Positions 1 through 64,000 of a stretch of 64,000 nucleotides of DNA are shown one piece after another. The position numbers and the translations under genes were made by a program. Source of the DNA: a virus; the IMG/VR virus record IMGVR_UViG_3300025141_016680, positions 34,045 through 98,044 of that record; one strand, given 5' to 3'. Position 1 is the first letter of the stretch. The number at the start of each line of letters is the position of its first letter. A model generated the notes under the pieces. That model had not been told where the DNA came from, made no database searches, and was given only the letters and a program-made list of their open reading frames with translations.

Positions 1-1318
1 CTGATTCGAACCAGTTTTTAGTCTCCTCACGAAGAATAGAAGGAGCGAAAGGCCTATACCACTGCCGATGCTTGACTTTCTCATTTATCATATCTTTCAT
101 GTGTGGGCTCCTGGGATCTGCTAGTATGCTTCTATTACCAAGTGCTCTACGACCTGACTCCGATCCTCCTCCAAAAACAGAAACTATATTTTGATCAGCA
201 AGAAGTTGAATTACTTCTGGATCATCTGCACTTCTTGTTACAACACTCTCTGCCTCTTTCTCGAGACAAGTCTTTATTTCTTCTTCTGTGTATGTCTTAC
301 CAAGATATGGTGTAAAGCTATCATTCCATTCTATTCTCGGATTATCTAGCACATGATGCCAGACAAATTGTGCTGCACCAATTGGAAGACCACCATCATG
401 AGGAGTGGGTGTAACATACACATTTTCGATATGAGGAAACCAGTCCTGTATCTTTCCCACCATTACAGAATTTAGGGATACGCCTCCAGCAAGACAAAGA
501 TTTTTAGTTGGTACCTGTGACAATATTGTCTCTAGCACATTTTTAAATAGATTTTCTGTAGCTTGTTGTAGACCGGCAGCTAGGTCAAACCTATCCTGCT
601 CACTTTGTTCAGCAATCATGGCCCAGGGATTTAGATAGGGATGTTTTGGATCCTTACCTGGGACCAGTGCTCCCTTAGGCTGATTTGTGGGCTTGTGTGA
701 AGCAATTTGTAGATCCACAGTCAGCATTTTTTCAAAATCATTGACAAATCTTTCTGGATTACCCAAAGCTGCCATAGCCATAACTGATCCGGCTTGGTGG
801 CCTCGGGGCCAGCCAGATTGTAGCTGAAAAATATATCGTGTTGCCCGGGTCCATAATCCGCCAAGATTAATTTGAGAAATGGGAAAGGAGTGAAGATGCT
901 GGATCTTATTGTCATTTCCTGTCCAAATTGTGAAGGCTGTTACAAAATTATTCTCTTCGGCGCCCCCGCCATCCATTGTTATAATTGTTGCCTCGGGAAG
1001 ATTGCTTGAAAAGAAGGTATTTGCTGCATGTGACTTATGATGCCCTATCACATATAAATTTCCCCCATTTTCACCTATGACTTCTTTTATTTTTTGAAAT
1101 GATTCATCGTAGTGTGTAGTTTTTGACACAGGTGAACACAGTGCAAGATGCTTTATCTCAGAAAAATTCTCATAATTCTCCATCAAAAAAGACAGAGAGT
1201 CTCCGGGTGGCTCCTTCTCTCTAATAAATCTCTCATACTCATCATGACGCACGGGTCGACCGTCTTCCATAATAAAGTAAGAACAATCATGCCCTGACCA
1301 AGATCCTGCAATTTTCAT
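1..1318 (-). CDS. Carbamoyltransferase, NodU/CmcH family (C-terminus cut by window)
   Basis: Open from the ATG at 1318 to the window edge (about 439 codons, no stop). The N-terminus MKIAGSWSGHDCS fits the family's Kae1-like ATPase start. Further in are YVIGHHKSHAANTFFSS (the conserved H-H-x-x-H-A region), an ITMDGGGAEEN stretch, LAGGVSLNSV, GGLPIGAAQ and FGGGSESGRRALGNRSILADPR, all hallmarks of NodU/CmcH enzymes that move the carbamoyl group of carbamoyl phosphate to a sugar hydroxyl via an adenylate. It lies 4 bp downstream of the GDP-mannose dehydratase and probably ends the same operon, so a nucleotide sugar or glycan hydroxyl is the likely acceptor. The acceptor cannot be told from sequence. 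Confidence 0.9.
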   Translation of the reverse strand, partial: MKIAGSWSGHDCSYFIMEDGRPVRHDEYERFIREKEPPGDSLSFLMENYENFSEIKHLALCSPVSKTTHYDESFQKIKEVIGENGGNLYVIGHHKSHAANTFFSSNLPEATIITMDGGGAEENNFVTAFTIWTGNDNKIQHLHSFPISQINLGGLWTRATRYIFQLQSGWPRGHQAGSVMAMAALGNPERFVNDFEKMLTVDLQIASHKPTNQPKGALVPGKDPKHPYLNPWAMIAEQSEQDRFDLAAGLQQATENLFKNVLETILSQVPTKNLCLAGGVSLNSVMVGKIQDWFPHIENVYVTPTPHDGGLPIGAAQFVWHHVLDNPRIEWNDSFTPYLGKTYTEEEIKTCLEKEAESVVTRSADDPEVIQLLADQNIVSVFGGGSESGRRALGNRSILADPRSPHMKDMINEKVKHRQWYRPFAPSILREETKNWFES

Positions 1319-1322
1319 TTTA

Positions 1323-2291
1323 TTATCTTTCCTTTAATCTATTCATGTCACATTCAACCATTCTTGTTACAAGCTGATCAAATGTTGTTGTGGGCTCCCA
1401 GCCCAGTGTATTCTTTGCCTTTGAATAATCTCCAATCAAAACATCTACCTCTGCAGGTCTCATGAATCTTGGATCTTGCTTGACATATTTTTTCCAATCG
1501 CTTATTCCTACACACAAAAATGATTTTTCTAAAAAATCCTCTACAGAATAGCATTCACCGGTAGCAATAACAAAATCATCAGGGTTGTCCTGTTGTAGCA
1601 TCAGCCATATCGCTTCTACATAATCAACAGCGTATCCCCAGTCACGCTTGGCATCGAGATTGCCTAGAGTTATATGATCTGACAAGCCTGATGCGATTCT
1701 GGCAACTCCATCTGTGATTTTACGAGTTACAAATTGCAAACCTCGCCTCTCAGACTCATGATTAAAGCAGATTCCCGAGCAATTGAACATGTCATATGAT
1801 TCTCGATAATTTTTTGTAATCCAGTGCCCGTATAGTTTAGAAACTCCATATGGGCTTCTTGGGTAAAAGGGTGTGGACTCGCTGGCAGGGCACTCAACAG
1901 CCTTTCCAAACATCTCTGAGGTGCTTGCCTGGTAGAACTTAACAGGCTTCTTGTACTCTCTTATTGCCTCTAGCATTCTAAGCACACCCATTCCTGTTAC
2001 ATTTGATGTGAGGCTTGGTGTGTTCCAGCTCTCACCAACAAACGATTGTGCTGCAAGATTATAAACCTCATGTGGCTCAGAATCAGAGAGTGCTCTGAGG
2101 AGTGAATTTTGATCTGTTAGGTCTCCAGAAAGAAAATTTATCTTTCCGACAAGATGACCTGTGTTAACTCTCTCTCTAAATGAGATGCGTCTTTCAAGAC
2201 CAAATACCTCGTAATCTTTCTCTAATAAGAGGTCGGCAAGATGACTTCCATCCATGCCATTTATACCTGTGATGAGTGCTCTTTTCTTCAT
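1323..2291 (-). CDS. gmd: GDP-mannose 4,6-dehydratase
   Basis: Short-chain dehydrogenase (extended SDR) that would convert GDP-mannose to GDP-4-keto-6-deoxymannose, entry to fucose, rhamnose or perosamine-type sugars. The Rossmann motif GINGMDG is at residues 9-15. FYQASTSEMFGK, TPFYPRSPYGVSKLYGHW (active-site YxxxK), FNHESERRG and FVTRKI match the Gmd signature order very closely; the loop carrying the E of NHES-x-RRG is specific to Gmd among SDRs. At 322 residues it is slightly shorter than most Gmds (about 325-370). A DegT aminotransferase and epimerases lie in the same run, so an amino-deoxy or deoxy sugar product is plausible. Confidence 0.93.
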   Translation of the reverse strand: MKKRALITGINGMDGSHLADLLLEKDYEVFGLERRISFRERVNTGHLVGKINFLSGDLTDQNSLLRALSDSEPHEVYNLAAQSFVGESWNTPSLTSNVTGMGVLRMLEAIREYKKPVKFYQASTSEMFGKAVECPASESTPFYPRSPYGVSKLYGHWITKNYRESYDMFNCSGICFNHESERRGLQFVTRKITDGVARIASGLSDHITLGNLDAKRDWGYAVDYVEAIWLMLQQDNPDDFVIATGECYSVEDFLEKSFLCVGISDWKKYVKQDPRFMRPAEVDVLIGDYSKAKNTLGWEPTTTFDQLVTRMVECDMNRLKER

Positions 2292-2364
2292 TTTTTACCC
2301 ATACTATTTTTAATCTTACCATCCTCCTATGAAGTCTTTTAATTTATTTCTAAATTTGAATGAT

Positions 2365-3285
2365 TCACTTAGCAAAGACTTCACAGAACATATCAAGATA
2401 CTGTTGCTTGTGAATCTTTATCTCATACTGTTGACAGTTTTTAAAGCCCTGATGAATATCATCTTCTGATGGGATATACTTCTGTGCTAGAATATCTCCA
2501 ATACAGCTTTTAGTAAGAATATTTTCAACAATTCCCACATCTGTTGAGATTATTGGAACTTTCATAGCAGAGGCTTCAAGTGCTGATTGTGGGCCGCCTT
2601 CGTACCTTGATGAAATTACGTAAAGATCACAACTTGCATACATCTTTCTTAATGTTTCAATCGATGCAAGTTCAAAATAGGTGTACTTGACTCCTGCTGA
2701 TTCTAATCTTTTGATAACATACTGTCTTCTGAACCCGCCCAATAAAACATGAAGATTATTGGTGTCTAAAGAATCAATGTAGTCACAAAAAATATCAGGA
2801 CCCTTCTCTAGTTTCGGAGTTATTAGATCGCTTCCCTCTGTGTCCCTTTGGAATGATCCGACTATATAATCATTCTCAGGTAGCGAAAGGTCCTGTCTGG
2901 CTTGCAACCTATCTTCAGGATACCATTTTGATTCATCATACCAATAGCTAATTACTTTAATTTTCTTATAGGTGAGCTTCTCGAGGTGAGACTTGGTCTT
3001 TCTATTTGGAACATGGTAGCAGTCAACAAACTGGTCTCTTATTAAGAAATCACGGGTTTTTTGTCGATTCATCTTTTCTGGAACAAAATGATGAACAGTT
3101 ACTATTACTTTTTTTGACTGCAAAATGCTAGGGGATATGTGATTCCAGCACCAGCCTGCAAGCAACCAAATAACGTTAGCTTCAAGAATATTTGGTGTGG
3201 TTATCTCTTTGTTGTTCTCCCACCACTCTTGCGCAATTCGATCACAAATCCAGCTCTCATTTGGTGCAAGAACAAAAATTTTCAT
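2365..3285 (-). CDS. GT-B glycosyltransferase (group 1 / GT4-like)
   Basis: Start taken at MKIFVLAPNESWICDRI (ATG at 3285), because this gives an ATGA overlap with the upstream glycosyltransferase; a longer in-frame start at 3300 runs into that gene. The C-terminal half has the GT-B donor-binding layout: VGSFQRDTEGSD, a DPNILH-like VLLGG strand, then CDLYVISSRYEGGPQSALEASAMKVPIISTDVG, the E-x7-E region typical of retaining GT4 enzymes. It would transfer a sugar from a nucleotide donor in the cytoplasm. Donor and acceptor are unknown; about 70 bp of non-coding DNA separate it from gmd. Confidence 0.82.
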   Translation of the reverse strand: MKIFVLAPNESWICDRIAQEWWENNKEITTPNILEANVIWLLAGWCWNHISPSILQSKKVIVTVHHFVPEKMNRQKTRDFLIRDQFVDCYHVPNRKTKSHLEKLTYKKIKVISYWYDESKWYPEDRLQARQDLSLPENDYIVGSFQRDTEGSDLITPKLEKGPDIFCDYIDSLDTNNLHVLLGGFRRQYVIKRLESAGVKYTYFELASIETLRKMYASCDLYVISSRYEGGPQSALEASAMKVPIISTDVGIVENILTKSCIGDILAQKYIPSEDDIHQGFKNCQQYEIKIHKQQYLDMFCEVFAK

Positions 3286-4271
3286 CAGTCTAGCAACCAC
3301 TCTTGTATGTGATCATCATCCTCTTCTTCTGATTCCACTATTTCGTAAACGATCTCGTAATCTTCTCTCGATGCTGCACTAATATCAATGGGATTTTTCT
3401 TCCATTCACCAAAGTCATCTATGGGCGCATTCCAACCAATGGGCTTTGCAAGCTCCTCTATTGAATATGGTCTACTTGGTGATTCTTTCAATTGAGAGAT
3501 ATCCACCCACTCATAATATTGATCATTGTCAGCAGACCAATATTTTCCAAATCTCTTATTTCCCCTAACTCTTGCATTTGTTCCTCGAGGATCCGTAAAG
3601 ATTCCCACACATACTGGAATCCACGGCAAATAAGTCTTCATCTTTGACGAGAATTTCTTTTCAATCTTCTCACTTAGATTTACCTCAGCATTTCCACCAT
3701 GTCCTGGTGTTTCCCAGCCGCCTACAGAAGCAATGACTGACCTTCTATATCCACAATCTCCGGCGCCGTTTACTTTAGATCGAGAGGAATCTAGACAAAA
3801 AATTGAATTATTTACTCTTATCTTTGTAAACATCGCTGCATTTAATCTTACTTTTCTTTGGCAGTCTATCAAAACCGATCCCACATCATCATTCTGCTGA
3901 AATAGGGAAACATAGTCCTTTAGCCACCCTTTTCTAATAAACTGACAATCTCCCTGGAGGGGAAATATTATATCTCCTGTTGACTCCTGAAAAATAATAT
4001 TGAGGGCTTCACCAAATGCGCTGATATGGTCTACATCATTTTTTCCTATCTTGCCCTTTTCTCCCGACCTATAGTCCTGCTGATTTATTACCTTCCATCC
4101 CTTCTCACGTAGTAAACCCAGGTATTCCTGTGTTCCTGGTTCTTCGCTATTATCATCTACACAGATAAATTCTACGTCATCATAATCTGAAACAGATTCC
4201 ATCAATGACTCTGCACAACTTCTAAGATAAAAAAGTCTATTGTAGTTATTGATTCCAAATGTTACTTTCAT
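3285..4271 (-). CDS. GT-A glycosyltransferase, family 2 type
   Basis: N-terminus MKVTFGINNYNRLFYLRSCAESL followed by FICVDDNSEEPGT is the standard GT2 start (nucleotide-binding strand, then V-D-D-x-S). A later FPLQGDCQF replaces the usual D-x-D, and VGGWETPGHGG resembles the acceptor loop. 328 residues, cytoplasmic, no membrane segment seen. It is followed by the next glycosyltransferase with a 1-nt (ATGA) overlap, pointing to translational coupling. The role within the glycan cluster is inferred; substrate unknown. Confidence 0.8.
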   Translation of the reverse strand: MKVTFGINNYNRLFYLRSCAESLMESVSDYDDVEFICVDDNSEEPGTQEYLGLLREKGWKVINQQDYRSGEKGKIGKNDVDHISAFGEALNIIFQESTGDIIFPLQGDCQFIRKGWLKDYVSLFQQNDDVGSVLIDCQRKVRLNAAMFTKIRVNNSIFCLDSSRSKVNGAGDCGYRRSVIASVGGWETPGHGGNAEVNLSEKIEKKFSSKMKTYLPWIPVCVGIFTDPRGTNARVRGNKRFGKYWSADNDQYYEWVDISQLKESPSRPYSIEELAKPIGWNAPIDDFGEWKKNPIDISAASREDYEIVYEIVESEEEDDDHIQEWLLD

Positions 4272-4312
4272 CTAAGCTTCCTCTTGATAATTCTAAGATA
4301 AAAAAATAAGCT

Positions 4313-5224
4313 TTACACATTATCGAGTAAATCTACAAAAACAGATTTATACTTTTTTGCAACTTCAGCGATATCAAAATTTACGCTATTTTCACTTTGA
4401 ATTGCTCTACTAAAATCCATCTCTGGAGGATTATAAAGTCTCACAGGAGAAAAATCCCAAAGATCTTCTTCTATTATCAGGCCAGACTCATTGACAATCT
4501 CATGTGTTCCACCTGCAGCTGAACAAACGACAGAGCATCCACTTGCTTGTGCATCAATTACCACGTTTGGACAATGATCTAGCCATGCTAGGTGTAAGAA
4601 CTTAGTAGATCGCTTAAACAGCGAGATTAAATCTTGCCATGGCATCTCTCCTGCGTATAGCACTCTATCATGACTTACTTGAAAGTCTGGATTTTTTCCT
4701 GCAACAACCAGGCAAGCATCTTCAGGTGCAAATTCTAAAAAATAGCGTACGTTTTCTGATAGTCTTTTGTGAGGCCTCCAGGCTGATGCGCATGACCACA
4801 CACCATTAAATTTATCAAGCACTGGATGCTGTATGGGTTTTATTTCTGAAATGAGGTCCAAGCATGTACCGTTGTGAATCACATTTCCATTCTGGTGCTC
4901 ACCAAACCATTTCTCAGTTAGCACTTTATTGAAATTAGACTGATAAATTACTGCACTTGCTGCATGAAATGTTTCACATATAGGTGTGTTGAGATGCTGA
5001 TAATCCTGGTCCGAGTTAAAATAAATTCCATCTAGCCTCTGGACGATGGGTGCAACCTTATAGGAAGCTGCTATGAATGATAATTGTATATCAATCTTTT
5101 GAGAATTAGAGATGTTGCTAACAGAATTTACGTCTAATTCAGTAAATGCTCTTGCTAATTTTCCAGCAAGAGCATTGGGACCTGAACTTGATTCAAAATC
5201 TACATTGTCAAATAGCACATTCAT
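4313..5224 (-). CDS. GT-B glycosyltransferase (GT4-like, atypical)
   Basis: MNVLFDNVDFESSSGPNALAGKLARAF is a common GT4 N-terminus (glycine-rich acceptor loop). GVWSCASAWRPHKRLSENVRYF gives the R-x-x-K donor-phosphate region, and LHLAWLDHCPNVVIDAQASGCSVVCSAAGGTHEIV the C-terminal donor site with N-V-V-I-D-A-Q in place of the usual P-x-x-x-x-E-A. 303 residues. Its ATG overlaps the stop of the radical SAM gene by 4 nt. Substrates unknown. Confidence 0.8.
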   Translation of the reverse strand: MNVLFDNVDFESSSGPNALAGKLARAFTELDVNSVSNISNSQKIDIQLSFIAASYKVAPIVQRLDGIYFNSDQDYQHLNTPICETFHAASAVIYQSNFNKVLTEKWFGEHQNGNVIHNGTCLDLISEIKPIQHPVLDKFNGVWSCASAWRPHKRLSENVRYFLEFAPEDACLVVAGKNPDFQVSHDRVLYAGEMPWQDLISLFKRSTKFLHLAWLDHCPNVVIDAQASGCSVVCSAAGGTHEIVNESGLIIEEDLWDFSPVRLYNPPEMDFSRAIQSENSVNFDIAEVAKKYKSVFVDLLDNV

Positions 5225-6750
5225 TCTATCTTATGAATCTCACCAGAATTTTTGTCGACAAGCATTCCTTTTTTATATTTTGTGTAGCGATGGTCATTTA
5301 TTTCTTCCCAAGCCTTGTCTCTTATCTTTTCTAGCTCGTCCGACGGGACAATCGTATTGATCATATTTGCCTTTTGCCAGTGCATTTTATCAGGATCATA
5401 ATCAGTTGAAAGATTTCCATCTCTCATAGCAGAGTCAAACATTGGAGTTCCTGGGAGCGGCATCACTAAAAAGAAGCTAGCAGCATCAAGACCATTATTC
5501 ATGCATTCTTTAGCAAAATTAATTGTATGTATAATTTCTTCTCTTGTTTCATCAGGGTACCCTATCATGTAGTTACCTGCAATTCTTAAATTATAATCCT
5601 TTAATGCCTTTAATAGGGCAGGAATATTTGACTGCTGAATATTCCATTTGCTTGACGCATACTTCGATATTATTCTAGGATTAGCAGATTCAAATGGCAG
5701 TGCTATATCTCTAAATCCTGCTTCTGCAAGTGTTTCTATTACTTCAAAGTCAGGTTCTCCGCTCTTTAGCAGATGAATAACATTGACTCCATTTACATCA
5801 AGAATTTCAAAATCTAAATTTCTAATCTTTTTAATTAGCTCAATTGCTCTTCTCTTCTTTCCAAAGATTGAATCATCTTCTATAAAGATTTGCTTAACTC
5901 CAAGTGACTTTAAAATATCAAGCTCTTTAAGAACTCTTTGATCAGATTTTATTCTAAATTTTCCAATAGGTCCTGACATTGTTCCCTTCCGTTCACCTGC
6001 TATATGACAGTATGTGCAGGAAAATGGACAGCCCAATGACGTCATCATTGAAGCATATTTTAATTCCTCATCAGGTTCAAAATGACCTCCGTGTGGCCTT
6101 CTAATTTTCCAATATCTGTCATTTGGAAGAAGGTGCCATGCTGGCAAAGGTAAATCATCAAGATTCCATATTATATCACCTATCGCACTGCTTTGCTTTG
6201 GTGTTCCATTTTCAAGGTATGCTACCATTGGAATGTGAGTAAAGTTTCTACTTCCGCTTTCTATAGTTCTTACTATTTCTACAATTGTTTTTTCTGATTC
6301 AGAAGTGCAGATAAGGTCAACACCATTATCAAAAAACTTTTTTTGTCTATGCCTTGCATTGACACCTCCTGCAACTATAAGCTTATCAGGAAATGTTTTT
6401 TTAATAAGCCTTGAAGTATTTAAAACCATTGTCTCCTGATGTGTGAAAATAGAGGTTAAGCCGACTATATCTGAATCAGCTACTTCTTCAAGAATTCTTT
6501 CATCCGTCACGCCTGTCCGCTTCATTCCTGTGGGTAAATCAGACGAAGTGTAAAATACGTCGTCTAGATTATCACTTTCATTTCCTACACATGCATCAAA
6601 TATTTTTACTTCTGTGCCGTTTTCTATCAGAGCTCCTCCTAGCATGGGATATGCTAAAGATCCGTTCGGCTTGCACATCATCTCGGGCCAAGTTTGCTCA
6701 GGAGGATACAAAAGTGTTACTTTGACTCTCTTTTTTGGAAAATTATGCAT
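5221..6750 (-). CDS. Cobalamin-binding-type radical SAM enzyme
   Basis: 509 residues. Residues 1-170 look like an N-terminal B12-binding Rossmann-like domain (TLLYPPEQTWPEMMCKPNGS, the P-P pattern common in this class; SDIVGLTSIFTH). The radical SAM cluster motif CPFSCTYC is at C241, C245 and C248, followed by IEDDSIFGKKRR and a TIM-barrel-like remainder with GYPDETREEI. Members use SAM plus a 4Fe-4S cluster for methylation, epimerisation or C-C chemistry. In this gene cluster a sugar or glycan modification is the natural guess. It overlaps both neighbours, so it is part of one transcript. Confidence 0.88.
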   Translation of the reverse strand: MHNFPKKRVKVTLLYPPEQTWPEMMCKPNGSLAYPMLGGALIENGTEVKIFDACVGNESDNLDDVFYTSSDLPTGMKRTGVTDERILEEVADSDIVGLTSIFTHQETMVLNTSRLIKKTFPDKLIVAGGVNARHRQKKFFDNGVDLICTSESEKTIVEIVRTIESGSRNFTHIPMVAYLENGTPKQSSAIGDIIWNLDDLPLPAWHLLPNDRYWKIRRPHGGHFEPDEELKYASMMTSLGCPFSCTYCHIAGERKGTMSGPIGKFRIKSDQRVLKELDILKSLGVKQIFIEDDSIFGKKRRAIELIKKIRNLDFEILDVNGVNVIHLLKSGEPDFEVIETLAEAGFRDIALPFESANPRIISKYASSKWNIQQSNIPALLKALKDYNLRIAGNYMIGYPDETREEIIHTINFAKECMNNGLDAASFFLVMPLPGTPMFDSAMRDGNLSTDYDPDKMHWQKANMINTIVPSDELEKIRDKAWEEINDHRYTKYKKGMLVDKNSGEIHKIE

Positions 6751-7540
6751 TTTTAGTAATCCACTCGTCGACTCTTTGCCTCCATCTTAAGATAATTGGA
6801 TCAGTGTGAAAATTTCTATATGATGAACGACCAACATGTGTAAATACAGGCTCTCCATTAATTTGATGTTCCTCACCTCTCATTCCTGCAGTCATAAACT
6901 TGGATCTTTCATCATTTGAATTTATTAAAGGTAGTGCTATCCCATCTCCGCCGCGTATCTTAATTTTAAAAGGTAGTTGCCAACCAACATCTAAGTCAAT
7001 AATATCCCCAGGATCCCTTCCAAATACTCTAGCATTTGTAGAATCAATTGTTATCTGTCTTGTCTTTGCAGGAGTAAATGATATACTGCTGCACATCTGC
7101 AATGCTTTCACTCTAAACAAACAGCATATAGCATTGGGAAATTTTAGATATTTTGATCCACTATACTCTGAGCCTATGATAACGATATCGTCATGAATTA
7201 AGCTAAGCATTTTTTCATCCCAGCTCTTTGCAAGAAAAGCGACGTCTGCATCAACTATCATTCCAAAATCTTCTGTCATATTGCTGAATAGTAAATCGAG
7301 ACAAAGTCCATGATCATGACTAGATATTGGATTATCATTTATTGCATCAATTATTTTTATCTCTGAGTCTGTGTCTACGGTTAATATTTCATCGGTATCG
7401 ACACTTTTATCATTTATTGCAAGTATAAATTCAACTCTTTTTTGATCACTTACAGTCATATTTGATGACCATATTAAATGTTTAACATAGTGCTCTGAAT
7501 TGATTCCACACGGAATCCCTATTTGAATTTTTGATTCCAT
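6743..7540 (-). CDS. Putative GT-A-fold glycosyltransferase
   Basis: 265 residues starting MESKIQIGIPCGINSEHYVKHLIWS, with EFILAINDKSVDTDE after the first strand and GMIVDADVAFLAKSWDEKMLS, where V-D-A-D-V is a good D-x-D metal/donor site. The C-terminal part (EEHQINGEPVFTHVGRSSYRN) is not recognised. Position between glycosyl-modifying genes supports a transferase role; the family is less clear than for its neighbours. Overlaps the radical SAM gene by 8 nt. Confidence 0.6.
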   Translation of the reverse strand: MESKIQIGIPCGINSEHYVKHLIWSSNMTVSDQKRVEFILAINDKSVDTDEILTVDTDSEIKIIDAINDNPISSHDHGLCLDLLFSNMTEDFGMIVDADVAFLAKSWDEKMLSLIHDDIVIIGSEYSGSKYLKFPNAICCLFRVKALQMCSSISFTPAKTRQITIDSTNARVFGRDPGDIIDLDVGWQLPFKIKIRGGDGIALPLINSNDERSKFMTAGMRGEEHQINGEPVFTHVGRSSYRNFHTDPIILRWRQRVDEWITKNA

Positions 7541-7546
7541 TTTAAA

Positions 7547-8644
7547 CTAAAAACTATTAACAGCTTCAACAACTGTTTTCCTATCCTCTTCTGTTAACCA
7601 CCATCCGACAGGAATATTCATCATTTTTGAACAAAATTCATCAGTCCCTGGTAAGTCATCTCTTTCAAACTTTTTATACACAGAGTATCTATCATTTCTT
7701 ACATGAACAACATCTGTTGCCACACCTTTGCTTGCCATATGACTCTTAAATTCATCCCTATTATCTACAAGAAGACTGTAGATCCAGCATGCAGACTCAG
7801 AATTTTTTGATCTTTTGAGCTTTTTAACACGTGAATTATTAATATTTTTATCAAAAAATGCACTATTATCCTGGTGACTTTTAATAAGCGACTTTATTGT
7901 CTTCATTTGCTCAAGCCCGATTAATGCATTTAAGTTGTTCATGTGAAACTTATATCCCCACTCTGTGACGTCCTGCTCCCATCGAGATTTTCCTGTCTTT
8001 GCAGTATACTTTCTGTCTAAACCAAACCACCTAAGGCTTTTTATCCTTTGGTCATCATCGTGGTTTTTTGAGCAAATTGCACCGCCGTCCGCGGTTGTTA
8101 AGTGTTTTATTGCCTGAAATGAGAAGCATGTAAAATCACTATGACCCCCTATCGGGATTCCATTGTATGTTGCTCCGAGAGCATGTGCAGCATCTTCAAT
8201 TACCTTTATATCAAAATCTCTTACAATTTTATTAATTTCATCTATCTCAAATGGCTGGCCGGCCCAATGGACAGCAGAAATAGCCTTTGTTCTAGGAGTT
8301 ATCTTTCTTTTAACATCACATGGGTCAATATTCCCAGTCTCAGGATCAATATCTGCCCAGACAAGCTTTGCACCAAATACAGATGCAGGCTCATTTGTTG
8401 CCATGCATGTCATAGGTGTAACAATTACCTCATCATCAGGCTGAATGTCACAAAGTCTAAACGCTAGTGTCAAAGCTGATGTGCAGCTATTGACAAGTGA
8501 ACAATTTTCATTCTCAACATATTCAGAAAACTCTTTTTCAAATCTATCTGAATATTCTCCTTCTGTCACCATGCCGTTTTCAAAAAGCTTATCTATTAAT
8601 GGTCCTAGTGTTCCAGGATTATGAACTTTAAAAAGATTTATCAT
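7547..8644 (-). CDS. DegT/DnrJ/EryC1/StrS sugar aminotransferase
   Basis: PLP-dependent enzyme that would aminate a keto sugar nucleotide. VNSCTSALTLAFRL (cofactor phosphate loop), VIEDAAHALGATYNG (aspartate over the PLP ring), FSFQAIKHLTTADGGAI (Schiff-base lysine in the K-H-L-T-T-x-D-G-G motif) and WGYKFHMNNLNALIGL are all in family order. 365 residues, normal length. Together with the dehydratase and epimerases it suggests synthesis of an amino-deoxyhexose. The start region overlaps the end of the DUF2061-like gene by 17 nt. Confidence 0.9.
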   Translation of the reverse strand: MINLFKVHNPGTLGPLIDKLFENGMVTEGEYSDRFEKEFSEYVENENCSLVNSCTSALTLAFRLCDIQPDDEVIVTPMTCMATNEPASVFGAKLVWADIDPETGNIDPCDVKRKITPRTKAISAVHWAGQPFEIDEINKIVRDFDIKVIEDAAHALGATYNGIPIGGHSDFTCFSFQAIKHLTTADGGAICSKNHDDDQRIKSLRWFGLDRKYTAKTGKSRWEQDVTEWGYKFHMNNLNALIGLEQMKTIKSLIKSHQDNSAFFDKNINNSRVKKLKRSKNSESACWIYSLLVDNRDEFKSHMASKGVATDVVHVRNDRYSVYKKFERDDLPGTDEFCSKMMNIPVGWWLTEEDRKTVVEAVNSF

Positions 8645-8864
8645 TGCTGTCTCCTATTTTTTGACTGTACACTTTTCCATACGAAATACGATTACACGTC
8701 CTTTCAAAGAAATAATATATGATAAAACCGCTAATGTTCATGTAAAACGCATTAATAATAGCCCTTTCTGACACATCTGACACAAGAATAATAAAGCTAT
8801 TAAGTATAGCAATAATTCTCCATATCAAAGATTTTAAAAGGCTTCTAGTTTTTGTTTCAATCAT
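8628..8864 (-). CDS. Small membrane protein, DUF2061-like
   Basis: 78 residues. TKTRSLLKSLIWRIIAILNSFIILV and FYMNISGFIIYYFFERTCNRISYG match the DUF2061 pattern: a basic (K)RSLxKxxxWRI start, two membrane helices, then a YxxER-x-W/CxRI tail. Often found beside sugar-nucleotide genes; the function is unknown. It is coupled on both sides: 4-nt overlap with the epimerase upstream and 17 nt with the aminotransferase downstream. Confidence 0.75.
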   Translation of the reverse strand: MIETKTRSLLKSLIWRIIAILNSFIILVSDVSERAIINAFYMNISGFIIYYFFERTCNRISYGKVYSQKIGDSNDKSF

Positions 8865-9829
8865 TGCTGTTTTCCAAATAGCTCTTCAAAGACCTTAATA
8901 TTATAGTAAGTCTTATCGTCAAAGCTATATGTTGATAAGTCTATATTTCTTAAAATTTCATTAACAGAGTCTCCAGGAGAAAACTGAGGAACGAAATCAA
9001 GCTGATCTTTTATCTTGTTATTTGTTACTTTATAGTTTCTACATTCTGGAATATTTTTAATCTCTATGTCTACAGTGATCCCATTATTTAATAACTCATC
9101 TCTAATTTCATCAGCTAAGCGGCCCATTGTGTAATTGTCATATGATACATTAAATACACCTGTTATTTCTGGGCTTGCTTCAATTGCCCTGATGTATGCT
9201 GTGGCGATGTCACGTACATCTGTTAAAGGTCGCCATACACTAGGGTTATTTACAACTATCTTTCCCTCTGTCAGCGCAAACTTTGTCATTGTGTTTACAA
9301 CAAGATCATATCTCATTCTCTTGGAATACCCACCTACCGTTCCCTTTCTAAGAGATATTGGTCTAAATGTTTCATCTTCAAAGCTCATAACAGCACTCTC
9401 ACCCAACATTTTTGAAATACCGTATGGAAATTTTGGAGAAACATGAGAGCTCTCATTCATCAATTTATCAGCTGTATATCCATAAATACTGCATGAACTT
9501 GCATACACAAATCTTTGCACGCCTGCTTCCTTAGAAATAAATGCAAGATACGTTGGTGAGGATGCATTCTCAACAAAGTTCATAGATGGGTTAAAGTTTG
9601 CCATTGGATCATTTGACACACCAGCCATAAAGATGACAACGTCAAATCCAGAAACATCGTCTGGAGTTAGTGACCTAATATCAGCATTAATTATATTTGT
9701 TTCATCTGGAAGACTATTTCCAAACCACAGTAAATCTACAACAGTAACATCATACTGTCTTTCAATTAGTTTTGGTACTAAGACTGAGCCGATATATCCT
9801 GCGCCGCCTGCAATTAGAATTTTTTTCAT
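8861..9829 (-). CDS. NAD-dependent epimerase/dehydratase (extended SDR)
   Basis: Rossmann motif GGAGYIG at residues 8-14, ADIRSL after the third strand, FVYASSCSIYG, and FPYGISKMLGE with the catalytic YxxxK. 322 residues, typical for GalE/RmlB/RfbG-like enzymes, and acting on a nucleotide-linked hexose. The exact reaction (4-epimerase, 4-reductase or decarboxylase) cannot be assigned. It overlaps the RmlC-like gene by a single base. Confidence 0.85.
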   Translation of the reverse strand: MKKILIAGGAGYIGSVLVPKLIERQYDVTVVDLLWFGNSLPDETNIINADIRSLTPDDVSGFDVVIFMAGVSNDPMANFNPSMNFVENASSPTYLAFISKEAGVQRFVYASSCSIYGYTADKLMNESSHVSPKFPYGISKMLGESAVMSFEDETFRPISLRKGTVGGYSKRMRYDLVVNTMTKFALTEGKIVVNNPSVWRPLTDVRDIATAYIRAIEASPEITGVFNVSYDNYTMGRLADEIRDELLNNGITVDIEIKNIPECRNYKVTNNKIKDQLDFVPQFSPGDSVNEILRNIDLSTYSFDDKTYYNIKVFEELFGKQQ

Positions 9830-10407
9830 TATTTATCCTTAAAATTAAATTTTGGATTATTTCTATATTCAGAAAAAGACTGTGCTGCCGAATCCTTTTC
9901 TGATAATATTAAGCTGCTTTTATCAATGCCCCAGTCAATATTAAGCTCTGGATCGAGTGGGTTTATTCCGGATTCTCCATCTGAGTTATAAACTGCTGTG
10001 CACTTGTAATGTAGCACAGTGTTATCTTCAAGAGAAATAATTCCATGAGCATAGCCCGGTGGAACCCATAGTTCTTTTTTATTTTCTGCCGTTAGCATAA
10101 ATGATTCATAAACTCCATACGTTGGTGATCCTTTTCTTACATCGACAATGACATCCATGATTGCACCGCTTGCCACCTTGACAAATTTTCCCATTGGGCC
10201 GTCCCACTGATAGTGTAGGCCTCTTATTACATTCGCCCTTGATATAGAAAAATTATCTTGGACAAATATTTCATTAAATCCCGCTTCTTTAAACGTATTC
10301 TCATTATATGATTCGTAAAAACACCCTCTGTGATCATGAAAAACCCTTGGTGTAAATACAAAAACATCATTAAAATTTTTACTTTTTTCCTTTGCAACTT
10401 TCTTCAT
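9829..10407 (-). CDS. dTDP-4-dehydrorhamnose 3,5-epimerase family protein
   Basis: Cupin epimerase of the RmlC/RfbC family. VFTPRVFHDHRGCFYESYNENTF, FVQDNFSISRANVIRGLHYQ (conserved RGLHYQ with the catalytic His), VKVASGAIMDVIVDVRKGSPTYG, WVPPGYAHGI and LHYKCTAVY appear in the right order. 192 residues. It probably epimerises a 4-keto-6-deoxyhexose. No separate RmlA or RmlB was recognised in the window, so the substrate could be supplied by the host or by the neighbouring SDR. Confidence 0.9.
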   Translation of the reverse strand: MKKVAKEKSKNFNDVFVFTPRVFHDHRGCFYESYNENTFKEAGFNEIFVQDNFSISRANVIRGLHYQWDGPMGKFVKVASGAIMDVIVDVRKGSPTYGVYESFMLTAENKKELWVPPGYAHGIISLEDNTVLHYKCTAVYNSDGESGINPLDPELNIDWGIDKSSLILSEKDSAAQSFSEYRNNPKFNFKDK

Positions 10408-10877
10408 TTAGAAATCTCCATCTTCATCTCAATTCTCTTAATTTTTTCTTTGCCCCTGAACACTGGGTCGGTTTTTTTGTTTGTTCTTTTAAATCCAACT
10501 TTTTCGTAGAGAGAAATTGCTCTAACATTAAATTCTAAAACGTATAAGATAAACGTCTTAAACCCAAAAGATTCTAACATAAAGTTCATAAACTTAGGGT
10601 ATGCCAGCTTTGCTATTCCCATTCCCCGGTATGTTCTATGTATGTCACATCCTATAAACACACTGCTTTCATCTTCATTCCATGAAGATGTTCTAAAATA
10701 CCCTACATCATTGTTATTATGAGTCAAAATATAAAATTTTGGCTTGCTTTTCCTGAACCATTCGCGGCATTGATTAATTGTAAATCTAGTATTATCATCA
10801 AGAAAATCGGCACATTCATTTCGTATGGCAATAAAAAATTCAAGATCATCTGCACACATTTCTCTAAAGCGTATCAT
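10404..10877 (-). CDS. GNAT N-acetyltransferase
   Basis: 157 residues. RFREMCADDLEFFIAIRN at the start and GCDIHRTYRGMGIAKLAY with R-x-x-G-x-G/A give the acetyl-CoA pyrophosphate loop; LYVLEFNVRAISLYEKVGFKR is the N-x-x-A-I-x-L-Y-x-K-x-G-F signature near the end. In this operon the likely acceptor is the amino group put on by the DegT enzyme, as in Fuc3NAc/Qui3NAc pathways (inference). ATGA-type overlap with the epimerase downstream. Confidence 0.88.
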   Translation of the reverse strand: MIRFREMCADDLEFFIAIRNECADFLDDNTRFTINQCREWFRKSKPKFYILTHNNNDVGYFRTSSWNEDESSVFIGCDIHRTYRGMGIAKLAYPKFMNFMLESFGFKTFILYVLEFNVRAISLYEKVGFKRTNKKTDPVFRGKEKIKRIEMKMEISK

Positions 10878-11597
10878 CTACTGATCTTCTTTCTTGGCGA
10901 TAAATCCTCTAGCTCTTACAAGGTTTATTGTTGAAATCTGCCTCATCTCAGCCCAATCTCTATCATTAACTGACACAGAGTTTATGTTGTATCTATAACA
11001 TACAGTGTCTATATACTTTCTCTTATTTGAAACGCTTAATATCGGCAACATTAAGGCTTGATCATATCCACGCTTGAACCATTTTAACTCTTCGTCCTTA
11101 AAATTTTTATCAGATATTTTTTTTAACAGTGCACACCTGAACGTTCTTAAATGAGAACTGCACCATGGCCAAAAATACGGATCTACATTGTCTGGCATAT
11201 CATTTGATATATTGCTTCCGTTTATATCCCATTCATGAGCAGTCCAAACAACATCGCTACCATTACTATACTCATTATTAACAATTGACACAGCATCGTT
11301 ATTGCACAAAAAATCATCTCCATCAATTGTTGCGATAATGACATTATCAGCAACATCCTGAAACAGTCTAGATGTTTCAACAATATTTCTTAATGCAAAC
11401 TTTTTAACTGAATTTTTTCTACACGAAAACCTGCTGTCGTTTGTGCAAATTTCAATCATTTTTTTCCAGGTATCATCTTCTGACATGTCATCAACCATAA
11501 TACATGTCCATCGATCATCAGACTGAGACTGTAATGATGAAGCAAGCTTGTCAAGATTTCTTTCTGCATTAAAGCATGGAACTACAAATATTATCAC
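10878..11597 (-). CDS. GT-A glycosyltransferase, family 2
   Basis: MIIFVVPCFNAERNLDKLASSLQSQ and IMVDDMSEDDTW form the textbook GT2 N-terminus; IATIDGDDFLCNNDAV supplies the D-x-D. 239 residues, soluble, so probably a catalytic domain alone. It overlaps the long glycosyltransferase upstream by 4 nt and touches the acetyltransferase gene downstream. Confidence 0.88.
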   Translation of the reverse strand: MIIFVVPCFNAERNLDKLASSLQSQSDDRWTCIMVDDMSEDDTWKKMIEICTNDSRFSCRKNSVKKFALRNIVETSRLFQDVADNVIIATIDGDDFLCNNDAVSIVNNEYSNGSDVVWTAHEWDINGSNISNDMPDNVDPYFWPWCSSHLRTFRCALLKKISDKNFKDEELKWFKRGYDQALMLPILSVSNKRKYIDTVCYRYNINSVSVNDRDWAEMRQISTINLVRARGFIAKKEDQ

Positions 11598-13519
11598 TTT
11601 TTATCAATCCAGTTTCTTATAATCTCTGGATTACCCTGTGACAATTTCATGTGCGGGGTCTTTTTTGAAAAATCTACCTTTGTATGAAAAATCCATCCGC
11701 CCATCTCATTTGCAAGCTTTTCTGCGAAATTATCCAATTCCTCATCTGTTGTCTCAGACCAGGGCTTATTAAAAAACATATTATTTTCAGCAGTGTCAGC
11801 CTGGCTTATATTGTATAGACTTTGCCAGTGCTTCGACCAGTAATTTTTATATGTTCTTATTTTTCGCTTAATATCGAACCATGAGTAATGATGAACGCTA
11901 GGAAGATTATTTGTCATCTCCTGAAACCACATCTGATAATTGCTCAATGCTTCCTTGTCAGAAAATGCTTGATTTCTCAGTGCATCACTTTCTCCGGTGT
12001 AAAAGTTTGCAAATTCAACTCTTTCAAACGTGTCACTTCGAATATAATCACAACCATCAGTACCAGGTAGAGAGTACATTTCTCCACTCTCATCGAACTT
12101 TCTAAGCTCTTTTGGAATGCCATGTGTGATGTGCGGTTTATTTCGACTAAATCTCCACTTCCACGGTGTGACATCTATTCTTATCTTTTCATGCCCACCC
12201 CAGTATTCAATTACGGGTAGTGCAAGAAGGTCTATATTTTTTGGAAGAATTTTTGATAAATTCGCAATCTTGTCATAATCGTCCTGATGAATAATCTCAT
12301 CTGAATCCTGCTGCCAGCAAAATTCACCCGTGCAGAGAACTCTTGCAAATGCTTTTTGTAATCCATCAAATACTGCAAATCTTGGATGATTCCAGTCCCT
12401 TACATTCTGGTGCACAAGTAGCTTTTCGTGCTTCTCTGTCAGCTTCTGAAGCTGCTCCCAGGTCCCGTCCTTGGAACCACCATCAACAACAACTACCTGG
12501 TCACAGAAGGCAAGCATGGACTTTATGCTCTCCACAAAGGGATAATTCTGCTCAATACAATTCAATGTGGTAGTATATCCACTGATTGTTGGCTGATATT
12601 CGATTATCTTCTTTATTTCATTCCAAAATCTTTTTCCTGCTGACTTGAGATAACCCTCAACAGCGTTTAAGTCAGCTGTATTAAACCACTCCTCATTAAT
12701 GTGCTGTACATTTTCATTTGTAATGATGTCACAGCCTAATAGCTTTGCCTCTATGATAAGCCGTGGACATGTATCCTTTCCCTTCGGTAGAAAGACTAGC
12801 GCTTTTGCCTGTGAAAGCCTTTCAAGCATATCCTTGTATGGAAGGTCCCAGAGAACCTCGTAGTCAAAATTCTTTTTCTTGCAAAGTGCCTCACCATCCT
12901 GTGTTCCCTTTATCCAGGATGTTGAACCTACAACAAGATACTTCTCTCGATTGACATCCTGCGCTTTTATTCGCAAGTAATCAATCTCACTAAAGAAATC
13001 AGAGTTGAATACAGATGATAGAACGGTATTTTTAATCTGCTCAAGAAATGGAAATGCCTGATGATACTTTTGCATCTGCTGCTCTGACATCCACCAAAGA
13101 GACTTTGCTCCATAGTAAAATGCTGAAACCATCTTTCCATACATTTGATTCTGACAGTCGCACGGCATGTTCTCTGCCTGCTCATGCTTTTCTGTTGATC
13201 TATACTTACAATATTTGTAATCAAACTCAATAATTGAATAATTTAAGTTTGCAACAATTGTTGGAATGAGATTCCAGTCCATTGATGAATAGTTTCCAAA
13301 AATCCAGTGCTTTCTTATTCCCTGTGACAGAAGTTCTGCTGTCACCTTGCTTGAGTGTAATTTAAAAACTTTATATGTCGATGAATCAATTATTGCATCA
13401 GTTGTTAATTCTGCTCCTCCAAGATGATCAGACGAGAACATATCTCCAACAAAGACAATGTCACAGTCATCTGGTACACTTGGAGGAGGCTCTATATTAA
13501 ATGGACTACGATTGAACAT
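11594..13519 (-). CDS. Two-domain glycosyltransferase (GT4-like + GT2-like fusion)
   Basis: 641 residues. Roughly 1-300 is GT-B-like: IVFVGDMFSSDHLGGAELTT, VVGSTSWIKGTQDGEAL, LSQAKALVFLPKGKDTCPRLIIEAKLLGCD (E-A region). From about 310 a GT2 domain begins: TTTLNCIEQNYPF, VVVVDGGSKDGTW, WQQDSDEIIHQDD. Such fusions add two sugars in sequence to one growing chain. It is the first gene of the sugar run in transcription order and starts 59 bp downstream of the fibre gene stop, so fibre and glycosylation genes may share a transcript. Confidence 0.8.
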   Translation of the reverse strand: MFNRSPFNIEPPPSVPDDCDIVFVGDMFSSDHLGGAELTTDAIIDSSTYKVFKLHSSKVTAELLSQGIRKHWIFGNYSSMDWNLIPTIVANLNYSIIEFDYKYCKYRSTEKHEQAENMPCDCQNQMYGKMVSAFYYGAKSLWWMSEQQMQKYHQAFPFLEQIKNTVLSSVFNSDFFSEIDYLRIKAQDVNREKYLVVGSTSWIKGTQDGEALCKKKNFDYEVLWDLPYKDMLERLSQAKALVFLPKGKDTCPRLIIEAKLLGCDIITNENVQHINEEWFNTADLNAVEGYLKSAGKRFWNEIKKIIEYQPTISGYTTTLNCIEQNYPFVESIKSMLAFCDQVVVVDGGSKDGTWEQLQKLTEKHEKLLVHQNVRDWNHPRFAVFDGLQKAFARVLCTGEFCWQQDSDEIIHQDDYDKIANLSKILPKNIDLLALPVIEYWGGHEKIRIDVTPWKWRFSRNKPHITHGIPKELRKFDESGEMYSLPGTDGCDYIRSDTFERVEFANFYTGESDALRNQAFSDKEALSNYQMWFQEMTNNLPSVHHYSWFDIKRKIRTYKNYWSKHWQSLYNISQADTAENNMFFNKPWSETTDEELDNFAEKLANEMGGWIFHTKVDFSKKTPHMKLSQGNPEIIRNWIDKK

Positions 13520-13577
13520 TTATGGCGCTCCACAAAGAGATTTTACAGCTCAATTTAGAGAAGTTTATAAAATATTG

Positions 13578-14891
13578 CTACCCAGCATGGTAGGTGCATG
13601 CTATCAGCTTTGTAGTCTCTGACTCCTGTGACCAATCAACTGCTTCTAGTGCCTTTGCAACTGTGTAGTTGTGAAGGAGATCGTCAGATTGCTTCATACC
13701 ATGACCGGCAACATTTGATGAGCAAATATAGTCACCTGTTGATATATTTCCGCCCTCAGAGCAGACAAGTATGTTTCCATCACCAACTGCGTAGACTTGA
13801 TGTGATATTGATCCATCCATGTCCTCTAACTCTCCTGAGTAGACTCCGATCACAGCTCTATCATTTGCAGATGTTGTCATGCTCATATTATAGTGTATGT
13901 GTCTGTTAGTTTTTTCGATGCTATCAACCTTCAACAAAATTCCGTAATTACGAGCGTCTTCGTCCTCTACAGTTCCAAAGTGACCACCTGTAAATTGATT
14001 ATATGAAACTGTGGAGCCGGTGAAAGTGATATTTCCTATCTCTGTCCCATCGCCATCACGGAAACTCATTGCAGTGTTTGTTCCTGAGCTTCCTGTTGTC
14101 CCACAGTCTATGCGAATGCCCCTTCTGTTTGTATTATCTCCATGGTGCTTGACATAGAATCCATAGTTGTTTGTAAAGTCTGTCTGGACCTGAACTCTTC
14201 CAATACTTCCAAACGTGGTGACACCTGCTGCGCTGTCTAGAAATCCCATCTTGCCACCGCTCACACCTGCTTGCACATAGAAGGCATGGGTATTACTGGT
14301 GGCTTCGACACGAAAATTGTTGGAACCGTTGGCTTCTTCATTTATGACAACGCCGGTGGAGTCAACATTGAGGGCTTGCGCATTTGTACTTTCGATAATT
14401 GTTTCAAAGGCAGTATTACCCTTGTTGATGTAGATTGTGTTTGCGCTAGAGTCTATAAAAAATGCCTCATCCTCTCCATCTGTCTCAATTCTAAAGTCTA
14501 CATTGGCGTTGCTATCCTGATTAAAAATTGCACCGCCTGGGCCTATTGTCATTACAACATCATCATCGTTGTGGAATGACGCTGTGAAGTCATTCTCGCC
14601 TTTATTAATATAAAAGCTGTTTTGACTGGCATCGAGGAATAGTGCCTCATCCTCTTTATCAGACTCTACCCTGAAATCTACAATGTTGCTTCCTCCTTCG
14701 TTGACGACTACAGTTGCGGTGCCGTCGCCAGCATCGAGTGTTATGCATTCAAGAAGAGTGCCGTCATTAATTTGAGAGAGCTTCATATCGGCGTCTTCTA
14801 AGACGATACCTCCGGAAGGCTTAATCGCACCCGTCACATTCAATGAAGAGACGTTTCCAGAAACATAAAGATTGTTTGTAACTAAAGCCAT
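13578..14891 (-). CDS. Tail-fibre/adhesin-like structural protein
   Basis: 437 residues, no known enzyme motif. N-terminus LYVSGNVSSLNVTGAIKPSG resembles the repeat of the giant fibre protein directly upstream. The middle has three spaced blocks of the type VDFRVE(S/T)(D)xEDEA(L/F)F(L/I)D with VYINKG between, a beta-rich fibre pattern. The last ~110 residues (VIGVYSGELEDMDGS, GDYICSSNVAGHG, TVAKALEAVDW) resemble C-terminal fibre domains of the peptidase-G2/IMC autocleaving type, a weak resemblance by eye. It begins 3 bp after the giant gene's stop, so they are co-expressed. Confidence 0.75.
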   Translation of the reverse strand: MALVTNNLYVSGNVSSLNVTGAIKPSGGIVLEDADMKLSQINDGTLLECITLDAGDGTATVVVNEGGSNIVDFRVESDKEDEALFLDASQNSFYINKGENDFTASFHNDDDVVMTIGPGGAIFNQDSNANVDFRIETDGEDEAFFIDSSANTIYINKGNTAFETIIESTNAQALNVDSTGVVINEEANGSNNFRVEATSNTHAFYVQAGVSGGKMGFLDSAAGVTTFGSIGRVQVQTDFTNNYGFYVKHHGDNTNRRGIRIDCGTTGSSGTNTAMSFRDGDGTEIGNITFTGSTVSYNQFTGGHFGTVEDEDARNYGILLKVDSIEKTNRHIHYNMSMTTSANDRAVIGVYSGELEDMDGSISHQVYAVGDGNILVCSEGGNISTGDYICSSNVAGHGMKQSDDLLHNYTVAKALEAVDWSQESETTKLIACTYHAG

Positions 14892-14894
14892 GAT

Positions 14895-17800
14895 TTATTC
14901 CTCTATCTCCTCAAGCATCATCTTGAATCTCTTTCCTGTCTTATTGTTGACAACACATAGGTAATCCTCTTCCTCAACGATTGTCCAGTTGCCTCTCTCA
15001 TTCTTAAGATGAAGGTCTGCTGTGTAGACGTTTGCCCATCGAGTCGCATCTGATCCTATATTGTAAACATTGTGGGTGCCTGGTAAGACATCACCGTTGA
15101 AAATTGCAGCTGTTGAGAGTGTTCCCGCTGATGACCCGGTCGGGCCGACCCTAAGTGTTCCGCTTATAACTGCATCGCCTCCGAGAACAGTTGTTCCTCT
15201 TAGTCCTGCGCTACCTTGTGAACCAACAACGCCGGTGACATATAGAATTGTATCATCACCAGTTATTCTCGGAGCTCCGATGAGAACCTCACCTGAGGCG
15301 CTGGCTACCAGCGTATATACTGGAGGTAGTACTCCGTTAGCAACTTGATGTGCAGCTCTAAATGTACCACTTACAATGGCATCACCTCCGAGAACAGAAG
15401 TTCCTTTAACAGAGCTACCTTGTGAACCAACAACTCCTGTAACATAGAAGATCGAATCAGTGCCTGGGGCGAATGGTTCTCCTACGAATACATTTCCATC
15501 GTGAGTAATTCTCATTCTCTCAGTGAGATCAGCATCATCATCTGTGTTTGTTGCAAATGTGAGATTTGTATCGCGTTTTGTTGTTGTTGTTCCCGCAGAT
15601 GAGTCTCTTTCTGCACGAATTGCAGCACCTATCGCATCTATATCAATCTCTGAGGAGACATCGAATGCTATTCCTGCAAACTCATCTATTCCAACAACCC
15701 TATTCTTTAGAACCAGTGTGAAGTCATTGAGTGTGTTTTCTGGCATTGACGGATTACTTGCTGACATCTCAACCATCAGACGGCCGTAAGGTGCTCCTGT
15801 GCTCGCTATTCCGATGCCGACACGATCATCATACCCATTAACGTAAAGCATGTGTGTGCTGTTTTTAGACTCAACTCTAAAATCGACTTGTTGATCTCCA
15901 TCTTCATTGATGATAACTGATGGTCTTGTAATACCTGTCATTCTCAATACATCGCGAGAAGTACCGCCATCATTAATATTAAAGATAATGTCTTTGTTTT
16001 GTGTTGTATTGTAGATGTTCCAATCACCAGAATTTCCATGAGAAAATTGTAGAGGATAAGTTCCAGCATCTTTAAGATAGACGTCACCCCCATCTACATC
16101 TAATATGATATCCCCTGCAACATCAATAGTGAGATCGCCAGAACTTAGATCTATTTCTGTTCCGTCGATTGTAATGTTGTCGACCTTCACTCCGCCGTCG
16201 GCGGTAAGCACCCCATCGACATCAAGTGTACCGGTTATTAGCATCTCAGACACGGTGCCAGACAGATAGAGATTATTGCTTATGAGAACACTATCTGATG
16301 AAATATGTGTCTGTGTGCCCTTAATTGACCCTGTCAACGTGATGTCAGAGACATTTCCAGAGAGATAGGTTCCAGCTGGCCCGACTGATAGAATCGTGGT
16401 TCCATTAGCCTGGAGTGCGACGCTGGAAGCACCATCTAGTGTGAGTGAGCCTGTTGACTCTATCTCTGTTGCGACAGACGACTCGATGACCTTCGATGCG
16501 CTGTTCTTAATCGTTCCAGTTAGATTGAAATCTGAAACTGATCCAGAGAAGTGTGCATTGTCTGTGGTTGCCAGCTTGGCGACTGTGAGCAGATTAGAAG
16601 TTTTGTTGAATACGAGACCTGAATCTCCAGCAAATGCTCCACCATCATTAAATTGAACCTGGGTATCTGATCCCGCTGGAGTTCCACCGGTTGCTGAAAT
16701 TGTTAAAGCACCTGATGAACCCGTATTAATTGTGACATTTGTTCCAGCGATAAGATATTCAGATCCATTGGCCAAAGTTGTTAGCGATCCACTTAGTTTG
16801 TCAGCAAAGACTGAACCTGAGAGGTACATGCTATTATCGACCTTGATCGAATCAGCAGATATATGTGTCTGTGTGCCTTTAATAGATCCTGTCAGTGTGA
16901 TATCAGAGACATTTCCAGAAAGATAGGTTCCGGCTGGACCAACTGACAAGATCGTGGTTCCATTTGTCTGAAGGTTGACACCTGTTTTTCCGTCTAGTGT
17001 GAGAACACCAGCTGTTGTCTCTATCTCAGTTGCCACAGAGGACTCTATGACCTTAGAAGCACTATTTTTAATAGTTCCTGTCAGTGCGAAATCTGAGAGA
17101 GATGATGAGAGATAGAGGCCGTTTGTGATACCAACACCGATGCTCACATTTCTTTGATCATCGATAGCTATTACAGTTGTTCCATCTTCCTGAAGATTTA
17201 TACCTGTCTTACCATCTAGTGTTAGAATACCCGCATCAGTTTCTATCTCTGTTGCAACTGAAGATTCGATAATCTTGGTTGCACTGTTTTTAATAGTTCC
17301 TGATAGTGCAAAGTCTGATACAGATCCTGAAATGTGCATATTTCCGTCAAATAGAGACGGTGCAAGTATATGCATGTTTCTTCCATGTGCACCTGAGACA
17401 AGAAGTCCCTGCTGAATGTATGCACTACCTGAAATCGATAGTGAGCCAGTTGATGTTGCATCTATCTCTGCGACAATCTTCTCTGCATAAAATGTTCCAG
17501 AGACGATAACATCGCCACCAAAAACAGCTGATCCTGTATTTGATGTGTTTCTTGATCCCGCTGTACCGCTTACAAAGAAAAATACGTCAGATCCCACATC
17601 AGTCGTATCATATATTAACCCTAATCCTGGCCCTGCTATAGAAAGAGAGCCTGTGGAAGTTGCCTTATGACCTCTATCATTGAAGACAGTACTACTTCCG
17701 CCGCCAGCGATTCCGGTGAATGTGATAGTGTCACTGGTGGCATTTGTTGTGATTACCATGTTTTGTGCTGCAGCAAAGGTGATTGTATCACCTGACTGAT

Positions 17801-20800
17801 CTGCGACAACATCATCCTGTCCAGATACTGCTACTGTTCCAAATGCATTGCTTGCTGCACCAAGGTTGAGTGTAACTGATCCATCTGAACCTGTCGTTAT
17901 GGCAAGACCACCGTGTCCAACCAGATATGGATTTCCATTTGCCAAAGTTGTTAGTGATCCACTTAGCTTATCAGCAAAAACTGATCCTGATAGATGCAAT
18001 TCACTTTGAATAGCTCCGGACACGTAAATATCAGGTGGTGCAACACCTAGCGTATTTGAACCGCTCAAATCACCAATTGTAATTGATCCTGAATTTAGCT
18101 TAATGTATGAACTACCGCTGTGCTGGAGATCAACTCCTGCTGCCCCATCCAGTGTCAGGGTGCCTATAGCTGTTTCGATCTCTGTTGCGACTGAGGACTC
18201 TATAACCTTGGCAGCACTGTTCTTAATTGTACCAGTAAGTGAGAAATCAGAGACTGAAGATGAGAGATACATTCCTGCAGGTCCAACTGATATAATTGTT
18301 GTCCCATTGGCCTGTAAGTTGACACCGGTCTTTCCATCAAGTGTAAGTGCTCCAGCATCTGTCTCAATCTCTGTTGCGACTGAGGATTCAATTATCTTAG
18401 CGGCACTATTTTTAATTGTGCCTGTTAGGGAAAAGTCTGACACAGATCCTGAAAGATAGGTTCCAGCAGGTCCAACTGAAAGAACTGTTGTACCGTTGGC
18501 TTGCAAGCTGACACCGGTTTTGCCGTCTAATGTAAGTGCTCCAGCAGCTGTCTCAATCTCTGTTGCGACTGATGACTCAATGACTTTCGATGCTGAATTT
18601 TTAATTGTTCCTGTTAGAGCAAAGTCTGACACAGATCCTGAAAGATGTGCATTGTCTGTTGTGTGTAGTTTTGCTGCTGTTAATAAGTTAGAAGTCTTGT
18701 TAAATGTTAGACCAGAATCTCCACCAAAAGATCCTCCGTCATTAAACTGAACCTGTGTATCGTCGCCGCCAACTCCAAGCCCTGTGGCTGAAATTGTCAG
18801 AGCTCCGCTTGAGCCTGTGTTAATTGTGATATTTGCACCGGCGATCATGTACTCGGTGCCGTCGGCTAGTGTTGTTAGAGATCCGCTTATCTTATCTGCA
18901 AAGACCGCACCTGAAAGATGCAGCTCACTGAGAATGGCACCTGAGACGTATATGTTCGGTGGTGCAACTCCAAGTGTCTTTGAGCCACTGAGATCGCCCA
19001 GGACAATTGACCCTGAGTTGAGTTTGATGTATGCACTTCCGCTATGTCGTAATTCAACGCCTCCGGCGCCATCTACATTAAATGATCCGCCTAGTGTCTT
19101 AATTGTGGTTCCAGCAGAAGCCTCTAGTGCAACAGCTGTATCACTCTTTATTGTTCCTGTGACAAGGAAGTCAGAGACTGATCCAGAAAGATAGACGCCC
19201 TTGGGACCAACCGAGAGTATCTGTGTTCCGTTAGCCTGGAGTGAGACGCCTGCCTTACCATCTAATGTCAGGGCACCAGCATCTGTCTCAATTTCTGTTG
19301 CGACTGAGGACTCTATGATCTTAGAAGCACTGCTCTTTATTGTGCCAGAAAGTGTAAAGTCAGAAACTGAGCCTGAGAGATAAATTCCCTGTCCGGCGGC
19401 TCCAACTGTTACGTTTCTCTGATTATCAATAGCTATTACAGTTGTCCCATCTTCTTGAAGATTTACCCCAGTTTTTCCATCTAGAGTTAATGCACCGGCA
19501 TCTGTCTCAATTTCAGTTGCGACTGATGATTCTATGACCTTGGCAGCACTATTCTTAATGGTTCCTGTGAGTGCAAAGTCTGACACAGATGATGAGAGAT
19601 AAGTTCCAGCAACCCCAATAGAAAGAACTGTGGTACCGTTAGCCTGGAGATTTACTCCAGTTTTTCCATCTAGGGTTAGAGCACCTGCATCTGTTTCGAT
19701 CTCAGTTGCGACTGAGGATTCTATGACCTTTGATGCTGAGTTCTTAATGGTTCCTGTGAGTGCAAAGTCTGACACAGATGATGAGAGGTAGGTTCCGGCG
19801 GGTCCAACTGATAATATTGTTGTTCCATTTGCCTGGAGAGCGACGCTAGATGCTCCATCTAGTATGAGTGATCCTGTCGACTCTATTTCTGTTGAAACAG
19901 ATGATTCGATAACTTTAGCTGCGCTATTCTTAATTGTTCCTGTGAGTGCAAAGTCTGAAACTGATCCAGAGAGGTGAATCTGTTTACCTGCTGAACCAAT
20001 TAGTACATTTCTACCTGTGTCAATGACTATTACATTGGTTCCATCTTCTTGGAGATTTATCCCAGTCTTACCATCCAGTGTCAGCGCTCCAGAATCGGTC
20101 TCAATTTCTGTCGCAACAGAAGACTCTATGATCTTAGATGCACTATTTCGTATTGTTCCTGTTATTTCTAATCCAGAAACGGATCCTGAGATGTATACAC
20201 CCTCTGGTCCAACAGAGAGCATTGTTGTGCCATTTGTCTGTAGGTTGACACCGGTCTTTCCGTCTAGTGTCAGTGACCCAGCATCTGTTTCGATCTCTGT
20301 TGCAACAGATGATTCGATGATCTTAGATGTGCTGTTTCTAATTGTTCCAGTTAGCAAGAATCCTGATACTGATCCCGAAAGATAAACACCTGCAGGCCCA
20401 ACTGCGAGCATCTGTGTTCCGTTGGCCTGGAGTGCAACGCTGGAAGCACCGTCTAATGTAAGCGATCCTGTCGACTCTATTTCTGTTGCAACAGAAGACT
20501 CTATAACCTTTGATGCTGAATTCTTGATTGTTCCTGTGAGTGCGAAATCTGATATAGATGACGAGAGATAGGTTCCTGCTGGGCCAACAGAAAGAACTGT
20601 TGTTCCATTGGCTTGGAGATTTACCCCAGTTTTTCCATCTAGAGTTAATGCACCGGCATCTGTCTCAATTTCAGTTGCGACTGATGATTCTATGACCTTG
20701 GCAGCACTATTTTTTATTGTGCCTGTGAGCGCAAAGTCAGAGACAGATCCTGAAAGTTGAATCTGCTTGCCTGCTGTGCCAATTATTACATTTTGCCCGT

Positions 20801-22193
20801 TATCAATGGCTATAACTGTCGTGCCATTTTCTTGAAGATTTATTCCTGTCTTACCATCTAGTGTAAGTGCTCCAGCTGTTGTCTCAATCTCAGTTGCTAC
20901 AGCTGATTCAATTACCTTAGCAGCAGTATTCTTTATTGTTCCTGATAGAACGAAGTCTGATACAGAGCCAGAGATGTAAATACTGCCAGAGCCAACTGAC
21001 ATCAGCATAGATCCACTAGTCTGTAGAATGACTCCAGTTCTTCCGTCTAGTGTCAGTGCACCGGCGGCTGTTTCTATCTCAGTTGCGACTGAGGACTCAA
21101 TTACCTTAGTTGCAGAGTTCTTAATCGTTCCTGTTAGTGCAAAATCTGAAACAGAGGATGAGAGGTAGAGACCTTTTGTAGCGCCGACACCGATGCTCAC
21201 ATTTCTTTGATCATCGATAGCTATTACAGTTGTTCCGTTTTCTTGGAGATTTATACCTGTTTTTCCATCTAGTGTTAGGGCACCAGCATCTGTCTCAATT
21301 TCGGTGGCAACAGAAGACTCAATTACCTTAGCAGCGCTGTTCTTAATTGTTCCTGTTAGTGCAAAATCTGAAACAGAGGAAGAAAGATAAGTTCCAGCAG
21401 GACCAACAGATAAAACTGTTGTTCCATTGGCTTGTAAGTTGATTCCTGTCTTACCATCTAGTGTCAGGGCACCAGCATCTGTCTCAATTTCTGTTGCGAC
21501 TGATGATTCTATAATCTTAGATGCACTATTCTTAATTGTGCCAGTTAGTGCAAAATCAGAGACTGAGGATGAGAGATAGGTTCCTGCTGGTCCAACAGAT
21601 AGCACCGTTGTTCCATTAGCTTGGAGATTTACCCCTGTTTTTCCATCTAGTGTTAGGGCACCAGCATCTGTTTCTATCTCTGTGGCCACTGAGGATTCGA
21701 CTATCTTGGCTGCAGTGTTCTTTATTGTACCAGTTAGTGCAAAATCAGAGACATTTCCTGAAATATGCATGTTTCCGTCGAACAGTGATGGTGCAAGTAT
21801 GTGCATATTTCTTCCATCTGCACCTGAGACAAATAGTCCGTGCTGGATGTATGCGCTACCTGAAATTGATAGTGAGCCTGTCGATGTTGCATCAATTTCT
21901 GCAACAAGCTTCTCTGTATAAAATGTTCCGGAGACTACTACATCTCCTCCGAAAAGTGTAATGTTTCCTGGATGTGTTGTCCCTGTTCGACCTCTTCCGT
22001 CTACTGTGCCTGAAACAAACAGAAAGACATCATCGCCAACACCTTTAAACATTGATGTTGCTGAGTATCCACCTTCCAAATTTGAGGCATCTGAGGCACT
22101 ATAGATCGCAATTGATGCATGGGTTCCAGAAATTGCACCTGACGCTATTAGCTGTGAAACCCTTATTTGTTTGGCTGAAAAATCCTTTGGCAT
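14895..22193 (-). CDS. Giant repetitive tail-fibre-like protein
   Basis: 2432 residues. The body is about 19 copies of a ~66-residue unit recognisable from (S/N)VSDFxLTGTIKNSA, ESSVATEIET, LTLDG(K)TG and LSVGPAGTYLS. Four interruptions carry other beta-rich modules (SGSLTTLADGTEYMIAGANITI; HLSGAVFADK; VSGTFYAEKIVAEID). The C-terminus NIGSDATRWANVYTADLHLKNE, WTIVEEEDYLCVVNNKTGK matches a widespread fibre C-terminal module. No signal peptide or membrane segment. It probably forms a long host-contacting fibre; copy-to-copy identity suggests length variation by recombination. Long open frames on the opposite strand here are mirror artefacts of the repeats. Confidence 0.88.
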   Translation of the reverse strand: MPKDFSAKQIRVSQLIASGAISGTHASIAIYSASDASNLEGGYSATSMFKGVGDDVFLFVSGTVDGRGRTGTTHPGNITLFGGDVVVSGTFYTEKLVAEIDATSTGSLSISGSAYIQHGLFVSGADGRNMHILAPSLFDGNMHISGNVSDFALTGTIKNTAAKIVESSVATEIETDAGALTLDGKTGVNLQANGTTVLSVGPAGTYLSSSVSDFALTGTIKNSASKIIESSVATEIETDAGALTLDGKTGINLQANGTTVLSVGPAGTYLSSSVSDFALTGTIKNSAAKVIESSVATEIETDAGALTLDGKTGINLQENGTTVIAIDDQRNVSIGVGATKGLYLSSSVSDFALTGTIKNSATKVIESSVATEIETAAGALTLDGRTGVILQTSGSMLMSVGSGSIYISGSVSDFVLSGTIKNTAAKVIESAVATEIETTAGALTLDGKTGINLQENGTTVIAIDNGQNVIIGTAGKQIQLSGSVSDFALTGTIKNSAAKVIESSVATEIETDAGALTLDGKTGVNLQANGTTVLSVGPAGTYLSSSISDFALTGTIKNSASKVIESSVATEIESTGSLTLDGASSVALQANGTQMLAVGPAGVYLSGSVSGFLLTGTIRNSTSKIIESSVATEIETDAGSLTLDGKTGVNLQTNGTTMLSVGPEGVYISGSVSGLEITGTIRNSASKIIESSVATEIETDSGALTLDGKTGINLQEDGTNVIVIDTGRNVLIGSAGKQIHLSGSVSDFALTGTIKNSAAKVIESSVSTEIESTGSLILDGASSVALQANGTTILSVGPAGTYLSSSVSDFALTGTIKNSASKVIESSVATEIETDAGALTLDGKTGVNLQANGTTVLSIGVAGTYLSSSVSDFALTGTIKNSAAKVIESSVATEIETDAGALTLDGKTGVNLQEDGTTVIAIDNQRNVTVGAAGQGIYLSGSVSDFTLSGTIKSSASKIIESSVATEIETDAGALTLDGKAGVSLQANGTQILSVGPKGVYLSGSVSDFLVTGTIKSDTAVALEASAGTTIKTLGGSFNVDGAGGVELRHSGSAYIKLNSGSIVLGDLSGSKTLGVAPPNIYVSGAILSELHLSGAVFADKISGSLTTLADGTEYMIAGANITINTGSSGALTISATGLGVGGDDTQVQFNDGGSFGGDSGLTFNKTSNLLTAAKLHTTDNAHLSGSVSDFALTGTIKNSASKVIESSVATEIETAAGALTLDGKTGVSLQANGTTVLSVGPAGTYLSGSVSDFSLTGTIKNSAAKIIESSVATEIETDAGALTLDGKTGVNLQANGTTIISVGPAGMYLSSSVSDFSLTGTIKNSAAKVIESSVATEIETAIGTLTLDGAAGVDLQHSGSSYIKLNSGSITIGDLSGSNTLGVAPPDIYVSGAIQSELHLSGSVFADKLSGSLTTLANGNPYLVGHGGLAITTGSDGSVTLNLGAASNAFGTVAVSGQDDVVADQSGDTITFAAAQNMVITTNATSDTITFTGIAGGGSSTVFNDRGHKATSTGSLSIAGPGLGLIYDTTDVGSDVFFFVSGTAGSRNTSNTGSAVFGGDVIVSGTFYAEKIVAEIDATSTGSLSISGSAYIQQGLLVSGAHGRNMHILAPSLFDGNMHISGSVSDFALSGTIKNSATKIIESSVATEIETDAGILTLDGKTGINLQEDGTTVIAIDDQRNVSIGVGITNGLYLSSSLSDFALTGTIKNSASKVIESSVATEIETTAGVLTLDGKTGVNLQTNGTTILSVGPAGTYLSGNVSDITLTGSIKGTQTHISADSIKVDNSMYLSGSVFADKLSGSLTTLANGSEYLIAGTNVTINTGSSGALTISATGGTPAGSDTQVQFNDGGAFAGDSGLVFNKTSNLLTVAKLATTDNAHFSGSVSDFNLTGTIKNSASKVIESSVATEIESTGSLTLDGASSVALQANGTTILSVGPAGTYLSGNVSDITLTGSIKGTQTHISSDSVLISNNLYLSGTVSEMLITGTLDVDGVLTADGGVKVDNITIDGTEIDLSSGDLTIDVAGDIILDVDGGDVYLKDAGTYPLQFSHGNSGDWNIYNTTQNKDIIFNINDGGTSRDVLRMTGITRPSVIINEDGDQQVDFRVESKNSTHMLYVNGYDDRVGIGIASTGAPYGRLMVEMSASNPSMPENTLNDFTLVLKNRVVGIDEFAGIAFDVSSEIDIDAIGAAIRAERDSSAGTTTTKRDTNLTFATNTDDDADLTERMRITHDGNVFVGEPFAPGTDSIFYVTGVVGSQGSSVKGTSVLGGDAIVSGTFRAAHQVANGVLPPVYTLVASASGEVLIGAPRITGDDTILYVTGVVGSQGSAGLRGTTVLGGDAVISGTLRVGPTGSSAGTLSTAAIFNGDVLPGTHNVYNIGSDATRWANVYTADLHLKNERGNWTIVEEEDYLCVVNNKTGKRFKMMLEEIEE
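16320..21760 (-). repeat. ~200-bp coding tandem repeats of the fibre gene
   Basis: About 19 degenerate units of roughly 200 bp inside the giant fibre gene, each encoding a variant of the SVATEIE block. Units fall into sub-types by their tail (SVGPAGTYLS, IAIDDQRNVSIG or SGSxYIKLNSGS), which alternate irregularly. This suggests duplication of blocks longer than one unit rather than single-unit slippage. Confidence 0.85.
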
Positions 22194-22203
22194 CTATAAA
22201 TCC

Positions 22204-22452
22204 TCAAACACCAAATGTCTTGCTTATTGCGAGCACATTTACCTCACCGCTCCATGCATTGCTGGAGGAGACTATAATTGTGCTGGCGCCGACACTGTGA
22301 ATAAAAAAGTTTGGAGCATCTTGTGTGCTCCCAGTGATAATCGGTGAAATTGTGACAACAGGGGGTTTATCAAATGCTGTCGTCAGCGTGAAGGTCCCTA
22401 CCGTAGAATTAGAAAAGCTTGCAATTCCGTGCTCTAGACTGATTTTTGCCAT
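22204..22452 (-). CDS. Small beta-rich virion/adhesin-like protein
   Basis: 82 residues, not recognised with certainty. LTTAFDKPPVVTISPII followed by an alternating beta pattern to VNVLAISKTF resembles H-type-lectin-like modules found at phage fibre tips. The layout repeats in the next gene upstream (APFVTAIAVDTD ... VHFHVILI). It sits between that gene and the giant fibre gene with 9-10 bp gaps, so a small fibre-associated or receptor-contact role is likely. Confidence 0.55.
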   Translation of the reverse strand: MAKISLEHGIASFSNSTVGTFTLTTAFDKPPVVTISPIITGSTQDAPNFFIHSVGASTIIVSSSNAWSGEVNVLAISKTFGV

Positions 22453-22460
22453 ATTCTTCC

Positions 22461-22799
22461 CTATTCCGTAATTAGTATCACATGAAAGTGAACAGCACCG
22501 GTAAATTCCTGACTTGCTTCAAATGTTACAAACGTCTTCGTTACAGTGCTAATATAAATATTGACGTCGGCACCATCATTTGAATCTGTATCAACTGCGA
22601 TTGCAGTGACAAAGGGAGCAGAGTCATATATTTCAGTAAATGTATGTGTGGCAGAGCTGGCAGCTGAAAAAGTTAGTGATCCTGCTTCAAGGATTGTTTC
22701 TTTCTCTGACACAAAGGAATTTATAGGCTTTCTCCGAATATACGGATAAGTTTTTCTAAACCTATTGAGGTCTCTCTTTTTAAATGTGGTTCCGGCCAT
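22461..22799 (-). CDS. Small beta-rich virion/adhesin-like protein
   Basis: 112 residues. A basic N-terminus (FKKRDLNRFRKTYPYIRRK) is followed by a beta-rich domain SGSLTFSAASSATHTFTEIYDSAPFVTAIAV ending VHFHVILITE. The second half parallels the neighbouring 82-residue protein, suggesting duplicated domains. First gene of the fibre run; the PhoH gene stop lies just upstream. Function unknown; structural role inferred from position. Confidence 0.5.
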   Translation of the reverse strand: MAGTTFKKRDLNRFRKTYPYIRRKPINSFVSEKETILEAGSLTFSAASSATHTFTEIYDSAPFVTAIAVDTDSNDGADVNIYISTVTKTFVTFEASQEFTGAVHFHVILITE

Positions 22800-22826
22800 G
22801 ACATTAATCCCAAGAGTAAGTATTCT

Positions 22827-24116
22827 TTAAATTATTCTTGATGCCAATGTTGCCAACTTTGACCTCTCTCCCTTGGTTAGGCCAATGTGACCCGCTAGCG
22901 GTGCATCCTTAAATTTCTCTATAACAATTGTCAATCCATTAGAGAGACTATCAATATAAGGTGTATCAACCTGATCTGTGTCACCCAATAAAACAAGCTT
23001 AGAATTCTGCCCCACTCTCGTTATTATTGTCTTTAGCTCATGAATTGTTGCATTTTGAGCCTCATCAACAATGATAAAAGAATCATTAAATGTTCTGCCT
23101 CTGATGTGTGATAGCGGTGCTATTTCTATTTTACCCTTATCCTTCATTAGCTCAAAGTATGTTACATCAGAAAAAATTTCTCTAAAGTTATCAGCAATTG
23201 GAAACAGCCATGGGGCCATTTTTTCGTTTATATCCCCTGGGAGATAACCAATGTCTCGGCCGACAGGCTGAATTGATCTTGTGATGACAACTCTTTTGTA
23301 TCTTTCCTCATGTAATCCTGATATCGCTGCAGCAAGCGTTAAATAAGTCTTTCCAGAACCTGCAATTCCTGTCAATGTAACTAATGGTAGAGATTCTCTT
23401 GTTAGAAGATCTAGGGCAAATTTTTGCTCCTTGTTTCTAGGCCTAACAGAAACAGACTCACTCACCTCTCCACGAATTTGACAAATTTTATTTCCATGCA
23501 CTGCACCTAACGCTGATTTATTTGCTGATTTTAAAATTGTAAATTCATTTGGTCTAAAATCTTCATCAAATATTGAGACGGGTAAGTGACCCTTTTCATA
23601 AAATTCATCTATTAGATCATCTGTGTCAAGCAAGATTTCAGTTTGACCTGTATAGAAGTCTCCCTCCTCAACATAGATTGCATCCTTATAATAGTCTTCT
23701 GAAGATATTCCTAATGCATCACACTTAACTCTAAAGTTTATGTCCTTTGTGACAACAATTACAGATTGTCTTGTGATCTCAGTTAGTTTAGCTGCTACAG
23801 CTATAATTCTATTATCAGCTGCCGATGAATCGAGTCCTGCGGGTACATTTGTGCAATGGTTTATCTCAACTCGAATAGTCTGATCATTGGATACTGTAAC
23901 TCCTTCATGGAGGCTTCCTGCGCTTCTTAGTTCATCAAGAAATCGATTTACATATCGTGCATTTTCTCCAAGAAGGCCTGGTTTATCCTTAAATCTATCG
24001 AGCTCATCTAAGACAACTAGAGGGATAACTACGTCGCTTTCTGGAAATGAGTGTATTGAACATTTGTCATAAAGCAGCACAGAGGTATCAATTAAAAATA
24101 TTTTTCTTTGGTTCAT
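22827..24116 (-). CDS. phoH: PIN-PhoH fusion ATPase
   Basis: 429 residues, two domains. 1-155: PIN nuclease-like domain (FLIDTSVLLYDK, VVLDELDRF, SSAADNRIIAVA, VIVVTKDINFR), with the acidic residues expected at D10, E38, D101 and D124. 225-429: PhoH ATPase with Walker A TGIAGSGKT (about 249-257), Walker B SFIIVDEAQNAT and a GDTDQVD sensor. This PIN-PhoH (PhoH2/YlaK) arrangement is linked to RNA unwinding and cleavage in bacteria; phoH genes are frequent in marine phages. It is transcribed divergently from the sigma region 4 gene. Confidence 0.92.
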   Translation of the reverse strand: MNQRKIFLIDTSVLLYDKCSIHSFPESDVVIPLVVLDELDRFKDKPGLLGENARYVNRFLDELRSAGSLHEGVTVSNDQTIRVEINHCTNVPAGLDSSAADNRIIAVAAKLTEITRQSVIVVTKDINFRVKCDALGISSEDYYKDAIYVEEGDFYTGQTEILLDTDDLIDEFYEKGHLPVSIFDEDFRPNEFTILKSANKSALGAVHGNKICQIRGEVSESVSVRPRNKEQKFALDLLTRESLPLVTLTGIAGSGKTYLTLAAAISGLHEERYKRVVITRSIQPVGRDIGYLPGDINEKMAPWLFPIADNFREIFSDVTYFELMKDKGKIEIAPLSHIRGRTFNDSFIIVDEAQNATIHELKTIITRVGQNSKLVLLGDTDQVDTPYIDSLSNGLTIVIEKFKDAPLAGHIGLTKGERSKLATLASRII

Positions 24117-24117
24117 T

Positions 24118-24146
24118 TTGTCAACCTAAACTATTTTGGGTATGAT
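24118..24146 (+). promoter_or_regulatory. Sigma70-like promoter for the sigma-4.2 gene
   Basis: TTGTCA, 17 bp, then GGG-TATGAT on the plus strand, 31 bp before the ATG at 24177. The -35 is closer to the housekeeping TTGACA than the GTGYAR type seen in the right part of the window. Confidence 0.5.
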
Positions 24147-24176
24147 TATTAAATACAACAACTACGGACGCAAACA

Positions 24177-24410
24177 ATGAAATGCTTTGAGGCACATGAA
24201 AAGTTTTCTTCATGCTGTGACAAGCAGTCATGTCGCTACTGGATAAACTTTAACACTTCACAAAATTGCACACTCCTTGCATCTAGAAGGGGTCCCATGA
24301 CCCTTCAGGAAATAGGGGATATATTTGGAGTTACCAGAATGCGGATATGCCAGCTGGAGAAGAGAATAATCCAAAAAATGGAAAATCTCATGGGTGAAAA
24401 AATTGATTGA
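24177..24410 (+). CDS. Stand-alone sigma factor region 4.2-like protein
   Basis: 77 residues. The C-terminal half (MTLQEIGDIFGVTRMRICQLEKRIIQKMENL) is a clear sigma70 region 4.2 helix-turn-helix (compare T-L-E-E-I-G...V-T-R-E-R-I-R-Q-I-E). The N-terminal half has five cysteines (C3, C13, C14, C19 and C30) in a spacing that could bind zinc and is not sigma-like. Regions 2 and 3 are absent. One of the few plus-strand genes in this part. It may recognise a -35 element or the RNA polymerase flap with a separate sigma-2 protein; see 50900-51379, which lacks exactly this region. Confidence 0.8.
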   Translation: MKCFEAHEKFSSCCDKQSCRYWINFNTSQNCTLLASRRGPMTLQEIGDIFGVTRMRICQLEKRIIQKMENLMGEKID

Positions 24411-24456
24411 AAGAAGCTGTTGACTCAACAGTGACTCCTAAAATTAACTATTGGAG

Positions 24457-24669
24457 TCAGGAGTCATATTTTAAATTTTGACCTCTTTCTAAGTCTAAAA
24501 ATGAACATTCAATTTCTTCTGTTGACAAATCAAGATCATCCTTTAAAATCCACATACATCTTTCTATCTGATTAGACTTTTGGGGACTAAACTTTAAGGT
24601 TATCTTTTTCTCTGTTGGGATCTCATCATCATTCTGCTTCTTTCCAATTAAAAAATCTAATAGCGACAT
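24457..24669 (-). CDS. Hypothetical acidic protein
   Basis: 70 residues, no recognised family. MSLLDFLIGKKQNDDEIPTEKKITLKF opens with a short amphipathic segment and the rest is charged, including a CMWILKDDLDLSTEEIECSFLD helix pair. Its ATG overlaps (TAATG) the stop of a probable small membrane ORF upstream. Faces the sigma-4.2 gene tail to tail with a 46-bp gap. Confidence 0.5.
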   Translation of the reverse strand: MSLLDFLIGKKQNDDEIPTEKKITLKFSPQKSNQIERCMWILKDDLDLSTEEIECSFLDLERGQNLKYDS

Positions 24670-24813
24670 TAAACACCTCTATTCATCCATACCCAAAAAG
24701 CAATGCAAGTTAAAACAGGCCCTGCCCAACTAAGTACATGATAAGAAACGGCTACTAGAGAAATAACGCAAGCACCACTAAAAATTTTTTCCCTATCTGT
24801 TCTTAGCATCATG
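24669..24813 (-). pseudogene. Small membrane-protein ORF interrupted at an A6T6 run
   Basis: ATG-ATG at 24813 opens MMLRTDREKIF and meets TAG immediately after an A6-T6 homopolymer. Shifting the frame by one base at that run gives an open frame with a clean membrane helix (VISLVAVSYHVLSW, LTCIAFWVWMNRG) ending TAATG on the next gene. The frame of the hydrophobic part has no start codon of its own upstream. Either a +1 ribosomal shift at TTT-TAG, a one-base sequencing indel, or a decayed gene. Confidence 0.4.
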
Positions 24814-24855
24814 GTACATTTAATACAGCACCGGATAAAAAAGTATATGATTAAA

Positions 24856-26049
24856 TCACATACCGCCCAATAATGATATTGCTATGAGCCCTGGAACACT
24901 CTCATTTACGTAAATTCCAGAAAATAGAGTCTCGGTTCTTCCACCCACATAGGAAAGTGCTGACTCTAACTTTTTACTAACATCAGGATCTCCTGCCATT
25001 ACAGAGGTTGCCACAAGTAGCATGGCACCTGTTTTGATAGATCCGGCAGGTTCAGGACATGGGGATGACTTGATGCATCCTTGAAACAAAGCTGACCCAA
25101 GATCTCTTCTGCTTGGATCTCTTGAAATGGTCGATCCCACTATCATTCTTCCTGGTGTTCCCAGGCATCTCTCAAGATCCTTAGAGTCAAATGTCTGAAT
25201 TGGTGAAGACTCTGAGGAAAGCTTTAGAACTTGCGCAATTAGCTTTGCAAAGTTTTTATTAGCTGATGGATACATGTTTAGCATTCCTACCTTGCCTCTC
25301 AGTAGCTGTAACTGTCTCTCATTATCGATGACAATGTGTGGGTGACTTTGCAAACCCTTTAATGCTGATTCATAATTTGTAGAAATTGTAGGATTGAGCA
25401 ATTCTTGAGCTGAGGGCTTTGTTAGAATATAAACAACTTTTCCGCTTGCACCACATGACTTTAAGTGTCGAGTCATGGAATTATGAAGAACAGAGCACGC
25501 ACTTCCCGTTCCTCCGCCTCCACCAGCGAGAACAAATATCCAGTCAATAGAGCCTATTCTTGTTCTAAGGGCATCCTCTAGTAGAGCACTATTTTCTCCC
25601 AGAACCTGTTGCCCAAGATTTACATCTTTTCCAACTCCGTCGGCGCCAGGAATAAGAAGAAAGTGATCAGGTGGAACTCCATCTGGTTGATCCTTAATAG
25701 TGGTATTAACCAAGATTGTTTTGCTGAATCCGAGATCTAGAAAGGCCTTTGCTAGCTTTCCACCGCCGCCTCCAACACCAATAAAGGCACACTTAATGGC
25801 ACTTGCAGCAGAATTTTCTGGGAGCATTCTCTCATCATCTTCTGCGGGATCATCATCATAAGCTTCAACAAAGTCAAACCCTAGATCATCACCAGGGTTG
25901 ATGGTGTCATAAAAGCTATCTTCTTTATTTTCTTCTTTTTCAGACATGTTTTTTTCCTCTTCTGTACTTATAGGTTTCAAATCTTTTGGTGCCTCTAATC
26001 TCTTTGAAGTATGTTTATCTCCACGTAAATTTTTTATAGAGGAAGCCAT
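24856..26049 (-). CDS. Tubulin/FtsZ-like GTPase
   Basis: 397 residues from the ATG at 26049, chosen because GGAGAG lies 5 bp upstream (a longer frame begins at 26076). About 85 acidic, disordered residues precede the GTPase domain: CAFIGVGGGGGKLAKAF (first nucleotide loop), then VLAGGGGGTGSACSV, the tubulin signature G-G-G-T-G-S. The C-terminal part (SIKTGAMLLVATSV, LFSGIYVNE) fits FtsZ/tubulin domain 2 in order but is strongly diverged. Phage tubulins (PhuZ, TubZ) build filaments that position DNA; the long acidic N-tail is unlike PhuZ. Directly downstream of the tmRNA. Confidence 0.82.
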   Translation of the reverse strand: MASSIKNLRGDKHTSKRLEAPKDLKPISTEEEKNMSEKEENKEDSFYDTINPGDDLGFDFVEAYDDDPAEDDERMLPENSAASAIKCAFIGVGGGGGKLAKAFLDLGFSKTILVNTTIKDQPDGVPPDHFLLIPGADGVGKDVNLGQQVLGENSALLEDALRTRIGSIDWIFVLAGGGGGTGSACSVLHNSMTRHLKSCGASGKVVYILTKPSAQELLNPTISTNYESALKGLQSHPHIVIDNERQLQLLRGKVGMLNMYPSANKNFAKLIAQVLKLSSESSPIQTFDSKDLERCLGTPGRMIVGSTISRDPSRRDLGSALFQGCIKSSPCPEPAGSIKTGAMLLVATSVMAGDPDVSKKLESALSYVGGRTETLFSGIYVNESVPGLIAISLLGGM

Positions 26050-26137
26050 ATGGTCTCTCCATCCTATCGACTTCAATAAATATGAAGCAGCTAAAGTAGT
26101 GACCTATTTCATTGCTAATGATGATAGATCAGTAAAA

Positions 26138-26505
26138 TGGTGGACCCGGCGGGAGTCGAACCCGCGTCCGAAATAGCTTCAAATTCAAGTCATTCACAGG
26201 TTTGTCTAATTTACTATCACAAACTAGAAAAGATAGTCAGCTTTCCCTGCGCTTACTGACCTGTTGCGCCCCACCTGTTTCCAGGAAACCATTATGATTT
26301 TTTATTTTCGCAGGAATCTACCTGTTATTCGATGTTGGGTAACAAGGTCACCGAAGACCCCGCAAATTAGGCCGCTAGGCGGACAGATTCGAAGTGATTA
26401 TTGTTATTGGCAATTATCGTTTTGAAACCGCATTTTAGGTCTGCTATTTCGTGTGACCACCTGCACTATTCTTCTCTACCACCTCGTCGAAGCCATTTCG
26501 GGCCC
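26138..26505 (-). ncRNA. ssrA: tmRNA
   Basis: 368 nt. The 5' end GGGCCCGAAATGGCTTCGACG pairs with the 3' acceptor CGGGTCC-A-CCA (encoded CCA at 26138-26140), giving seven pairs with a G3-U wobble, the alanine identity element. The T-arm GCGGGTTCGACTCCCGC is perfect. The internal frame from GCC at 26411 encodes ANNNNHFESVRLAA then TAA. This is a one-piece tmRNA of normal length and would rescue stalled ribosomes and tag the products for ClpXP-type proteolysis. It lies on the same strand as its neighbours, 1 bp after the H1-like gene and about 88 bp before the tubulin-like gene. Confidence 0.95.
26367..26411 (-). other. tmRNA proteolysis tag reading frame
   Basis: Resume codon GCC at 26409-26411, 14 codons giving ANNNNHFESVRLAA, stop TAA at 26367-26369. 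With the charged alanine the added tag would be A-ANNNNHFESVRLAA. The C-terminal LAA is the standard ClpX-recognised end; four consecutive asparagines in place of A-N-D-E-N are unusual. The resume codon was placed by this pattern, not by structure prediction. Confidence 0.8.
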
Positions 26506-26506
26506 A

Positions 26507-26698
26507 TTAGTTATCCTTACCCACGGCAAGAGAAATCTTTACAAGATCTGCTGCTCTTTGCTTAATGAGTCTAAGACCCTTTCTAGCTCGAACACCAGCT
26601 GATTTATTTCCATTTGCATTTTTGTGAACATCAAGATCAAGGCTCTCAACCAAGACCTTGAGCTCTTGCCATTCATTTAATAGATTAGAATCTGCCAT
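26507..26698 (-). CDS. Histone H1/Hc1-like small protein
   Basis: 63 residues. LKVLVESLDLDVHKNANGNKSAGVRARKGLRLIKQRAADLVKISL matches the N-terminal domain of chlamydial Hc1 (histone H1-like) in pattern: L-x-x-L-(x)-S, then K/A-x-G-N-K-x-A-x-x-R-x-R, then L-I-K-x-x-A-x-x. The lysine-rich C-terminal tail of Hc1 is missing. If the match holds it would bind DNA or the nucleoid, phage or host. It is encoded immediately upstream of the tmRNA. Confidence 0.6.
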   Translation of the reverse strand: MADSNLLNEWQELKVLVESLDLDVHKNANGNKSAGVRARKGLRLIKQRAADLVKISLAVGKDN

Positions 26699-26700
26699 TT

Positions 26701-26943
26701 TTATAACCCCTGGTCTATCTTAATTAATCCGCTTGTTTCGTTTTTATCCTCTATTGATGTATGAACAAGCCTTGCTATTTTATTCATTATCTCTCTATCT
26801 TCCAGCTCAAGAGATAAAAGATAGATAACTTTCTTCTTCTGAAACTCATTTACACCATATCTCATAATTTCTTTTACTATTTCTCGACAGGTTATGGATT
26901 GCTCGACAAGAAGATCCTTTTCAGTCTTACCGTACTTCTTCAT
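26701..26943 (-). CDS. Hypothetical protein
   Basis: 80 residues from the ATG at 26943, which has a strong GGAGGAAATA ribosome site; a longer frame from 26970 overlaps the upstream gene more. Mostly helical (MKKYGKTEKDLLVEQSITCREIVKEIMRYG, FQKKKVIYLLSLELEDREIMNKIARLV). It resembles small phage proteins that follow baseplate or assembly genes only in general layout; no family recognised. Overlaps the upstream gene by 17 nt and ends 2 bp before the H1-like gene. Confidence 0.6.
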   Translation of the reverse strand: MKKYGKTEKDLLVEQSITCREIVKEIMRYGVNEFQKKKVIYLLSLELEDREIMNKIARLVHTSIEDKNETSGLIKIDQGL

Positions 26944-27418
26944 TATTTCCTCCAGACTCGATCTCATCACGTCTCAAATACACATCAATTTTTATTTTTC
27001 CGGACTCTAAGAGAATCAGATGTTTCATTTGTGTCGATCCTGCAATTCGTTTTTTTGCAATGACTATAGGTGTATCAAAAATATCACACTCAAAATGATG
27101 TGCCACCTGCTCCCAGGTCGAAATATCACATTTATGATTGTCAAGAATGATCTGTATATTTTCAGGTAATGTTAACCTGAGATCCTCAACAGTGATTAGA
27201 GAAAGTGTATCTTCAGACCCATAGAATAGCTCTGATTTACAAAAATCAATGATCTTGTGAATAACTCCGCAGTTATTGCACTTAGAAAACTTTTCAATGG
27301 CTTCACCATCATTGTCACACTTTGAATAAACTACAAACTTATGAAAAAGCGGCTCATCTCGCTTTTTGAATTGCGGCAGCATGCAGTGACACTGAATTAA
27401 GTGTTTGGTGCCGATCAT
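26927..27418 (-). CDS. Hypothetical protein with a zinc-ribbon-like pair
   Basis: 163 residues. Two N-terminal Cys/His groups (IQCHCMLPQF; FSKCNNCGVIHKI) look like half sites of a zinc ribbon; the rest is alpha/beta with VAHHFECDIFDTPIVIAKKRIAG, and IKIDVYLRRDEIES at the end. No family recognised. Part of the compact run from the GroEL-like gene to the tmRNA. Confidence 0.6.
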   Translation of the reverse strand: MIGTKHLIQCHCMLPQFKKRDEPLFHKFVVYSKCDNDGEAIEKFSKCNNCGVIHKIIDFCKSELFYGSEDTLSLITVEDLRLTLPENIQIILDNHKCDISTWEQVAHHFECDIFDTPIVIAKKRIAGSTQMKHLILLESGKIKIDVYLRRDEIESGGNNEEVR

Positions 27419-27421
27419 TTT

Positions 27422-27658
27422 TTAAGCTATGTTAAATTCATTCTTTATTTGATTGATAGCTGCCTCGATATCAGTATATCCCATAGCAAATGCCTGTGAC
27501 ACTGTGGCATCAACTAATTCACTAAGGTATGCTAAATCTTTTTCACTTAGACTCATTAGCTCGGTCTGGTTTGCCTGTGCTATGTTTTCTCGTAGCTTTG
27601 ACTTTGTGAAATCAATCAAGTTGCGGACACTAGAATTAATTACAGAATCGATTTTCAT
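27422..27658 (-). CDS. Hypothetical helical protein
   Basis: 78 residues, almost all helix: MKIDSVINSSVRNLIDFTKSKL, MSLSEKDLAYLSELVDATVSQAF, DIEAAINQIKNEF. No motif recognised. Spaced 51 bp after the GroEL-like gene stop side and 3 bp before the next gene, so co-transcribed. Confidence 0.55.
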   Translation of the reverse strand: MKIDSVINSSVRNLIDFTKSKLRENIAQANQTELMSLSEKDLAYLSELVDATVSQAFAMGYTDIEAAINQIKNEFNIA

Positions 27659-27709
27659 TTTTATTCTCCAATGTTGCTAATTTTAAAATTAACACACCTA
27701 CTAGTAAAA

Positions 27710-29077
27710 TTATTTATCTTCAACAAGAGCGTGTCCTATAGAAGTAATAGATCTTAATGAAGACATACTGTTTCGAATAGCCAAGTATGCACTAGCTAGC
27801 GGAATGTATTTCTCTGTTGATTGAAATATGTCTTTAATCACCTTGTCAATTGGTGAGCTTGGTTCTTCTATGTCTATTCTTCCTGCCTCCAGACAGCCAT
27901 GTCTAATAAATGACTGGTACATCCTAAGTGATGTATCTATCTGCTCAATGCATGTTCTTTCTTTGCTTATAAGATTACTTCCCACACTAATCATAACTCT
28001 TTCACCAGAGAGAGACATTATCCTCTTTTCAAACAGACTTCTCGCCTCTCCTGTTCTCTTCTCATCTTTTTCACTTTTTAAATAATCTAGCTGTCTTCTT
28101 ACAGAATTTCTTGAATCAGGATTGAATACTGAAGTCTGATTTTCTGATATATGGATGCTAGAGATCACCGGTAATTCTTCCTTGATGGCTGTGGATATTA
28201 ATTCTCCCTTGTAAGAAGAAACAATATCTGTGCCGCATGTTGCAGCAATATCATTTAAAATATTAACAGTCTCCTCTGTGAGACCAACAGCGATAGGAAT
28301 TACATCTAGGGTTCGTCTTTGTGTGTTTACAAAGATTGTTTGTAACACATCGGGCTTAAACTCTCTTGCAAATATTGCATAAGGCTCTTTATTTTCAGAC
28401 GCTCGCTCTAGCAAGTGATGAATTTCAGAGACAGATTCTATCATTCCATCGATGAGTATAACTCTTACATCCCTTCTCTTCCAGACCTTCTTACCCATTA
28501 AAAAGTGATAGTCTACACCCACATTAAACTGGTAACCGCTTACCTTCTCAATTACTGTGTGTGACCTCTGCGACTTCTCTACATGCATTGATGTATTGGG
28601 CCCTGCAAGCTCTATTGATTTATCTAAGATTTGCTTTGTGCCCGGATCGAGATTTTGACTGCTTGTAATAGTTTTCCAAATATTTCCATCTAGTGTCTGA
28701 CCGTGATTATAGATTTCTTTAAGCCAGCGTTTCTCTGTTTCTTCTAACTCACTAATCATCTGACGATGACTGCACCCACCTGCTAAAAGTTTCATACAGG
28801 GATGAAGTGATTTTACTAAGATCTGAAAGCAAAGATTTCCGCTAGCACCAGAAATCAGCTCAGCGCTTGTGCAGGCATCAAGAATAATTGGCTGTATTAA
28901 CCTATTGTGAAATCCCTTATCCTTAAAATAGATGTAAGATTGCAAAGGCTCTGTGCTAACAAAATTACCTCGAAAGATATTTTTGCTTCTATTAGTTAGC
29001 TCTAGCTTTTGAATTAGATCTACTTGTGCTAAAAGATCCCTTCTAAAAGCAGCCTGGTTTAATCCCTTTACGAACAT
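27710..29077 (-). CDS. Highly divergent GroEL (group I chaperonin)-like protein
   Basis: 455 residues. By eye it follows GroEL in order: GYQFNVGVDYHF (GroEL GMQFDRGYLSPYF) at about 181-192; ILIDGMIESVSEIHHLLERA and IFAREFKPDVLQTIFVNTQRR (apical domain: [30 protein letters not shown]) at 207-255; FEKRIMSLSGERVMISVGS (QERVAKLAGGVAVIKVGA) near 348-366. The ATP motif DGTTT is replaced by SGASG at about 76-80, and the position of GroEL D398 is a threonine. The ends are about 90 residues shorter than GroEL. It may be a non-ATPase chaperonin-like capsid or assembly factor, or a partner of host GroEL. Adjacent to prkA. Confidence 0.7.
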   Translation of the reverse strand: MFVKGLNQAAFRRDLLAQVDLIQKLELTNRSKNIFRGNFVSTEPLQSYIYFKDKGFHNRLIQPIILDACTSAELISGASGNLCFQILVKSLHPCMKLLAGGCSHRQMISELEETEKRWLKEIYNHGQTLDGNIWKTITSSQNLDPGTKQILDKSIELAGPNTSMHVEKSQRSHTVIEKVSGYQFNVGVDYHFLMGKKVWKRRDVRVILIDGMIESVSEIHHLLERASENKEPYAIFAREFKPDVLQTIFVNTQRRTLDVIPIAVGLTEETVNILNDIAATCGTDIVSSYKGELISTAIKEELPVISSIHISENQTSVFNPDSRNSVRRQLDYLKSEKDEKRTGEARSLFEKRIMSLSGERVMISVGSNLISKERTCIEQIDTSLRMYQSFIRHGCLEAGRIDIEEPSSPIDKVIKDIFQSTEKYIPLASAYLAIRNSMSSLRSITSIGHALVEDK

Positions 29078-29080
29078 AAA

Positions 29081-31018
29081 TCATGAATCTCTCCACAGAT
29101 TATTGGCTGCAAATGTTAGCACTTCTTCTGCAGAGTATTCATTATACCCATATTCATCAATTAATGTTTTCACCATTTCTGTGTATTTCTTTTTCTGATC
29201 TTCATCACGAGATTTGCTTCTTGTAACAATTCTTGCAATATCCTTCACAGAGGTGATCAAATAGCCTTCAATTGCTTCCTTGAGTGGGCCGTAACTGGTA
29301 TAATCCACTTTCTTACCACGTCTCATTTTTGCAAACATATAGGCAGTTACATCGCTTCTAAATCCATCTCTAGAAGATCCTACGATTCCAATTTGCTCCT
29401 CAATTGATCGCATAAAAGTTTCATCAGGATCTCTCTCTTCTCTAGTGATTTTATCCTTAACCTTGGCAGCAGTTGTGTAGCATTCAGCATTGTCAAGATA
29501 AGAATCAAATAAAGACTGCGCCTGCTCCTCATACGCTGCTATGAATGCCTTAGCAATTTCATTCTCAAGAATGTTTAGATATTCCTCTCGAACAATTTTC
29601 TGAAGTATTTCAAGATAGAAGTCTTTCTTCTCCTCAGAAACAATTTGCTCTTTAACTTGCTTAATCAGTGCCTCGATGACAGAATTTGGTGTCATCATAT
29701 TCTTTTCAGAATCTGACAAAGCATTATCAAGTGACTTCATTATAAACCTTGTTGAAATTCCATCCAGGCCTTCATGCATGGCTTCGTCTCTTAAATCTCT
29801 GATGTCTATTTTTTTAATTCTTCCATTCTCAATGACATCCTCGCCATTGTATATTTTCATCTTTGTTAGCAAATCACACTTTTGTGAAACTTGCAATCTT
29901 GACATAACAGAAAACATAGAAGCGATTTCAAGTGTATGTGGAGCAATATGTGCTGTTCTAAAATCAGATCTGTTTATCATTTTTTGATAAATCTTTACTT
30001 CTTGATCCAATTCAAGAATGTACGGTACTTCAATTTTAAGAATTCTATCGAGAATTGCCTCATTCGTGTGTTCAGACTTAAATCTATTCCATTCAGCTTC
30101 ATTACAATGAGAAAGAATAACTCCGTCAAAATAAATCATTGCATTCTTTCCAGGTGACGGAACTCTTTTTTCTTGTGTGGCAGTAAGAATTGTGTGAAGA
30201 AACTCTATCTCATTCTTAAAAATCTCAACAAACTCGACAATTCCTCGATTTCCAACATTAAATGCACCATTAAGAGAAAGAACTCTGGGATCATCTTCAG
30301 AGTACATATCTAGCTTTGAAATATCCTCAGTTCCAACCAGGATACTAACATCTTGACTATTTGCGTCCATTGGTGGAACAACAGCTATTCCTCTGCGGCC
30401 TCTTTGTGAGAATGTAGCTGTTACAACAGGAAATTCTTCATACTTTCTTTGGTATTCATTGATTAGCTTGTGACGACATACAGGACATAGATCACCTTCT
30501 ATTTGAATACCGAGCATTTGTCCGAATTCTTCTCTCAAGCTTCTAGGTACTAGATGCAAAGGTTCCTCTCTAATCGGACAGCCTTCAAGATAATAGACTG
30601 GAGGAGCTGTCTCCAGAGCTCTTTTAATATGTTCAACCAGCGCCGATTTTCCAGCACCAACAGGTCCCATTAGCAGAAGAACTTGTCTACTTTCCTCTCC
30701 CTTAAGAGAAGCGGACTTCAAATATCTCATAACCTTAGAAATGACAGGTTCCATTCCAAAAAACTCTTCCCTAAAGTAATCGAATGTTTTGAGCCTTTCT
30801 CCATCGAATATCTTTCTCAGGCGCGGATCAGATTCATCAAGAATGTCCGTTCCCTTGTCAATTATTGATGCATACAACCTCTTATGAGATAGAGTAACAA
30901 TTTCAGGATTTTTTCTTAAAACCTCAAGATAGTCCAAGAGAGTTCCTGTAAATTTTTCAGATCTTGACTCTTTTCTCTTGTTTTGTATTAGGTCTAAGAA
31001 TGATTTATTTTGAGACAT
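29081..31018 (-). CDS. prkA: PrkA family serine protein kinase (YeaG-like)
   Basis: 645 residues, the family's usual length. The AAA-type N-terminal domain has Walker A LLLMGPVGAGKSALVEH (about 117-130), after the conserved YFREEFFGMEPVI; a CPVCRHKL pair follows the YYLEGCPI strand, and YFDGVILSHCNEAEW matches the Walker B/sensor area. The C-terminal kinase-like part contains EEQAQSLFDSYLDNAE and the R-x-E-R-D-P-D-E region. In bacteria PrkA acts with YeaH/YhbH and SpoVR in stress and nitrogen-starvation control and sporulation. Here all three lie in one transcript order yeaH-spoVR-prkA. Confidence 0.93.
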   Translation of the reverse strand: MSQNKSFLDLIQNKRKESRSEKFTGTLLDYLEVLRKNPEIVTLSHKRLYASIIDKGTDILDESDPRLRKIFDGERLKTFDYFREEFFGMEPVISKVMRYLKSASLKGEESRQVLLLMGPVGAGKSALVEHIKRALETAPPVYYLEGCPIREEPLHLVPRSLREEFGQMLGIQIEGDLCPVCRHKLINEYQRKYEEFPVVTATFSQRGRRGIAVVPPMDANSQDVSILVGTEDISKLDMYSEDDPRVLSLNGAFNVGNRGIVEFVEIFKNEIEFLHTILTATQEKRVPSPGKNAMIYFDGVILSHCNEAEWNRFKSEHTNEAILDRILKIEVPYILELDQEVKIYQKMINRSDFRTAHIAPHTLEIASMFSVMSRLQVSQKCDLLTKMKIYNGEDVIENGRIKKIDIRDLRDEAMHEGLDGISTRFIMKSLDNALSDSEKNMMTPNSVIEALIKQVKEQIVSEEKKDFYLEILQKIVREEYLNILENEIAKAFIAAYEEQAQSLFDSYLDNAECYTTAAKVKDKITREERDPDETFMRSIEEQIGIVGSSRDGFRSDVTAYMFAKMRRGKKVDYTSYGPLKEAIEGYLITSVKDIARIVTRSKSRDEDQKKKYTEMVKTLIDEYGYNEYSAEEVLTFAANNLWRDS

Positions 31019-31045
31019 GAGCAGTATTCCACAAATTTAAGTATA

Positions 31046-32353
31046 TCAAATCTCCCAAGGCTCGTCTTCTATTATTGTAAAGAATTTCACGTCCTTGGGC
31101 CATATTTTCTTCAATCCGAAAACAACAGTTTCTGCAAGTTCTAGATCGATATCTCTTCCATCATGATCATGCTGTAAAATTAAATCGCCTGACTTAGATA
31201 TATCAGAAACATAAACTAGTGGGATTGAGTTTACACCGATATTTTGCATCAGTGAATTTCTTATTTTTTTCCAACCCTCTTTATCAGCAACATCATCTAT
31301 CGTAATATACTTTTTCTTCTCAGAGTATGAGAATAGATTTAACTCAAGATAATCCTCATGCTCGAGATAACATCGCAATGCTGATTCATCATCATGAACT
31401 TCTCTGATGAAAAAGCACTCATCTAGTCCGACTTCTCTCTCTATTTTTTGAAATAGAAAAAATCCTAAGTGATACGGATTTAAGCGACCAATGTGTGGCC
31501 TGATTACCTGATTGTGACTTTTTAAAAAAGGTATATGATATTTTTGAGGAAGGTCTATTTCATTCATTAATTTATAGTGCCAAAAAGATGCCCAACCCTC
31601 ATTTAGAATTTTAGTCTTAATCTGTGGTATAAAATAATGAGACTCATCACGAACTATTTCAATAAGATCTTGCTGCCATCCCTTGAAATGAGAGCCAAAC
31701 TCCATTAAAAATGACATGAGATCATAGTCGGGCCTAAGAAGTGTAGAATCGAGCCTGCTTTCATCATAGAGGGCATTCTCTTCATTATTGATCTCTTGTA
31801 TGACCTCTAGCTTAATTTCTTCTCTGCTTTTTCTACGAAGATTACTTCTACTAGTCTGAAATCTTATGGTGTGTAAAACATCCAGAAAGTCTTCGACCTT
31901 TTTGAGCCCAATATTGGGGTCCTCTACATAAGATTGAATTCTTTTTCTTGCGTTTCTAAACTTTGAAACAACATTTTCTGGTCTCGTCTTTTCAAAAATT
32001 CTATTATTCTTAAAAAAATCACTATGCCCGACACAGTGTGCCATTATCAATATTTGAAGATAGACCGGATTCTGTCTCATGAGATAGGCAATTGAAGGGT
32101 CTGAATTGATTATCAGCTCATAGGGCAGGCCCTCCATACCCAAGTTATACATCTGGTGTGTTCTCTCAAATGACTTTCCGTATGACCAGTGTTGATAGTG
32201 AGAAGGCATGCCGTGATAAGACATGTGACCAATCATCTCATAATAATCGCAGACCTCATAGTTGATTGGATACCAGTCTAGCCCATATGTTCGTGCTTTC
32301 TCACAAATCTTGTCATCCCAAATCTTAAGATCATCAAAGGTCCAATCAGACAT
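31046..32353 (-). CDS. SpoVR family protein
   Basis: 435 residues from the ATG at 32353, which overlaps the YeaH-like stop as TAATG. WTFDDLKIWDDKICEKARTYGLDWYPINYEVCDYYEMIGHMSYHGMP at the start, HWSYGKSFERTH, YELIINSDPSIAYLMRQN, MAHCVGHSDFFKNN and GWASFWHYKLMN are the family's invariant blocks in order. Biochemical role unknown; in Bacillus it affects spore cortex, in enterobacteria (YcgB) it goes with YeaGH. Normal length and intact. Confidence 0.93.
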   Translation of the reverse strand: MSDWTFDDLKIWDDKICEKARTYGLDWYPINYEVCDYYEMIGHMSYHGMPSHYQHWSYGKSFERTHQMYNLGMEGLPYELIINSDPSIAYLMRQNPVYLQILIMAHCVGHSDFFKNNRIFEKTRPENVVSKFRNARKRIQSYVEDPNIGLKKVEDFLDVLHTIRFQTSRSNLRRKSREEIKLEVIQEINNEENALYDESRLDSTLLRPDYDLMSFLMEFGSHFKGWQQDLIEIVRDESHYFIPQIKTKILNEGWASFWHYKLMNEIDLPQKYHIPFLKSHNQVIRPHIGRLNPYHLGFFLFQKIEREVGLDECFFIREVHDDESALRCYLEHEDYLELNLFSYSEKKKYITIDDVADKEGWKKIRNSLMQNIGVNSIPLVYVSDISKSGDLILQHDHDGRDIDLELAETVVFGLKKIWPKDVKFFTIIEDEPWEI

Positions 32354-33522
32354 TAAACTTTTCCTCCGAATATCTTTGTAAATTGGGGCCAAATATCATC
32401 CTTGCCACCGATATGAACTATTTTAAATTTTGAATCAGCAATTGGTAAATAGACATCTGCCATTCCCCCCTTGTGCCAAAATCCATCCTCTGTATCTCTC
32501 TCTGGGGTGACCTGAATGAAGCAATATAGTTGACAAATATTCTTTAGTGTCGAAGAGAGATCAATTGCCCGCTGATTGTCTTCTGGCCAGTTATCTCCGT
32601 CCGAACAGTGAAAAGCATAAATGTTCCAAGAGTTCTGATGATATCTTTTGGACACCACCTCTAGACATTTATTGATTCCTGTTGATACGAATGTGCCTCC
32701 GGCGCTACCTTTCTTAAAGAAATCATCCTCTGTCACCTCTTTGGCATCAATTGTATGAGAAATAAAAACTATTTCTGTGTGTGTGTACTTGTGTCGAAGA
32801 AAGTGATAAAGCAGAAAAAAGAAAGACCTTGCCAAGAATTTTTTGTTCTGACCCATCGATCCTGATGTGTCCATTATAAAGAAAATGACAGCATTGCTGC
32901 TTTCCTTAGGTGTGGGTTTGATGTGTTTATATTTCAGATCATCATCATGAAACGGGAATCTCTTTTCACTCTCTTTATCATATGTTCCAATTCTTTCTGC
33001 GACCTTTTGACGCCTAATTTTATTCTTGAGTGACTCCTTCTTAGAAAGCCTGGGTCTAATTCCCTTGCTACGATGCCCTTTTCTTTTCCACTTATCAGAC
33101 ACCATTCTTTTAAATTTTTTCTTTTCCAGATCGGGAAGGTTTAGACTGTCAAAAAGATAATGTGAAAGCTCTTCCAGTGTAATTTCAACATCATAAAATT
33201 CCTCACCAGAATCTTTTCCTGCTTTTCCTTCACCATTTTTATTCTCTTGCTTAGAGCCTACTGATTGGCCTCGTGATATGTTTTTTCCCGGTGCTGAGCC
33301 TACTGTTTTATTTTTTTCATTATTGCCAAATACAAACTTATATTCTTTAATACCTCTCACAGGTATTTTGATTTTCTTCTTTCCGTCCTGACCAATTATT
33401 GATTCATCTGAAACAATATTGTGCACACCATCTCTGATAGCTCTTTTTATCTTTTTCTTGTGTCGACTACGATCTGTGGCCGACCTATCAGCTGAAGTTT
33501 TGTGATTTCTGAAAATTGACAT
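32353..33522 (-). CDS. YeaH/YhbH-like DUF444 protein (VWA domain)
   Basis: 389 residues. A basic N-terminus (DRSRHKKKIKRAIRDGVHNIVSDESII, KIPVRGIKEYKF) is typical of DUF444. The von Willebrand A part has the metal site FFIMDTSGSMGQNKK (D-x-S-G-S), SAGGTFVSTGINK, and FHCSDGDNWPEDN. It is the first gene of the yeaH-spoVR-prkA run and is preceded by 143 bp of AT-rich DNA that may hold the promoter. Confidence 0.92.
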   Translation of the reverse strand: MSIFRNHKTSADRSATDRSRHKKKIKRAIRDGVHNIVSDESIIGQDGKKKIKIPVRGIKEYKFVFGNNEKNKTVGSAPGKNISRGQSVGSKQENKNGEGKAGKDSGEEFYDVEITLEELSHYLFDSLNLPDLEKKKFKRMVSDKWKRKGHRSKGIRPRLSKKESLKNKIRRQKVAERIGTYDKESEKRFPFHDDDLKYKHIKPTPKESSNAVIFFIMDTSGSMGQNKKFLARSFFFLLYHFLRHKYTHTEIVFISHTIDAKEVTEDDFFKKGSAGGTFVSTGINKCLEVVSKRYHQNSWNIYAFHCSDGDNWPEDNQRAIDLSSTLKNICQLYCFIQVTPERDTEDGFWHKGGMADVYLPIADSKFKIVHIGGKDDIWPQFTKIFGGKV

Positions 33523-33665
33523 TGCTGCCCAGTGTGAAAATTGAATTGTAAATTTTTCTTATTTTTCTATAAACATTTCTTATTGATCTGCTAAGATAAT
33601 AATAATCTAATAATTTAAATCTTTCTTCTTTCTTATTCTTTCTTATTCTACTATTATAATAAATA
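33523..33665. other. AT-rich intergenic stretch
   Basis: Non-coding gap upstream of the yeaH-like gene. Very A+T-rich on both strands with runs such as TTTCTTATTCTTTCTTATTC; several -10-like hexamers but none with a convincing -35. Nothing further supported. Confidence 0.5.
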
Positions 33666-34097
33666 TTAAGTTTTAAAAACCAATGATTCTGCATACTGAA
33701 TAGCTGGTAACAGATAGTCAGGTAGAGATTCAAGTGCTTCTTCAAATGTAAGCCACTCATGACCTGTATGTTCTAAAATTCCTGTATCAGGATTGGGCAA
33801 AATAATAGGATCTTGCATAGTGCTAGCAACATAAGCATAGCCCTTTCCGTATTCTATCGGCTCAGAACCCCATTCAAAATTTAGATCTGTTATGCCAGCT
33901 TCTTCAGCTGTTTCTCTAATTGCTGCATCAAAGGGACTTTCTTCAGGTTCGATCAGACCTTTTGTTATGTCAAATTTTTTATTCCTCTTAAGACACAAAA
34001 TCTTGAAACCATCATCAAACTTTCTAATCACAACAATGCCTGCACTAATTTTGGGCACTTCAGTTTCAATTATTAGTCTTATTATCTCTCTGAGCAC
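33666..34097 (-). CDS. NUDIX hydrolase with virion-targeting-like N-terminus
   Basis: 143 residues. The Nudix box runs GLIEPEESPFDAAIRETAEEAGI (G-x5-E-x7-R-E-x2-E-E-x-G-I), complete, so the enzyme should cleave a nucleoside-diphosphate-linked substrate with Mg. Layout (VVIRKFDDGFKILCLKR, HEWLTFEEALESLP) is close to diadenosine-tetraphosphate-type Nudix proteins. The first 18 residues MLREIIRLIIETEVPKIS are an extra amphipathic segment of the L-R-x-x-I-R/K type shared with about eleven other proteins in the window. Confidence 0.88.
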   Translation of the reverse strand: MLREIIRLIIETEVPKISAGIVVIRKFDDGFKILCLKRNKKFDITKGLIEPEESPFDAAIRETAEEAGITDLNFEWGSEPIEYGKGYAYVASTMQDPIILPNPDTGILEHTGHEWLTFEEALESLPDYLLPAIQYAESLVFKT

Positions 34098-34107
34098 ATT
34101 CTAATTA

Positions 34108-34461
34108 TTATTTAGCCCTGCCAAAATCATCTTCAACCCTTACCACATCATCGATTTCAGTGGTAGAAACCTCTAATAGAGTAACCTGAGAATCTCTGGC
34201 TTCAAATCTATGAATTGTGTTAGGTGAGACGTGAAAGATCTCTCCAGGCCCAAGAGGACTAATTGTTAAATTACCCTCAGAGTTATTATGATGCAAGAAG
34301 AGAATGCCATCTAGAACTCTAATTGTCTCCTCTTTTTTCTCATGATATTGTAAGCTTAGCTTTTTATGAGGGTGAATATTCAGTATTTTTCCAACATAGT
34401 TTTCAGTTTTTGCCCAAATTTCTTCACTACCCCATGGCTTTTCAACAAATACTTTTTTCAT
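34108..34461 (-). CDS. Mannose-6-phosphate isomerase-like cupin
   Basis: 117 residues from the ATG at 34461, which is preceded by GAGGAATAA; an upstream GTG at 34473 is possible. MKKVFVEKPWGSEEIWAKTENYVGKILNIHPHKKLSLQYHEKKEE is the type II PMI/ManC C-terminal cupin signature (K-P-W-G, L-S-L-Q-x-H), with GEIFHVSPNTIHRFEA closing the metal site. Could interconvert mannose-6-P and fructose-6-P and so feed GDP-mannose to the gmd-containing cluster, or act on another sugar phosphate. Confidence 0.85.
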   Translation of the reverse strand: MKKVFVEKPWGSEEIWAKTENYVGKILNIHPHKKLSLQYHEKKEETIRVLDGILFLHHNNSEGNLTISPLGPGEIFHVSPNTIHRFEARDSQVTLLEVSTTEIDDVVRVEDDFGRAK

Positions 34462-34526
34462 TTTATTCCTCACTTAAATGAAAAATAGGGTCTATCACTT
34501 AGTATACCTAATATTAGGACAGCCGT

Positions 34527-35321
34527 ATGAAAAATGTAACTCAAAAAGTAAGATTTTTAAAATTTATCAGATTTCATACTATTTTGATTACAATTTTTGC
34601 TGCATTTTTACTGCTAAAGGATAATCTATGGTTCAAGCAGGAGATGCCAGATAAAAACTTTATTAGTCTCATTATGACTAGAACGCACATGGATCAGTGC
34701 ATTGATACAGGCTGTATAGGAGAATACACAATACAGGATCTTGGAATGGCGACAGCTTCTGGTTTAGCCATAGGAACAATTAGCAATAAGACATACATTT
34801 TAACTGCAAATCACTTTTGTAACTCTGAGCAATATTCTCTGGGTATGTCTCCACTAGACGGATACATTATATCAAAAATTCATGTATCTGATGTCGATGG
34901 TAATTTATGGTCATCGAAGATTGTGTACGCTGATTTAAAATCTGATCTCTGCTTAATCGAATCAGAGATGTCAGCTGTTAATTCAATCAGGCTTTCGAGC
35001 ACGATGCCTGCAGTTGGAGAGAAAGTATTTGCACTGTCAGCCCCAGGAAGCATAGCTATGAAAGAGGTAGGGCTTCACCTAGAGGGATATTTTTCTGGAT
35101 GTGACTATCAAAACATGTGCTACTACACAATTCCATCAACGTTTGGAAGTTCGGGCAGCGTAATTCTCAATAGAAAGAGACAAATCATTGGAATGATTCA
35201 AATGTCGCCAAGAGACTTTAACTTTACGTCAATCGGTGTTGGTCTTGTGGCGATGAAAAGATTTCTTGAAAATGCATCTTCTGATTTAAAGATAGATCTC
35301 ATTAACTGGTCTGTTCAATAA
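34527..35321 (+). CDS. Membrane-anchored trypsin-like serine protease
   Basis: 264 residues. A signal-anchor helix spans about 16-31 (FHTILITIFAAFLLLK). The protease triad is readable: H96 in ILTANHFC, D140 in DLKSDLCLIE, S209 in TFGSSGSVIL, the order of the trypsin/HtrA clan. Cysteine pairs (C58-C63, C192-C198) suggest an exported domain. No PDZ domain follows. It would act in the periplasm or envelope. Plus strand, convergent with the next gene (20-bp overlap). Confidence 0.82.
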   Translation: MKNVTQKVRFLKFIRFHTILITIFAAFLLLKDNLWFKQEMPDKNFISLIMTRTHMDQCIDTGCIGEYTIQDLGMATASGLAIGTISNKTYILTANHFCNSEQYSLGMSPLDGYIISKIHVSDVDGNLWSSKIVYADLKSDLCLIESEMSAVNSIRLSSTMPAVGEKVFALSAPGSIAMKEVGLHLEGYFSGCDYQNMCYYTIPSTFGSSGSVILNRKRQIIGMIQMSPRDFNFTSIGVGLVAMKRFLENASSDLKIDLINWSVQ

Positions 35322-35580
35322 TTCTTGCAATATAGATGCAAGCTCTATTTCTTTTATGTGCCTTATTCGGATTTTGACCGTGACCAGAGGTTAAGATTTT
35401 TGCGAGGTGTGGTTCCTGCCTCATTATTTTTCTCCATTGCTTTCTGAATTTCCTTTTCGATATTCTTCTAGCTTCAGAATCCATGGAGCTTAGCATCTCA
35501 ATAAGTTCATGTCCCGTAAATGCAGGAACCACACCCATTTCAAGCATCTTTAGCTTGGCAATAAATGACTTATCGTTCAT
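35302..35580 (-). CDS. Hypothetical basic protein
   Basis: 92 residues. A hydrophobic N-terminal half (AKLKMLEMGVVPAFTGHELIEMLSSM) and a very basic middle (RISKRKFRKQWRKIMRQ; NPNKAHKRNR). No family recognised; nucleic-acid binding is possible from charge only. Ends inside the 3' end of the convergent protease gene. Confidence 0.55.
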   Translation of the reverse strand: MNDKSFIAKLKMLEMGVVPAFTGHELIEMLSSMDSEARRISKRKFRKQWRKIMRQEPHLAKILTSGHGQNPNKAHKRNRACIYIARIIEQTS

Positions 35581-35597
35581 TTTTAAATACGGTTACT

Positions 35598-35617
35598 AAG
35601 GATCCAAGAGGATCCTT
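35598..35617 (+). terminator. GGATCC hairpin followed by T4, probable terminator
   Basis: AAGGATCC-AAGA-GGATCCTT, an 8-bp stem with tetraloop, running into TTTT on the plus strand. A second, smaller GATCC-AAAA-GGATC hairpin follows at 35647-35660. Could end plus-strand transcription coming from the protease gene. Confidence 0.4.
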
Positions 35618-35646
35618 TTCACCTCTTCTATTATTGTTACTTATCT

Positions 35647-35660
35647 GATCCAAAAGGATC
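35647..35660. repeat. Short inverted repeat GATCC-AAAA-GGATC
   Basis: Same GATCC arms as the hairpin 30 bp upstream, in the gap before the HELTH protein gene. Possibly a regulatory or processing hairpin in its 5' leader. Confidence 0.3.
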
Positions 35661-35696
35661 GAATAATTATAGAATGTTAAAGACGTCTTTACAACA

Positions 35697-36134
35697 ATGA
35701 GTAAAAAACTATACATCTCTAATTCGTTAGATTACACACCCATCCAGATGATGCTAATGTCTGAATTTTGTGTGTTTTGCATGCAACACTTGCCAGTCGA
35801 GGGAGATGTAAAAATATTGGTGGTCGATAACCGTGAAGATCATGGGATTAGCACCACAGGTGTTTACCACATCGGTGAGGGTTTGCTAAAGATCTACGCT
35901 AAAAATAGAGCGCTGGCAGATGTTTTAAGATCAATTGCACACGAATTGACTCACATGATGCAGGATGAGGTCGGGCTGATTCAAGGACCGGTGCAGGATG
36001 CTGGAGGTTTTCACGAGGACCAGGCCAACGCCAAGGCCGGGGAGATTATTAAGCTATTTGCTAAGAGCAAACCAGAGCGGAAAAAGATCTACGAATCAGT
36101 ACTTGCTAAAATGTTACTTGCTTCGCTTACGTAG
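35697..36134 (+). CDS. Small zinc-metallopeptidase-like protein (HELTH)
   Basis: 145 residues. The helix ADVLRSIAHELTHMMQDEVG carries the HExxH zinc motif at 82-86; the downstream FHEDQANAKAGEII could supply the third ligand. Preceded by beta strands (ILVVDNREDHG, YHIGEGLLKIYAKN) as in minimal gluzincin folds. No signal peptide, so cytoplasmic or virion. Its 3' end overlaps the M15-like gene by 8 nt (convergent). Substrate unknown. Confidence 0.7.
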   Translation: MSKKLYISNSLDYTPIQMMLMSEFCVFCMQHLPVEGDVKILVVDNREDHGISTTGVYHIGEGLLKIYAKNRALADVLRSIAHELTHMMQDEVGLIQGPVQDAGGFHEDQANAKAGEIIKLFAKSKPERKKIYESVLAKMLLASLT

Positions 36135-36732
36135 AGGCAGGATCATATTTGCTAACGCTTTTAACTGTGATATGAACTGCGTTATTTTCCCGCTCAATTA
36201 AGGCTCTTAGCTTTACAGGAATGTTATCATTTTCTGACACGGCCTTCACCGCAGAGGCAATTTCATCAAGATTTGCACCGGAAACATCAAATGCTGTGCC
36301 ATCGCCGTGTCCAGCACGACCAATAAATCTATTGATTATAAGTCCCAGACCTTTTAGCTTCTTGTGTGCGACATCAAGATCATCGCTGGGCACATTCCTT
36401 TCTTTTGCATAATTCCTGATGATTCTATCCTGGTCCTCTTGTGTTCGAAGGCCTGACGTCAAACGTGATCCCGCAGGCAAATAAGGTTGCAACCACTTAA
36501 AAGCATTTTTTATCGCCGGAGTCAGCTTCACACCATCATTAATTCCGCTCTGATTGCGACTGACCTCTACTGCTACGCTTGTCGTCCTTGCTGGACTTCT
36601 AGCAGTTGTGGCTGCTTTCTCTCCCCGGCCTAAAGTAAATCCGGCGGCGCCCACCTTCTCCTGGAGTTCACTAGAGGTCTCATCAATAACCTCTTTAATA
36701 AGCAGCCTAATTTCCGCGGCAGAGAGAATCAT
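36127..36732 (-). CDS. M15-type peptidase-like protein (LAS fold), putative endolysin component
   Basis: 201 residues. C-terminal domain: RLTSGLRTQEDQDRII, AGHGDGTAFDVSG and NAVHITV give the H-D-H zinc set of M15/VanY-type peptidases (about H142, D149, H187), which cut peptidoglycan peptides. The first 20 residues MILSAAEIRLLIKEVIDETS are a version of the shared amphipathic motif, followed by a 45-residue linker rich in Ala and Arg. Suggests a virion-carried wall-degrading enzyme rather than a cytoplasmic endolysin. Stop/start overlap with the 881-residue protein upstream. Confidence 0.72.
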   Translation of the reverse strand: MILSAAEIRLLIKEVIDETSSELQEKVGAAGFTLGRGEKAATTARSPARTTSVAVEVSRNQSGINDGVKLTPAIKNAFKWLQPYLPAGSRLTSGLRTQEDQDRIIRNYAKERNVPSDDLDVAHKKLKGLGLIINRFIGRAGHGDGTAFDVSGANLDEIASAVKAVSENDNIPVKLRALIERENNAVHITVKSVSKYDPAST

Positions 36733-39377
36733 CAGCTGACCTCAAATTTGTCAGCGTTATCTTCAATCCATTTATGAATGGCATCCAGAGTAGCCTTTCC
36801 GTTCTCAGATGCAGTGATCTTTGTGTATAAGGGACCACGACCAAGTCTAAGGGAGACAATCTTATTATTCCAGCGCATACCGGGCCTCACTCTATACTCT
36901 TCTCCGTCATCTGACTGAATTCTGATTGCCTTGGCTCTTCTCACATCCTCACCCTGACCCCTTCTAAGATCTCTAATATTAAATTCAGGTCCCAGATCTC
37001 TTGAAGCTTTATAGACGTGTGTTCTTCCCTGATTTCTAACAACTGTCCTTGTTCGACCTGTTATAACATCCTCAGCAGCCTCACCAGTTTCGGGATCCTC
37101 AGCGGCAGGCTCAACATCATCAGGTACCCAGTCAGCACTAATCTTTTCAACTTCCTGCGGTTTATCATCCTGCGGCTTGTACTCCTCAAGAATCTTTATA
37201 AAATCTGAAACGTAAATATGTCTGTCTGTTCCGGGATACTTCATATCACGCTGCTGGTTGTAGAATCTTACCCACTCCCAGAATCCAGGGCCAACTCCCC
37301 TGGGTCTGTGATTTAGATCAACCCAAAGTTCTCTGATTCTTCTAGCAGATTCTGTGTCATCAGAGAGGTTAACATACTGTTCCCAGTCCCGAGCATACTT
37401 CTTCTGTGTGCCACCAGCAGCCGGTTCAGCAGTAGCCGCTCCAGCATCCTCAGAACCAGCTTCCTCTTCGGCCTTGGTAGCGGCAGCTTCCTCTTCCGGG
37501 GCTGCCTCGACAGTTTCCTCTTCGGCCTTGGCGGCAGCCGCTTCTTCGGCGGCATCGGCAACCTCTTCTTCATCATCTTTTGTTCCTGGCAAAGGTAGGC
37601 TATCAGGAATTTCGTCCGGTGACGTGAATCCGGCATCTTTAATCGTTGCCTCTTCCCTGATTATCTTAAAGATAGCATGACGAAGTGATGTCTCCTCGAT
37701 GCCCACCACATCCTTTCCCGCCTGCCAGGCGGCTTTGCCGGCGCCAACCACAGTTTCTGCAGCATCAGATGCAGCATCCGTCATGCTGACAGCTTGCATT
37801 CTAGCTAGTGCAGCATTCTTGTCGCCTGGGATTCTCTTTGCCTCTGCTTCAAATTTCTGAATTGCTGTGGTCTTGGAGCCGCCTGCCATTACAGATTCCA
37901 GCGCTGCCAGAACAGCCCGCTTAAGCGCCGCCGCAAAAATATCTTCTTTCTCCCTGCCTATGCCAGCAAGCTGCTTAACTGTCACCCCTGGCTGGAATTG
38001 CTCCGTGATATCACGAATAATTGCTTTTTGGCTTTCTGTATCAAGCATTCCCTTAAGAATGACTGCGGCCTCCTTGCCCATGGGACAGTTTCCCCATTCC
38101 TCCGAAAGGCTTCCCAGCCAGATTGTTCCGTGGTGAGTGGTGAGCCAGGCGACTCCTTTTCCGGCACGTTTGTAGGCACCAGCTCGTGTCATCTGACCTG
38201 GGCTTCCTCCTGGGATCTTCCAGACCTTAGGTCGACCCTTAGTTAGTAATTCAAGAAATTGTCCCGCTGCATCTTCGGCCTGAAACGGGGAGAGACGTTT
38301 AACGCGAGCGGAATGCATTCCTGTACGCTGAAGAAGAATATGGGCCAGGTCTGCCTCGGCCTTGTTTGGATCCTTCTGAAATACTTTGAGAAATTTTTCG
38401 ATATCTTTCTGATCAATACTCTTGAGCGCTCGTTGCGCTGATTTTGTTAATTGCTCACCTACCTGTCTCCCTGCCATCCGACCGGTTTTCTTCCCCACCA
38501 GCGCTACGCCAGCAATTGCAGCTGGTGTGCCTATCCCACCGGAGGCCACAGCTCCCCCGATCAAACCAACTACTGCCACAGCATCCATTGTGTTGAGGAC
38601 AATGTCTAACCAGGGCGTCGGTTCTGTTCTTTGCCCGCCGTAGATTCCCATCATCATCTTTGTCTTTGAAAGTCCCTCAAAATCATCCTTAATCAATTGA
38701 TAGATCGGTTTGGCAACACTGTCAATAAACTCACTAGCACCAGTGACACCGTCTAGTGCAGCTTCGATAGTAGTCGCCTTCGTCTGCAGGCCTTTGCTTA
38801 CGTCAATGATCTTGGCTATATCCTCCTGTGCCGCCCGAGAGCAGGTTTCCGCAGCAGCATGATCCTCACTATAGTCCCTATAGTATGACTTGACATCACT
38901 AGCAATTGTATATGTTGCGGCAACCTTCCATCGATCTAGAAGGTCAGAGTCTTTTATCTCTCCGGCACGATCGATAAACTCCTCCCAGTCCGACCTGCTC
39001 GTGCCGTATCCAAGAATCTTCAAGGACCCTGTTGTGTCTGTAAGGAGACCATTTATTGTCGGCAATTTTGATAGACCTCGAACCTGGGCAGGATTGCCAT
39101 CTTGATCAATTACTGGTCTGAGAACATTAGGTAGATAAAAAGCATTAAGCCACTGCTTAAACTGAATGAGAAAGGTCGAAAACTCGCCATCATCTCCGCC
39201 TTGCACATAGCCACCTGGAGAAGTCAGTAGATGTCTCTGCGCCATCATAATCACCTCTTTTCTCTTGTTGTCCCCTTCATCTGGAATCCAATTAAATCTC
39301 TCAGAAAGTATGACAAGCCTCTTTCTTTCGATTTCCTCACGAATAATCGCTCTTGCTTGTTTTTCGGATAATCTCAC
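36732..39377 (-). CDS. Large multi-domain virion-like protein with two targeting-like motifs
   Basis: 881 residues, no family recognised. It starts MRLSEKQARAIIREEIERKR, the shared motif. Residues 258-296 are a Gly/Ala-rich hydrophobic hairpin (VVGLIGGAVASGGIGTPAAIAGVALV). A second motif copy, TSLRHAIFKIIREEA, is at 563-577, followed by an acidic Ala/Glu linker (about 600-655) and a C-terminal domain ending with a KOW-like YRVRPGMRWNNKIV stretch. The layout suggests two cargo units joined, or an ejected internal protein with a membrane-active hairpin. First gene of a minus run that ends with the M15 peptidase. Confidence 0.65.
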   Translation of the reverse strand: MRLSEKQARAIIREEIERKRLVILSERFNWIPDEGDNKRKEVIMMAQRHLLTSPGGYVQGGDDGEFSTFLIQFKQWLNAFYLPNVLRPVIDQDGNPAQVRGLSKLPTINGLLTDTTGSLKILGYGTSRSDWEEFIDRAGEIKDSDLLDRWKVAATYTIASDVKSYYRDYSEDHAAAETCSRAAQEDIAKIIDVSKGLQTKATTIEAALDGVTGASEFIDSVAKPIYQLIKDDFEGLSKTKMMMGIYGGQRTEPTPWLDIVLNTMDAVAVVGLIGGAVASGGIGTPAAIAGVALVGKKTGRMAGRQVGEQLTKSAQRALKSIDQKDIEKFLKVFQKDPNKAEADLAHILLQRTGMHSARVKRLSPFQAEDAAGQFLELLTKGRPKVWKIPGGSPGQMTRAGAYKRAGKGVAWLTTHHGTIWLGSLSEEWGNCPMGKEAAVILKGMLDTESQKAIIRDITEQFQPGVTVKQLAGIGREKEDIFAAALKRAVLAALESVMAGGSKTTAIQKFEAEAKRIPGDKNAALARMQAVSMTDAASDAAETVVGAGKAAWQAGKDVVGIEETSLRHAIFKIIREEATIKDAGFTSPDEIPDSLPLPGTKDDEEEVADAAEEAAAAKAEEETVEAAPEEEAAATKAEEEAGSEDAGAATAEPAAGGTQKKYARDWEQYVNLSDDTESARRIRELWVDLNHRPRGVGPGFWEWVRFYNQQRDMKYPGTDRHIYVSDFIKILEEYKPQDDKPQEVEKISADWVPDDVEPAAEDPETGEAAEDVITGRTRTVVRNQGRTHVYKASRDLGPEFNIRDLRRGQGEDVRRAKAIRIQSDDGEEYRVRPGMRWNNKIVSLRLGRGPLYTKITASENGKATLDAIHKWIEDNADKFEVS

Positions 39378-39461
39378 AGCAAACCCCGTGCACTTTTCAA
39401 TAAATATGATGAAAAAGACGTATTATTAATAGATGTGCATAGTTGAAAACTATCATATTTC

Positions 39462-39490
39462 GTGCAAAAAGTGTTAGTGTATTTTAAAAT
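39462..39490 (+). promoter_or_regulatory. GTGCAA-17-TAAAAT promoter
   Basis: GTGCAA, 17 bp, TAAAAT on the plus strand, 17 bp before the ATG at 39508. It matches the promoter type repeated in the right part of the window and is the only plus-strand copy found. Confidence 0.6.
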
Positions 39491-39507
39491 AAGAGCATGG
39501 AGGTAAA

Positions 39508-40041
39508 ATGGTACTATTCGCAACGATTCTAGCGACCTTTTCTATTGCCCAGGCCAATCACGATCGATTCTTTGAAGATGTGACTTTTCAGACGGTGTCT
39601 CAATTCACGGATAGCAACGGAATCAAGGTAACGTATAAGGGTCCCAGTGAAAAGGACTTCAGTGAATTTAAGAGCGTATTTTTGGAAACAGCGCTTAGGT
39701 ACAGAAGTTTTGCCGACACGGGTGAAGCGGTCTGTAAGAATATTATTCTAACTGTCTATGACATCCCGTATGAGATGCTAAATGACAAAAAGAGAACCGC
39801 ATTTGTTGACTGGGAGGGGAGAAATAGAGTCTATGGATTTTATGATAAGGTGGACGCGGGGCCAGGAGAGGTCGGAATGTTTCTAAGCTACTCAGATGAC
39901 ATCAAGGACTTTCAGCGTCAGTATATCATGGCACATGAAAGCGCTCACTACTGGCAAGATATTCTGTGTCAGGAACGACCTGTAAGTGAAATTGAAGCAG
40001 AAGCCACTGCTTACGGCAAGTATTTTATCAGTCTTCACTAG
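39508..40041 (+). CDS. Secreted zinc-metallopeptidase-like protein (HESAH)
   Basis: 177 residues, strong site GGAGGTAAA before ATG. The N-terminus MVLFATILATFSIAQA looks like a short signal peptide cleaved near residue 16. HExxH is HESAH at 143-147 in YIMAHESAHYWQD, and EIEAEATAYG 15 residues later offers the third ligand (gluzincin layout). Two cysteines (C76, C154) fit an exported protein. Substrate unknown; lysis or entry is possible. Confidence 0.72.
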   Translation: MVLFATILATFSIAQANHDRFFEDVTFQTVSQFTDSNGIKVTYKGPSEKDFSEFKSVFLETALRYRSFADTGEAVCKNIILTVYDIPYEMLNDKKRTAFVDWEGRNRVYGFYDKVDAGPGEVGMFLSYSDDIKDFQRQYIMAHESAHYWQDILCQERPVSEIEAEATAYGKYFISLH

Positions 40042-40261
40042 TCTCTTTCTGGGGGGTAAAAGCCCGACTAACTTTAACAAGAGAGTCACTAGTGTCGGCA
40101 TCGTAGTGAGGAATCTCTAGCTTGCCAAGCTGGAATTTTTCAGCCCGTGTCTGGATGGGGTGTGAAGCACCATACCCTTTGAATCCTCTCACCTGCACCT
40201 TTCCCAAGTCCTCAACAATGAGGCGGATGTACTCTCTCAATTCTTTCGCATTGACTCTCAC
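40028..40261 (-). CDS. Small protein with shared targeting-like N-terminus
   Basis: 77 residues. MRVNAKELREYIRLIVEDLG is the shared motif; the remainder (VRGFKGYGASHPIQTRAEKFQLGKLEIPHYDADTS) is unrecognised and has little predicted helix. Overlaps the convergent metallopeptidase gene by 14 nt and the next gene upstream by an ATGA. Confidence 0.6.
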   Translation of the reverse strand: MRVNAKELREYIRLIVEDLGKVQVRGFKGYGASHPIQTRAEKFQLGKLEIPHYDADTSDSLVKVSRAFTPQKETSED

Positions 40262-40575
40262 AGGATTTCCAAGATTCCCATTGCGATAATTGTGACAGTC
40301 TGCACCACAGCCCAGGTGGTGATTGCAGCCGTTTTAAACGTATTCAGTTTTTGAACATCGGCTGATAGCTCTTTTAACTGTGGTGGGCTAAGAACATCAT
40401 CAATTCTTAACCTCCAGGCTTTTAGATCTTCGACGTCATCTCGAACTCCAATGACATTAGCGAGCTCGGTCTTTATCTCTTCATTGACATTTCGGAGACT
40501 CTCATAGTTTTCGTTTAGTCTCTCTAGCTCCTTGAGAACATGTCGTGACCATTCATTCCAGCCATTAGTTTCCAT
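40258..40575 (-). CDS. Coiled-coil protein with C-terminal membrane helix
   Basis: 105 residues from METNGWNEWSRHVLKELERLN (ATG at 40575, with GAGG 7 bp upstream); a longer frame starts at 40611. A coiled coil (LERLNENYESLRNVNEEIKTELANV) is followed near the end by a membrane helix TAAITTWAVVQTVTIIAMGILEIL. The layout resembles small phage membrane proteins such as spanin- or holin-associated ones and DUF1515/GemA-neighbour types, without specific match. Confidence 0.6.
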   Translation of the reverse strand: METNGWNEWSRHVLKELERLNENYESLRNVNEEIKTELANVIGVRDDVEDLKAWRLRIDDVLSPPQLKELSADVQKLNTFKTAAITTWAVVQTVTIIAMGILEIL

Positions 40576-40804
40576 CACTAGCCTCGGCAGATTCATCTTT
40601 ATCATTTTCACATAATTCTGAAACTATGCGATTGATCTTTTTTCGTGTCGCATCACAGCCTATGCTATTGACCTTGCTAAGTGATTTTTTTAGATCACCT
40701 GAAATCCAGTCAAGACTAAAGCTCTTGGGTGGTTCATTACAGGTGATAAGCTTCTCTGTTAAACTCTTCAAATAATCTAAACCCTTTCTTGACATCTTTG
40801 ACAT
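40565..40804 (-). CDS. Hypothetical protein
   Basis: 79 residues, helical, K/S-rich (MSRKGLDYLKSLTEKLITC, ISGDLKKSLSKVNSIGCDATRKKINRIVSEL), acidic tail. No family seen. Overlaps the coiled-coil membrane gene downstream by 11 nt. Confidence 0.5.
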   Translation of the reverse strand: MSKMSRKGLDYLKSLTEKLITCNEPPKSFSLDWISGDLKKSLSKVNSIGCDATRKKINRIVSELCENDKDESAEASDGN

Positions 40805-40861
40805 CTTCCAAACCCCCGGACGTGTAAACGCTGACTTATAAACGCTAAATTAATTTACTAA

Positions 40862-41116
40862 CTAAACTGACTGACCCTGATCGGACTGACGTAACTTCGT
40901 AACATGAGAGATTAATTTCTCTATGATGCCAGAAACAGGCTCTACCATGCTTGCTAGCTGCTGCTGGATTGCAACTATGTCCTCCTCAATATTCTTGTAG
41001 ACATTTTCACGCTGGCCCTGCTGTTCTGCAGGAATCTCAATCACATTATCTTGCTCTGCAAGATGAATGATCTCCTCACGAATAAGCTGTCTAAGTGTGA
41101 TGCTACTGACTTTCAC
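40862..41116 (-). CDS. Small protein with shared targeting-like N-terminus
   Basis: 84 residues. MKVSSITLRQLIREEIIHLA is an excellent copy of the shared motif (L-R-Q-L-I-R-E-E-I). The rest is a helical domain VYKNIEEDIVAIQQQLASMVEPVSGIIEKLISHVTKL. Ending LAEQD after the motif is shared with the protein at 46139-46330, and could be a processing site. Confidence 0.6.
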   Translation of the reverse strand: MKVSSITLRQLIREEIIHLAEQDNVIEIPAEQQGQRENVYKNIEEDIVAIQQQLASMVEPVSGIIEKLISHVTKLRQSDQGQSV

Positions 41117-41199
41117 GCAATCCTCGCTCTCATGAATTTAATTATTTCTGCTACAACCAAATAATTAATTGTTGAATAAATCGTGCAGGGGACTATACT

Positions 41200-42291
41200 G
41201 TGAAAATATCTAAAGAAGAATTAAAAAATCTCGTCCAAGAAGAGATCCAGAAGATCATTAGCGAGAATCTTCTCAATGAGGCCAAGGATGTTAGCGACCA
41301 GGAATACATGGAATTGACGATGGCCAGCACAGAGGGTGACAACGAAGAATTTTTAAGATTGTGGGGAATATATGGTGACCCTAATGAGTATGTCCAAGAT
41401 GAAAGGATGAAGTACATGCTCAATCAGGGGATCGAGGCCAAGCTCCTTGACTCGGAAGGAAGACCTACTGCTCTGGGGGCGGGAGCGGATCCCCTTGCTG
41501 TCAGAGGTCTAGGCGCAGAGAAAAAGTCCTCCCGAACCATTCGAAAAGCAACATACACAATTGAAGATCTCAGGTCTGGAAAGGCTGTGGCAAGAATGGG
41601 TGATCGAGGCGGCATTGTAAAAACACTACAGAACATGTTGCTAACAGTTGGTGAAAAATTGCCCAAATATGGTACTGATAGTGACTTTGGGGGTGAAACT
41701 AAGGCAGCAGTTATATCATACCAGAAAAAAAATAACCTAAGTCCTGATGGTGTAATCGGAAAAAACACTTTTGCCAAGCTCTTTAGTGAGATAGGTGCTA
41801 TGCCTGACATTGACGACGGCACCGATAAGCTGACAGCCGGAGAGGTGCCGGGAGAAAAAGGCTCCAGAGCACTACCTGGTCCTGAATCTCTCTTTAATAA
41901 AGCCACATTTGTTCCGATTCTAAAGAGGGTCATCACCGCCGACATAGCTGATGAACAAGTGGCCTCGATTCATGCCGAGCTATTGTACAACGTTCTGGTG
42001 GGATCAGATCCGGCCGACGAAGCTGCCTTCACTTTCTGGAATGAAATCGACGTCGGTGAACGAGATAGATACCTAAATACTGCTGTGTTGATGGCAAAAA
42101 TGCCCGCTGAGTTTCCGAATCCTGAAGATGTCACTGATATTGTGAGGGGTAACCAAAGCTGGGAAGACGAGTTCCTGGAAGACCAGGCAACCTGGGAAGC
42201 ACCGAAAGAATCACTCGAAGAATCCTCCTCTCAGGATGGAAGCATTCTGAATGAGCGCTGGCAGAGACTTGCCGGAATAGATGTGCTGTAG
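41200..42291 (+). CDS. Peptidoglycan-binding-domain protein with shared N-terminal motif
   Basis: 363 residues from a GTG start. MKISKEELKNLVQEEIQKII is the shared motif. Residues about 140-205 form a PG_binding_1 domain: MGDRGGIVKTLQNMLLTVG, FGGETKAAVISYQKKNNLSPDGVIGKNTFAKLF. No catalytic wall-hydrolase domain was recognised; the C-terminal 130 residues are acidic and unassigned. Likely a virion protein that meets the cell wall. Followed by the HERIH gene after 8 bp, same operon. Confidence 0.8.
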   Translation: MKISKEELKNLVQEEIQKIISENLLNEAKDVSDQEYMELTMASTEGDNEEFLRLWGIYGDPNEYVQDERMKYMLNQGIEAKLLDSEGRPTALGAGADPLAVRGLGAEKKSSRTIRKATYTIEDLRSGKAVARMGDRGGIVKTLQNMLLTVGEKLPKYGTDSDFGGETKAAVISYQKKNNLSPDGVIGKNTFAKLFSEIGAMPDIDDGTDKLTAGEVPGEKGSRALPGPESLFNKATFVPILKRVITADIADEQVASIHAELLYNVLVGSDPADEAAFTFWNEIDVGERDRYLNTAVLMAKMPAEFPNPEDVTDIVRGNQSWEDEFLEDQATWEAPKESLEESSSQDGSILNERWQRLAGIDVL

Positions 42292-42299
42292 TCGGGGAT

Positions 42300-42641
42300 G
42301 TGAAACCGATAATTGTCAGAAATAGTCTTATTCCAAGGCTAATGAGTGTTTTCATTCGGGTCCACGCAATCACCCTCTGGCCCTTTATCTTTATTAGGGA
42401 TGAGGGAAGCAATACGACTCTTAATCATGAGAGAATCCACATAAGACAGCAGGCCGAATTGTGGATCATTGGATTCTACATCTTATACATCCTGGACTGG
42501 TTCAAGGGTCTAAGAATTTATGATGACGCCGGTGCTGCTTATGCGTTTATTAGATTCGAGCAGGAGGCACATGAAAATCAGAATGATGCTTACTACTGGC
42601 TCACTCGAAAAAAATTTGCCTGGAAGGACTACATCGTATAA
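42300..42641 (+). CDS. Small membrane-associated zinc-metallopeptidase-like protein (HERIH)
   Basis: 113 residues. TTLNHERIHIRQQAELW has HExxH at 43-47, right before a membrane-like helix LWIIGFYILYILDWF; RFEQEAHENQ about 40 residues on may give the third ligand. The arrangement (HExxHxxQ-x-E then helix, E/A-x-x-x-x-A) resembles minimal phage/plasmid HExxH proteins of unknown function. Same operon as the peptidoglycan-binding protein. Confidence 0.65.
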   Translation: MKPIIVRNSLIPRLMSVFIRVHAITLWPFIFIRDEGSNTTLNHERIHIRQQAELWIIGFYILYILDWFKGLRIYDDAGAAYAFIRFEQEAHENQNDAYYWLTRKKFAWKDYIV

Positions 42642-42871
42642 TTGAGACTCATGATTCCGCTAATGATCATGAGAAGCGCAGCACTAACAATTATAGAGAG
42701 GCATAGGATTCCTGTGAGGAGCGAGCCCTTGTTTAAGCCTTTCCACTCTGCCCACTCACTTATGCTCTTTCGGATCGGGATGTGAGGCAGCTCCTCTGGC
42801 TCACTCTCAATTCTAATTTCCGGAGGAGTTCGTATCAGCTTAAGATAGTCTGGTCTTTCACTATCACTCAT
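42629..42871 (-). CDS. Single-pass membrane protein
   Basis: 80 residues; proline- and glutamate-rich cytoplasmic part (PPEIRIESEPEELPHIP) and one C-terminal helix LLTGILCLSIIVSAALLMIISGIM. No family recognised. Overlaps the hydroxylase-like gene by an ATGA, so the two are coupled and may work together at the membrane. Confidence 0.6.
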   Translation of the reverse strand: MSDSERPDYLKLIRTPPEIRIESEPEELPHIPIRKSISEWAEWKGLNKGSLLTGILCLSIIVSAALLMIISGIMSLNYTM

Positions 42872-43347
42872 TTTCTCTCCGTGGGTGTGTAGACAATTCG
42901 AGTCCCCATGACCCTATCGATGACATCAGACCTAACACCCCAGTTGGCATGTTGATTCTTTCCCATGTGATGGTCATAGTGCCATGGAACATGGATCTTC
43001 GCCCACTCCGGATTCAGGTGAGCTCTCTTGTGAACCTTGTGGTAGTGAAAAGAAGAAACCATATTTGTCAGAACGAACCAGGGAGCGATAGCGATAAGGG
43101 GAAGATGAGCGATGTTAAGAAGGAAAAGTGCCACAAGTTCCTTTCCACCTGCATCCCATCTAAATTTTTCGTAGATAGAATCATAAAATTCATTTTTACG
43201 TGAGTTTCGGTGGTGCTCCTGAAAGTGAAAAGAGAGAACGTGATTATTGGAGGTGCCAAATTTGTGTAAGATGTGTTTGTGGAGCACCCACTCCATAATG
43301 TGGCCGTATGCCCACGCTACGAGGATCTGACAGCCGATCCAGAACAC
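42868..43347 (-). CDS. Fatty-acid-hydroxylase/sterol-desaturase-like membrane enzyme
   Basis: 159 residues. Histidine clusters in the order of the di-iron hydroxylase superfamily: HKHILH (23-28), HFQEHH (41-46), FHYHKVHKRAH (about 99-109) and HYDHH (about 123-127), with hydrophobic segments between (ELVALFLLNIAHLPLIAIAPWFVL). The enzymes hydroxylate or desaturate lipid chains or carotenoids with O2. Shorter than most cellular members (about 200-250). A lipid-modifying enzyme is unusual for a phage. Confidence 0.8.
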   Translation of the reverse strand: MFWIGCQILVAWAYGHIMEWVLHKHILHKFGTSNNHVLSFHFQEHHRNSRKNEFYDSIYEKFRWDAGGKELVALFLLNIAHLPLIAIAPWFVLTNMVSSFHYHKVHKRAHLNPEWAKIHVPWHYDHHMGKNQHANWGVRSDVIDRVMGTRIVYTPTERK

Positions 43348-43394
43348 CTACACTAAACCTCTCTTCTAATAATACCTATCTGACAGTGAAGTTT

Positions 43395-43904
43395 TTAGGA
43401 GGAGAGAACAGGAGTGCCTATCAGAGTGGCAACCTCAACTGAAACATCAGCGATCTCGCGGTGGATGGGACGAAGCTCATCGGTTATGCCAAGAGTGGGG
43501 TCCAGACGAAACGACTCCAGGGTTCTTTGAACGGCACCCTTCTTGTCGAGATCGAACTTGGACTTACTTGCGATATCCAGCATCTTTTGAAAATTTTTGC
43601 CTTTTAACATCTGCCACTTGGCACCCCGATCAGGAAGTCCAAGAACACCTGACTTAAGTTCCATCATTCCACGCTTCACAGCGTCGGAAAGAAGCTTAAG
43701 AGCCTTATCATAGTCAATTCCATCTTCGTCGGGCTCTTTACCAACTGCGCGAAGAGAAGCAGCAGCAGAGGAGAGATCTGTAGCGACATCATCTAGATCG
43801 ACATCTCCGTCTCCATCCGAGTCGGCAGCCTCTTGAAATATTAGGCCGCCTATCTCGTTGAGAATTAGATCACGGAGAGAAAATTTATCCAACGAATTGG
43901 CCAT
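43395..43904 (-). CDS. Putative virion protein with Ca-binding-like loop
   Basis: 169 residues. The N-terminus MANSLDKFSLRDLILNEIGG is a variant of the shared motif, closely followed by ADSDGDGDVDLDD, a dockerin/EF-hand-type Ca loop (D-x-D-G-D-x-D). The remainder is helical (ASLRAVGKEPDEDGIDYDKALKLL) and ends in VEVATLIGTPVLSS. No family recognised. Confidence 0.6.
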   Translation of the reverse strand: MANSLDKFSLRDLILNEIGGLIFQEAADSDGDGDVDLDDVATDLSSAAASLRAVGKEPDEDGIDYDKALKLLSDAVKRGMMELKSGVLGLPDRGAKWQMLKGKNFQKMLDIASKSKFDLDKKGAVQRTLESFRLDPTLGITDELRPIHREIADVSVEVATLIGTPVLSS

Positions 43905-43910
43905 CTAGCT

Positions 43911-44504
43911 CTATCCTTTGCTAAATTTCTTTATCTTAGGTTCTCGGACCTCATGGTGATGATGCTTTTCGGTTAGAATGGAAAGAGAGCTAGCAGGAAT
44001 GTTTTCGACGAGTGCATCTCCAAACTTAACATCGTACCAGTCAACATCACCGTTCTCTGTTAAGGAGTGCCAGACAGCATTTCCGATTTGATTTGTCTCA
44101 CCCTTGACACCGAATTCATTTTGCTCCTTGAGAGTCTTAAAGGCGACGTGATTAGCACAGGCGTGACCGAGAAGCTTCTTCTGGTCGGCGTTCAGCTTTG
44201 CCTTCACCATACCACTTCCGTGAGGAGCGGCCTTGTCACCTTTCGCGATATTTGCTATTTCCTCCTTGATCATCTCTCTAATGTCAGACATGCTCACGTG
44301 GGCTGTCTCACAGACACCGTGATCATAGGCTTTGACATAGTCCACCTGGTGAACAAGGTTGTCACCCCCGTCAAAAACGTCCTCTCGGGTTTCGATGTCA
44401 CTAACAGACTTACCGCCGAGTGTAGGATCCTTGAAACGATCCTCAGACTTCTTGGCCTCTTCGAGAATCATATCTTTAAGCTCTTCAATTGAAATTTTAG
44501 CCAT
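43911..44504 (-). CDS. Putative virion protein with two targeting-like motifs
   Basis: 197 residues from MAKISIEELKDMILEEAKKS (ATG at 44504); a longer frame starts at 44537. A second copy, SMSDIREMIKEEIANIAKGD, begins near residue 71. After it comes a unit with NADQKKLLGHACANHVAFKTL and a His-rich end (LTEKHHHHEVREPKIKKF). Like the 36732-39377 and 62374-63231 proteins, it looks like cargo units joined head to tail. Confidence 0.6.
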   Translation of the reverse strand: MAKISIEELKDMILEEAKKSEDRFKDPTLGGKSVSDIETREDVFDGGDNLVHQVDYVKAYDHGVCETAHVSMSDIREMIKEEIANIAKGDKAAPHGSGMVKAKLNADQKKLLGHACANHVAFKTLKEQNEFGVKGETNQIGNAVWHSLTENGDVDWYDVKFGDALVENIPASSLSILTEKHHHHEVREPKIKKFSKG

Positions 44505-44541
44505 TTTTTGCTCCAATACGTTAGATAAATATCCCACTCAC

Positions 44542-44766
44542 CTACAAATTGTAGGGATCATTTATAAGCATGAGCCACTCGTGGTCCACAGCAATCTCAA
44601 TCTTTCCTCTAAAGTAAATGTCGTAGACAATTCGCGGCTTTTTGTGAAATGTCGCATCTTTTGGATAACCTTCATACTGTCGAAGGATAAGACCAGGAGG
44701 AACACACTCAACAGGCTCCATTGAGTCATGCTTTCGGACACAGACTAGGGACCCAGTTAAGAACAC
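44542..44766 (-). CDS. Hypothetical SH3-like small protein
   Basis: 74 residues: FLTGSLVCVRKHDSMEPVECVPPGLILRQYEG..RIVYDIYFRGKIEIAVDHEWLMLI, a five-stranded beta pattern with a hydrophobic G-S-L-V start, similar in length and layout to the 'MKVGDLV' proteins further right. Function unknown. Confidence 0.5.
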   Translation of the reverse strand: MFLTGSLVCVRKHDSMEPVECVPPGLILRQYEGYPKDATFHKKPRIVYDIYFRGKIEIAVDHEWLMLINDPYNL

Positions 44767-44785
44767 TCATTTAAGTATCGATTCA

Positions 44786-44810
44786 TTTTAAAAATCTACG
44801 ATTTTTAAAA
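44786..44810. repeat. AT-rich perfect inverted repeat
   Basis: TTTTAAAAATC-TAC-GATTTTTAAAA, an 11-bp perfect stem in the gap between 44766 and 44837. Could be a bidirectional terminator or an operator. Confidence 0.45.
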
Positions 44811-44836
44811 ATTCTCTCACTTACGAATAGTGTCCT

Positions 44837-45034
44837 CTAGAGGGGTACGACCCCTGTCATTCCTGTGCAGGTGCCACCGAGAATCACGGCGTAGAAGAAC
44901 CAGCCTCCGAAGACAGCACCACAGAGGAATCCCTCCGACCAGGTGCAGATCGCAGCTAGCCACCAGGCAAGCCTATGATCACCGACCAGGAGCTCATTGA
45001 TAAGATGGGTGATACCCTTTGATAGTCGTCTCAT
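44837..45034 (-). CDS. Small membrane protein
   Basis: 65 residues: basic start (MRRLSKGITHLINELLVGDHR) then two glycine-rich hydrophobic stretches LAWWLAAICTW and FLCGAVFGGWFFYAVILGGTCTGMTGVVPL. Probably inserts in the membrane; no family recognised. Confidence 0.55.
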   Translation of the reverse strand: MRRLSKGITHLINELLVGDHRLAWWLAAICTWSEGFLCGAVFGGWFFYAVILGGTCTGMTGVVPL

Positions 45035-45070
45035 GTAACTAACTATGTCACGCGGCTAGAAAGTAAGTGA

Positions 45071-45685
45071 TCAGAGAAGGCGGAAGATGAGATATTCGCC
45101 GACCTCACGATCCAGCGAGGCCACGCGTGAGATACGGTTGATCCACCACTCCTTGGGTTGCACGGTCAGGTGAGTGCCACCGGACTGCTTATAGGCGATC
45201 TGGAAGATAAAACCGACACTGGCGATGCGCGCGAACTCGTCAAGGGTCTCGTCGATATCCTCCTCAAATATGTGCTCCATCATGTCAAAGGCGGTGATCC
45301 ACTCCACGGAGTTATCGTCAATAGGTACCTCCCAGGCGGGAGCTGTGATCCATGTGACTCCCTCACCCTCTGCGGGACACACCCAGTCAACGCCGATAAT
45401 GGGGTCAATGCCCTGGTCCCTGGCCCAGAGACAGAAACGTCCGTCCCCCGTTCCTATGTCACAGACAGAGCCAACTCCCATCTCGGCGAGATAAGGAAGG
45501 AAGCCGCGAGCGTGAAAGCCGGTGTCCTTGGAAGCACGATTAACTCCCAGTGCATCCTTATAGGAGAATAGGTCCTTATAGTAATTGTAGTAGCCCCAGC
45601 GAGTGTCAAAGAATACTGGGCTCTGCTTATAGGTGAGATCCACTGAGTCCATGGGATCCCGAGTGTCTGAGTTATCAGCCATGTT
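45071..45685 (-). CDS. Class I SAM-dependent methyltransferase-like protein
   Basis: 204 residues from MADNSDTRDPMDSVDLTYK (ATG at 45685, with GGAGGAAAAC upstream); the in-frame extension to 45796 lacks a ribosome site. Motif I is VGSVCDIGTGDGRFCLWARD, followed by IIGVDWVCP and WITAFDMMEHIFEEDIDETL, as in methyltransferase_11/23. The last 60 residues (GGTHLTVQPKEWWINRI) match the substrate-side of the same class. Substrate unknown. Confidence 0.75.
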   Translation of the reverse strand, partial: NMADNSDTRDPMDSVDLTYKQSPVFFDTRWGYYNYYKDLFSYKDALGVNRASKDTGFHARGFLPYLAEMGVGSVCDIGTGDGRFCLWARDQGIDPIIGVDWVCPAEGEGVTWITAPAWEVPIDDNSVEWITAFDMMEHIFEEDIDETLDEFARIASVGFIFQIAYKQSGGTHLTVQPKEWWINRISRVASLDREVGEYLIFRLL

Positions 45686-45773
45686 GTTTTCCTCCTGGTA
45701 ACGGTAACAATTAAATATGGAGTATTCTGAGGGAAGACCGAGCAGCCCGCACCCGTTTGTTGCGCCCGAGCAT

Positions 45774-45800
45774 AAAAAAAGGGGGTGCCAAGGCACCCCC
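45774..45800 (-). terminator. Rho-independent terminator
   Basis: On the minus strand GGGGGTGCC-TT-GGCACCCCC is followed directly by T7. It ends transcription of the 72-residue gene at 45824-46042 and insulates it from the methyltransferase gene. Confidence 0.85.
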
Positions 45801-45823
45801 AGTGGTTTTGGATCTCTTAGAGA

Positions 45824-46042
45824 CTATGCGTCAGACGACGGGCTCAGGGTGTCATTGAGGAATCCCTGTAGAGCGCGTGCTTCCTTCACCGTCATGGTGA
45901 GGCTGGACGTGCCAGTGGCGTACTTGTCAGAGCTCGAGCGTGTCGAGATCTTTACGGTGTTAGAACCGGCCTTCTTGGCGATGGTGTTACGGTTGACTTC
46001 GAAGTTGAAGCGTTGTGTTGACTTTGACTTATTATAGATCAC
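45824..46042 (-). CDS. Hypothetical small basic protein
   Basis: 72 residues: MIYNKSKSTQRFNFEVNRNTIAKKAGSNTVKISTRSSS..YATGTSSLTMTVKEARALQGFLNDTL. Beta-rich, then a single helix at the end (V-K-E-A-R-A-L-Q-G-F-L), a layout typical of small phage DNA-associated proteins, without a specific match. It forms a unit of its own, with a strong terminator directly downstream, which suggests high expression. Confidence 0.6.
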   Translation of the reverse strand: MIYNKSKSTQRFNFEVNRNTIAKKAGSNTVKISTRSSSDKYATGTSSLTMTVKEARALQGFLNDTLSPSSDA

Positions 46043-46138
46043 GTAATTCTCCTGTTTTGTTGATACGTGTGACTCAGTTATCTCTGAATCTCGTAATAAT
46101 ACACAGGGTAACCCGGATGAACAAGAAAAAGTGCTAAA

Positions 46139-46330
46139 TTATTGTCCTTGAAGACCCCAGAGCTTTATCACCTTATCCATGACGAATTCCATGCTAACTT
46201 CTAGGTCTTTAATTCTCTCCTCGGGAGATTTTTCTCTCTGGGCCGCTGACGTATGAAAGACGTCCTGTTCTGCGAGAAGTGCGGCCTCTTCTATGATCAT
46301 CTGTCTGAGTTGCTTGCTTGTAAGTTTCAT
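46139..46330 (-). CDS. Small protein with shared targeting-like N-terminus
   Basis: 63 residues. MKLTSKQLRQMIIEEAALLA is the shared motif, followed by EQDVFHTSAAQREKSPEERIKDLE and a short coiled coil. The A-E-Q-D after the motif is shared with 40862-41116. Possibly an internal-head-type peptide; function unknown. Confidence 0.6.
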   Translation of the reverse strand: MKLTSKQLRQMIIEEAALLAEQDVFHTSAAQREKSPEERIKDLEVSMEFVMDKVIKLWGLQGQ

Positions 46331-46604
46331 GATAAGTCTAGACCCATGTCTGGTGTAATGTATCTATAGCTATTCTAAAACGGTTTCAAAATCTCTCCGG
46401 AATTTTTTGGGGCGAAATAGCCTTTTCAGATTAAACCGCGGTCCCAGTTTGAGGGATTACCATGTGTCCTGGACGATGGGGAGAGTGAACAGATAAAGGT
46501 CAGTGCTATGAATGAAGAGAAAGGGTCAGCGGTAAAAAGAATCCGGAGATTTTTGTGTTGGAACCTAGCGAGCCCTCCAGGGACCCCCCCTGGGCTGAGC
46601 TTGC

Positions 46605-46638
46605 AGGGCCCCCTAGAGGGGGCGCCCCCTGGGGCCCT
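46605..46638. repeat. Nested perfect palindromes, AGGGCCCC arms
   Basis: AGGGCCCC-CTAG, then the 14-bp palindrome AGGGGGCGCCCCCT (46617-46630), then GGGGCCCT: an outer 8-bp stem around an inner perfect palindrome. Very stable as DNA cruciform or RNA. Confidence 0.7.
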
Positions 46639-46686
46639 TTTGAGCCCTTTTTTGGGGCGCCCCCCATGGCCCTTTTCTGACGCTAG

Positions 46687-46710
46687 AGAGGGGCCCGTCT
46701 AGGCCCCTCT
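46687..46710. repeat. Perfect 9-bp hairpin AGAGGGGCC/GGCCCCTCT
   Basis: Stem AGAGGGGCC, loop CGTCTA, stem GGCCCCTCT. On the plus strand it is followed by GTTTGG, a poor T tract, so a terminator is not certain. Confidence 0.6.
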
Positions 46711-46793
46711 GTTTGGCTCCGTAACGGCGCCCCCTGTACCCCATTAGGTTTCATCCCGGGGTGTAACAGGAGCGGGGTGTCGCCACCCAGTGG

Positions 46794-47192
46794 CTATGAC
46801 CAGTACACCCCGATGACTGCCCCGTTGAAGGGTTCGTGGTAGACACGGTCGCTGTAACCGAGACCACGGATTCCGAGATTCACGTAGTCGTCAATCTTCA
46901 TCCACCTGTCTGTGTTGTAGACGGTGCATCCCTCCGGAGGAATCGGAATGCCGAACTCCTTGTACTCGTAGTAGAAGTCCTCAATATCTGAGGCGTTAGG
47001 AATACCGGACTCACAGTAGATCTCCAGCACCTCTCGGTCATTGACCCACTCACCCGGTCCCCTACCGGCTATGTGAATCTCTGATTTAACCGCCTTCAGC
47101 AGCGGAGCGTCTAGCTCCTTGTCTCCGCAGCCGAACTCGTGGAGGATTCCCTCTCTGTATAGCTTTCTGATTGTGTCACGTCTGATTCTTTT
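46794..47192 (-). CDS. Hypothetical protein with motif-like basic N-terminus
   Basis: 132 residues from MKRIRRDTIRKLYREGILHEF (ATG at 47192, AGGAGGCGCAGACAG upstream); the in-frame extension lacks a ribosome site. The first 20 residues are a possible member of the shared motif family (T-I-R-K-L-Y-R-E-G-I-L). The rest (GEWVNDREVLEIYCESGIPN, YYEYKEFGIPIPPEG, NLGIRGLGYSDRVYHEPF) is unrecognised. Confidence 0.55.
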   Translation of the reverse strand, partial: KRIRRDTIRKLYREGILHEFGCGDKELDAPLLKAVKSEIHIAGRGPGEWVNDREVLEIYCESGIPNASDIEDFYYEYKEFGIPIPPEGCTVYNTDRWMKIDDYVNLGIRGLGYSDRVYHEPFNGAVIGVYWS

Positions 47193-47208
47193 CATCTGTC
47201 TGCGCCTC

Positions 47209-47394
47209 CTACTGGCACTTAAGGGTGAAACGGGGGAGAACCTCAAAGTCCGTGCAGCCATCCGGTGCACACCACTTCGCGAGTGCGATAGCCGCTTCCT
47301 CACTGATGGCAGTGAAGGACCGCTGCTGGGTGCGGCCGACCCAGTCGATTGGCCGCTGCCATTGAACTACGTAACTGTATGTTTGCCTTCTCAT
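47209..47394 (-). CDS. Hypothetical small protein
   Basis: 61 residues from MRRQTYSYVVQWQRPIDWVG (ATG at 47394, AAGGAG 7 bp upstream). SYVVQWQ...RSFTAISEEAAIALAKWCAPDG is the layout of several short 'VxW ... AxxEEAAxxxAK' proteins in this block (compare 47405, 48979, 58670): a beta strand, then a helix that starts after a conserved Ala/Glu. Function unknown. Confidence 0.5.
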   Translation of the reverse strand: MRRQTYSYVVQWQRPIDWVGRTQQRSFTAISEEAAIALAKWCAPDGCTDFEVLPRFTLKCQ

Positions 47395-47404
47395 GATGGA
47401 CTCC

Positions 47405-47638
47405 TTAGTCGCAGCTGGGGTGAGAGTTGTGGTAGGCTGCCTCATCACGGACGGCGTAGACGGAGCCCTTTCGAACTTTAAGTTTCGCGGGGCCGCTGCC
47501 GAAGTGGGCATTCGCGATCTCCTCAGCATGAGCGGCGTCACGAGCATAGACCTGATTGTACCCACCGCCTTCCCAGAGAAAGCTGAAGAGGGTGCTGCGG
47601 CCGGTGGACGGATCTTTTCTGTGTGGATTAAGGGACAT
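47405..47638 (-). CDS. Hypothetical small protein
   Basis: 77 residues. FSFLWEGGGYNQVYARDAAHAEEIANAHFGSGPAKLKVRKGSVYAV: strand, then a helix AAHAEEIANAHF, then strands, a pattern shared with its neighbours. Has its own GTGCAG-type promoter at 47684-47712. Confidence 0.55.
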   Translation of the reverse strand: MSLNPHRKDPSTGRSTLFSFLWEGGGYNQVYARDAAHAEEIANAHFGSGPAKLKVRKGSVYAVRDEAAYHNSHPSCD

Positions 47639-47683
47639 CTGTTTATCCTTTTTCGGGGGATTGATTTGGTTGATTACCTCTCT

Positions 47684-47712
47684 ATTATATCCTAACTGTC
47701 ATCGATCTGCAC
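47684..47712 (-). promoter_or_regulatory. GTGCAG-17-TATAAT promoter
   Basis: Minus strand GTGCAG, 17-bp spacer ending AGGA, TATAAT; 46 bp upstream of the ATG at 47638. Overlaps the 3' end of the upstream gene. Confidence 0.7.
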
Positions 47713-47895
47713 GACACTGTATCCCTCCTGACACCATCTCTTTGCCGTCGCTCTTGCGCATGCACGGCTGCAGTAGGGAGAGGGCGAGGGAGCGTCCTGA
47801 CTCACCCCGTTCACCTCGTATGTCCATCCCTCCGGCTCGAGCAGGAGCCAGAGGCCCTTAGCGGGCCTCTGACAGCACTCACACCTGTCCGTCAT
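47692..47895 (-). CDS. Cysteine-rich zinc-finger-like protein
   Basis: 67 residues: DRCECCQRPAKG near the start and PYCSRACARATAKRWCQEG later give a C-x2-C ... C-x3-C set like a treble-clef/zinc ribbon; YEVNGVSQDAP lies between. A 9-bp inverted repeat in the codons around KGLWLL may also fold in the mRNA. Function unknown. Confidence 0.6.
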   Translation of the reverse strand: MTDRCECCQRPAKGLWLLLEPEGWTYEVNGVSQDAPSPSPYCSRACARATAKRWCQEGYSVVQIDDS

Positions 47896-48276
47896 CTAGG
47901 CCGCTGCCACTCTGACGACGGGAAGTTGCTTCGCGACGGGCCACAGCGCCTTGCACTTCATGGCGATAGCGATCCGTGCACCGCGGGTCATGTAGAGGCC
48001 GCGGCTGGGACGGTGACCAGCCTGCTTCCGCTCATCATCGAGACCGTGACCCACCTGCTTCGGCAGCCGAGGAAGGTTTCCGTTCCAGTTGACCTTGAAG
48101 CGTTCGGGGTACCGCATGTCCAGGTTGTTGGTGGCGACGAAGGCCAGCCGCTTCCCATCAGGGTCGGTGCAGAATCCGCTGACGACCACAGTGCTAAGAC
48201 CGGACTTCGGATGCGCCTGAAGTGCCTCTGAGGAGGTGATTTCGAAGGTGTAGGATGAGTCTGCTGTTCTGGCCAC
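47896..48276 (-). CDS. Hypothetical protein, paralogue of 53130-53525
   Basis: 126 residues from a GTG at 48276, with AGGAGG 5 bp upstream. TFEITSSEALQAHPKSGLSTVVVSGFC and RLAFVATNNLDMRYPERFKVNWNG are beta-rich; YMTRGARIAIAMKCKALWPVA mirrors FTRGDRIAIARVLKQKR of the 53130-53525 protein, so they probably share a domain. Function unknown. Confidence 0.55.
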   Translation of the reverse strand: MARTADSSYTFEITSSEALQAHPKSGLSTVVVSGFCTDPDGKRLAFVATNNLDMRYPERFKVNWNGNLPRLPKQVGHGLDDERKQAGHRPSRGLYMTRGARIAIAMKCKALWPVAKQLPVVRVAAA

Positions 48277-48332
48277 GGTGGCCTCCTTTCTTTTTCGTTT
48301 TTGGTGGGGAACCATTCCCCTTCCGTGTAATC

Positions 48333-48361
48333 ATTATACCAGGCATCGACCACGATTGCAC
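48333..48361 (-). promoter_or_regulatory. GTGCAA-17-TATAAT promoter
   Basis: Minus strand GTGCAA, spacer of 17 ending CTGG, TATAAT; serves the GTG-start gene at 48276. Confidence 0.75.
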
Positions 48362-48600
48362 GTGACTGGTGTCGTGCTGACGACCTCGAGCAGTGATGCC
48401 GAACAGCTCTGAACGTCGTAGAGGTCACTGTCCTGGGTGTCACCAAGCTGAACCCACATGAAGACAGGGTAGGTCCGGTCGCCCTCGGGCAGCGTGCCTA
48501 GCTCAACTCCGCAGGGAAGCGTGCCCAGGTCTGTTCGAAAGCCGAGCACCACTGCGTACCACTCCCGCCCTCGACGTTTCACGAGATCACCGACATTCAT
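48334..48600 (-). CDS. 'MxVGDLV' SH3/KOW-like protein
   Basis: 88 residues beginning MNVGDLVKRRGREWYAVVLGF, the KOW-like opening shared by at least six small proteins in the block, then PVFMWVQLGDTQDSDLYDVQ. All five strands of a small beta-barrel are plausible. Its stop overlaps the next promoter. Confidence 0.55.
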   Translation of the reverse strand: MNVGDLVKRRGREWYAVVLGFRTDLGTLPCGVELGTLPEGDRTYPVFMWVQLGDTQDSDLYDVQSCSASLLEVVSTTPVTCNRGRCLV

Positions 48601-48630
48601 ATCCTCTCCTTTGCCGCCGAAGCGGGCCTC

Positions 48631-48924
48631 CTAGTGGAGGCCGATGCTTTCGATACGGGTTGAGTCGTAGCCGTAGTCACGCATAATGAACTTCCGAGCC
48701 TGGTCCTCAGAGGCTGCAGCCACCAGAACGCGACGGAAGAACTTCTCTCCATCATCACGGCCGTTGAGGCTGTAATCCCTGAAGACCCACCAGCTGACGA
48801 TGACGTCGTAGACCTTCAGGTCATCAGGGCATCCGTTCTTCTGGATGTGCCGAACGGGGTAGCCAAATCGACAGGAAACCCACGGACGGTCTTGGGGGTG
48901 AACTAGGTTTATTGAAAGGGACAT
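48631..48924 (-). CDS. Hypothetical small protein
   Basis: 97 residues. VHPQDRPWVSCRFGYPVRHI, KVYDVIVSWWVFRDYSLNG, KFFRRVLVAAASEDQARKFIMRDYGYDSTRI: strand-helix pattern with the A-A-S-E-D-Q-A-R-K-F helix seen in other proteins of the block (for example 58670). GGCCTCC-TAGT-GGAGGCC hairpin at its stop. Own promoter at 48949-48977. Confidence 0.55.
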   Translation of the reverse strand: MSLSINLVHPQDRPWVSCRFGYPVRHIQKNGCPDDLKVYDVIVSWWVFRDYSLNGRDDGEKFFRRVLVAAASEDQARKFIMRDYGYDSTRIESIGLH

Positions 48925-48948
48925 GTTTTCTCCTTGGTTGGTATGAAT

Positions 48949-48977
48949 ATCATACCACAGCCATCGACCATCTGCAC
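48949..48977 (-). promoter_or_regulatory. GTGCAG-17-TATGAT promoter
   Basis: Minus strand GTGCAG, spacer of 17 ending CTGTGG, TATGAT; 25 bp upstream of the ATG at 48924. Confidence 0.8.
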
Positions 48978-48978
48978 G

Positions 48979-49311
48979 TCACCCTGCGTTGAATGATGCC
49001 AGGATCACACCCCCACTCACGATCCGCAAGGCACCGTCTGCGGCCTCACCGAGCCAGACGACGTCGAGAGATTCGAGGTCCCCAGTCCAGCTGTGGTAAT
49101 ACGACGCTTCATCGTCAACATCACCGTTGGGAAACACCGGGTGCCAGCGGCTGTCTGACTCCACCCAGACCATGCGCTCCTCACCACGCGGGTGAAGACG
49201 TCGAGCCTCACCGGCTGTCGCTGCGACGCACACGAAGGAGTCGAACTCATCATAGCCGATGTTCTCTTCCGACGGTCGGCTCACTCTCCAAAGACATCGA
49301 ATCACAGACAT
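48979..49311 (-). CDS. Hypothetical small protein
   Basis: 110 residues: SVIRCLWRVSRPSEENIGYDEFDSFVCVAATAGEARRLHPRGEE, then a beta-rich second half. The opening strand and A-A-T-A-G-E-A-R-R helix again follow the block's common plan. No family recognised. Confidence 0.5.
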   Translation of the reverse strand: MSVIRCLWRVSRPSEENIGYDEFDSFVCVAATAGEARRLHPRGEERMVWVESDSRWHPVFPNGDVDDEASYYHSWTGDLESLDVVWLGEAADGALRIVSGGVILASFNAG

Positions 49312-49317
49312 ACGTTT

Positions 49318-49509
49318 TTATCCTCGCTTGTAAGAGTAGACAACAGAATCCACGCTGTAGGGAATGTCCTTCTGAATGAGCTCGTCAATAATCTCATCAG
49401 CCTCATAATAGTCATACGCATATCGTGTCCTCTTCACACCATACTCCGACCATCTAATCATTTTCGGATACTCACATTCACCACAGTTGCAATCAAATTC
49501 GGGTTCCAT
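49318..49509 (-). CDS. Hypothetical cysteine-containing small protein
   Basis: 63 residues from MEPEFDCNCGECEYPKMIRW; the ATG at 49509 is 8 bp from AAGGAG, better than those at 49512 or 49530. CNCGEC may bind a metal; YYEADEIIDELIQKDIPYSVDS is a helix-strand unit. Confidence 0.5.
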   Translation of the reverse strand: MEPEFDCNCGECEYPKMIRWSEYGVKRTRYAYDYYEADEIIDELIQKDIPYSVDSVVYSYKRG

Positions 49510-49529
49510 CATATCTCCTTGATGTCCCA

Positions 49530-49558
49530 ATCATACCACGGTCACTCCGGATCTGCAC
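49530..49558 (-). promoter_or_regulatory. GTGCAG-17-TATGAT promoter
   Basis: Minus strand GTGCAG, 17 bp ending CCGTGG, TATGAT; 21 bp upstream of the start at 49509. Confidence 0.78.
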
Positions 49559-49576
49559 GCACTCAGTATCCTGGAT

Positions 49577-49723
49577 CTACCGATGGGAGGCCATGCGGCC
49601 GTTCTTGAGGACCTTCACCCACCGGCCACAGTGGCCACACGAGTTATGGGTGAACCCGAGTTTCAGAAGGTGCAAGGCGACTGGGCACCCGCTTCCCTTA
49701 CACTTGTTGTTGTCGATGGTCAT
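49577..49723 (-). CDS. Zinc-ribbon-like mini-protein
   Basis: 48 residues from MTIDNNKCKGSGCPVALHLLKLGFTHNSCGHCGRWV (ATG at 49723, AGGAG upstream). C-x4-C ... C-x2-C arrangement with a short basic tail. Overlaps the end of the 137-residue frame upstream; a perfect 16-bp palindrome lies 14-29 bp before its start. Confidence 0.5.
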   Translation of the reverse strand: MTIDNNKCKGSGCPVALHLLKLGFTHNSCGHCGRWVKVLKNGRMASHR

Positions 49724-50111
49724 GTTCTCTCCTGTTGTTATCATATGATAACCTTTCGGGAGAGGCGTCCTCGCCTCCCTCAATCCAACCCTCATGGGCG
49801 GCTCGAAATTCAACGACTGACGGCGGACCAAGATCCGAGACCATCGACAAAAACTCTGCCTGAAAGTCTTCACAACCAAGTGAGGTCATAAAGTAACCCC
49901 CAGGCCAACCAATAAAGATGCGATCTTCTGACATTCTATTCTCTCCCGGAGACTCTTCTATCTCAAATGCGGCCTCACGTCCTTCAGCCTCATCGATCTG
50001 AGCTTTAAGCTCCTGACGAGTTAGACGGCTCTCAGCCTGATGTTTGTGAGGTTTACACATGAGACATCCTGAGCGTGTGCTTTTCGGTCCGCGACGTTTG
50101 TGATTTGCCAT
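49698..50111 (-). CDS. Hypothetical protein with basic Cys-containing N-terminus
   Basis: 137 residues. MANHKRRGPKSTRSGCLMCKPHKHQ is a basic C-x2-C...H-x-H head; RLTRQELKAQIDEAEGREAAFEIEE is a helix; RIFIGWPGGYFMTSLGCEDFQAEFL follows. Its last 26 nt overlap the next gene, so the true end use is certain only from the stop codon. No family recognised. Confidence 0.5.
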   Translation of the reverse strand: MANHKRRGPKSTRSGCLMCKPHKHQAESRLTRQELKAQIDEAEGREAAFEIEESPGENRMSEDRIFIGWPGGYFMTSLGCEDFQAEFLSMVSDLGPPSVVEFRAAHEGWIEGGEDASPERLSYDNNRREHDHRQQQV

Positions 50112-50131
50112 GTTGATTCCTCGGTATAGCT

Positions 50132-50160
50132 ATCATACCACAATTGCGCTCGACTTACTC
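50132..50160 (-). promoter_or_regulatory. GAGTAA-17-TATGAT promoter
   Basis: Minus strand GAGTAA, 17 bp ending TTGTGG, TATGAT; 21 bp before the ATG at 50111. Weaker -35 than its sisters but the same extended -10. Confidence 0.65.
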
Positions 50161-50421
50161 GTTTACCTCTGCGTCAATCCCACCATACTGCCAGAAATCC
50201 CTTGCTCTGTCCAAAGATTCTCTCTGCCTTTTGTGCGCTGCCACAGCCTCTGGCCGGGTCACCCACAGGATGGGTACGTCATCGAAGCCATCATTCTCAT
50301 CGTCGAGGCGCACGACCTCCCAACCCTCTCGAGCTGCTACAATGTGGGCCTGAGCGAGGAATACTCCTTCAAGCAAAAATAGACCAAAATCATTGTCAAC
50401 GACGTCAACTATCTGCGCCAT
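50155..50421 (-). CDS. Hypothetical acidic small protein
   Basis: 88 residues from MAQIVDVVDNDFGLFLLEGVFLAQAHIVAAREGWEVVRLDDE (ATG at 50421, AAGGGGAAT upstream). Ends with a helix AVAAHKRQRESLDRARDFW. No family recognised. Confidence 0.5.
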   Translation of the reverse strand: MAQIVDVVDNDFGLFLLEGVFLAQAHIVAAREGWEVVRLDDENDGFDDVPILWVTRPEAVAAHKRQRESLDRARDFWQYGGIDAEVNE

Positions 50422-50446
50422 GTTATTCCCCTTGTTAGGTGATACC

Positions 50447-50475
50447 ATTATACCACAAGGCGCCAGCGCCTGCAC
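50447..50475 (-). promoter_or_regulatory. GTGCAG-17-TATAAT promoter
   Basis: Minus strand GTGCAG, 17 bp ending TTGTGG, TATAAT; 26 bp before the ATG at 50421. Confidence 0.8.
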
Positions 50476-50477
50476 GA

Positions 50478-50735
50478 TCACTTGTAGATGGTGTCGCCAT
50501 CCCACGGTGTGTTCTCGATGACAACCTGATCCCGATCGAGCGGGAGCTCGACGAATCGATCGGGAATCTCGTTGTTCCGACGAAAGTCCTCTACAAACAG
50601 CCCGATGTCATCACCTGAGAGCCATCGAATAAGCTCGTTCAGAACTGCCTCATCGGCTTTATAGACGCCGCCCAACTTGTCCTCAAGCTCAGCTAGCAAT
50701 CTCCAGATTGGTTCCGCAAATTCTCCTTCTGCCAT
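50478..50735 (-). CDS. Hypothetical acidic protein
   Basis: 85 residues from MAEGEFAEPIWRLLAELEDKL (ATG at 50735, AGGAGAAGGTGAGA upstream). Helical N-half with VLNELIRWLSGDDIGLFVEDF, then LDRDQVVIENTPWDG. No family recognised. Confidence 0.5.
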   Translation of the reverse strand: MAEGEFAEPIWRLLAELEDKLGGVYKADEAVLNELIRWLSGDDIGLFVEDFRRNNEIPDRFVELPLDRDQVVIENTPWDGDTIYK

Positions 50736-50747
50736 TCTCACCTTCTC

Positions 50748-50846
50748 CTATGTGTGTGGGTGAATGTCAACTACTGTGTCGCCGATCGCTGCTGCGAGGG
50801 CGAGTGTCCATAGCGCTCCAACAGCGCCAAGTCCTATCGCGATCAT
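50748..50846 (-). CDS. 32-residue membrane peptide
   Basis: MIAIGLGAVGALWTLALAAAIG then DTVVDIHPHT; one membrane helix, start 4 bp after AGGAGG. Similar in size and plan to those at 53998, 55892 and 61878. Function unknown; membrane-acting host-takeover peptides of this size are common in phages. Confidence 0.6.
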   Translation of the reverse strand: MIAIGLGAVGALWTLALAAAIGDTVVDIHPHT

Positions 50847-50899
50847 GATAACCTCCTATTCCGAAGCAGGAATCCTACAGTGTTTATTGGAAGTGTATA

Positions 50900-51379
50900 C
50901 TACAAGATTGTCATTAACAGCTCATGTCGTCGTGGGTGTCTGATCCCATCTCCTTTTGGCCTGGTGGCAACCGATTCTGGCAGGGTCTCCACTGTAACAC
51001 CAAAGCGCCTGCTGAGGACTCGTTCTTCCCTCGGGGTGAGGCAACAGATGACCTCACGCTTTACGAGGGGAAGAGTTGATTCCTCCTCCACTGTGCCTGC
51101 GATCAGGTCCACCCGTCGAGTGCTGGAGTCTCCCACAGTCTCGTCGAGGGCAACATTCCTCTCCGCTCGATGAGCTGCCCGCGAGATCCGCTGGCGAATC
51201 CACCAGGTCGCATAGGTTGAGAACTTAGTGCCCCGGCTGGTATCAAACCTCTCTGCTGCCTTCAGCAGACCAAGATTCCCCTCCTGAACGAGATCGTCAT
51301 AGGCGATTCCGGACCATGTGTATCTGCGCGCTTGCCAGTGTACGAGTCCTTGATTTTCCGCAACAAGCTGGGTGCTCAA
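50900..51379 (-). CDS. Sigma70-family factor truncated after region 4.1
   Basis: 159 residues. Region 2 is excellent: GLVHWQARRYTWSGIAYDDLVQEGNLGLLKAAERFDTSRGTKFSTYATWWIRQRISRA, including the -10 melting/recognition helix YATWWIRQRI. A short region 3-like linker leads to LTPREERVLSRRFGV (region 4.1), after which the sequence (TVETLPESVATRPKGDGIRH) no longer matches; the region 4.2 helix-turn-helix is absent. The protein should bind core polymerase and open extended -10 promoters without classic -35 contacts. An extended -10 TGGTATACT lies at about 51423-51431 upstream. See the separate 4.2-like protein at 24177. Confidence 0.88.
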   Translation of the reverse strand: MSTQLVAENQGLVHWQARRYTWSGIAYDDLVQEGNLGLLKAAERFDTSRGTKFSTYATWWIRQRISRAAHRAERNVALDETVGDSSTRRVDLIAGTVEEESTLPLVKREVICCLTPREERVLSRRFGVTVETLPESVATRPKGDGIRHPRRHELLMTIL

Positions 51380-51475
51380 TTTGAATCCTTTGAGTGGGTG
51401 AACATTCCTTGTTAACCCTTTCAGTATACCATTTTTAGAATGGGGGCCGTAACGACAGAGTTGTAAAAAAGGTGT

Positions 51476-51820
51476 TTATCGAGACTCTAACAACTTGGCT
51501 GCTGCGATGTGACCGAGCTCCCAAAGGATGAGGGCACCGACACGATCCGCAGTGACCTCGTCCTCAGTTCTCTCCCTGATGTGTGCTAGCTCGTGTGCCA
51601 TCACAGCAAGAATGTGGTCAGCTGTGAACTCATCATCGTGAAGCATGCGGGCATCAAGGACCATCGCGGGCTTCACCCATTCTTCACCCTCACCCCAGAC
51701 AGCGAAGCCTAGTGTCTTGTCAGTCACCAGCTTGATCGCTATCTCCTCATCCGGATCCTCATCCGGATCGACCAGAATCATGAGGACTGTCTCATCTAGT
51801 GGGCACCATGCGTGGTCCAT
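51476..51820 (-). CDS. Small zinc-metallopeptidase-like protein (HELAH)
   Basis: 114 residues. HILAVMAHELAHIRERTEDEVTADRVGALIL holds HExxH at 76-80, and the nearby E-x-x-A-D provides candidates for a third ligand (as in ImmA-like and minimal gluzincins). Preceded by an acidic beta-rich half (MILVDPDEDPDEEIAIKLV). No signal peptide. Fourth HExxH protein of the window. Confidence 0.7.
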   Translation of the reverse strand: MDHAWCPLDETVLMILVDPDEDPDEEIAIKLVTDKTLGFAVWGEGEEWVKPAMVLDARMLHDDEFTADHILAVMAHELAHIRERTEDEVTADRVGALILWELGHIAAAKLLESR

Positions 51821-51839
51821 GTTGGCTCCTTATGCCCCC

Positions 51840-51868
51840 ATCATACCATACAGCTGATCCTGTTACAC
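51840..51868 (-). promoter_or_regulatory. GTGTAA-17-TATGAT promoter
   Basis: Minus strand GTGTAA, 17 bp ending TATGG, TATGAT; 20 bp before the ATG at 51820. Confidence 0.8.
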
Positions 51869-51899
51869 GGGAGGCATTGACTACCACCCACCCCAGGAA

Positions 51900-52115
51900 T
51901 CAATACCAATCATCGAAGGGATCGCTGCCCATGAACGCCTCAGGATAACGACTCATAGTCTGATTCGCCCGCCGCAGGCGTTTATCAAAACACTCATCAC
52001 AACGGTTGAAGGTCTTGAAATCACGCCGATCAGGGGTAGTCGTCGGTCTGACCCCAGGGCCGGTACAGTTGCAATCAATGCAGGTTAGATAGTTCTTGTT
52101 TTCAGACAATGTCAT
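51900..52115 (-). CDS. Zinc-ribbon-like small protein
   Basis: 71 residues: LTCIDCNCTGPG and FNRCDECFDKRLRR form two C-x2-C knuckles about 24 residues apart, a zinc ribbon of the kind found in DksA-like or phage regulatory proteins. Ends with aromatic/acidic SDPFDDWY. Confidence 0.65.
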   Translation of the reverse strand: MTLSENKNYLTCIDCNCTGPGVRPTTTPDRRDFKTFNRCDECFDKRLRRANQTMSRYPEAFMGSDPFDDWY

Positions 52116-52136
52116 CTCCTTGTTGTTGACATTCTT

Positions 52137-52165
52137 ATTCTATCATAGATAACTGAAGATAACAC
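52137..52165 (-). promoter_or_regulatory. GTGTTA-17-TAGAAT promoter
   Basis: Minus strand GTGTTA, 17 bp, TAGAAT; 22 bp before the ATG at 52115. No TGG extension here (ATGA), so a weaker member. Confidence 0.6.
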
Positions 52166-52170
52166 GTGTC

Positions 52171-52413
52171 TTAGGCATTCACCCCGTCGATGTCCTCGAC
52201 CATCGCACCGGCCATGAGAAAGGACTGATTGATCTGACTCCTCTCCTGAAGAGAGGCTTTTAGAGATTCCCATCGATCAGTGCCTCGATCCTCTTCAAAC
52301 TGCTCTGCCAGAAACTCATCGCGAGCCACCATCAGATTGACGAGTCTATAGAGTAGCATCTTGGCTGCGAATTGTTGTGTGCGTTTCTCAGTTTCTTCGA
52401 AGGGTGTTGACAT
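52171..52413 (-). CDS. Hypothetical helical protein
   Basis: 80 residues from MSTPFEETEKRTQQFAAKMLLYRLVNLMVARDEFL (ATG at 52413, AAGGAG upstream). Almost wholly helical; no family recognised. Confidence 0.5.
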   Translation of the reverse strand: MSTPFEETEKRTQQFAAKMLLYRLVNLMVARDEFLAEQFEEDRGTDRWESLKASLQERSQINQSFLMAGAMVEDIDGVNA

Positions 52414-52432
52414 GTTTTCTCCTTGTAGGCTT

Positions 52433-52461
52433 ATTCTACCATGTCTTCTAGCTATCTGCAC
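52433..52461 (-). promoter_or_regulatory. GTGCAG-17-TAGAAT promoter
   Basis: Minus strand GTGCAG, 17 bp ending ACATGG, TAGAAT; 20 bp before 52413. The spacer is almost identical to that of the promoter at 52707, suggesting local duplication. Confidence 0.78.
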
Positions 52462-52464
52462 GCG

Positions 52465-52686
52465 CTAGAAGTGTGTGCCGTGCACCTGATTGTAGGCTGC
52501 CATCAGGTCCTCAAGCGGGATGTCCTCCGCCTCACCGTCCTCAACAGCCTTGAAGTCCGAGCACGCCTCCAGCTCTTGTTGTGCTTTGTCACTGACGAAC
52601 GCTATGAAGCATCCATCTACCCCATCGAATGTTGATGCGTCGCTGAGGACCATGTAGGGTCCGTTGGGATATTTTGAACTAGACAT
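52465..52686 (-). CDS. Hypothetical acidic protein
   Basis: 73 residues: GPYMVLSDASTFDGVDGCFIAFVSDKAQQELEACSDFKAVEDGEAEDIPLEDLMAAYNQ. Strands, then helices; acidic. No family recognised; host-factor mimicry is possible but unsupported. Confidence 0.5.
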   Translation of the reverse strand: MSSSKYPNGPYMVLSDASTFDGVDGCFIAFVSDKAQQELEACSDFKAVEDGEAEDIPLEDLMAAYNQVHGTHF

Positions 52687-52706
52687 TGTTATCTCCTTAT
52701 GCCCCT

Positions 52707-52735
52707 ATCATACCATGTTTTCTAGCTATCTGCAC
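52707..52735 (-). promoter_or_regulatory. GTGCAG-17-TATGAT promoter
   Basis: Minus strand GTGCAG, 17 bp ending ACATGG, TATGAT; 21 bp before the ATG at 52686. Confidence 0.8.
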
Positions 52736-52911
52736 GTGCTAGGTCGTCGAATTTCTGATCTGTGTCGAGGGCCGGCGAGATATTGTCCATCAGCGGGTCT
52801 GACAAGGATGAAGGAGTCACTTTGCATTGTATTCTCCACAACGACGTAACCACCTTGCCATGTTCCAAAGTTTAAAACTTCTATCTGATCGCCTCTAAGA
52901 AAGATTTCCAT
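52726..52911 (-). CDS. KOW/SH3-like small protein
   Basis: 61 residues: MEIFLRGDQIEVLNFGTWQGGYVVVENTMQSDSFILVRPADG. The R-G-D-Q-I-E-V ... G-x-V-V pattern places it with the MKVGDLV family, with a shifted start. Confidence 0.5.
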   Translation of the reverse strand: MEIFLRGDQIEVLNFGTWQGGYVVVENTMQSDSFILVRPADGQYLAGPRHRSEIRRPSTCR

Positions 52912-52930
52912 CCTTCCTCCTTATACCCAT

Positions 52931-52959
52931 ATCATACCACACAGATAAGTGTATTGCAT
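52931..52959 (-). promoter_or_regulatory. ATGCAA-17-TATGAT promoter
   Basis: Minus strand ATGCAA, 17 bp ending TGTGTGG, TATGAT; 20 bp before 52911. Confidence 0.78.
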
Positions 52960-52978
52960 GCGATCGGAATAGAGAGGA

Positions 52979-53000
52979 GGGAGTGGCCCCAACCACTCCC
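52979..53000. repeat. Perfect 8-bp hairpin GGGAGTGG/CCACTCCC
   Basis: GGGAGTGG-CCCCAA-CCACTCCC. On the minus strand no T tract follows. May end or process the transcript of 53130-53525 before the next promoter. Confidence 0.5.
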
Positions 53001-53129
53001 TTCCAGTTAGCCTGGCATCTTGGGGGACACCAGTCCTTCCGCTGTGTGGTCTTGTCCTATTCAGTCGGGGAATCGAACCCCTTCAACCACGCTGCCTCTT
53101 TTCTTCCTTGTTAATTCTGAGCGCTCACC
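53001..53129. other. Non-coding stretch with tRNA T-arm-like element
   Basis: No gene fits. On the minus strand a GGGGTTCGATTCCCC stem-loop (about 53067-53081) looks exactly like a tRNA T-arm, but no matching acceptor, D or anticodon arms are found around it. May be a remnant or a small structured RNA. Confidence 0.3.
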
Positions 53130-53525
53130 CTATGCAGCGAGCTTGTTAACCAGATCTGACTTTGTTACGCCCTTTGCGTAGTATCCAGAGATTCCGCGTT
53201 CCTTGCACAGCTCTCGAAGCTCCGGAACCGAACGAGCTGTCAGCTCCTCACGGGCCAGCTGGGTGCTTGCGGATTCCTCAAGAGCCACTCGCTTCTGCTT
53301 GAGCACTCGGGCAATTGCGATTCGATCACCACGAGTGAAGCTGGACTTGTCGAGCCGGAGCTTTTTCAGACCACCTTCCTCATCCCGTTCAATAACCTTG
53401 AAGATGGCCTCACCACGGTAATTGATGGACGCTGCCGAAAACGGCCTATCGTCCACACTACCAGTCGCAGCGAATGTTCCATCTGGGAGCTGTTTGAATT
53501 GATTGATCGTAATGTTTCTTGCCAT
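53130..53525 (-). CDS. Protein with C-terminal SAP/Rho-N-like domain
   Basis: 131 residues. The N-terminal 90 residues are beta-rich (MARNITINQFKQLPDGTFAATGSVDDRPFSAASINYRGEAIFKV) with FTRGDRIAIARVLKQKR, shared with the protein at 47896. The end, ARSVPELRELCKERGISGYYAKGVTKSDLVNKL, is a SAP/LEM/Rho-N-like helix-extended-loop-helix that usually binds nucleic acid. Own promoter at 53559-53587. Confidence 0.65.
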   Translation of the reverse strand: MARNITINQFKQLPDGTFAATGSVDDRPFSAASINYRGEAIFKVIERDEEGGLKKLRLDKSSFTRGDRIAIARVLKQKRVALEESASTQLAREELTARSVPELRELCKERGISGYYAKGVTKSDLVNKLAA

Positions 53526-53558
53526 GATCAGCCTCCTTGGCCGGTTGTTTACCTGCTA

Positions 53559-53587
53559 ATAATACCACAGGCAACTGGTTGTTGCAT
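53559..53587 (-). promoter_or_regulatory. ATGCAA-17-TATTAT promoter
   Basis: Minus strand ATGCAA, 17 bp ending CTGTGG, TATTAT; 34 bp before 53525. Confidence 0.75.
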
Positions 53588-53591
53588 GTGT

Positions 53592-53996
53592 CTATTCGAC
53601 TTTCTCAAGAAGCTTACGCTTAACGTAGGTCTCCTCACCAGTCTTGGTACACAGAAGCTTGGTCATCCCGGGTGCTGGATTCACCCAGCCAAGACTAACC
53701 CGGGCTCTCGCTCTGAGCACAATATAGGTTCTCTCTCTATAGAGGGGAATCGTTACTGAACGTGGTGCCAGCTTAGGTTCGCCAGCACTGTCATGCCATT
53801 CAGTTCGCCCAGTAGCTACATCCTCACGATGCTTTCGATACCATTCGTCCTGCTCTTCCTGTGTCGTCGGTCGGTAGGACTCGACGATCCCATCACGGGC
53901 TAGTTTGTAAGATGAAATAGGAAAGCGTAGCCCACCACCGAACTCCTCTGTGAAGCACACCTCAATATTGAGCCTGACTAGATCACCCTTCCTCAT
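53592..53996 (-). CDS. 'MxxGDLV' SH3/KOW-like protein, long form
   Basis: 134 residues, starting MRKGDLVRLNIEVCFTEEFGGG. The largest member of the family, with an inserted charged helix (TTQEEQDEWYRKHREDVATG) and a second beta part RTYIVLRARARVSLGWV. Ends 71 bp after the small membrane peptide's coupled pair. Confidence 0.5.
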   Translation of the reverse strand: MRKGDLVRLNIEVCFTEEFGGGLRFPISSYKLARDGIVESYRPTTQEEQDEWYRKHREDVATGRTEWHDSAGEPKLAPRSVTIPLYRERTYIVLRARARVSLGWVNPAPGMTKLLCTKTGEETYVKRKLLEKVE

Positions 53997-53997
53997 T

Positions 53998-54096
53998 TTA
54001 GGCTCCTGTGATGTAGAGTATTATCTCTGAGAGAACCCACACAATGGGAACGGTCAGAAAAAGAACAGTCACGCCGTAAAAAGTATCATCGCTCAT
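53998..54096 (-). CDS. 32-residue membrane peptide
   Basis: MSDDTFYGVTVLFLTVPIVWVL then SEIILYITGA: one membrane helix. ATGA overlap with the gene upstream indicates translational coupling; 1 bp before the next gene. Confidence 0.6.
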   Translation of the reverse strand: MSDDTFYGVTVLFLTVPIVWVLSEIILYITGA

Positions 54097-54317
54097 CACG
54101 CCTCCGGGAGCTCGCTCTGACTCATTAGGAAAGTGAGGTCTGCCAGAACTGCGCTAGCCTGCTTGCTAACATCAGCGTGGGACACCACCTCATTAGGCCA
54201 GGCACTCGACACACGCATGAAATCAAGATAGCTGACATACTCCTGGATCACCTCATTAAGTGCCATAGAGCGAGCAAGATTTTCAGAGAAGCGGCTACCG
54301 GTAAGTGACTGAATCAT
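54096..54317 (-). CDS. Hypothetical helical protein
   Basis: 73 residues: SRFSENLARSMALNEVIQEYVSYLDFMRVSSAWPNEVVSHADVSKQASAVLADLTFLMSQ. Helical, unrecognised. Coupled to the following membrane peptide by ATGA. Confidence 0.5.
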   Translation of the reverse strand: MIQSLTGSRFSENLARSMALNEVIQEYVSYLDFMRVSSAWPNEVVSHADVSKQASAVLADLTFLMSQSELPEA

Positions 54318-54358
54318 TTTTATCCTGTAAAGATATTACCCTAAGGGTTACAATTGTA

Positions 54359-54526
54359 TTAGCTAGGAACCTTAACGCTTCCTCTACATGCCTTTTTCGA
54401 TTGGGACTTCTTCCTATCCCCATGCGATCCGGCACCCGATCTTTGAAATGCGTGAACTGCCAGCCAGTTTCGAGCCTGGAGTTTTCGGCGGTCCTGAGCA
54501 TTGCTACTAAACTTTTTCTTAGCCAT
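54359..54526 (-). CDS. Small strongly basic protein
   Basis: 55 residues: MAKKKFSSNAQDRRKLQARN, WLAVHAFQRSGAGSHGDRKK, ending SKKACRGSVKVPS. AAGGAA 6 bp upstream and its own promoter support it; longer frames over the same bases are shadows. Charge suggests nucleic-acid or ribosome binding. Confidence 0.6.
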   Translation of the reverse strand: MAKKKFSSNAQDRRKLQARNWLAVHAFQRSGAGSHGDRKKSQSKKACRGSVKVPS

Positions 54527-54547
54527 GATTGTTTCCTTGATGTCCCC

Positions 54548-54576
54548 ATTATACCAAGGTAATCATGATTCTACAC
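54548..54576 (-). promoter_or_regulatory. GTGTAG-17-TATAAT promoter
   Basis: Minus strand GTGTAG, 17 bp ending CTTGG, TATAAT; 22 bp before 54526. Confidence 0.8.
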
Positions 54577-54798
54577 GAGATCGTTTACAACAGTACTCTT
54601 CACATGATCGCCTTTCACTAGGGCGACGATCTTGATGAATGTGTTACACGATGCGGTGGTGGGATCTGTCAGCAGGCGCTCGCTGGCCAAGGCCATTGCA
54701 GCTGAACCGTCCATTGGTCCGTGGAGCTGGTGAACATTTGTCTCCACCACACCTCCATTTGAGAACTTGCGTCTCTGTGTGATTACAGTCCAGATCAT
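54571..54798 (-). CDS. Hypothetical small protein
   Basis: 75 residues: MIWTVITQRRKFSNGGVVETNVHQLHGPMDGSAAMALASERLL, strand-helix unit of the block's common plan (strand, G-S-A-A-M-A-L-A helix). Function unknown. Confidence 0.5.
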   Translation of the reverse strand: MIWTVITQRRKFSNGGVVETNVHQLHGPMDGSAAMALASERLLTDPTTASCNTFIKIVALVKGDHVKSTVVNDLV

Positions 54799-54810
54799 GA
54801 TTTGCTCCTT

Positions 54811-55095
54811 CTAACAAACGGGAGGGTTGAAGGTCTGGCTACAGTGAACATCGCTAGCTTTGCTATAGTCAGTAAGGTCCTCAACAACAGTGCTGATAGT
54901 TCCCGACTGCGTCCATTCATCCTCCCACATAAGTCCACGGGTGATAAGTGTGATGGTGCGCTCGTCAGTTCCATGTGGAACTTCAAAGTCGATGATGTAG
55001 ACAATCGGATTCTCCGCCTTCCATTCACTGACGAGGTCTTCTACTGACCCGTCAAAGTCATCAAGTGGAGCAACAAAGACTGAGTATCTCTTCAT
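54811..55095 (-). CDS. Hypothetical protein
   Basis: 94 residues from MKRYSVFVAPLDDFDGSVEDLVSEWKAENPIVYIIDFEV (ATG at 55095, AGGAGG 6 bp upstream). Ferredoxin-like strand-helix-strand order is plausible. No family recognised. Confidence 0.5.
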   Translation of the reverse strand: MKRYSVFVAPLDDFDGSVEDLVSEWKAENPIVYIIDFEVPHGTDERTITLITRGLMWEDEWTQSGTISTVVEDLTDYSKASDVHCSQTFNPPVC

Positions 55096-55097
55096 TA

Positions 55098-55385
55098 TTA
55101 CACCTCCTGCAGCATGTTGAGAGGAACGGTCCACAGTGTATTCTGAACCTGGACCTGAGCACGTGTCCGCTTGATTGCGTGGATAGTTCCTTCTTTATAG
55201 GAACGTTTACCGTTTGCTGAAGGGTCACCGAATGAAACTCGATCACCTTTCCGAAACAGATTTCGTGCAGCACGATTCTGTTGGCGCCGCTTATGCTTCA
55301 GCTCGTGCACAAGTGCGTCATTCAACCGAACGAGATCCGCCACATCGAGCGAACCAAGACCGCTTACCATATTATCAAGGGACAT
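55098..55385 (-). CDS. KOW-like protein with basic helical N-terminus
   Basis: 95 residues. LDVADLVRLNDALVHELKHKRRQQNRAARNLFRKGDRVSFG joins a basic helix to an R-K-G-D-R-V-S-F KOW-like strand, then GTIHAIKRTRAQVQVQ and VPLNML. Possible nucleic-acid binder. Own promoter at 55410-55438. Confidence 0.55.
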   Translation of the reverse strand: MSLDNMVSGLGSLDVADLVRLNDALVHELKHKRRQQNRAARNLFRKGDRVSFGDPSANGKRSYKEGTIHAIKRTRAQVQVQNTLWTVPLNMLQEV

Positions 55386-55409
55386 AACAACTCCTTTATT
55401 GTACTACTA

Positions 55410-55438
55410 TCATACCACAGCTGTGGATAGATTGCACG
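55410..55438 (-). promoter_or_regulatory. GTGCAA-17-TATGAT promoter
   Basis: Minus strand GTGCAA, 17 bp ending CTGTGG, TATGAT; 25 bp before 55385. Confidence 0.82.
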
Positions 55439-55440
55439 CG

Positions 55441-55758
55441 CTACAAGTCGGAGACATTTGGCCACGGATCTGATGACTCGTCCAGGCCACCCTGAATATC
55501 ATTGGCTGTGTCTCCCCAGAGCCGGATGTTGAGGGTGTCAACAATGTCGATGCAGGCTGACATGAGGTCGGAGATGTCGATGATTGTCGCACCCTCTCTG
55601 TGGATGTATGATAGATCCTCACACTCCTCCCAGATCTCCTGGGTGCGCTTATCACAGGCAATGATCTTGCACCCTTTAATAGTGCTCCAGGTCTTTCCGT
55701 CTCCGAGAATGACACTAATCCATTGCTTCTGTTCCTTTTCTTCTTCTTCGTCGCTCAT
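55441..55758 (-). CDS. Hypothetical acidic protein
   Basis: 105 residues; EEEEKEQKQW start, KTWSTIKGCKIIACDKRTQEIWEECEDL, then TIIDISDLMSACIDIVDTLN. No family recognised. ATGA-coupled to the zinc-ribbon peptide upstream. Confidence 0.5.
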   Translation of the reverse strand: MSDEEEEKEQKQWISVILGDGKTWSTIKGCKIIACDKRTQEIWEECEDLSYIHREGATIIDISDLMSACIDIVDTLNIRLWGDTANDIQGGLDESSDPWPNVSDL

Positions 55759-55895
55759 GCGATTTCCTCCAGCTGCTCTTCCTCATCCTGCAACAGCTCC
55801 TCATCCAAGCAATACGAACACACTATGCCTTCAGATTTTTCTTCATAGCCTTCATAGTCGAAAAAAGGTTGACCGCAGCGGTCACAGTCCATCAT
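55755..55895 (-). CDS. Zinc-ribbon-like mini-protein
   Basis: 46 residues: MMDCDRCGQPFFDYEGY, then VCSYCLDEELL and an acidic tail. Two C-x2-C knuckles about 20 residues apart. Overlaps both neighbours by 4 nt (ATGA). Confidence 0.6.
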   Translation of the reverse strand: MMDCDRCGQPFFDYEGYEEKSEGIVCSYCLDEELLQDEEEQLEEIA

Positions 55896-55987
55896 GAATG
55901 GCTCCGACTATCCTCACTCGATGGATCTGGAAAGAATCTGTCGAAGATAAAGATGAGGGCAGCGAAGCCCACGAGGAAGTTAAACAT
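55892..55987 (-). CDS. 31-residue membrane peptide
   Basis: MFNFLVGFAALIFIFDRFFP then PSSEDSRSHS: one helix with a short polar tail; ATGA-coupled to the zinc-ribbon gene. Confidence 0.55.
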   Translation of the reverse strand: MFNFLVGFAALIFIFDRFFPDPSSEDSRSHS

Positions 55988-55995
55988 TTTATTAC

Positions 55996-56307
55996 CTACC
56001 AGTCAACTGGGTCATTTGGACTTATACGGGTGATTGTTGTTTCCGTTGTGAACCTGGGGTTTCCATCACCACCAGCTTCCGCAATCGCGAGCTCCTCCAT
56101 CTCGTGGAGGGTTGCATCCGCATCACACATAAGGAGCGAGAGCGCTTTGGCACCAGCCCGATCGGTCCTGATGGTCATCGATGACCCCAGCTCGATGATA
56201 ACATTTTCGAGGGTGTCAACAGAGACATTGACTGCCAAGCCACGAACACCCGAACTCTCATTCTCGATTATCATACCGTCGACATGAACCATTTTATAGT
56301 CAGCCAT
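55996..56307 (-). CDS. Hypothetical protein
   Basis: 103 residues: MVHVDGMIIENESSGVRGLAVNVSVDTLENVIIELGSSMTIRTDRAGAKALSLLMCDADATLHEMEELAI. Beta-rich then helix; no family recognised. Confidence 0.5.
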   Translation of the reverse strand: MADYKMVHVDGMIIENESSGVRGLAVNVSVDTLENVIIELGSSMTIRTDRAGAKALSLLMCDADATLHEMEELAIAEAGGDGNPRFTTETTITRISPNDPVDW

Positions 56308-56329
56308 TTATTATCTCCTTGATACCCTT

Positions 56330-56358
56330 ATTATACACCATATTTTTCAAAGTTACAC
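56330..56358 (-). promoter_or_regulatory. GTGTAA-17-TATAAT promoter
   Basis: Minus strand GTGTAA, 17 bp ending ATGGTG, TATAAT; 23 bp before 56307. Confidence 0.78.
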
Positions 56359-56363
56359 GAAAC

Positions 56364-56588
56364 TCACGAGCGTGGATAGTCACCACCGTGGAGGCTTGCC
56401 TCCACCTCATCCAGTATAGCCTCGACTCGACCCTCAAGATCTGCCTTGGCCTTGAACACCTGGTGGATCCACTCATCACGGGTGGAGTACCCCTCGAAGG
56501 CAGACGGGTCCTCTCTGAACAGTGTAACCATGTCAAGGGCGAACTTCTGTCCGAGGTCCTCAATAATCATTTGGAATGGGTCAGCCAT
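56364..56588 (-). CDS. Hypothetical helical acidic protein
   Basis: 74 residues: DPFQMIIEDLGQKFALDMVTLF, TRDEWIHQVFKAKADLEGRVEAILDEVEASL. Helical throughout. No family recognised. Confidence 0.5.
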   Translation of the reverse strand: MADPFQMIIEDLGQKFALDMVTLFREDPSAFEGYSTRDEWIHQVFKAKADLEGRVEAILDEVEASLHGGDYPRS

Positions 56589-56607
56589 GTTTTCTCCTTA
56601 TGGCCTC

Positions 56608-56636
56608 ATTGTACCACAGCTGCTGGCGGGTTACAC
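56608..56636 (-). promoter_or_regulatory. GTGTAA-17-TACAAT promoter
   Basis: Minus strand GTGTAA, 17 bp ending CTGTGG, TACAAT; 20 bp before 56588. Confidence 0.8.
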
Positions 56637-56810
56637 GTCAGCCGGTGCATCTATTTGATCCCACCCCATGCAGGCTTCTATCTCCTCGTCAGTGAGCTCC
56701 ACGTCGAGGTCATCGTACTGTGAGGCACCTTTCCCGACAGGGACGTTAGCACTACTCCACGGTTGACCATTCTTGAAAGGAAGCTTATCGCCACGATTAG
56801 ATTTACTCAT
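56631..56810 (-). CDS. Hypothetical small protein
   Basis: 59 residues: MSKSNRGDKLPFKNGQPWSS at the start, then DLDVELTDEEIEACMGWDQI. A basic head and acidic helical tail; AGGAGAA upstream of the ATG. No family recognised. Confidence 0.55.
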   Translation of the reverse strand: MSKSNRGDKLPFKNGQPWSSANVPVGKGASQYDDLDVELTDEEIEACMGWDQIDAPADV

Positions 56811-56829
56811 GATTTCTCCTTGCTAGCCA

Positions 56830-56961
56830 TTACTTCCTCTCTTCAATGTGCACACGCACATCATTGAAAGCTAGACGATACTCGATGGCCATCTGAAACG
56901 CTTCCTCACGAGTGTCAAACTCGTCAATCTCTTCACTCTGCCAGACTAGAACGTATCTCAT
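56830..56961 (-). CDS. 43-residue hypothetical protein
   Basis: MRYVLVWQSEEIDEFDTREE followed by AFQMAIEYRLAFNDVRVHIE: strand, helix, strand. A minimal version of the V-x-W ... E-E-A-x-x-x-A plan. TGA of the upstream gene overlaps its ATG. Confidence 0.55.
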   Translation of the reverse strand: MRYVLVWQSEEIDEFDTREEAFQMAIEYRLAFNDVRVHIEERK

Positions 56962-57116
56962 CACGACTGATCTTCCTCTTCCACAAAGGGAACAACCCGA
57001 CAGCCGCCCTCAATCATGAGGTTCGTGTAGACCACGATCTGTCCCTCATTGTCCTCGTCGAGTTGAGCTCCTGGGAGCAGTTCTTCAATAGCAAACCGTA
57101 GTTCAGCAAAAGTCAT
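56961..57116 (-). CDS. 51-residue acidic hypothetical protein
   Basis: MTFAELRFAIEELLPGAQLD, then GQIVVYTNLMI and CRVVPFVEEED. ATG preceded by GGAAAC; own promoter at 57142-57170. No family recognised. Confidence 0.55.
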   Translation of the reverse strand: MTFAELRFAIEELLPGAQLDEDNEGQIVVYTNLMIEGGCRVVPFVEEEDQS

Positions 57117-57141
57117 TTGTTTCCTTTCCTCTGTTATTGAT

Positions 57142-57170
57142 ATTTTACCACAGGTCTGGCGAATCTACAT
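57142..57170 (-). promoter_or_regulatory. ATGTAG-17-TAAAAT promoter
   Basis: Minus strand ATGTAG, 17 bp ending CTGTGG, TAAAAT; 26 bp before 57116. Confidence 0.72.
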
Positions 57171-57573
57171 GAATCGAGTACCCACCCAAATCATCAATAG
57201 AGTAGCTGGCAAGAAATACGAACTCTCGAGCATCATAATCCTTTTCCCAGCACTCGATGTCAGCTGTCTCCAAGCACACAAGGTAGGCGAAGGGAGCACA
57301 CCCGTTGAAGTCTAGCACACCACATTTATCCAATAGCTCAGGTTCATAATCACGAAATTCGTAGTCTGCCTTCGCAAGAGTACAGCTGAATGAATGGAAC
57401 CCGCCTCCTGTTGCTGCCTGCGAGATGAGGAGCGCTAGACCAGTAGTCGTGCGCTGCGAGATGTACGAGACCAGACTCGGAACCATGTTGTCAGGATACC
57501 CATCCATGTGGACGTAGCATCCCTGGACTGTTCCGTCTGGGTGCATGATACCGATATTACAATGAGTGCTCAC
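57145..57573 (-). CDS. Conserved phage-type protein ('STHCNIGI' family)
   Basis: 142 residues. MSTHCNIGIMHPDGTVQGCYVHMDGYPDNMV is the start of a family common in phage genomes (typically S-T-R/H-x-N-I-G-I ... I-Y-x-H-W-D-G-Y-P), of unknown function. A normal-length, intact copy; one of the better clues that this block is phage. Confidence 0.75.
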   Translation of the reverse strand: MSTHCNIGIMHPDGTVQGCYVHMDGYPDNMVPSLVSYISQRTTTGLALLISQAATGGGFHSFSCTLAKADYEFRDYEPELLDKCGVLDFNGCAPFAYLVCLETADIECWEKDYDAREFVFLASYSIDDLGGYSIHVDSPDLW

Positions 57574-57584
57574 CTTATATCCTG

Positions 57585-57848
57585 TCAGCTATTAGGAGTA
57601 GTGTTATAGAGTCGTTCACGAATTGCTACAACTGTACTAGCCAGTCGCTCACGATCTACGGTGTCGAGGTAGGAGTTGAATCTTCCCTCCTCGTCCTGAA
57701 TGAAAACTCGAATGTAGTCATCATCAAGACCAGAAGTGTAGACATTGAAAGCCTGATTCAACTCGCTGCCATTGATGCCTAGAGAATACCACTTGTTGAT
57801 GTCCTGTGCCCATTTGTCAAGCGCTTCCTTGTAGCTAAGATCGAACAT
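57585..57848 (-). CDS. Hypothetical protein
   Basis: 87 residues: LSYKEALDKWAQDINKWYSLGINGSELNQAFNVYTSGLDDDYIRVFIQDEEGRFNSYLDTVDRERL. Helical N-half; no family recognised. Confidence 0.5.
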   Translation of the reverse strand: MFDLSYKEALDKWAQDINKWYSLGINGSELNQAFNVYTSGLDDDYIRVFIQDEEGRFNSYLDTVDRERLASTVVAIRERLYNTTPNS

Positions 57849-57856
57849 TATATCTC

Positions 57857-58126
57857 CTAATCATTGAGAACTTTAAGATTGATGGCGGTTCCAAATCCAG
57901 TATTCCAGTAGGACCAATATAGAAACCTACCACCCATTGCTGCAGCCTCCCTCACTGAACCCGCTATAAGAAACTCCAAGGTGTCACCAGCGGGCATTTC
58001 AATCTCAACGATCGGGGGTGGTGATTCCCACACAGGTCCGATTCCGATCTCTGATGCCTCAACAATGATGTCAAATCCTTCGGGATCGTCATCATTATGA
58101 AAGATGTTTTCCTTGGTAACCTTCAT
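57857..58126 (-). CDS. Hypothetical protein
   Basis: 89 residues; MKVTKENIFHNDDDPEGFDIIVEASEIGIGPV, EIEMPAGDTLEFLIAGSVREAAAMGGRFLYWS. Strand-rich with one Ala-rich helix. Own promoter at 58146-58174. Confidence 0.5.
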   Translation of the reverse strand: MKVTKENIFHNDDDPEGFDIIVEASEIGIGPVWESPPPIVEIEMPAGDTLEFLIAGSVREAAAMGGRFLYWSYWNTGFGTAINLKVLND

Positions 58127-58145
58127 TATCTGTCCTTATGCATTT

Positions 58146-58174
58146 ATTCTACCACAGCTACCTGTGTGTTGCAC
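58146..58174 (-). promoter_or_regulatory. GTGCAA-17-TAGAAT promoter
   Basis: Minus strand GTGCAA, 17 bp ending CTGTGG, TAGAAT; 20 bp before 58126. Confidence 0.8.
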
Positions 58175-58183
58175 GCAGGCAGA

Positions 58184-58660
58184 CTATGAGATGAATCTTA
58201 CCTCGCACAGCACCCGGTCATCCCTACTACTGACGTGCATCTCGTAGCAACCGTCGCCGTATCCTGAGGAGGTTACAAACCCCTGAGCACGAGCCGCAGC
58301 GTCAAAGTTACCGTAATACGGCTCAGAAAGGGTGACGTTACAGGCACTGGAATATCCCACACCACCGTCACCGTAGTCACCGTCGAGGACATAGCACGGG
58401 TCACTGAAGACAACAGCATCACATCCCTCGGGAATTGTGAGCACAGCGTCAATGGGCATGATCCTGTCGGTGGACATGAGAAGGCTCCCGATGTATGACT
58501 CATCCTCATCAGCGTGATCAACTGTAATGTAGATCTCACGGGTGCCCACTGGCAGTGAGACAACCCTGATGCCGCGAGCCATACTTCTCAGCTTCGTGAC
58601 ATCACATGCAGTTTTCGGAATAATGGCCATCTGGCCGCTGTCAACAAAAAGTCCACTCAT
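58184..58660 (-). CDS. Hypothetical beta-rich protein (phage 'DPCYV' type)
   Basis: 158 residues. VVFSDPCYVLDGDYGDGGVGYS...VTSSGYGDGCYEMHVSSRDDRV: the D-P-C-Y-V and G-Y-G-D-G-x-Y-x-V blocks recur in small unassigned phage/plasmid proteins. Beta-rich, no catalytic motif. Confidence 0.6.
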   Translation of the reverse strand: MSGLFVDSGQMAIIPKTACDVTKLRSMARGIRVVSLPVGTREIYITVDHADEDESYIGSLLMSTDRIMPIDAVLTIPEGCDAVVFSDPCYVLDGDYGDGGVGYSSACNVTLSEPYYGNFDAAARAQGFVTSSGYGDGCYEMHVSSRDDRVLCEVRFIS

Positions 58661-58669
58661 AATATTCTC

Positions 58670-58837
58670 CTATCCTAGTGATCCTGATATAACATAGTGA
58701 CCGTAGGAACCTGACACTGCGGCCCTGATCTTTGCCTTCGCCTCATCCTTGTCCCGAGCAAGCACATGCCTGACTCCGTATGTAATGCGTCGTGTGGTCT
58801 TGTGTGGGTATTCAAATCTAACCTGCCACCTGATCAT
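58670..58837 (-). CDS. 55-residue hypothetical protein
   Basis: MIRWQVRFEYPHKTTRRITY, VRHVLARDKDEAKAKIRAAV, SGSYGHYVISGSLG. Strand-strand-helix-strand; the A-R-D-K-D-E-A-K-A-K-I helix follows the block's plan. AAGGAG 9 bp upstream of ATG. Confidence 0.6.
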   Translation of the reverse strand: MIRWQVRFEYPHKTTRRITYGVRHVLARDKDEAKAKIRAAVSGSYGHYVISGSLG

Positions 58838-58858
58838 TGTCCGGCTCCTTGTGTACCT

Positions 58859-58887
58859 ATTGTACCACAGCCCCAGTGCTATTGCAT
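58859..58887 (-). promoter_or_regulatory. ATGCAA-17-TACAAT promoter
   Basis: Minus strand ATGCAA, 17 bp ending CTGTGG, TACAAT; 22 bp before 58837. Between here and 58982 nothing else is seen. Confidence 0.78.
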
Positions 58888-58982
58888 GTCAGTGGGCAAG
58901 GGTTGATGGTTTGTTCCACACCTGGGACACCTGTGCCAGAGTCGATACTCTGTCCTGGAGCCACATCGTCTACACTTATAGA

Positions 58983-59174
58983 TCATTGACTTTTACTGAT
59001 CAACTCGACTTCATCGAAACAGTACGTGGTCTCAGCTCCGGTGTCAAGCATCTTTACCCAGACGTGCCCGCCTCCATGCCAGTGGCCATTCGCGATGCTC
59101 TCTTCCTCGTGCACCTCTGTCACCTCGCAGTAGCTTCCGGACTGGTTGACCTTGACAATATCACCTACTTTCAT
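58983..59174 (-). CDS. 'MKVGDIV' SH3/KOW-like protein
   Basis: 63 residues: MKVGDIVKVNQSGSYCEVTEV, GGGHVWVKMLDTGAETTYCFDEVELIS. A complete small beta-barrel pattern with V-W-V-K-M and T-Y-C-F; ends E-V-E-L-I-S like its paralogues (E-V-I-S). Confidence 0.6.
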   Translation of the reverse strand: MKVGDIVKVNQSGSYCEVTEVHEEESIANGHWHGGGHVWVKMLDTGAETTYCFDEVELISKSQ

Positions 59175-59677
59175 TTATTACACCTGTTCCTTCGTTCCTT
59201 CTTCCACTGTTGATAATCTGGGTCTTCGAATTGTTCCTCACCCAGCCCAGACAACAACAAATCATATTCAGTCTCATGGGTGTCATACCATCCCCATCCG
59301 TTTCGACACTGGTCCAGCATCACAAATCTAGCAACCTCTTTCTTCCAAAGAGCTTCGTACTTTCTGTCACGAGCATCACCATCAATTTTAGAAGCTATCT
59401 TATTGGCTTTCTTCTTCCACCCAGGAAACTGTTCGTCCAGGCTTCGTGGGTCTGGAGGTGGTCGCGGTCGATAATTCGATTTATGCCATTGAGCGTTCCG
59501 TCTAGCTTTTTTCTGATCATGCAAGTAGGACAATAAAAAACCAACAGACCAAACCCCCGGCAAAATCCACCAAAAAGCTTTGTGGTAGACGACCAGCATA
59601 ATCCACCCGATCGGGTGGAGAAACAGGAAGCCCACCGGGACAAAGATCGCACTTGCAACAAACTCAAAGACTTTCAC
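59171..59677 (-). CDS. Membrane protein with cytoplasmic basic domain
   Basis: 168 residues. Two N-terminal helices (MKVFEFVASAIFVPVGFLFLHPIGWIMLVVY; FWWILPGVWSVGFLLSYLH), then a basic, tryptophan-rich soluble part PDPRSLDEQFPGWKKKANKIASK ... WKKEVARFVMLDQCRNGWGWYD. No family recognised. Overlaps genes on both sides. Confidence 0.6.
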   Translation of the reverse strand: MKVFEFVASAIFVPVGFLFLHPIGWIMLVVYHKAFWWILPGVWSVGFLLSYLHDQKKARRNAQWHKSNYRPRPPPDPRSLDEQFPGWKKKANKIASKIDGDARDRKYEALWKKEVARFVMLDQCRNGWGWYDTHETEYDLLLSGLGEEQFEDPDYQQWKKERRNRCNK

Positions 59678-59864
59678 TAATCACCTCACAACCCCTCTCA
59701 TAAAACGTCATTCGTCGTTCTGGTTCTCCCTGGGGCATGACTATGATCGCATCTCCACACCTTTTAGAATAGTTCGCGTCGACCACCTGATTCTTCTCCA
59801 AGATGATGCCCACTGTACCTTCATAAATCCCCCCTACCCTTCTCACAAGGTCACCGACTTTCAC
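59664..59864 (-). CDS. 'MKVGDLV' SH3/KOW-like protein
   Basis: 66 residues: MKVGDLVRRVGGIYEGTVGIILEKN, DAIIVMPQGEPERRMTFYERGCEVISESL. Ends C-E-V-I-S-E-S-L, nearly the same as its neighbour's A-E-V-I-S-E-S-R, so the two are recent duplicates. Overlaps it by 14 nt. Confidence 0.6.
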   Translation of the reverse strand: MKVGDLVRRVGGIYEGTVGIILEKNQVVDANYSKRCGDAIIVMPQGEPERRMTFYERGCEVISESL

Positions 59865-60081
59865 TAATCACCTCTGCGTCACCACGAGAAACATCAAATT
59901 CATCCAATCGCCATTCACCGCAGTCGAACATTACATGCCAGCTATTCATAGGTGCAGGTCCGAGGACAACGCCAATCCTATTAGATTTCCCACCACAAAA
60001 AAAGCACTGACATGCTTCATAGAGGGGATGCAATACATCGAGATGTTTGCATTCTTTTACTTTTACCAAATCACCGACTTT
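59851..60081 (-). CDS. 'MKVGDLV' SH3/KOW-like protein with Cys pairs
   Basis: 76 residues from MKVGDLVKVKECKHLD (ATG at 60081). CQCFFCGGKSNRIGVVLGPAPMNSWHVMFDCGEWRLDEFDVS: an inserted C-x-C-x2-C segment may bind zinc. Tandem paralogue of the preceding entry. Confidence 0.6.
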   Translation of the reverse strand, partial: KVGDLVKVKECKHLDVLHPLYEACQCFFCGGKSNRIGVVLGPAPMNSWHVMFDCGEWRLDEFDVSRGDAEVISESR

Positions 60082-60083
60082 CA

Positions 60084-60236
60084 TTACTTGCCACCTTGTT
60101 CTCGATAGCACTTGGCACACAGAGTGCCTTGATCGTGAGATCCGTTAAGAATGTAAAACCAGCCGGTGTCACTATGACTGCAGCGATTGCATGTTGGTGC
60201 GTATATTGCTGCGTATGTCTCTTTCCAATAGTTCAT
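60084..60236 (-). CDS. Zinc-ribbon-like mini-protein
   Basis: 50 residues from MNYWKETYAAIYAPTCNRCS (AAGGAG 6 bp upstream): TCNRCSHSDTGWFYILN ... TLCAKCYREQGG, two C-x2-C knuckles 20 residues apart. Same plan as 55755-55895. Confidence 0.6.
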   Translation of the reverse strand: MNYWKETYAAIYAPTCNRCSHSDTGWFYILNGSHDQGTLCAKCYREQGGK

Positions 60237-60257
60237 TGTGACTCCTTGTATGATTCT

Positions 60258-60287
60258 ATTATAACCTACCCTTACCTTTCTTTGCAC
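60258..60287 (-). promoter_or_regulatory. GTGCAA-18-TATAAT promoter
   Basis: Minus strand GTGCAA, 18 bp, TATAAT (17 bp to TTATAA); 21 bp before 60236. Overlaps the 3' end of the small membrane ORF upstream. Confidence 0.72.
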
Positions 60288-60402
60288 GCCGCTTTGCCCA
60301 ACGGTAACCGGCCCACGCGATCATGGGTGACAGCACCACCATCACAGCAAGGCTCCAGGCAAACTCCTTCAGGGGAACATGCTCGTGCCTCCTTTTGGTC
60401 AA
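60259..60402 (-). CDS. Small membrane protein, TTG start
   Basis: 47 residues if TTG at 60402 is the start (GGAG 5 bp upstream, TTGA overlap with the nuclease stop): MTKRRHEHVPLKEFAWSLAV, then VVLSPMIAWAGYRW and a lysine-rich tail AKRRAKKGKG. One membrane helix with positive ends. No ATG is available at a suitable place. Confidence 0.45.
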   Translation of the reverse strand: MTKRRHEHVPLKEFAWSLAVMVVLSPMIAWAGYRWAKRRAKKGKGRL

Positions 60403-61163
60403 TCTGTCTCCAGTGGAGCGAGGGTGATGGTGAACGAGGGCGTGGAGTTCCTCCAGTAGTCCGTCCTCTCCTGAAGCTTTGTAACAGCCTGATCCATTGT
60501 CAGGCGCTCCTTATCCAAGGCAGCATTCAGTTTTTTAACCTTGCTCGGCTTTGCACCCTCAAGCCGATTTCGCAGTCCTCTCTGACGCTCAAGCCAGCTC
60601 TCATCGAGCTCCCGCCGCTTGAGGGCAATCTTCTCCAGCTCCCGCTCGTTTCGGCTCGACACTGATCCCCAGAGCACATTGCACCTGTCCATCGCCCGAT
60701 CCTTCCGCATTCTCGCCTTCTGTCGGGCACCCGGTGACGGGGGATGAAAGTCGTCCGGAGTGAGCTCCTCGAAGTGCAGGACAGCAAAATTCTCAAAACC
60801 TGGGTCAGCGAGCACGAACAGAAAGTCGAGCGCTCCCTTGCGCGTGAGGGTAACGTAATCCGTCTGAAGGGAGTAGTTTTTGTACCTGCCCGAGCCCGAG
60901 CTGATCTTGCACTCCAGCTCGCGATCAAGATCCGGGAGCACGATGTCCGCCTCTCCGGTACGCCCATCCACCTTCACCGACCAACTTTGGGCCAGCTCAC
61001 GCCCGAAGAAGTTCTCCTGCGCCTGGGACATGATGATGTTCCTCCGGCCGATATTATCAGCCAGCGGGAGCCCGTAACGGTCGAAGAGACAGCGCATTTC
61101 TCCCTCGAAGGTTCGCATCCTGGTGAGGGCAGATAGAACCATTTCGCGTGTCAGGTAGCTCAT
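60399..61163 (-). CDS. PD-(D/E)XK-like nuclease
   Basis: 254 residues from MSYLTREMVLSALTRMRTFEG (ATG at 61163). QAQENFFGRELAQSWSVKVDGRTGEADIVLPDLDRELECKISSGSGR has the fold's core: G-E-A-D-I-V (acidic) followed by E-L-E-C-K (E-x-K), then LTRKGALDFLFVLAD. Residues 150-254 form a long charged coiled coil (RNERELEKIALKRRELDESWLERQRGLRNRLEG). Could be a host-genome-degrading or restriction-like enzyme; no methylase partner is adjacent. One of the few long genes in the small-gene block. Confidence 0.62.
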   Translation of the reverse strand: MSYLTREMVLSALTRMRTFEGEMRCLFDRYGLPLADNIGRRNIIMSQAQENFFGRELAQSWSVKVDGRTGEADIVLPDLDRELECKISSGSGRYKNYSLQTDYVTLTRKGALDFLFVLADPGFENFAVLHFEELTPDDFHPPSPGARQKARMRKDRAMDRCNVLWGSVSSRNERELEKIALKRRELDESWLERQRGLRNRLEGAKPSKVKKLNAALDKERLTMDQAVTKLQERTDYWRNSTPSFTITLAPLETD

Positions 61164-61164
61164 T

Positions 61165-61404
61165 TTACTCGCACGCAGCGTCCTCTTCGATGTCACCGCC
61201 CATGAACTGGACGCTTGTCATTCCCTCAGATGTGACCCTTCCACCGGGCCAGAGCACCTGATATCGCAACTTTCCTGACCCGTCGAACATGTTCCACTCA
61301 GGCCTGATCACCACTCCAAGCTGTCCGGCACCGCCCTCAAAGACACTCCGACTGGCGTGATTCTTCGCTCTCTTTGTCAACTTAACCAGATCACCAGGCC
61401 TCAT
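61165..61404 (-). CDS. 'MxPGDLV' SH3/KOW-like protein
   Basis: 79 residues from MRPGDLVKLTKRAKNHASRS (ATG at 61404, AGGAGGAG 6 bp upstream). GGAGQLGVVIRPEWNMFDGSGKLRYQVLWPGGRVTSEG matches the beta plan of the other members. ATGA-coupled to the upstream ORF. Confidence 0.6.
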   Translation of the reverse strand: MRPGDLVKLTKRAKNHASRSVFEGGAGQLGVVIRPEWNMFDGSGKLRYQVLWPGGRVTSEGMTSVQFMGGDIEEDAACE

Positions 61405-61547
61405 GATTGCTCCTCCTGCTGCTGTAGAAATTGCTCTTCCCACTCAACCTCCCTCAGAAATTGAGTGTGTTCCGGATACTCGTCATTGTCTGAGCAGTGT
61501 TCAAACTGTCCAGAAAGGTCTTCGAAAAGTGGATTATCAGCGTTCAT
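61401..61547 (-). CDS. 48-residue acidic hypothetical protein
   Basis: MNADNPLFEDLSGQFEHCSD, then HTQFLREVEWEEQFLQQQEE. Its last codons also form the ribosome site of the next gene. Very acidic; DNA mimicry or inhibitor roles are possible but not supported. Confidence 0.55.
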   Translation of the reverse strand: MNADNPLFEDLSGQFEHCSDNDEYPEHTQFLREVEWEEQFLQQQEEQS

Positions 61548-61566
61548 GTTGTCCCCTTATGACGCT

Positions 61567-61595
61567 ATTCTACCACTAGTCCGCAGCCCTTACAC
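61567..61595 (-). promoter_or_regulatory. GTGTAA-17-TAGAAT promoter
   Basis: Minus strand GTGTAA, 17 bp ending AGTGG, TAGAAT; 20 bp before 61547. Confidence 0.78.
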
Positions 61596-61878
61596 GCGTC
61601 CCCTTGCGTGACTTGTTCCGCGAATCTCGTCTCCTGTCCTTCGCTTTTACTCTCTCCTTCCTCTCCTTCGGCTCATTAGTCGAGGGCGAGGGCGATGGTG
61701 GAGCGGTCAGCTTATCGATCATTTTGTTCAATCTCGCCCTCTCTTTTTCAGCACCCTCGCCCTCGCCAAGTCGAGCGTCGAGCACCGCGAGTTGACCCAT
61801 CGCAGTCCGAGTTGTCCTCGCCATCGATCTCTTCTCAGCTCGATGCCGTCTCTCCTCTCTCGCTTCGTGCCCTCGCAT
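61576..61878 (-). CDS. Small, very basic disordered protein
   Basis: 100 residues from MRGHEAREERRHRAEKRSMART (ATG at 61878, overlapping the membrane peptide's stop as ATGTGATG). One helix MGQLAVLDARLGEGEGAEKERARLNKMIDKL, then APPSPSPST and a K/R-rich tail. Nucleic-acid binding likely from charge alone; no family. Confidence 0.5.
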   Translation of the reverse strand: MRGHEAREERRHRAEKRSMARTTRTAMGQLAVLDARLGEGEGAEKERARLNKMIDKLTAPPSPSPSTNEPKERKERVKAKDRRRDSRNKSRKGTRVRAAD

Positions 61879-61976
61879 CACATCGTCCAGAGGGCGAAAC
61901 CGAGCACCGTGAAGACGATGGCAGCACCCGTGAGTGTGAGTTCGATGGCCGTGACTCGACCCTCAAGATTGTCCAT
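61878..61976 (-). CDS. 32-residue membrane peptide
   Basis: MDNLEGRVTAIELTLTGAAI, VFTVLGFALWTM: a polar start and one membrane helix. First gene downstream of the palindrome-rich control region. Confidence 0.55.
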   Translation of the reverse strand: MDNLEGRVTAIELTLTGAAIVFTVLGFALWTM

Positions 61977-61998
61977 GCATGTTCCTCCTTGTTATTTC

Positions 61999-62027
61999 AT
62001 CATACCCTATTCCAGGCGATTGTACAA
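61999..62027 (-). promoter_or_regulatory. TTGTAC-17-TATGAT promoter next to palindrome
   Basis: Minus strand TTGTAC, 17 bp ending AGGG, TATGAT; 23 bp before 61976. A TGACA-ATG-TGTCA palindrome sits directly upstream (62030-62042), placed like an operator or activator site. Confidence 0.6.
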
Positions 62028-62029
62028 GC

Positions 62030-62234
62030 TGACAATGTGTCAATTGAGTGACAAAATGACGACGCGAGTGACAGTGTGTCAATGCTTTTGTGACAGTTTG
62101 TCATAATTCGCGTGTGAGCGGGGGCTAAGTGCCGACTACCATTTCCGGGCGCTCGATGCTGGGTACTCGATCAGGACGCAGAAAAAGCTGTGTGCTCGAT
62201 GAATGACAATCTGTCACGCATTGACAACGTGTCA
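62030..62234. repeat. Five TGACA-N3-TGTCA palindromes
   Basis: Copies at 62030-62042 (ATG), 62069-62081 (GTG), 62091-62103 (GTT), 62204-62216 (ATC) and 62222-62234 (ACG); the three-base centres vary, the arms do not. Extra half-sites occur at 62049 and 62235. Non-coding. Likely binding sites for a dimeric protein, such as a repressor, an activator or a replication initiator. Confidence 0.85.
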
Positions 62235-62371
62235 TTGACAACTGGCCACGTGTCCCGGGCGCTAGATCCCGGGTACTCGACGCTGGGCGCTCGATGTTGG
62301 GTGCTAGATGCCGAGCGCTAGATCGGGGTGCTAGATGCTGGGTGCTGGATCAGGTACCCGGGTGCTCGACA
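62147..62371. repeat. 14-nt tandem repeat, consensus GGGYGCTMGATGCT
   Basis: Two units at 62147-62174 and about eight degenerate units from 62257 to 62371, reaching the stop of the next gene. Each contains a (G/A)CT(A/C)GA(T/C) core, and a few expand to CCCGGGTAC. The two blocks flank the last two TGACA-N3-TGTCA palindromes. No reading frame is preserved in a gene. Confidence 0.75.
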
Positions 62372-62373
62372 CG

Positions 62374-63231
62374 TCATCCTATCGGCTCGGTGGGTGGCAC
62401 GGTTGCCTTGGTGATCTCTCCTCTGTCCACTGCTCTCCACTTACCGGCGTGCCACTGCCACGTCACCGTGCTTCCGCCTGCATCCGTGGTCTCCGCTGTC
62501 TCTCCCTCTGAGCCTTCATGCTCCGGTGGGACGTCACCCGCATCTTCACGTAGTAGAGATGCCTGTAGCTCTTCCCTTATTATTCTTTTAAGTTGTCTAC
62601 GCGATATCTTCTGTAGCTCAAACAGGCGTTTTTTAAGAAAGGCAAACTTTGCTTGACGATATTTCCGAGCCGCATCTGCCCAGGGACCAGTGTGAGGCAT
62701 CCAGCGATTCATGCTGAAGACCACAGTGGACCCAGCACCGTGAGAGGCAACCTGCTCCTTCCATACCGGTAGATCATCCTCTGAGTCGAGTGTGCTCCAC
62801 CAGTCTCCGCCTCCGGCGTTGGATACATTCATGTGACCTTTCTCATCAGGTTGCCACTCGAGGTCGTCTATTGGGATTCCGGTGTCGTATCTTCCTGGAA
62901 ATTCTCCAAGTGCGCCGCCATGTGCTTCCCTGATGATTCTTCTTAATTGTCTACGTGTGATGCGCATACCGTCGCCGTCTGTGTCAACTGCCTCATGAAC
63001 TTCTTTAGCTGGATCGAGTGCGCGTGTATACCAGTCTGCTACGTCTTTGGGATCCTCACCGTCCAGCCACTCGTCATATAAGTTTAGCCTATCAACAATG
63101 ATCCCTGCAAAATCCTTGAACGACATGCCATCTTCTCTCTGTGAGGCAGCATGTGATATTGCCTCTTCAGATCTCATCTCACCAACTGTCTCTTTGATGA
63201 GTTTTCTTAACTGTCTACGTGTGATCTTCAT
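62374..63231 (-). CDS. Tandem protein with three copies of the targeting-like motif
   Basis: 285 residues. The motif occurs at 1-17 (MKITRRQLRKLIKETVG), 88-103 (GMRITRRQLRRIIREA) and 207-222 (QKISRRQLKRIIREEL). Between are unrelated cargo-like segments of about 70, 100 and 60 residues: SFKDFAGIIVDRLNLYDEWLDGED; LGEFPGRYDTGIPIDDLEWQPDEKG; PPEHEGSEGETAETTDAGGSTVTWQW. The second copy starts at an ATG but without a clear ribosome site. It reads as a polyprotein that could be cut into three peptides, each with its own address tag (inference). Confidence 0.7.
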   Translation of the reverse strand: MKITRRQLRKLIKETVGEMRSEEAISHAASQREDGMSFKDFAGIIVDRLNLYDEWLDGEDPKDVADWYTRALDPAKEVHEAVDTDGDGMRITRRQLRRIIREAHGGALGEFPGRYDTGIPIDDLEWQPDEKGHMNVSNAGGGDWWSTLDSEDDLPVWKEQVASHGAGSTVVFSMNRWMPHTGPWADAARKYRQAKFAFLKKRLFELQKISRRQLKRIIREELQASLLREDAGDVPPEHEGSEGETAETTDAGGSTVTWQWHAGKWRAVDRGEITKATVPPTEPIG

Positions 63232-63265
63232 CTCTTGCGGTCAGCCTACGATTATATGTATTCTC

Positions 63266-63826
63266 TCAGCTCTGATCTTTTATTGTTTGACCGCCTGCTC
63301 CCGGTCGAATACCCACAGACGCTGCTGTCTCTGGTGAGATCACCCACTGTGGTCTCACTCCTGTCTCGTCGGTGAATTGCTTGATGATATCATCCACCTC
63401 CCAGCTCATGGGATTATCCTCGAGGTAGTACCTTATATCCGCCACCCGCATCTCACTGGCAACTCCCATCACGATGTTCTTGAGGTACCAGGGGTACACG
63501 TCGGATATCTTCTCATCCGGCAGGAGGTAACGCTCCTCAGGAGCACCCAGACCTCTGATCGCTGCGAGCTCTGGATTCAGCCTGACCAGATCATCGACGA
63601 TGGCGTTGTAGAAACCTGTGGCCTCTTGTGGATCACGTGGCTCCTCCCCCATAATGTGGACCTGAAGTGCCTCTGGTGAGCTGAACTCAGGCGGTAGCTT
63701 GTAGCTGCGGATCATGTTGATCCCAGTCTTCTCGTAGAAGTCACGAGGAGGAGACATGTATTGAAACTCCTCGGCCGCAGCTTCCTCTGACAGGATCTCC
63801 CTGATGTACTCTCGAAGAAGGCTCAT
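63266..63826 (-). CDS. Putative virion protein with shared N-terminal motif
   Basis: 186 residues. MSLLREYIREILSEEAAAEE is the shared motif; then FQYMSPPRDFYEKTGINMIRSYKLPPEFSSPEALQVHIM and ISDVYPWYLKNIVMGVASEMRVADIRYYL. No family recognised. Confidence 0.6.
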   Translation of the reverse strand: MSLLREYIREILSEEAAAEEFQYMSPPRDFYEKTGINMIRSYKLPPEFSSPEALQVHIMGEEPRDPQEATGFYNAIVDDLVRLNPELAAIRGLGAPEERYLLPDEKISDVYPWYLKNIVMGVASEMRVADIRYYLEDNPMSWEVDDIIKQFTDETGVRPQWVISPETAASVGIRPGAGGQTIKDQS

Positions 63827-63885
63827 GACTATCTGCTCCCGCTACATCTATACATATCCCGGGAGCTCTGATCTTTTATGGATCA

Positions 63886-64000
63886 TCAGTCAGCGAGCAG
63901 GTCTCCTACACTGGCGATCTCCTTCAGGCTCTCTAGTATGATGATCCTCACCGGATTTCTTTTCTGCACGTCCTCCATCTTGTGTCTCGCTGCGTCAGTC
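63886..64000 (-). CDS. C-terminus of a gene running past the window end
   Basis: 38 codons and a stop: TDAARHKMEDVQKRNPVRII and ILESLKEIASVGDLLAD; helical, no family assignable. Same strand and spacing as the neighbouring motif-bearing genes. Confidence 0.5.
   Translation of the reverse strand, partial: TDAARHKMEDVQKRNPVRIIILESLKEIASVGDLLAD

Follow-up and report, generated by a model that had tools for sequence, protein, structure and literature searches.

The phage record examined here encodes a sigma70-type factor that ends after region 4.1 and, at a separate locus, a 77-aa protein that carries region 4.2 behind a cysteine-rich head. We propose, with a probability of about 0.58, that the two together form a sigma factor of two polypeptides, with the cut inside region 4 and a changed -35 element read by the small subunit. 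Sigma factors are seen as one polypeptide in which the -10 and -35 readers are tethered to each other. In the proposed mechanism, the truncated sigma factor would bind the host core polymerase, and its region 2 would read the -10 element. The 77-aa protein, with its four-cysteine head, would take the place of sigma domain 4 on the beta flap and read the -35 element. Its altered recognition helix (E585 to Met, R588 to Cys) would be paired with an altered -35 box, GTGNAA, at the normal 17-bp spacing. We infer that the two proteins act on one polymerase and that the 77-aa protein is the reader of GTGNAA. It may additionally serve the gp55-like late sigma factor of the phage. The two proteins are truncated in complementary ways, are conserved and occur together in large records, and the GTGNAA element recurs around truncated sigma genes.

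Materials and methods

The whole stretch of DNA analysed (64,000 nucleotides, the window) corresponds to positions 34045-98044 of a linear viral record of 98,044 bases, which is probably an incomplete genome fragment. Positions refer to the window unless the record is named. Six truncated sigma factors of companion phages (alignment A1) were used as queries for the family search, and the best 80 relatives gave 80 loci. The promoter pattern GTGYAR, taken from the window, served as a prediction for relatives, over 1.23 Mb of sequence from 64 non-redundant truncated-sigma loci. In a separate test, TGnTATAAT sites were collected without assuming any -35 element.

Results

Features of the window and their neighborhood

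The features are listed in Table 1. The GC content of the window increases along its length from ~37% to ~52%, and a milder shift in the same direction was seen in two companion records (G048 and G051). The climb, at 36000-64000, coincides with the early region and its small genes. A chimeric assembly of the record is disfavoured by the neighborhood. It is unlikely because, in other phages, relatives of ORFs from the high-GC part lie no more than 10 kb from truncated sigma genes. Such relatives lie near 44 of 80 truncated sigma genes for the ORF at 60402-61217, near two for the ORF at 53595-54020 (53% identity) and for the ORF at 57148-57588, and near one for the ORF at 42871-43347.

The divergent neighbor of the 77-aa gene is one that we take to be PhoH-like from our own reading of its sequence. 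The product of the gene adjoining the 77-aa gene at 24856-26076 (minus strand) matches Tubulin/FtsZ weakly (PF00091, E=1.9e-6, below the cut-off), and its relatives are found close to truncated sigma genes as well as to 77-aa genes. It may be a phage tubulin, and the phage also bears a gp55-like sigma factor. At 27710-29077 (minus strand), a GroEL-like chaperonin is encoded (PHROG 5725, E=8e-25).

Table 1. Positions and strands of genes and promoter elements in the window.
Feature	Position	Strand	Basis or remark
PhoH-like gene, divergent neighbor of the 77-aa gene	22827..24116	-	relatives near 79/80 members of the 77-aa family
Host-like promoter TTGTCA-N17-TATGAT, upstream of the 77-aa gene	24118..24146	+	
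Sigma region 4.2 protein, 77 aa, four invariant Cys in head, recognition helix TRMRICQ	24177..24410	+	PF04545, conservation, AlphaFold2, PDB profile match
Early promoter GTGCAG-N17-TATAAT	47684..47712	-	
Early promoter GTGCAA-N17-TATAAT with TGG	48333..48361	-	
Early promoter GTGCAG-N17-TATGAT with TGG	48949..48977	-	
Early promoter GTGCAG-N17-TATGAT with TGG	49530..49558	-	
Early promoter GTGCAG-N17-TATAAT with TGG	50447..50475	-	
Truncated sigma70-type factor, 159 aa	50900..51379	-	PF04542 E=3e-21; reading frames; alignment A1
Extended -10 (TGGTATACT) upstream of the 159-aa gene, without GTGYAR box	51423..51431	-	
Early promoter GTGTAA-N17-TATGAT with TGG	51840..51868	-	
Early promoter GTGCAG-N17-TATGAT with TGG	52707..52735	-	
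Early promoter GTGTAG-N17-TATAAT with TGG	54548..54576	-	
Early promoter GTGCAA-N17-TATGAT with TGG	55409..55437	-	
Early promoter GTGTAA-N17-TATAAT	56330..56358	-	
265-aa protein, function unknown, early-region marker	about 60399..61196	-	relatives within 10 kb of 44/80 truncated sigma genes in other phages

The 159-aa protein ends after region 4.1

The ORF of the 159-aa protein starts with TTG and has AAAGGA upstream. Region 2 is followed directly by a 3.2-like linker, by 4.1 (LTPREERVLSRRFGV) and by an unrelated tail of ~32 residues. Pfam Sigma70_r2 covers residues 5-74 (E=3e-21), and the protein matches PHROG 351 (E=2e-34). Region 2, with its core-binding and -10-reading residues, is of the primary sigma70 type, and the WWIRQ motif is retained. 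A complete region 4 in one chain is absent: only a 15-residue stub is left (profile positions 4-18 of 50, E=0.03). Alignment A1 also shows the loss of region 3 and of anything ahead of region 2. The three forward frames downstream of the gene hold no 4.2 sequence; therefore, no single frameshift restores 4.2, and a frameshift or readthrough was rejected as an explanation. The tail itself (ETLPESVATRP...IRHPRRHELL) was considered as a decayed 4.2. The likeness is too weak, and the tails of relatives are unrelated.

Region 3.0 of a sigma factor is the usual reader of the TGn element. The 159-aa protein lacks region 3.0, yet the promoters of the window have strong TGn elements, which this protein should be unable to read. 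The 159-aa gene could thus be a shortened or decaying copy, with a fuller truncated sigma factor, possibly encoded in the stretch of the genome that the record lacks, working with the 77-aa protein. We consider this somewhat unlikely. It would suit a record that is probably a fragment and a protein that has lost region 3 and the N-terminal part kept by relatives and that forms a lone long branch in the sigma tree, a placement that is not trusted. It is opposed by an open reading frame with a strong region 2 and an intact 4.1, by a promoter and a ribosome site of the gene's own, and by a neighborhood that is that of truncated sigma genes elsewhere.

The 77-aa protein carries region 4.2

The 77-aa protein matches Sigma70_r4 (PF04545) at profile positions 19-48 only (E=8e-10) and is the only PF04545 match at E<=0.001 in the whole 98,044-base record. 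A scan of viral contigs returned 119 stretches encoding the family. Fourteen positions are invariant in 73 distinct sequences (C3, C14, C19, C31, L43, G47, T53, R54, M55, R56, C58, Q59, E61, and K62), and the helix TRMR[IV]CQ is present in all 73. The ORF is far from a chance one, because these relatives share the four cysteines and the helix with no exception. Relative to sigma70, R584 and Q589 are kept, and E585 and R588 are replaced by Met and Cys, respectively. AlphaFold2 predicted the structure with a pLDDT of 94. Against the PDB, the family profile matched region 4 of sigmaA (E=2e-8, residues 38-74 only); the top Foldseek matches were also sigmaA region 4, with a probability of up to 0.99 but an E of 0.2. 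On this sequence and model evidence, the 77-aa protein is a genuine sigma-4.2 homologue. Its cysteines may bind zinc.

The original prediction, which had described a 159-residue protein with region 2 and 4.1 and no 4.2, and a 77-residue protein with only 4.2 behind a Cys-rich head, is borne out for both proteins by Pfam, by the lack of a restoring frameshift and by the four invariant cysteines. It named the regions correctly, although it left the minus strand of the 159-aa gene unstated and overlooked the loss of region 3.

No member of the 77-aa family was found in cyanophage T4-likes (the carriers of true gp33) or in a second group of truncated-sigma phages described below, and the annotated phage collection holds neither this family nor the Cys-rich family of that group. 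In bacterial genomes, the family occurs only on three contigs of metagenome bins, namely L391 (PBIO01000025.1), L392, and L393, with bins of Halobacteriovorax, Legionellales, and Flavobacteriales. These contigs are probably binned phage, hinting at hosts.

Truncated sigma factors form a large family

Phage sigma factors that terminate right after 4.1 are among the relatives of the 159-aa protein. All 80 best relatives end 6-56 residues past 4.1 (RLRFG motif), and none of them continues into 4.2. A 4.2 helix motif was found within 3 kb downstream in 0 of 79 cases, and a separate 4.2 exon just downstream is absent. A strong region-2 sigma factor is present in 6 of 50 records with the 77-aa family, and all six end after 4.1. 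In contrast, full-length sigma70s of other large phages (Cronobacter GAP32, Vibrio 2.275.O, Microcystis MaAM05, and Synechococcus S-H34), which share region 2 and region 3, all run past 4.1 into sequence at the 4.2 position (4/4). In MaAM05 and S-H34 this sequence is a canonical one, whereas that of GAP32 has diverged.

In a tree read for its topology, the truncated sigma factors form two separate clades, with full-length sigma factors between them. Because full-length sigma factors separate the two clades, 4.2 was probably lost at least twice. The idea that the split sigma factor arose in the studied phage was not supported: truncated sigma factors form a large family, and the split goes back to the ancestor of a clade and is not specific to this genome.

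The two pieces occur together in the largest records

The small protein is the only above-cutoff region-4 match in the 16 large records that carry its family, and none of the 16 holds a complete region 4. Six of them have a primary-type sigma factor, and at its end the match to the region-4 profile extends over no more than positions 1-20. The complementarity claimed earlier, with one protein having what the other lacks, recurs in those relatives that are complete enough for a check. Both pieces are present in 7/7 records of at least 236 kb (G038, G039, G048, G053, G058, G102, and G104), as well as in G051 (176 kb).

Starting from the sigma side, the 77-aa gene was found in 2 of 50 truncated-sigma records, those of 267 and 281 kb. 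Many of the others are fragments missing the late region, and several also lack a gp55-like match. G075 (201.6 kb) and G108 (160 kb, with a gp55-like match), in which the 77-aa gene was not found, are exceptions that count against the pairing. The two genes are distant from each other in every genome seen. In the seven largest records, they are ~58-124 kb apart as computed from coordinates, if the genomes are circular. Fragments often miss one piece because the genes lie so far apart. The 77-aa family follows the PhoH/late region and not the sigma gene. As a candidate two-subunit sigma factor, the truncated sigma factor and the 77-aa protein show sequence complementarity and co-occurrence.

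The gp55-like protein and the T4 analogy

A gp55-like protein is encoded at positions 13788-14549 of the record, outside the window (PHROG 234 late sigma, E=4e-4). Its C-terminus is DFDIF, and its matches among annotated phages are remote (~30%). The phage therefore has two region-2 proteins, the 159-aa and the gp55-like protein, neither with 4.2; the latter has no region 4. Since a distinct gp55-like late sigma factor is already present, the 159-aa protein is not the gp55 of this phage, and its match is to PHROG 351 and not to PHROG 234, the late sigma family matched by the gp55-like protein. A gp33 homologue was ruled out for the 77-aa protein by hhalign of its family against a gp33 family (probability 0.2%), and gp33 is reported to be structurally unrelated to sigma region 4 (PMC7892883). 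The analogy with T4 gp55 and gp33 drawn in the original prediction is reasonable as a mode of action and fails as homology for both proteins. The T4-type late promoter TATAAATA gave no signal in the studied record, with two copies only.

The 77-aa protein might instead be the flap partner of the gp55-like late sigma factor, a gp33 replacement derived from sigma 4.2, with the truncated sigma factor working alone. In position, the 77-aa gene does belong to the late/PhoH half, with gp55-like genes 13-46 kb away. Many 77-aa records encode gp55-like proteins, and the studied record has no gp33-like ORF of the cyanophage type. Nevertheless, we regard this reading as distinctly improbable. A flap partner of this kind does not explain a DNA-reading helix that is invariant in 73 sequences, and late-region loci have no conserved -35 element. 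By inspection, the 77-aa family has variable C-termini and no visible sliding-clamp-binding motif (T4 gp33 ends in TLDFLL). The conserved 4.1 of the truncated sigma factor would also be left partnerless.

A changed -35 element at the usual distance

In the window, GTGYAR-N17-TATNNT was observed 12 times against 0.42 expected, so the GTGYAR promoters noted earlier are real. Eleven of the 12 sites lie between 47 and 59 kb on the minus strand, and a TGG extended -10 accompanies most sites. In the 64 truncated-sigma loci, GTGYAR-TATNNT occurred 73 times at spacer 17, 27 times at 18, and 8-17 times at other spacers. TTGACA had no spacer peak in these loci, nor had GTGYAR in the late-region, second-group, full-sigma, and Syn9 control loci. 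The test that assumed no -35 element agreed. At 161 TGnTATAAT sites of truncated-sigma regions, the -35 position held NTGNAA in 50 and GTGNAA in 38, and a TTGACA-like box in one. The corresponding counts for control sites were 1/79 (late-region), 0/25 (second-group), and 0/28 (full-sigma). Full-sigma loci have a TTGA-like -35 instead. Single genomes have their own boxes, namely GTGCAA (G104), GTGAAA (G091), and GTGTAA (G051); weaker or variant boxes were seen in G038, G039, G053, and G048. GTGNAA keeps the distance of a normal -35 element. This points to a reader that is sigma-4-like and takes the customary position, though with a changed preference.

Alternatively, these sites could be immediate-early promoters for the host sigma70 holoenzyme, aided by TGn and upstream A-rich sequence, with the truncated sigma factor and the 77-aa protein acting elsewhere. 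Host sigma70 reads the early promoters of T4 (PMC2988021), and extended -10 elements are common here. About a quarter of the truncated sigma genes (17/65) lie behind their own GTGNAA promoters (at least 11 of 12 matches). Positive feedback or host reading must therefore start the cascade, and the host polymerase may have to read these promoters first. The original prediction raised the possibility that the two halves are made at different times; on this point, the 77-aa gene has a host-like site (TTGTCA-N17-TATGAT), unlike the truncated sigma genes with GTGNAA promoters. As an account of the sites as a whole, host reading seems unlikely to us. TTGACA is not enriched, GTGNAA is fixed at 17 bp, and the full-sigma controls differ in their -35 element. 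Moreover, the truncated-sigma loci span 33-51% GC; therefore, the host sigma factor alone is an awkward common reader.

A second phage group

Another group with truncated sigma factors (G005, G015, G016, and fragments) has a different Cys-rich protein that ends in a 4.2-like helix-turn-helix. Loci of this family are L194, L195, L196, and L360-L378. A contig with the second Cys family was present in 7 of the 16 samples with second-group truncated sigma factors. Profile comparison of the two Cys-plus-4.2 families matched C-x11-C and the helix-turn-helix (E=1.3e-4, probability 54%). Sigma70_r4 was weakly matched by 10 of 17 members of the second family, and its AlphaFold2 model was poor (pLDDT 63). 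At TGnTATAAT sites of the second group (L002-L050), a small sample, approximately TTTAAS located 13 bp upstream replaces the -35 element. This signal is possibly one homologous promoter.

Discussion

The arrangement resembles the gp55-gp33 pair of T4 in that a region-2 piece and a piece for the flap, or region-4, position are encoded by separate phage genes for the host core polymerase, with joint action being our proposal here. As in T4 late transcription, a gp55-like protein is also present. Unlike gp55, the truncated sigma factor is a primary-type sigma70 that keeps 4.1; unlike gp33, the 77-aa protein is homologous to sigma 4.2 and has a DNA-reading helix; and unlike T4 late promoters, those described here have a -35 element. 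SigO-RsoA is a cellular system whose split falls between regions 2 and 4. Its likeness to the present case is that one sigma function is made from two polypeptides, as proposed here. The present split differs in lying inside region 4 and in a phage. The Bacillus subtilis pair is listed as a two-subunit sigma factor (PMC10141391).

A survey of T4-type (group 2) jumbo phages, in the part drawn on here, reports HTH-only minimal sigma factors and fuller RpoD-like ones, presenting these as alternative types and, possibly, as ancestral forms (PMC7824862). Unlike our account, that part does not describe complementary truncation or an altered -35 box. No description of truncated sigma factors paired with a 4.2 protein was found in the open-access literature.

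More tentatively, and as a possibility that we hold to be below even odds, the split within region 4 may be ancestral to a large uncultured clade of gp55-bearing phages and be paralleled in the second group. The separate, Cys4-headed -35 half would then be fixed on GTGNAA and possibly be an interchangeable module for the truncated sigma factor (early/middle) and the gp55-like protein (late).

The cut lies inside the -35 domain and is matched by a non-host -35 box; therefore, -35 recognition in trans is directly testable. If the two-polypeptide sigma factor is real, it would be an orthogonal two-part promoter system and would explain simply how one -35 reader can be combined, within a phage, with different region-2 subunits. 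It would also provide the transcription programme of an abundant group of uncultured phages.
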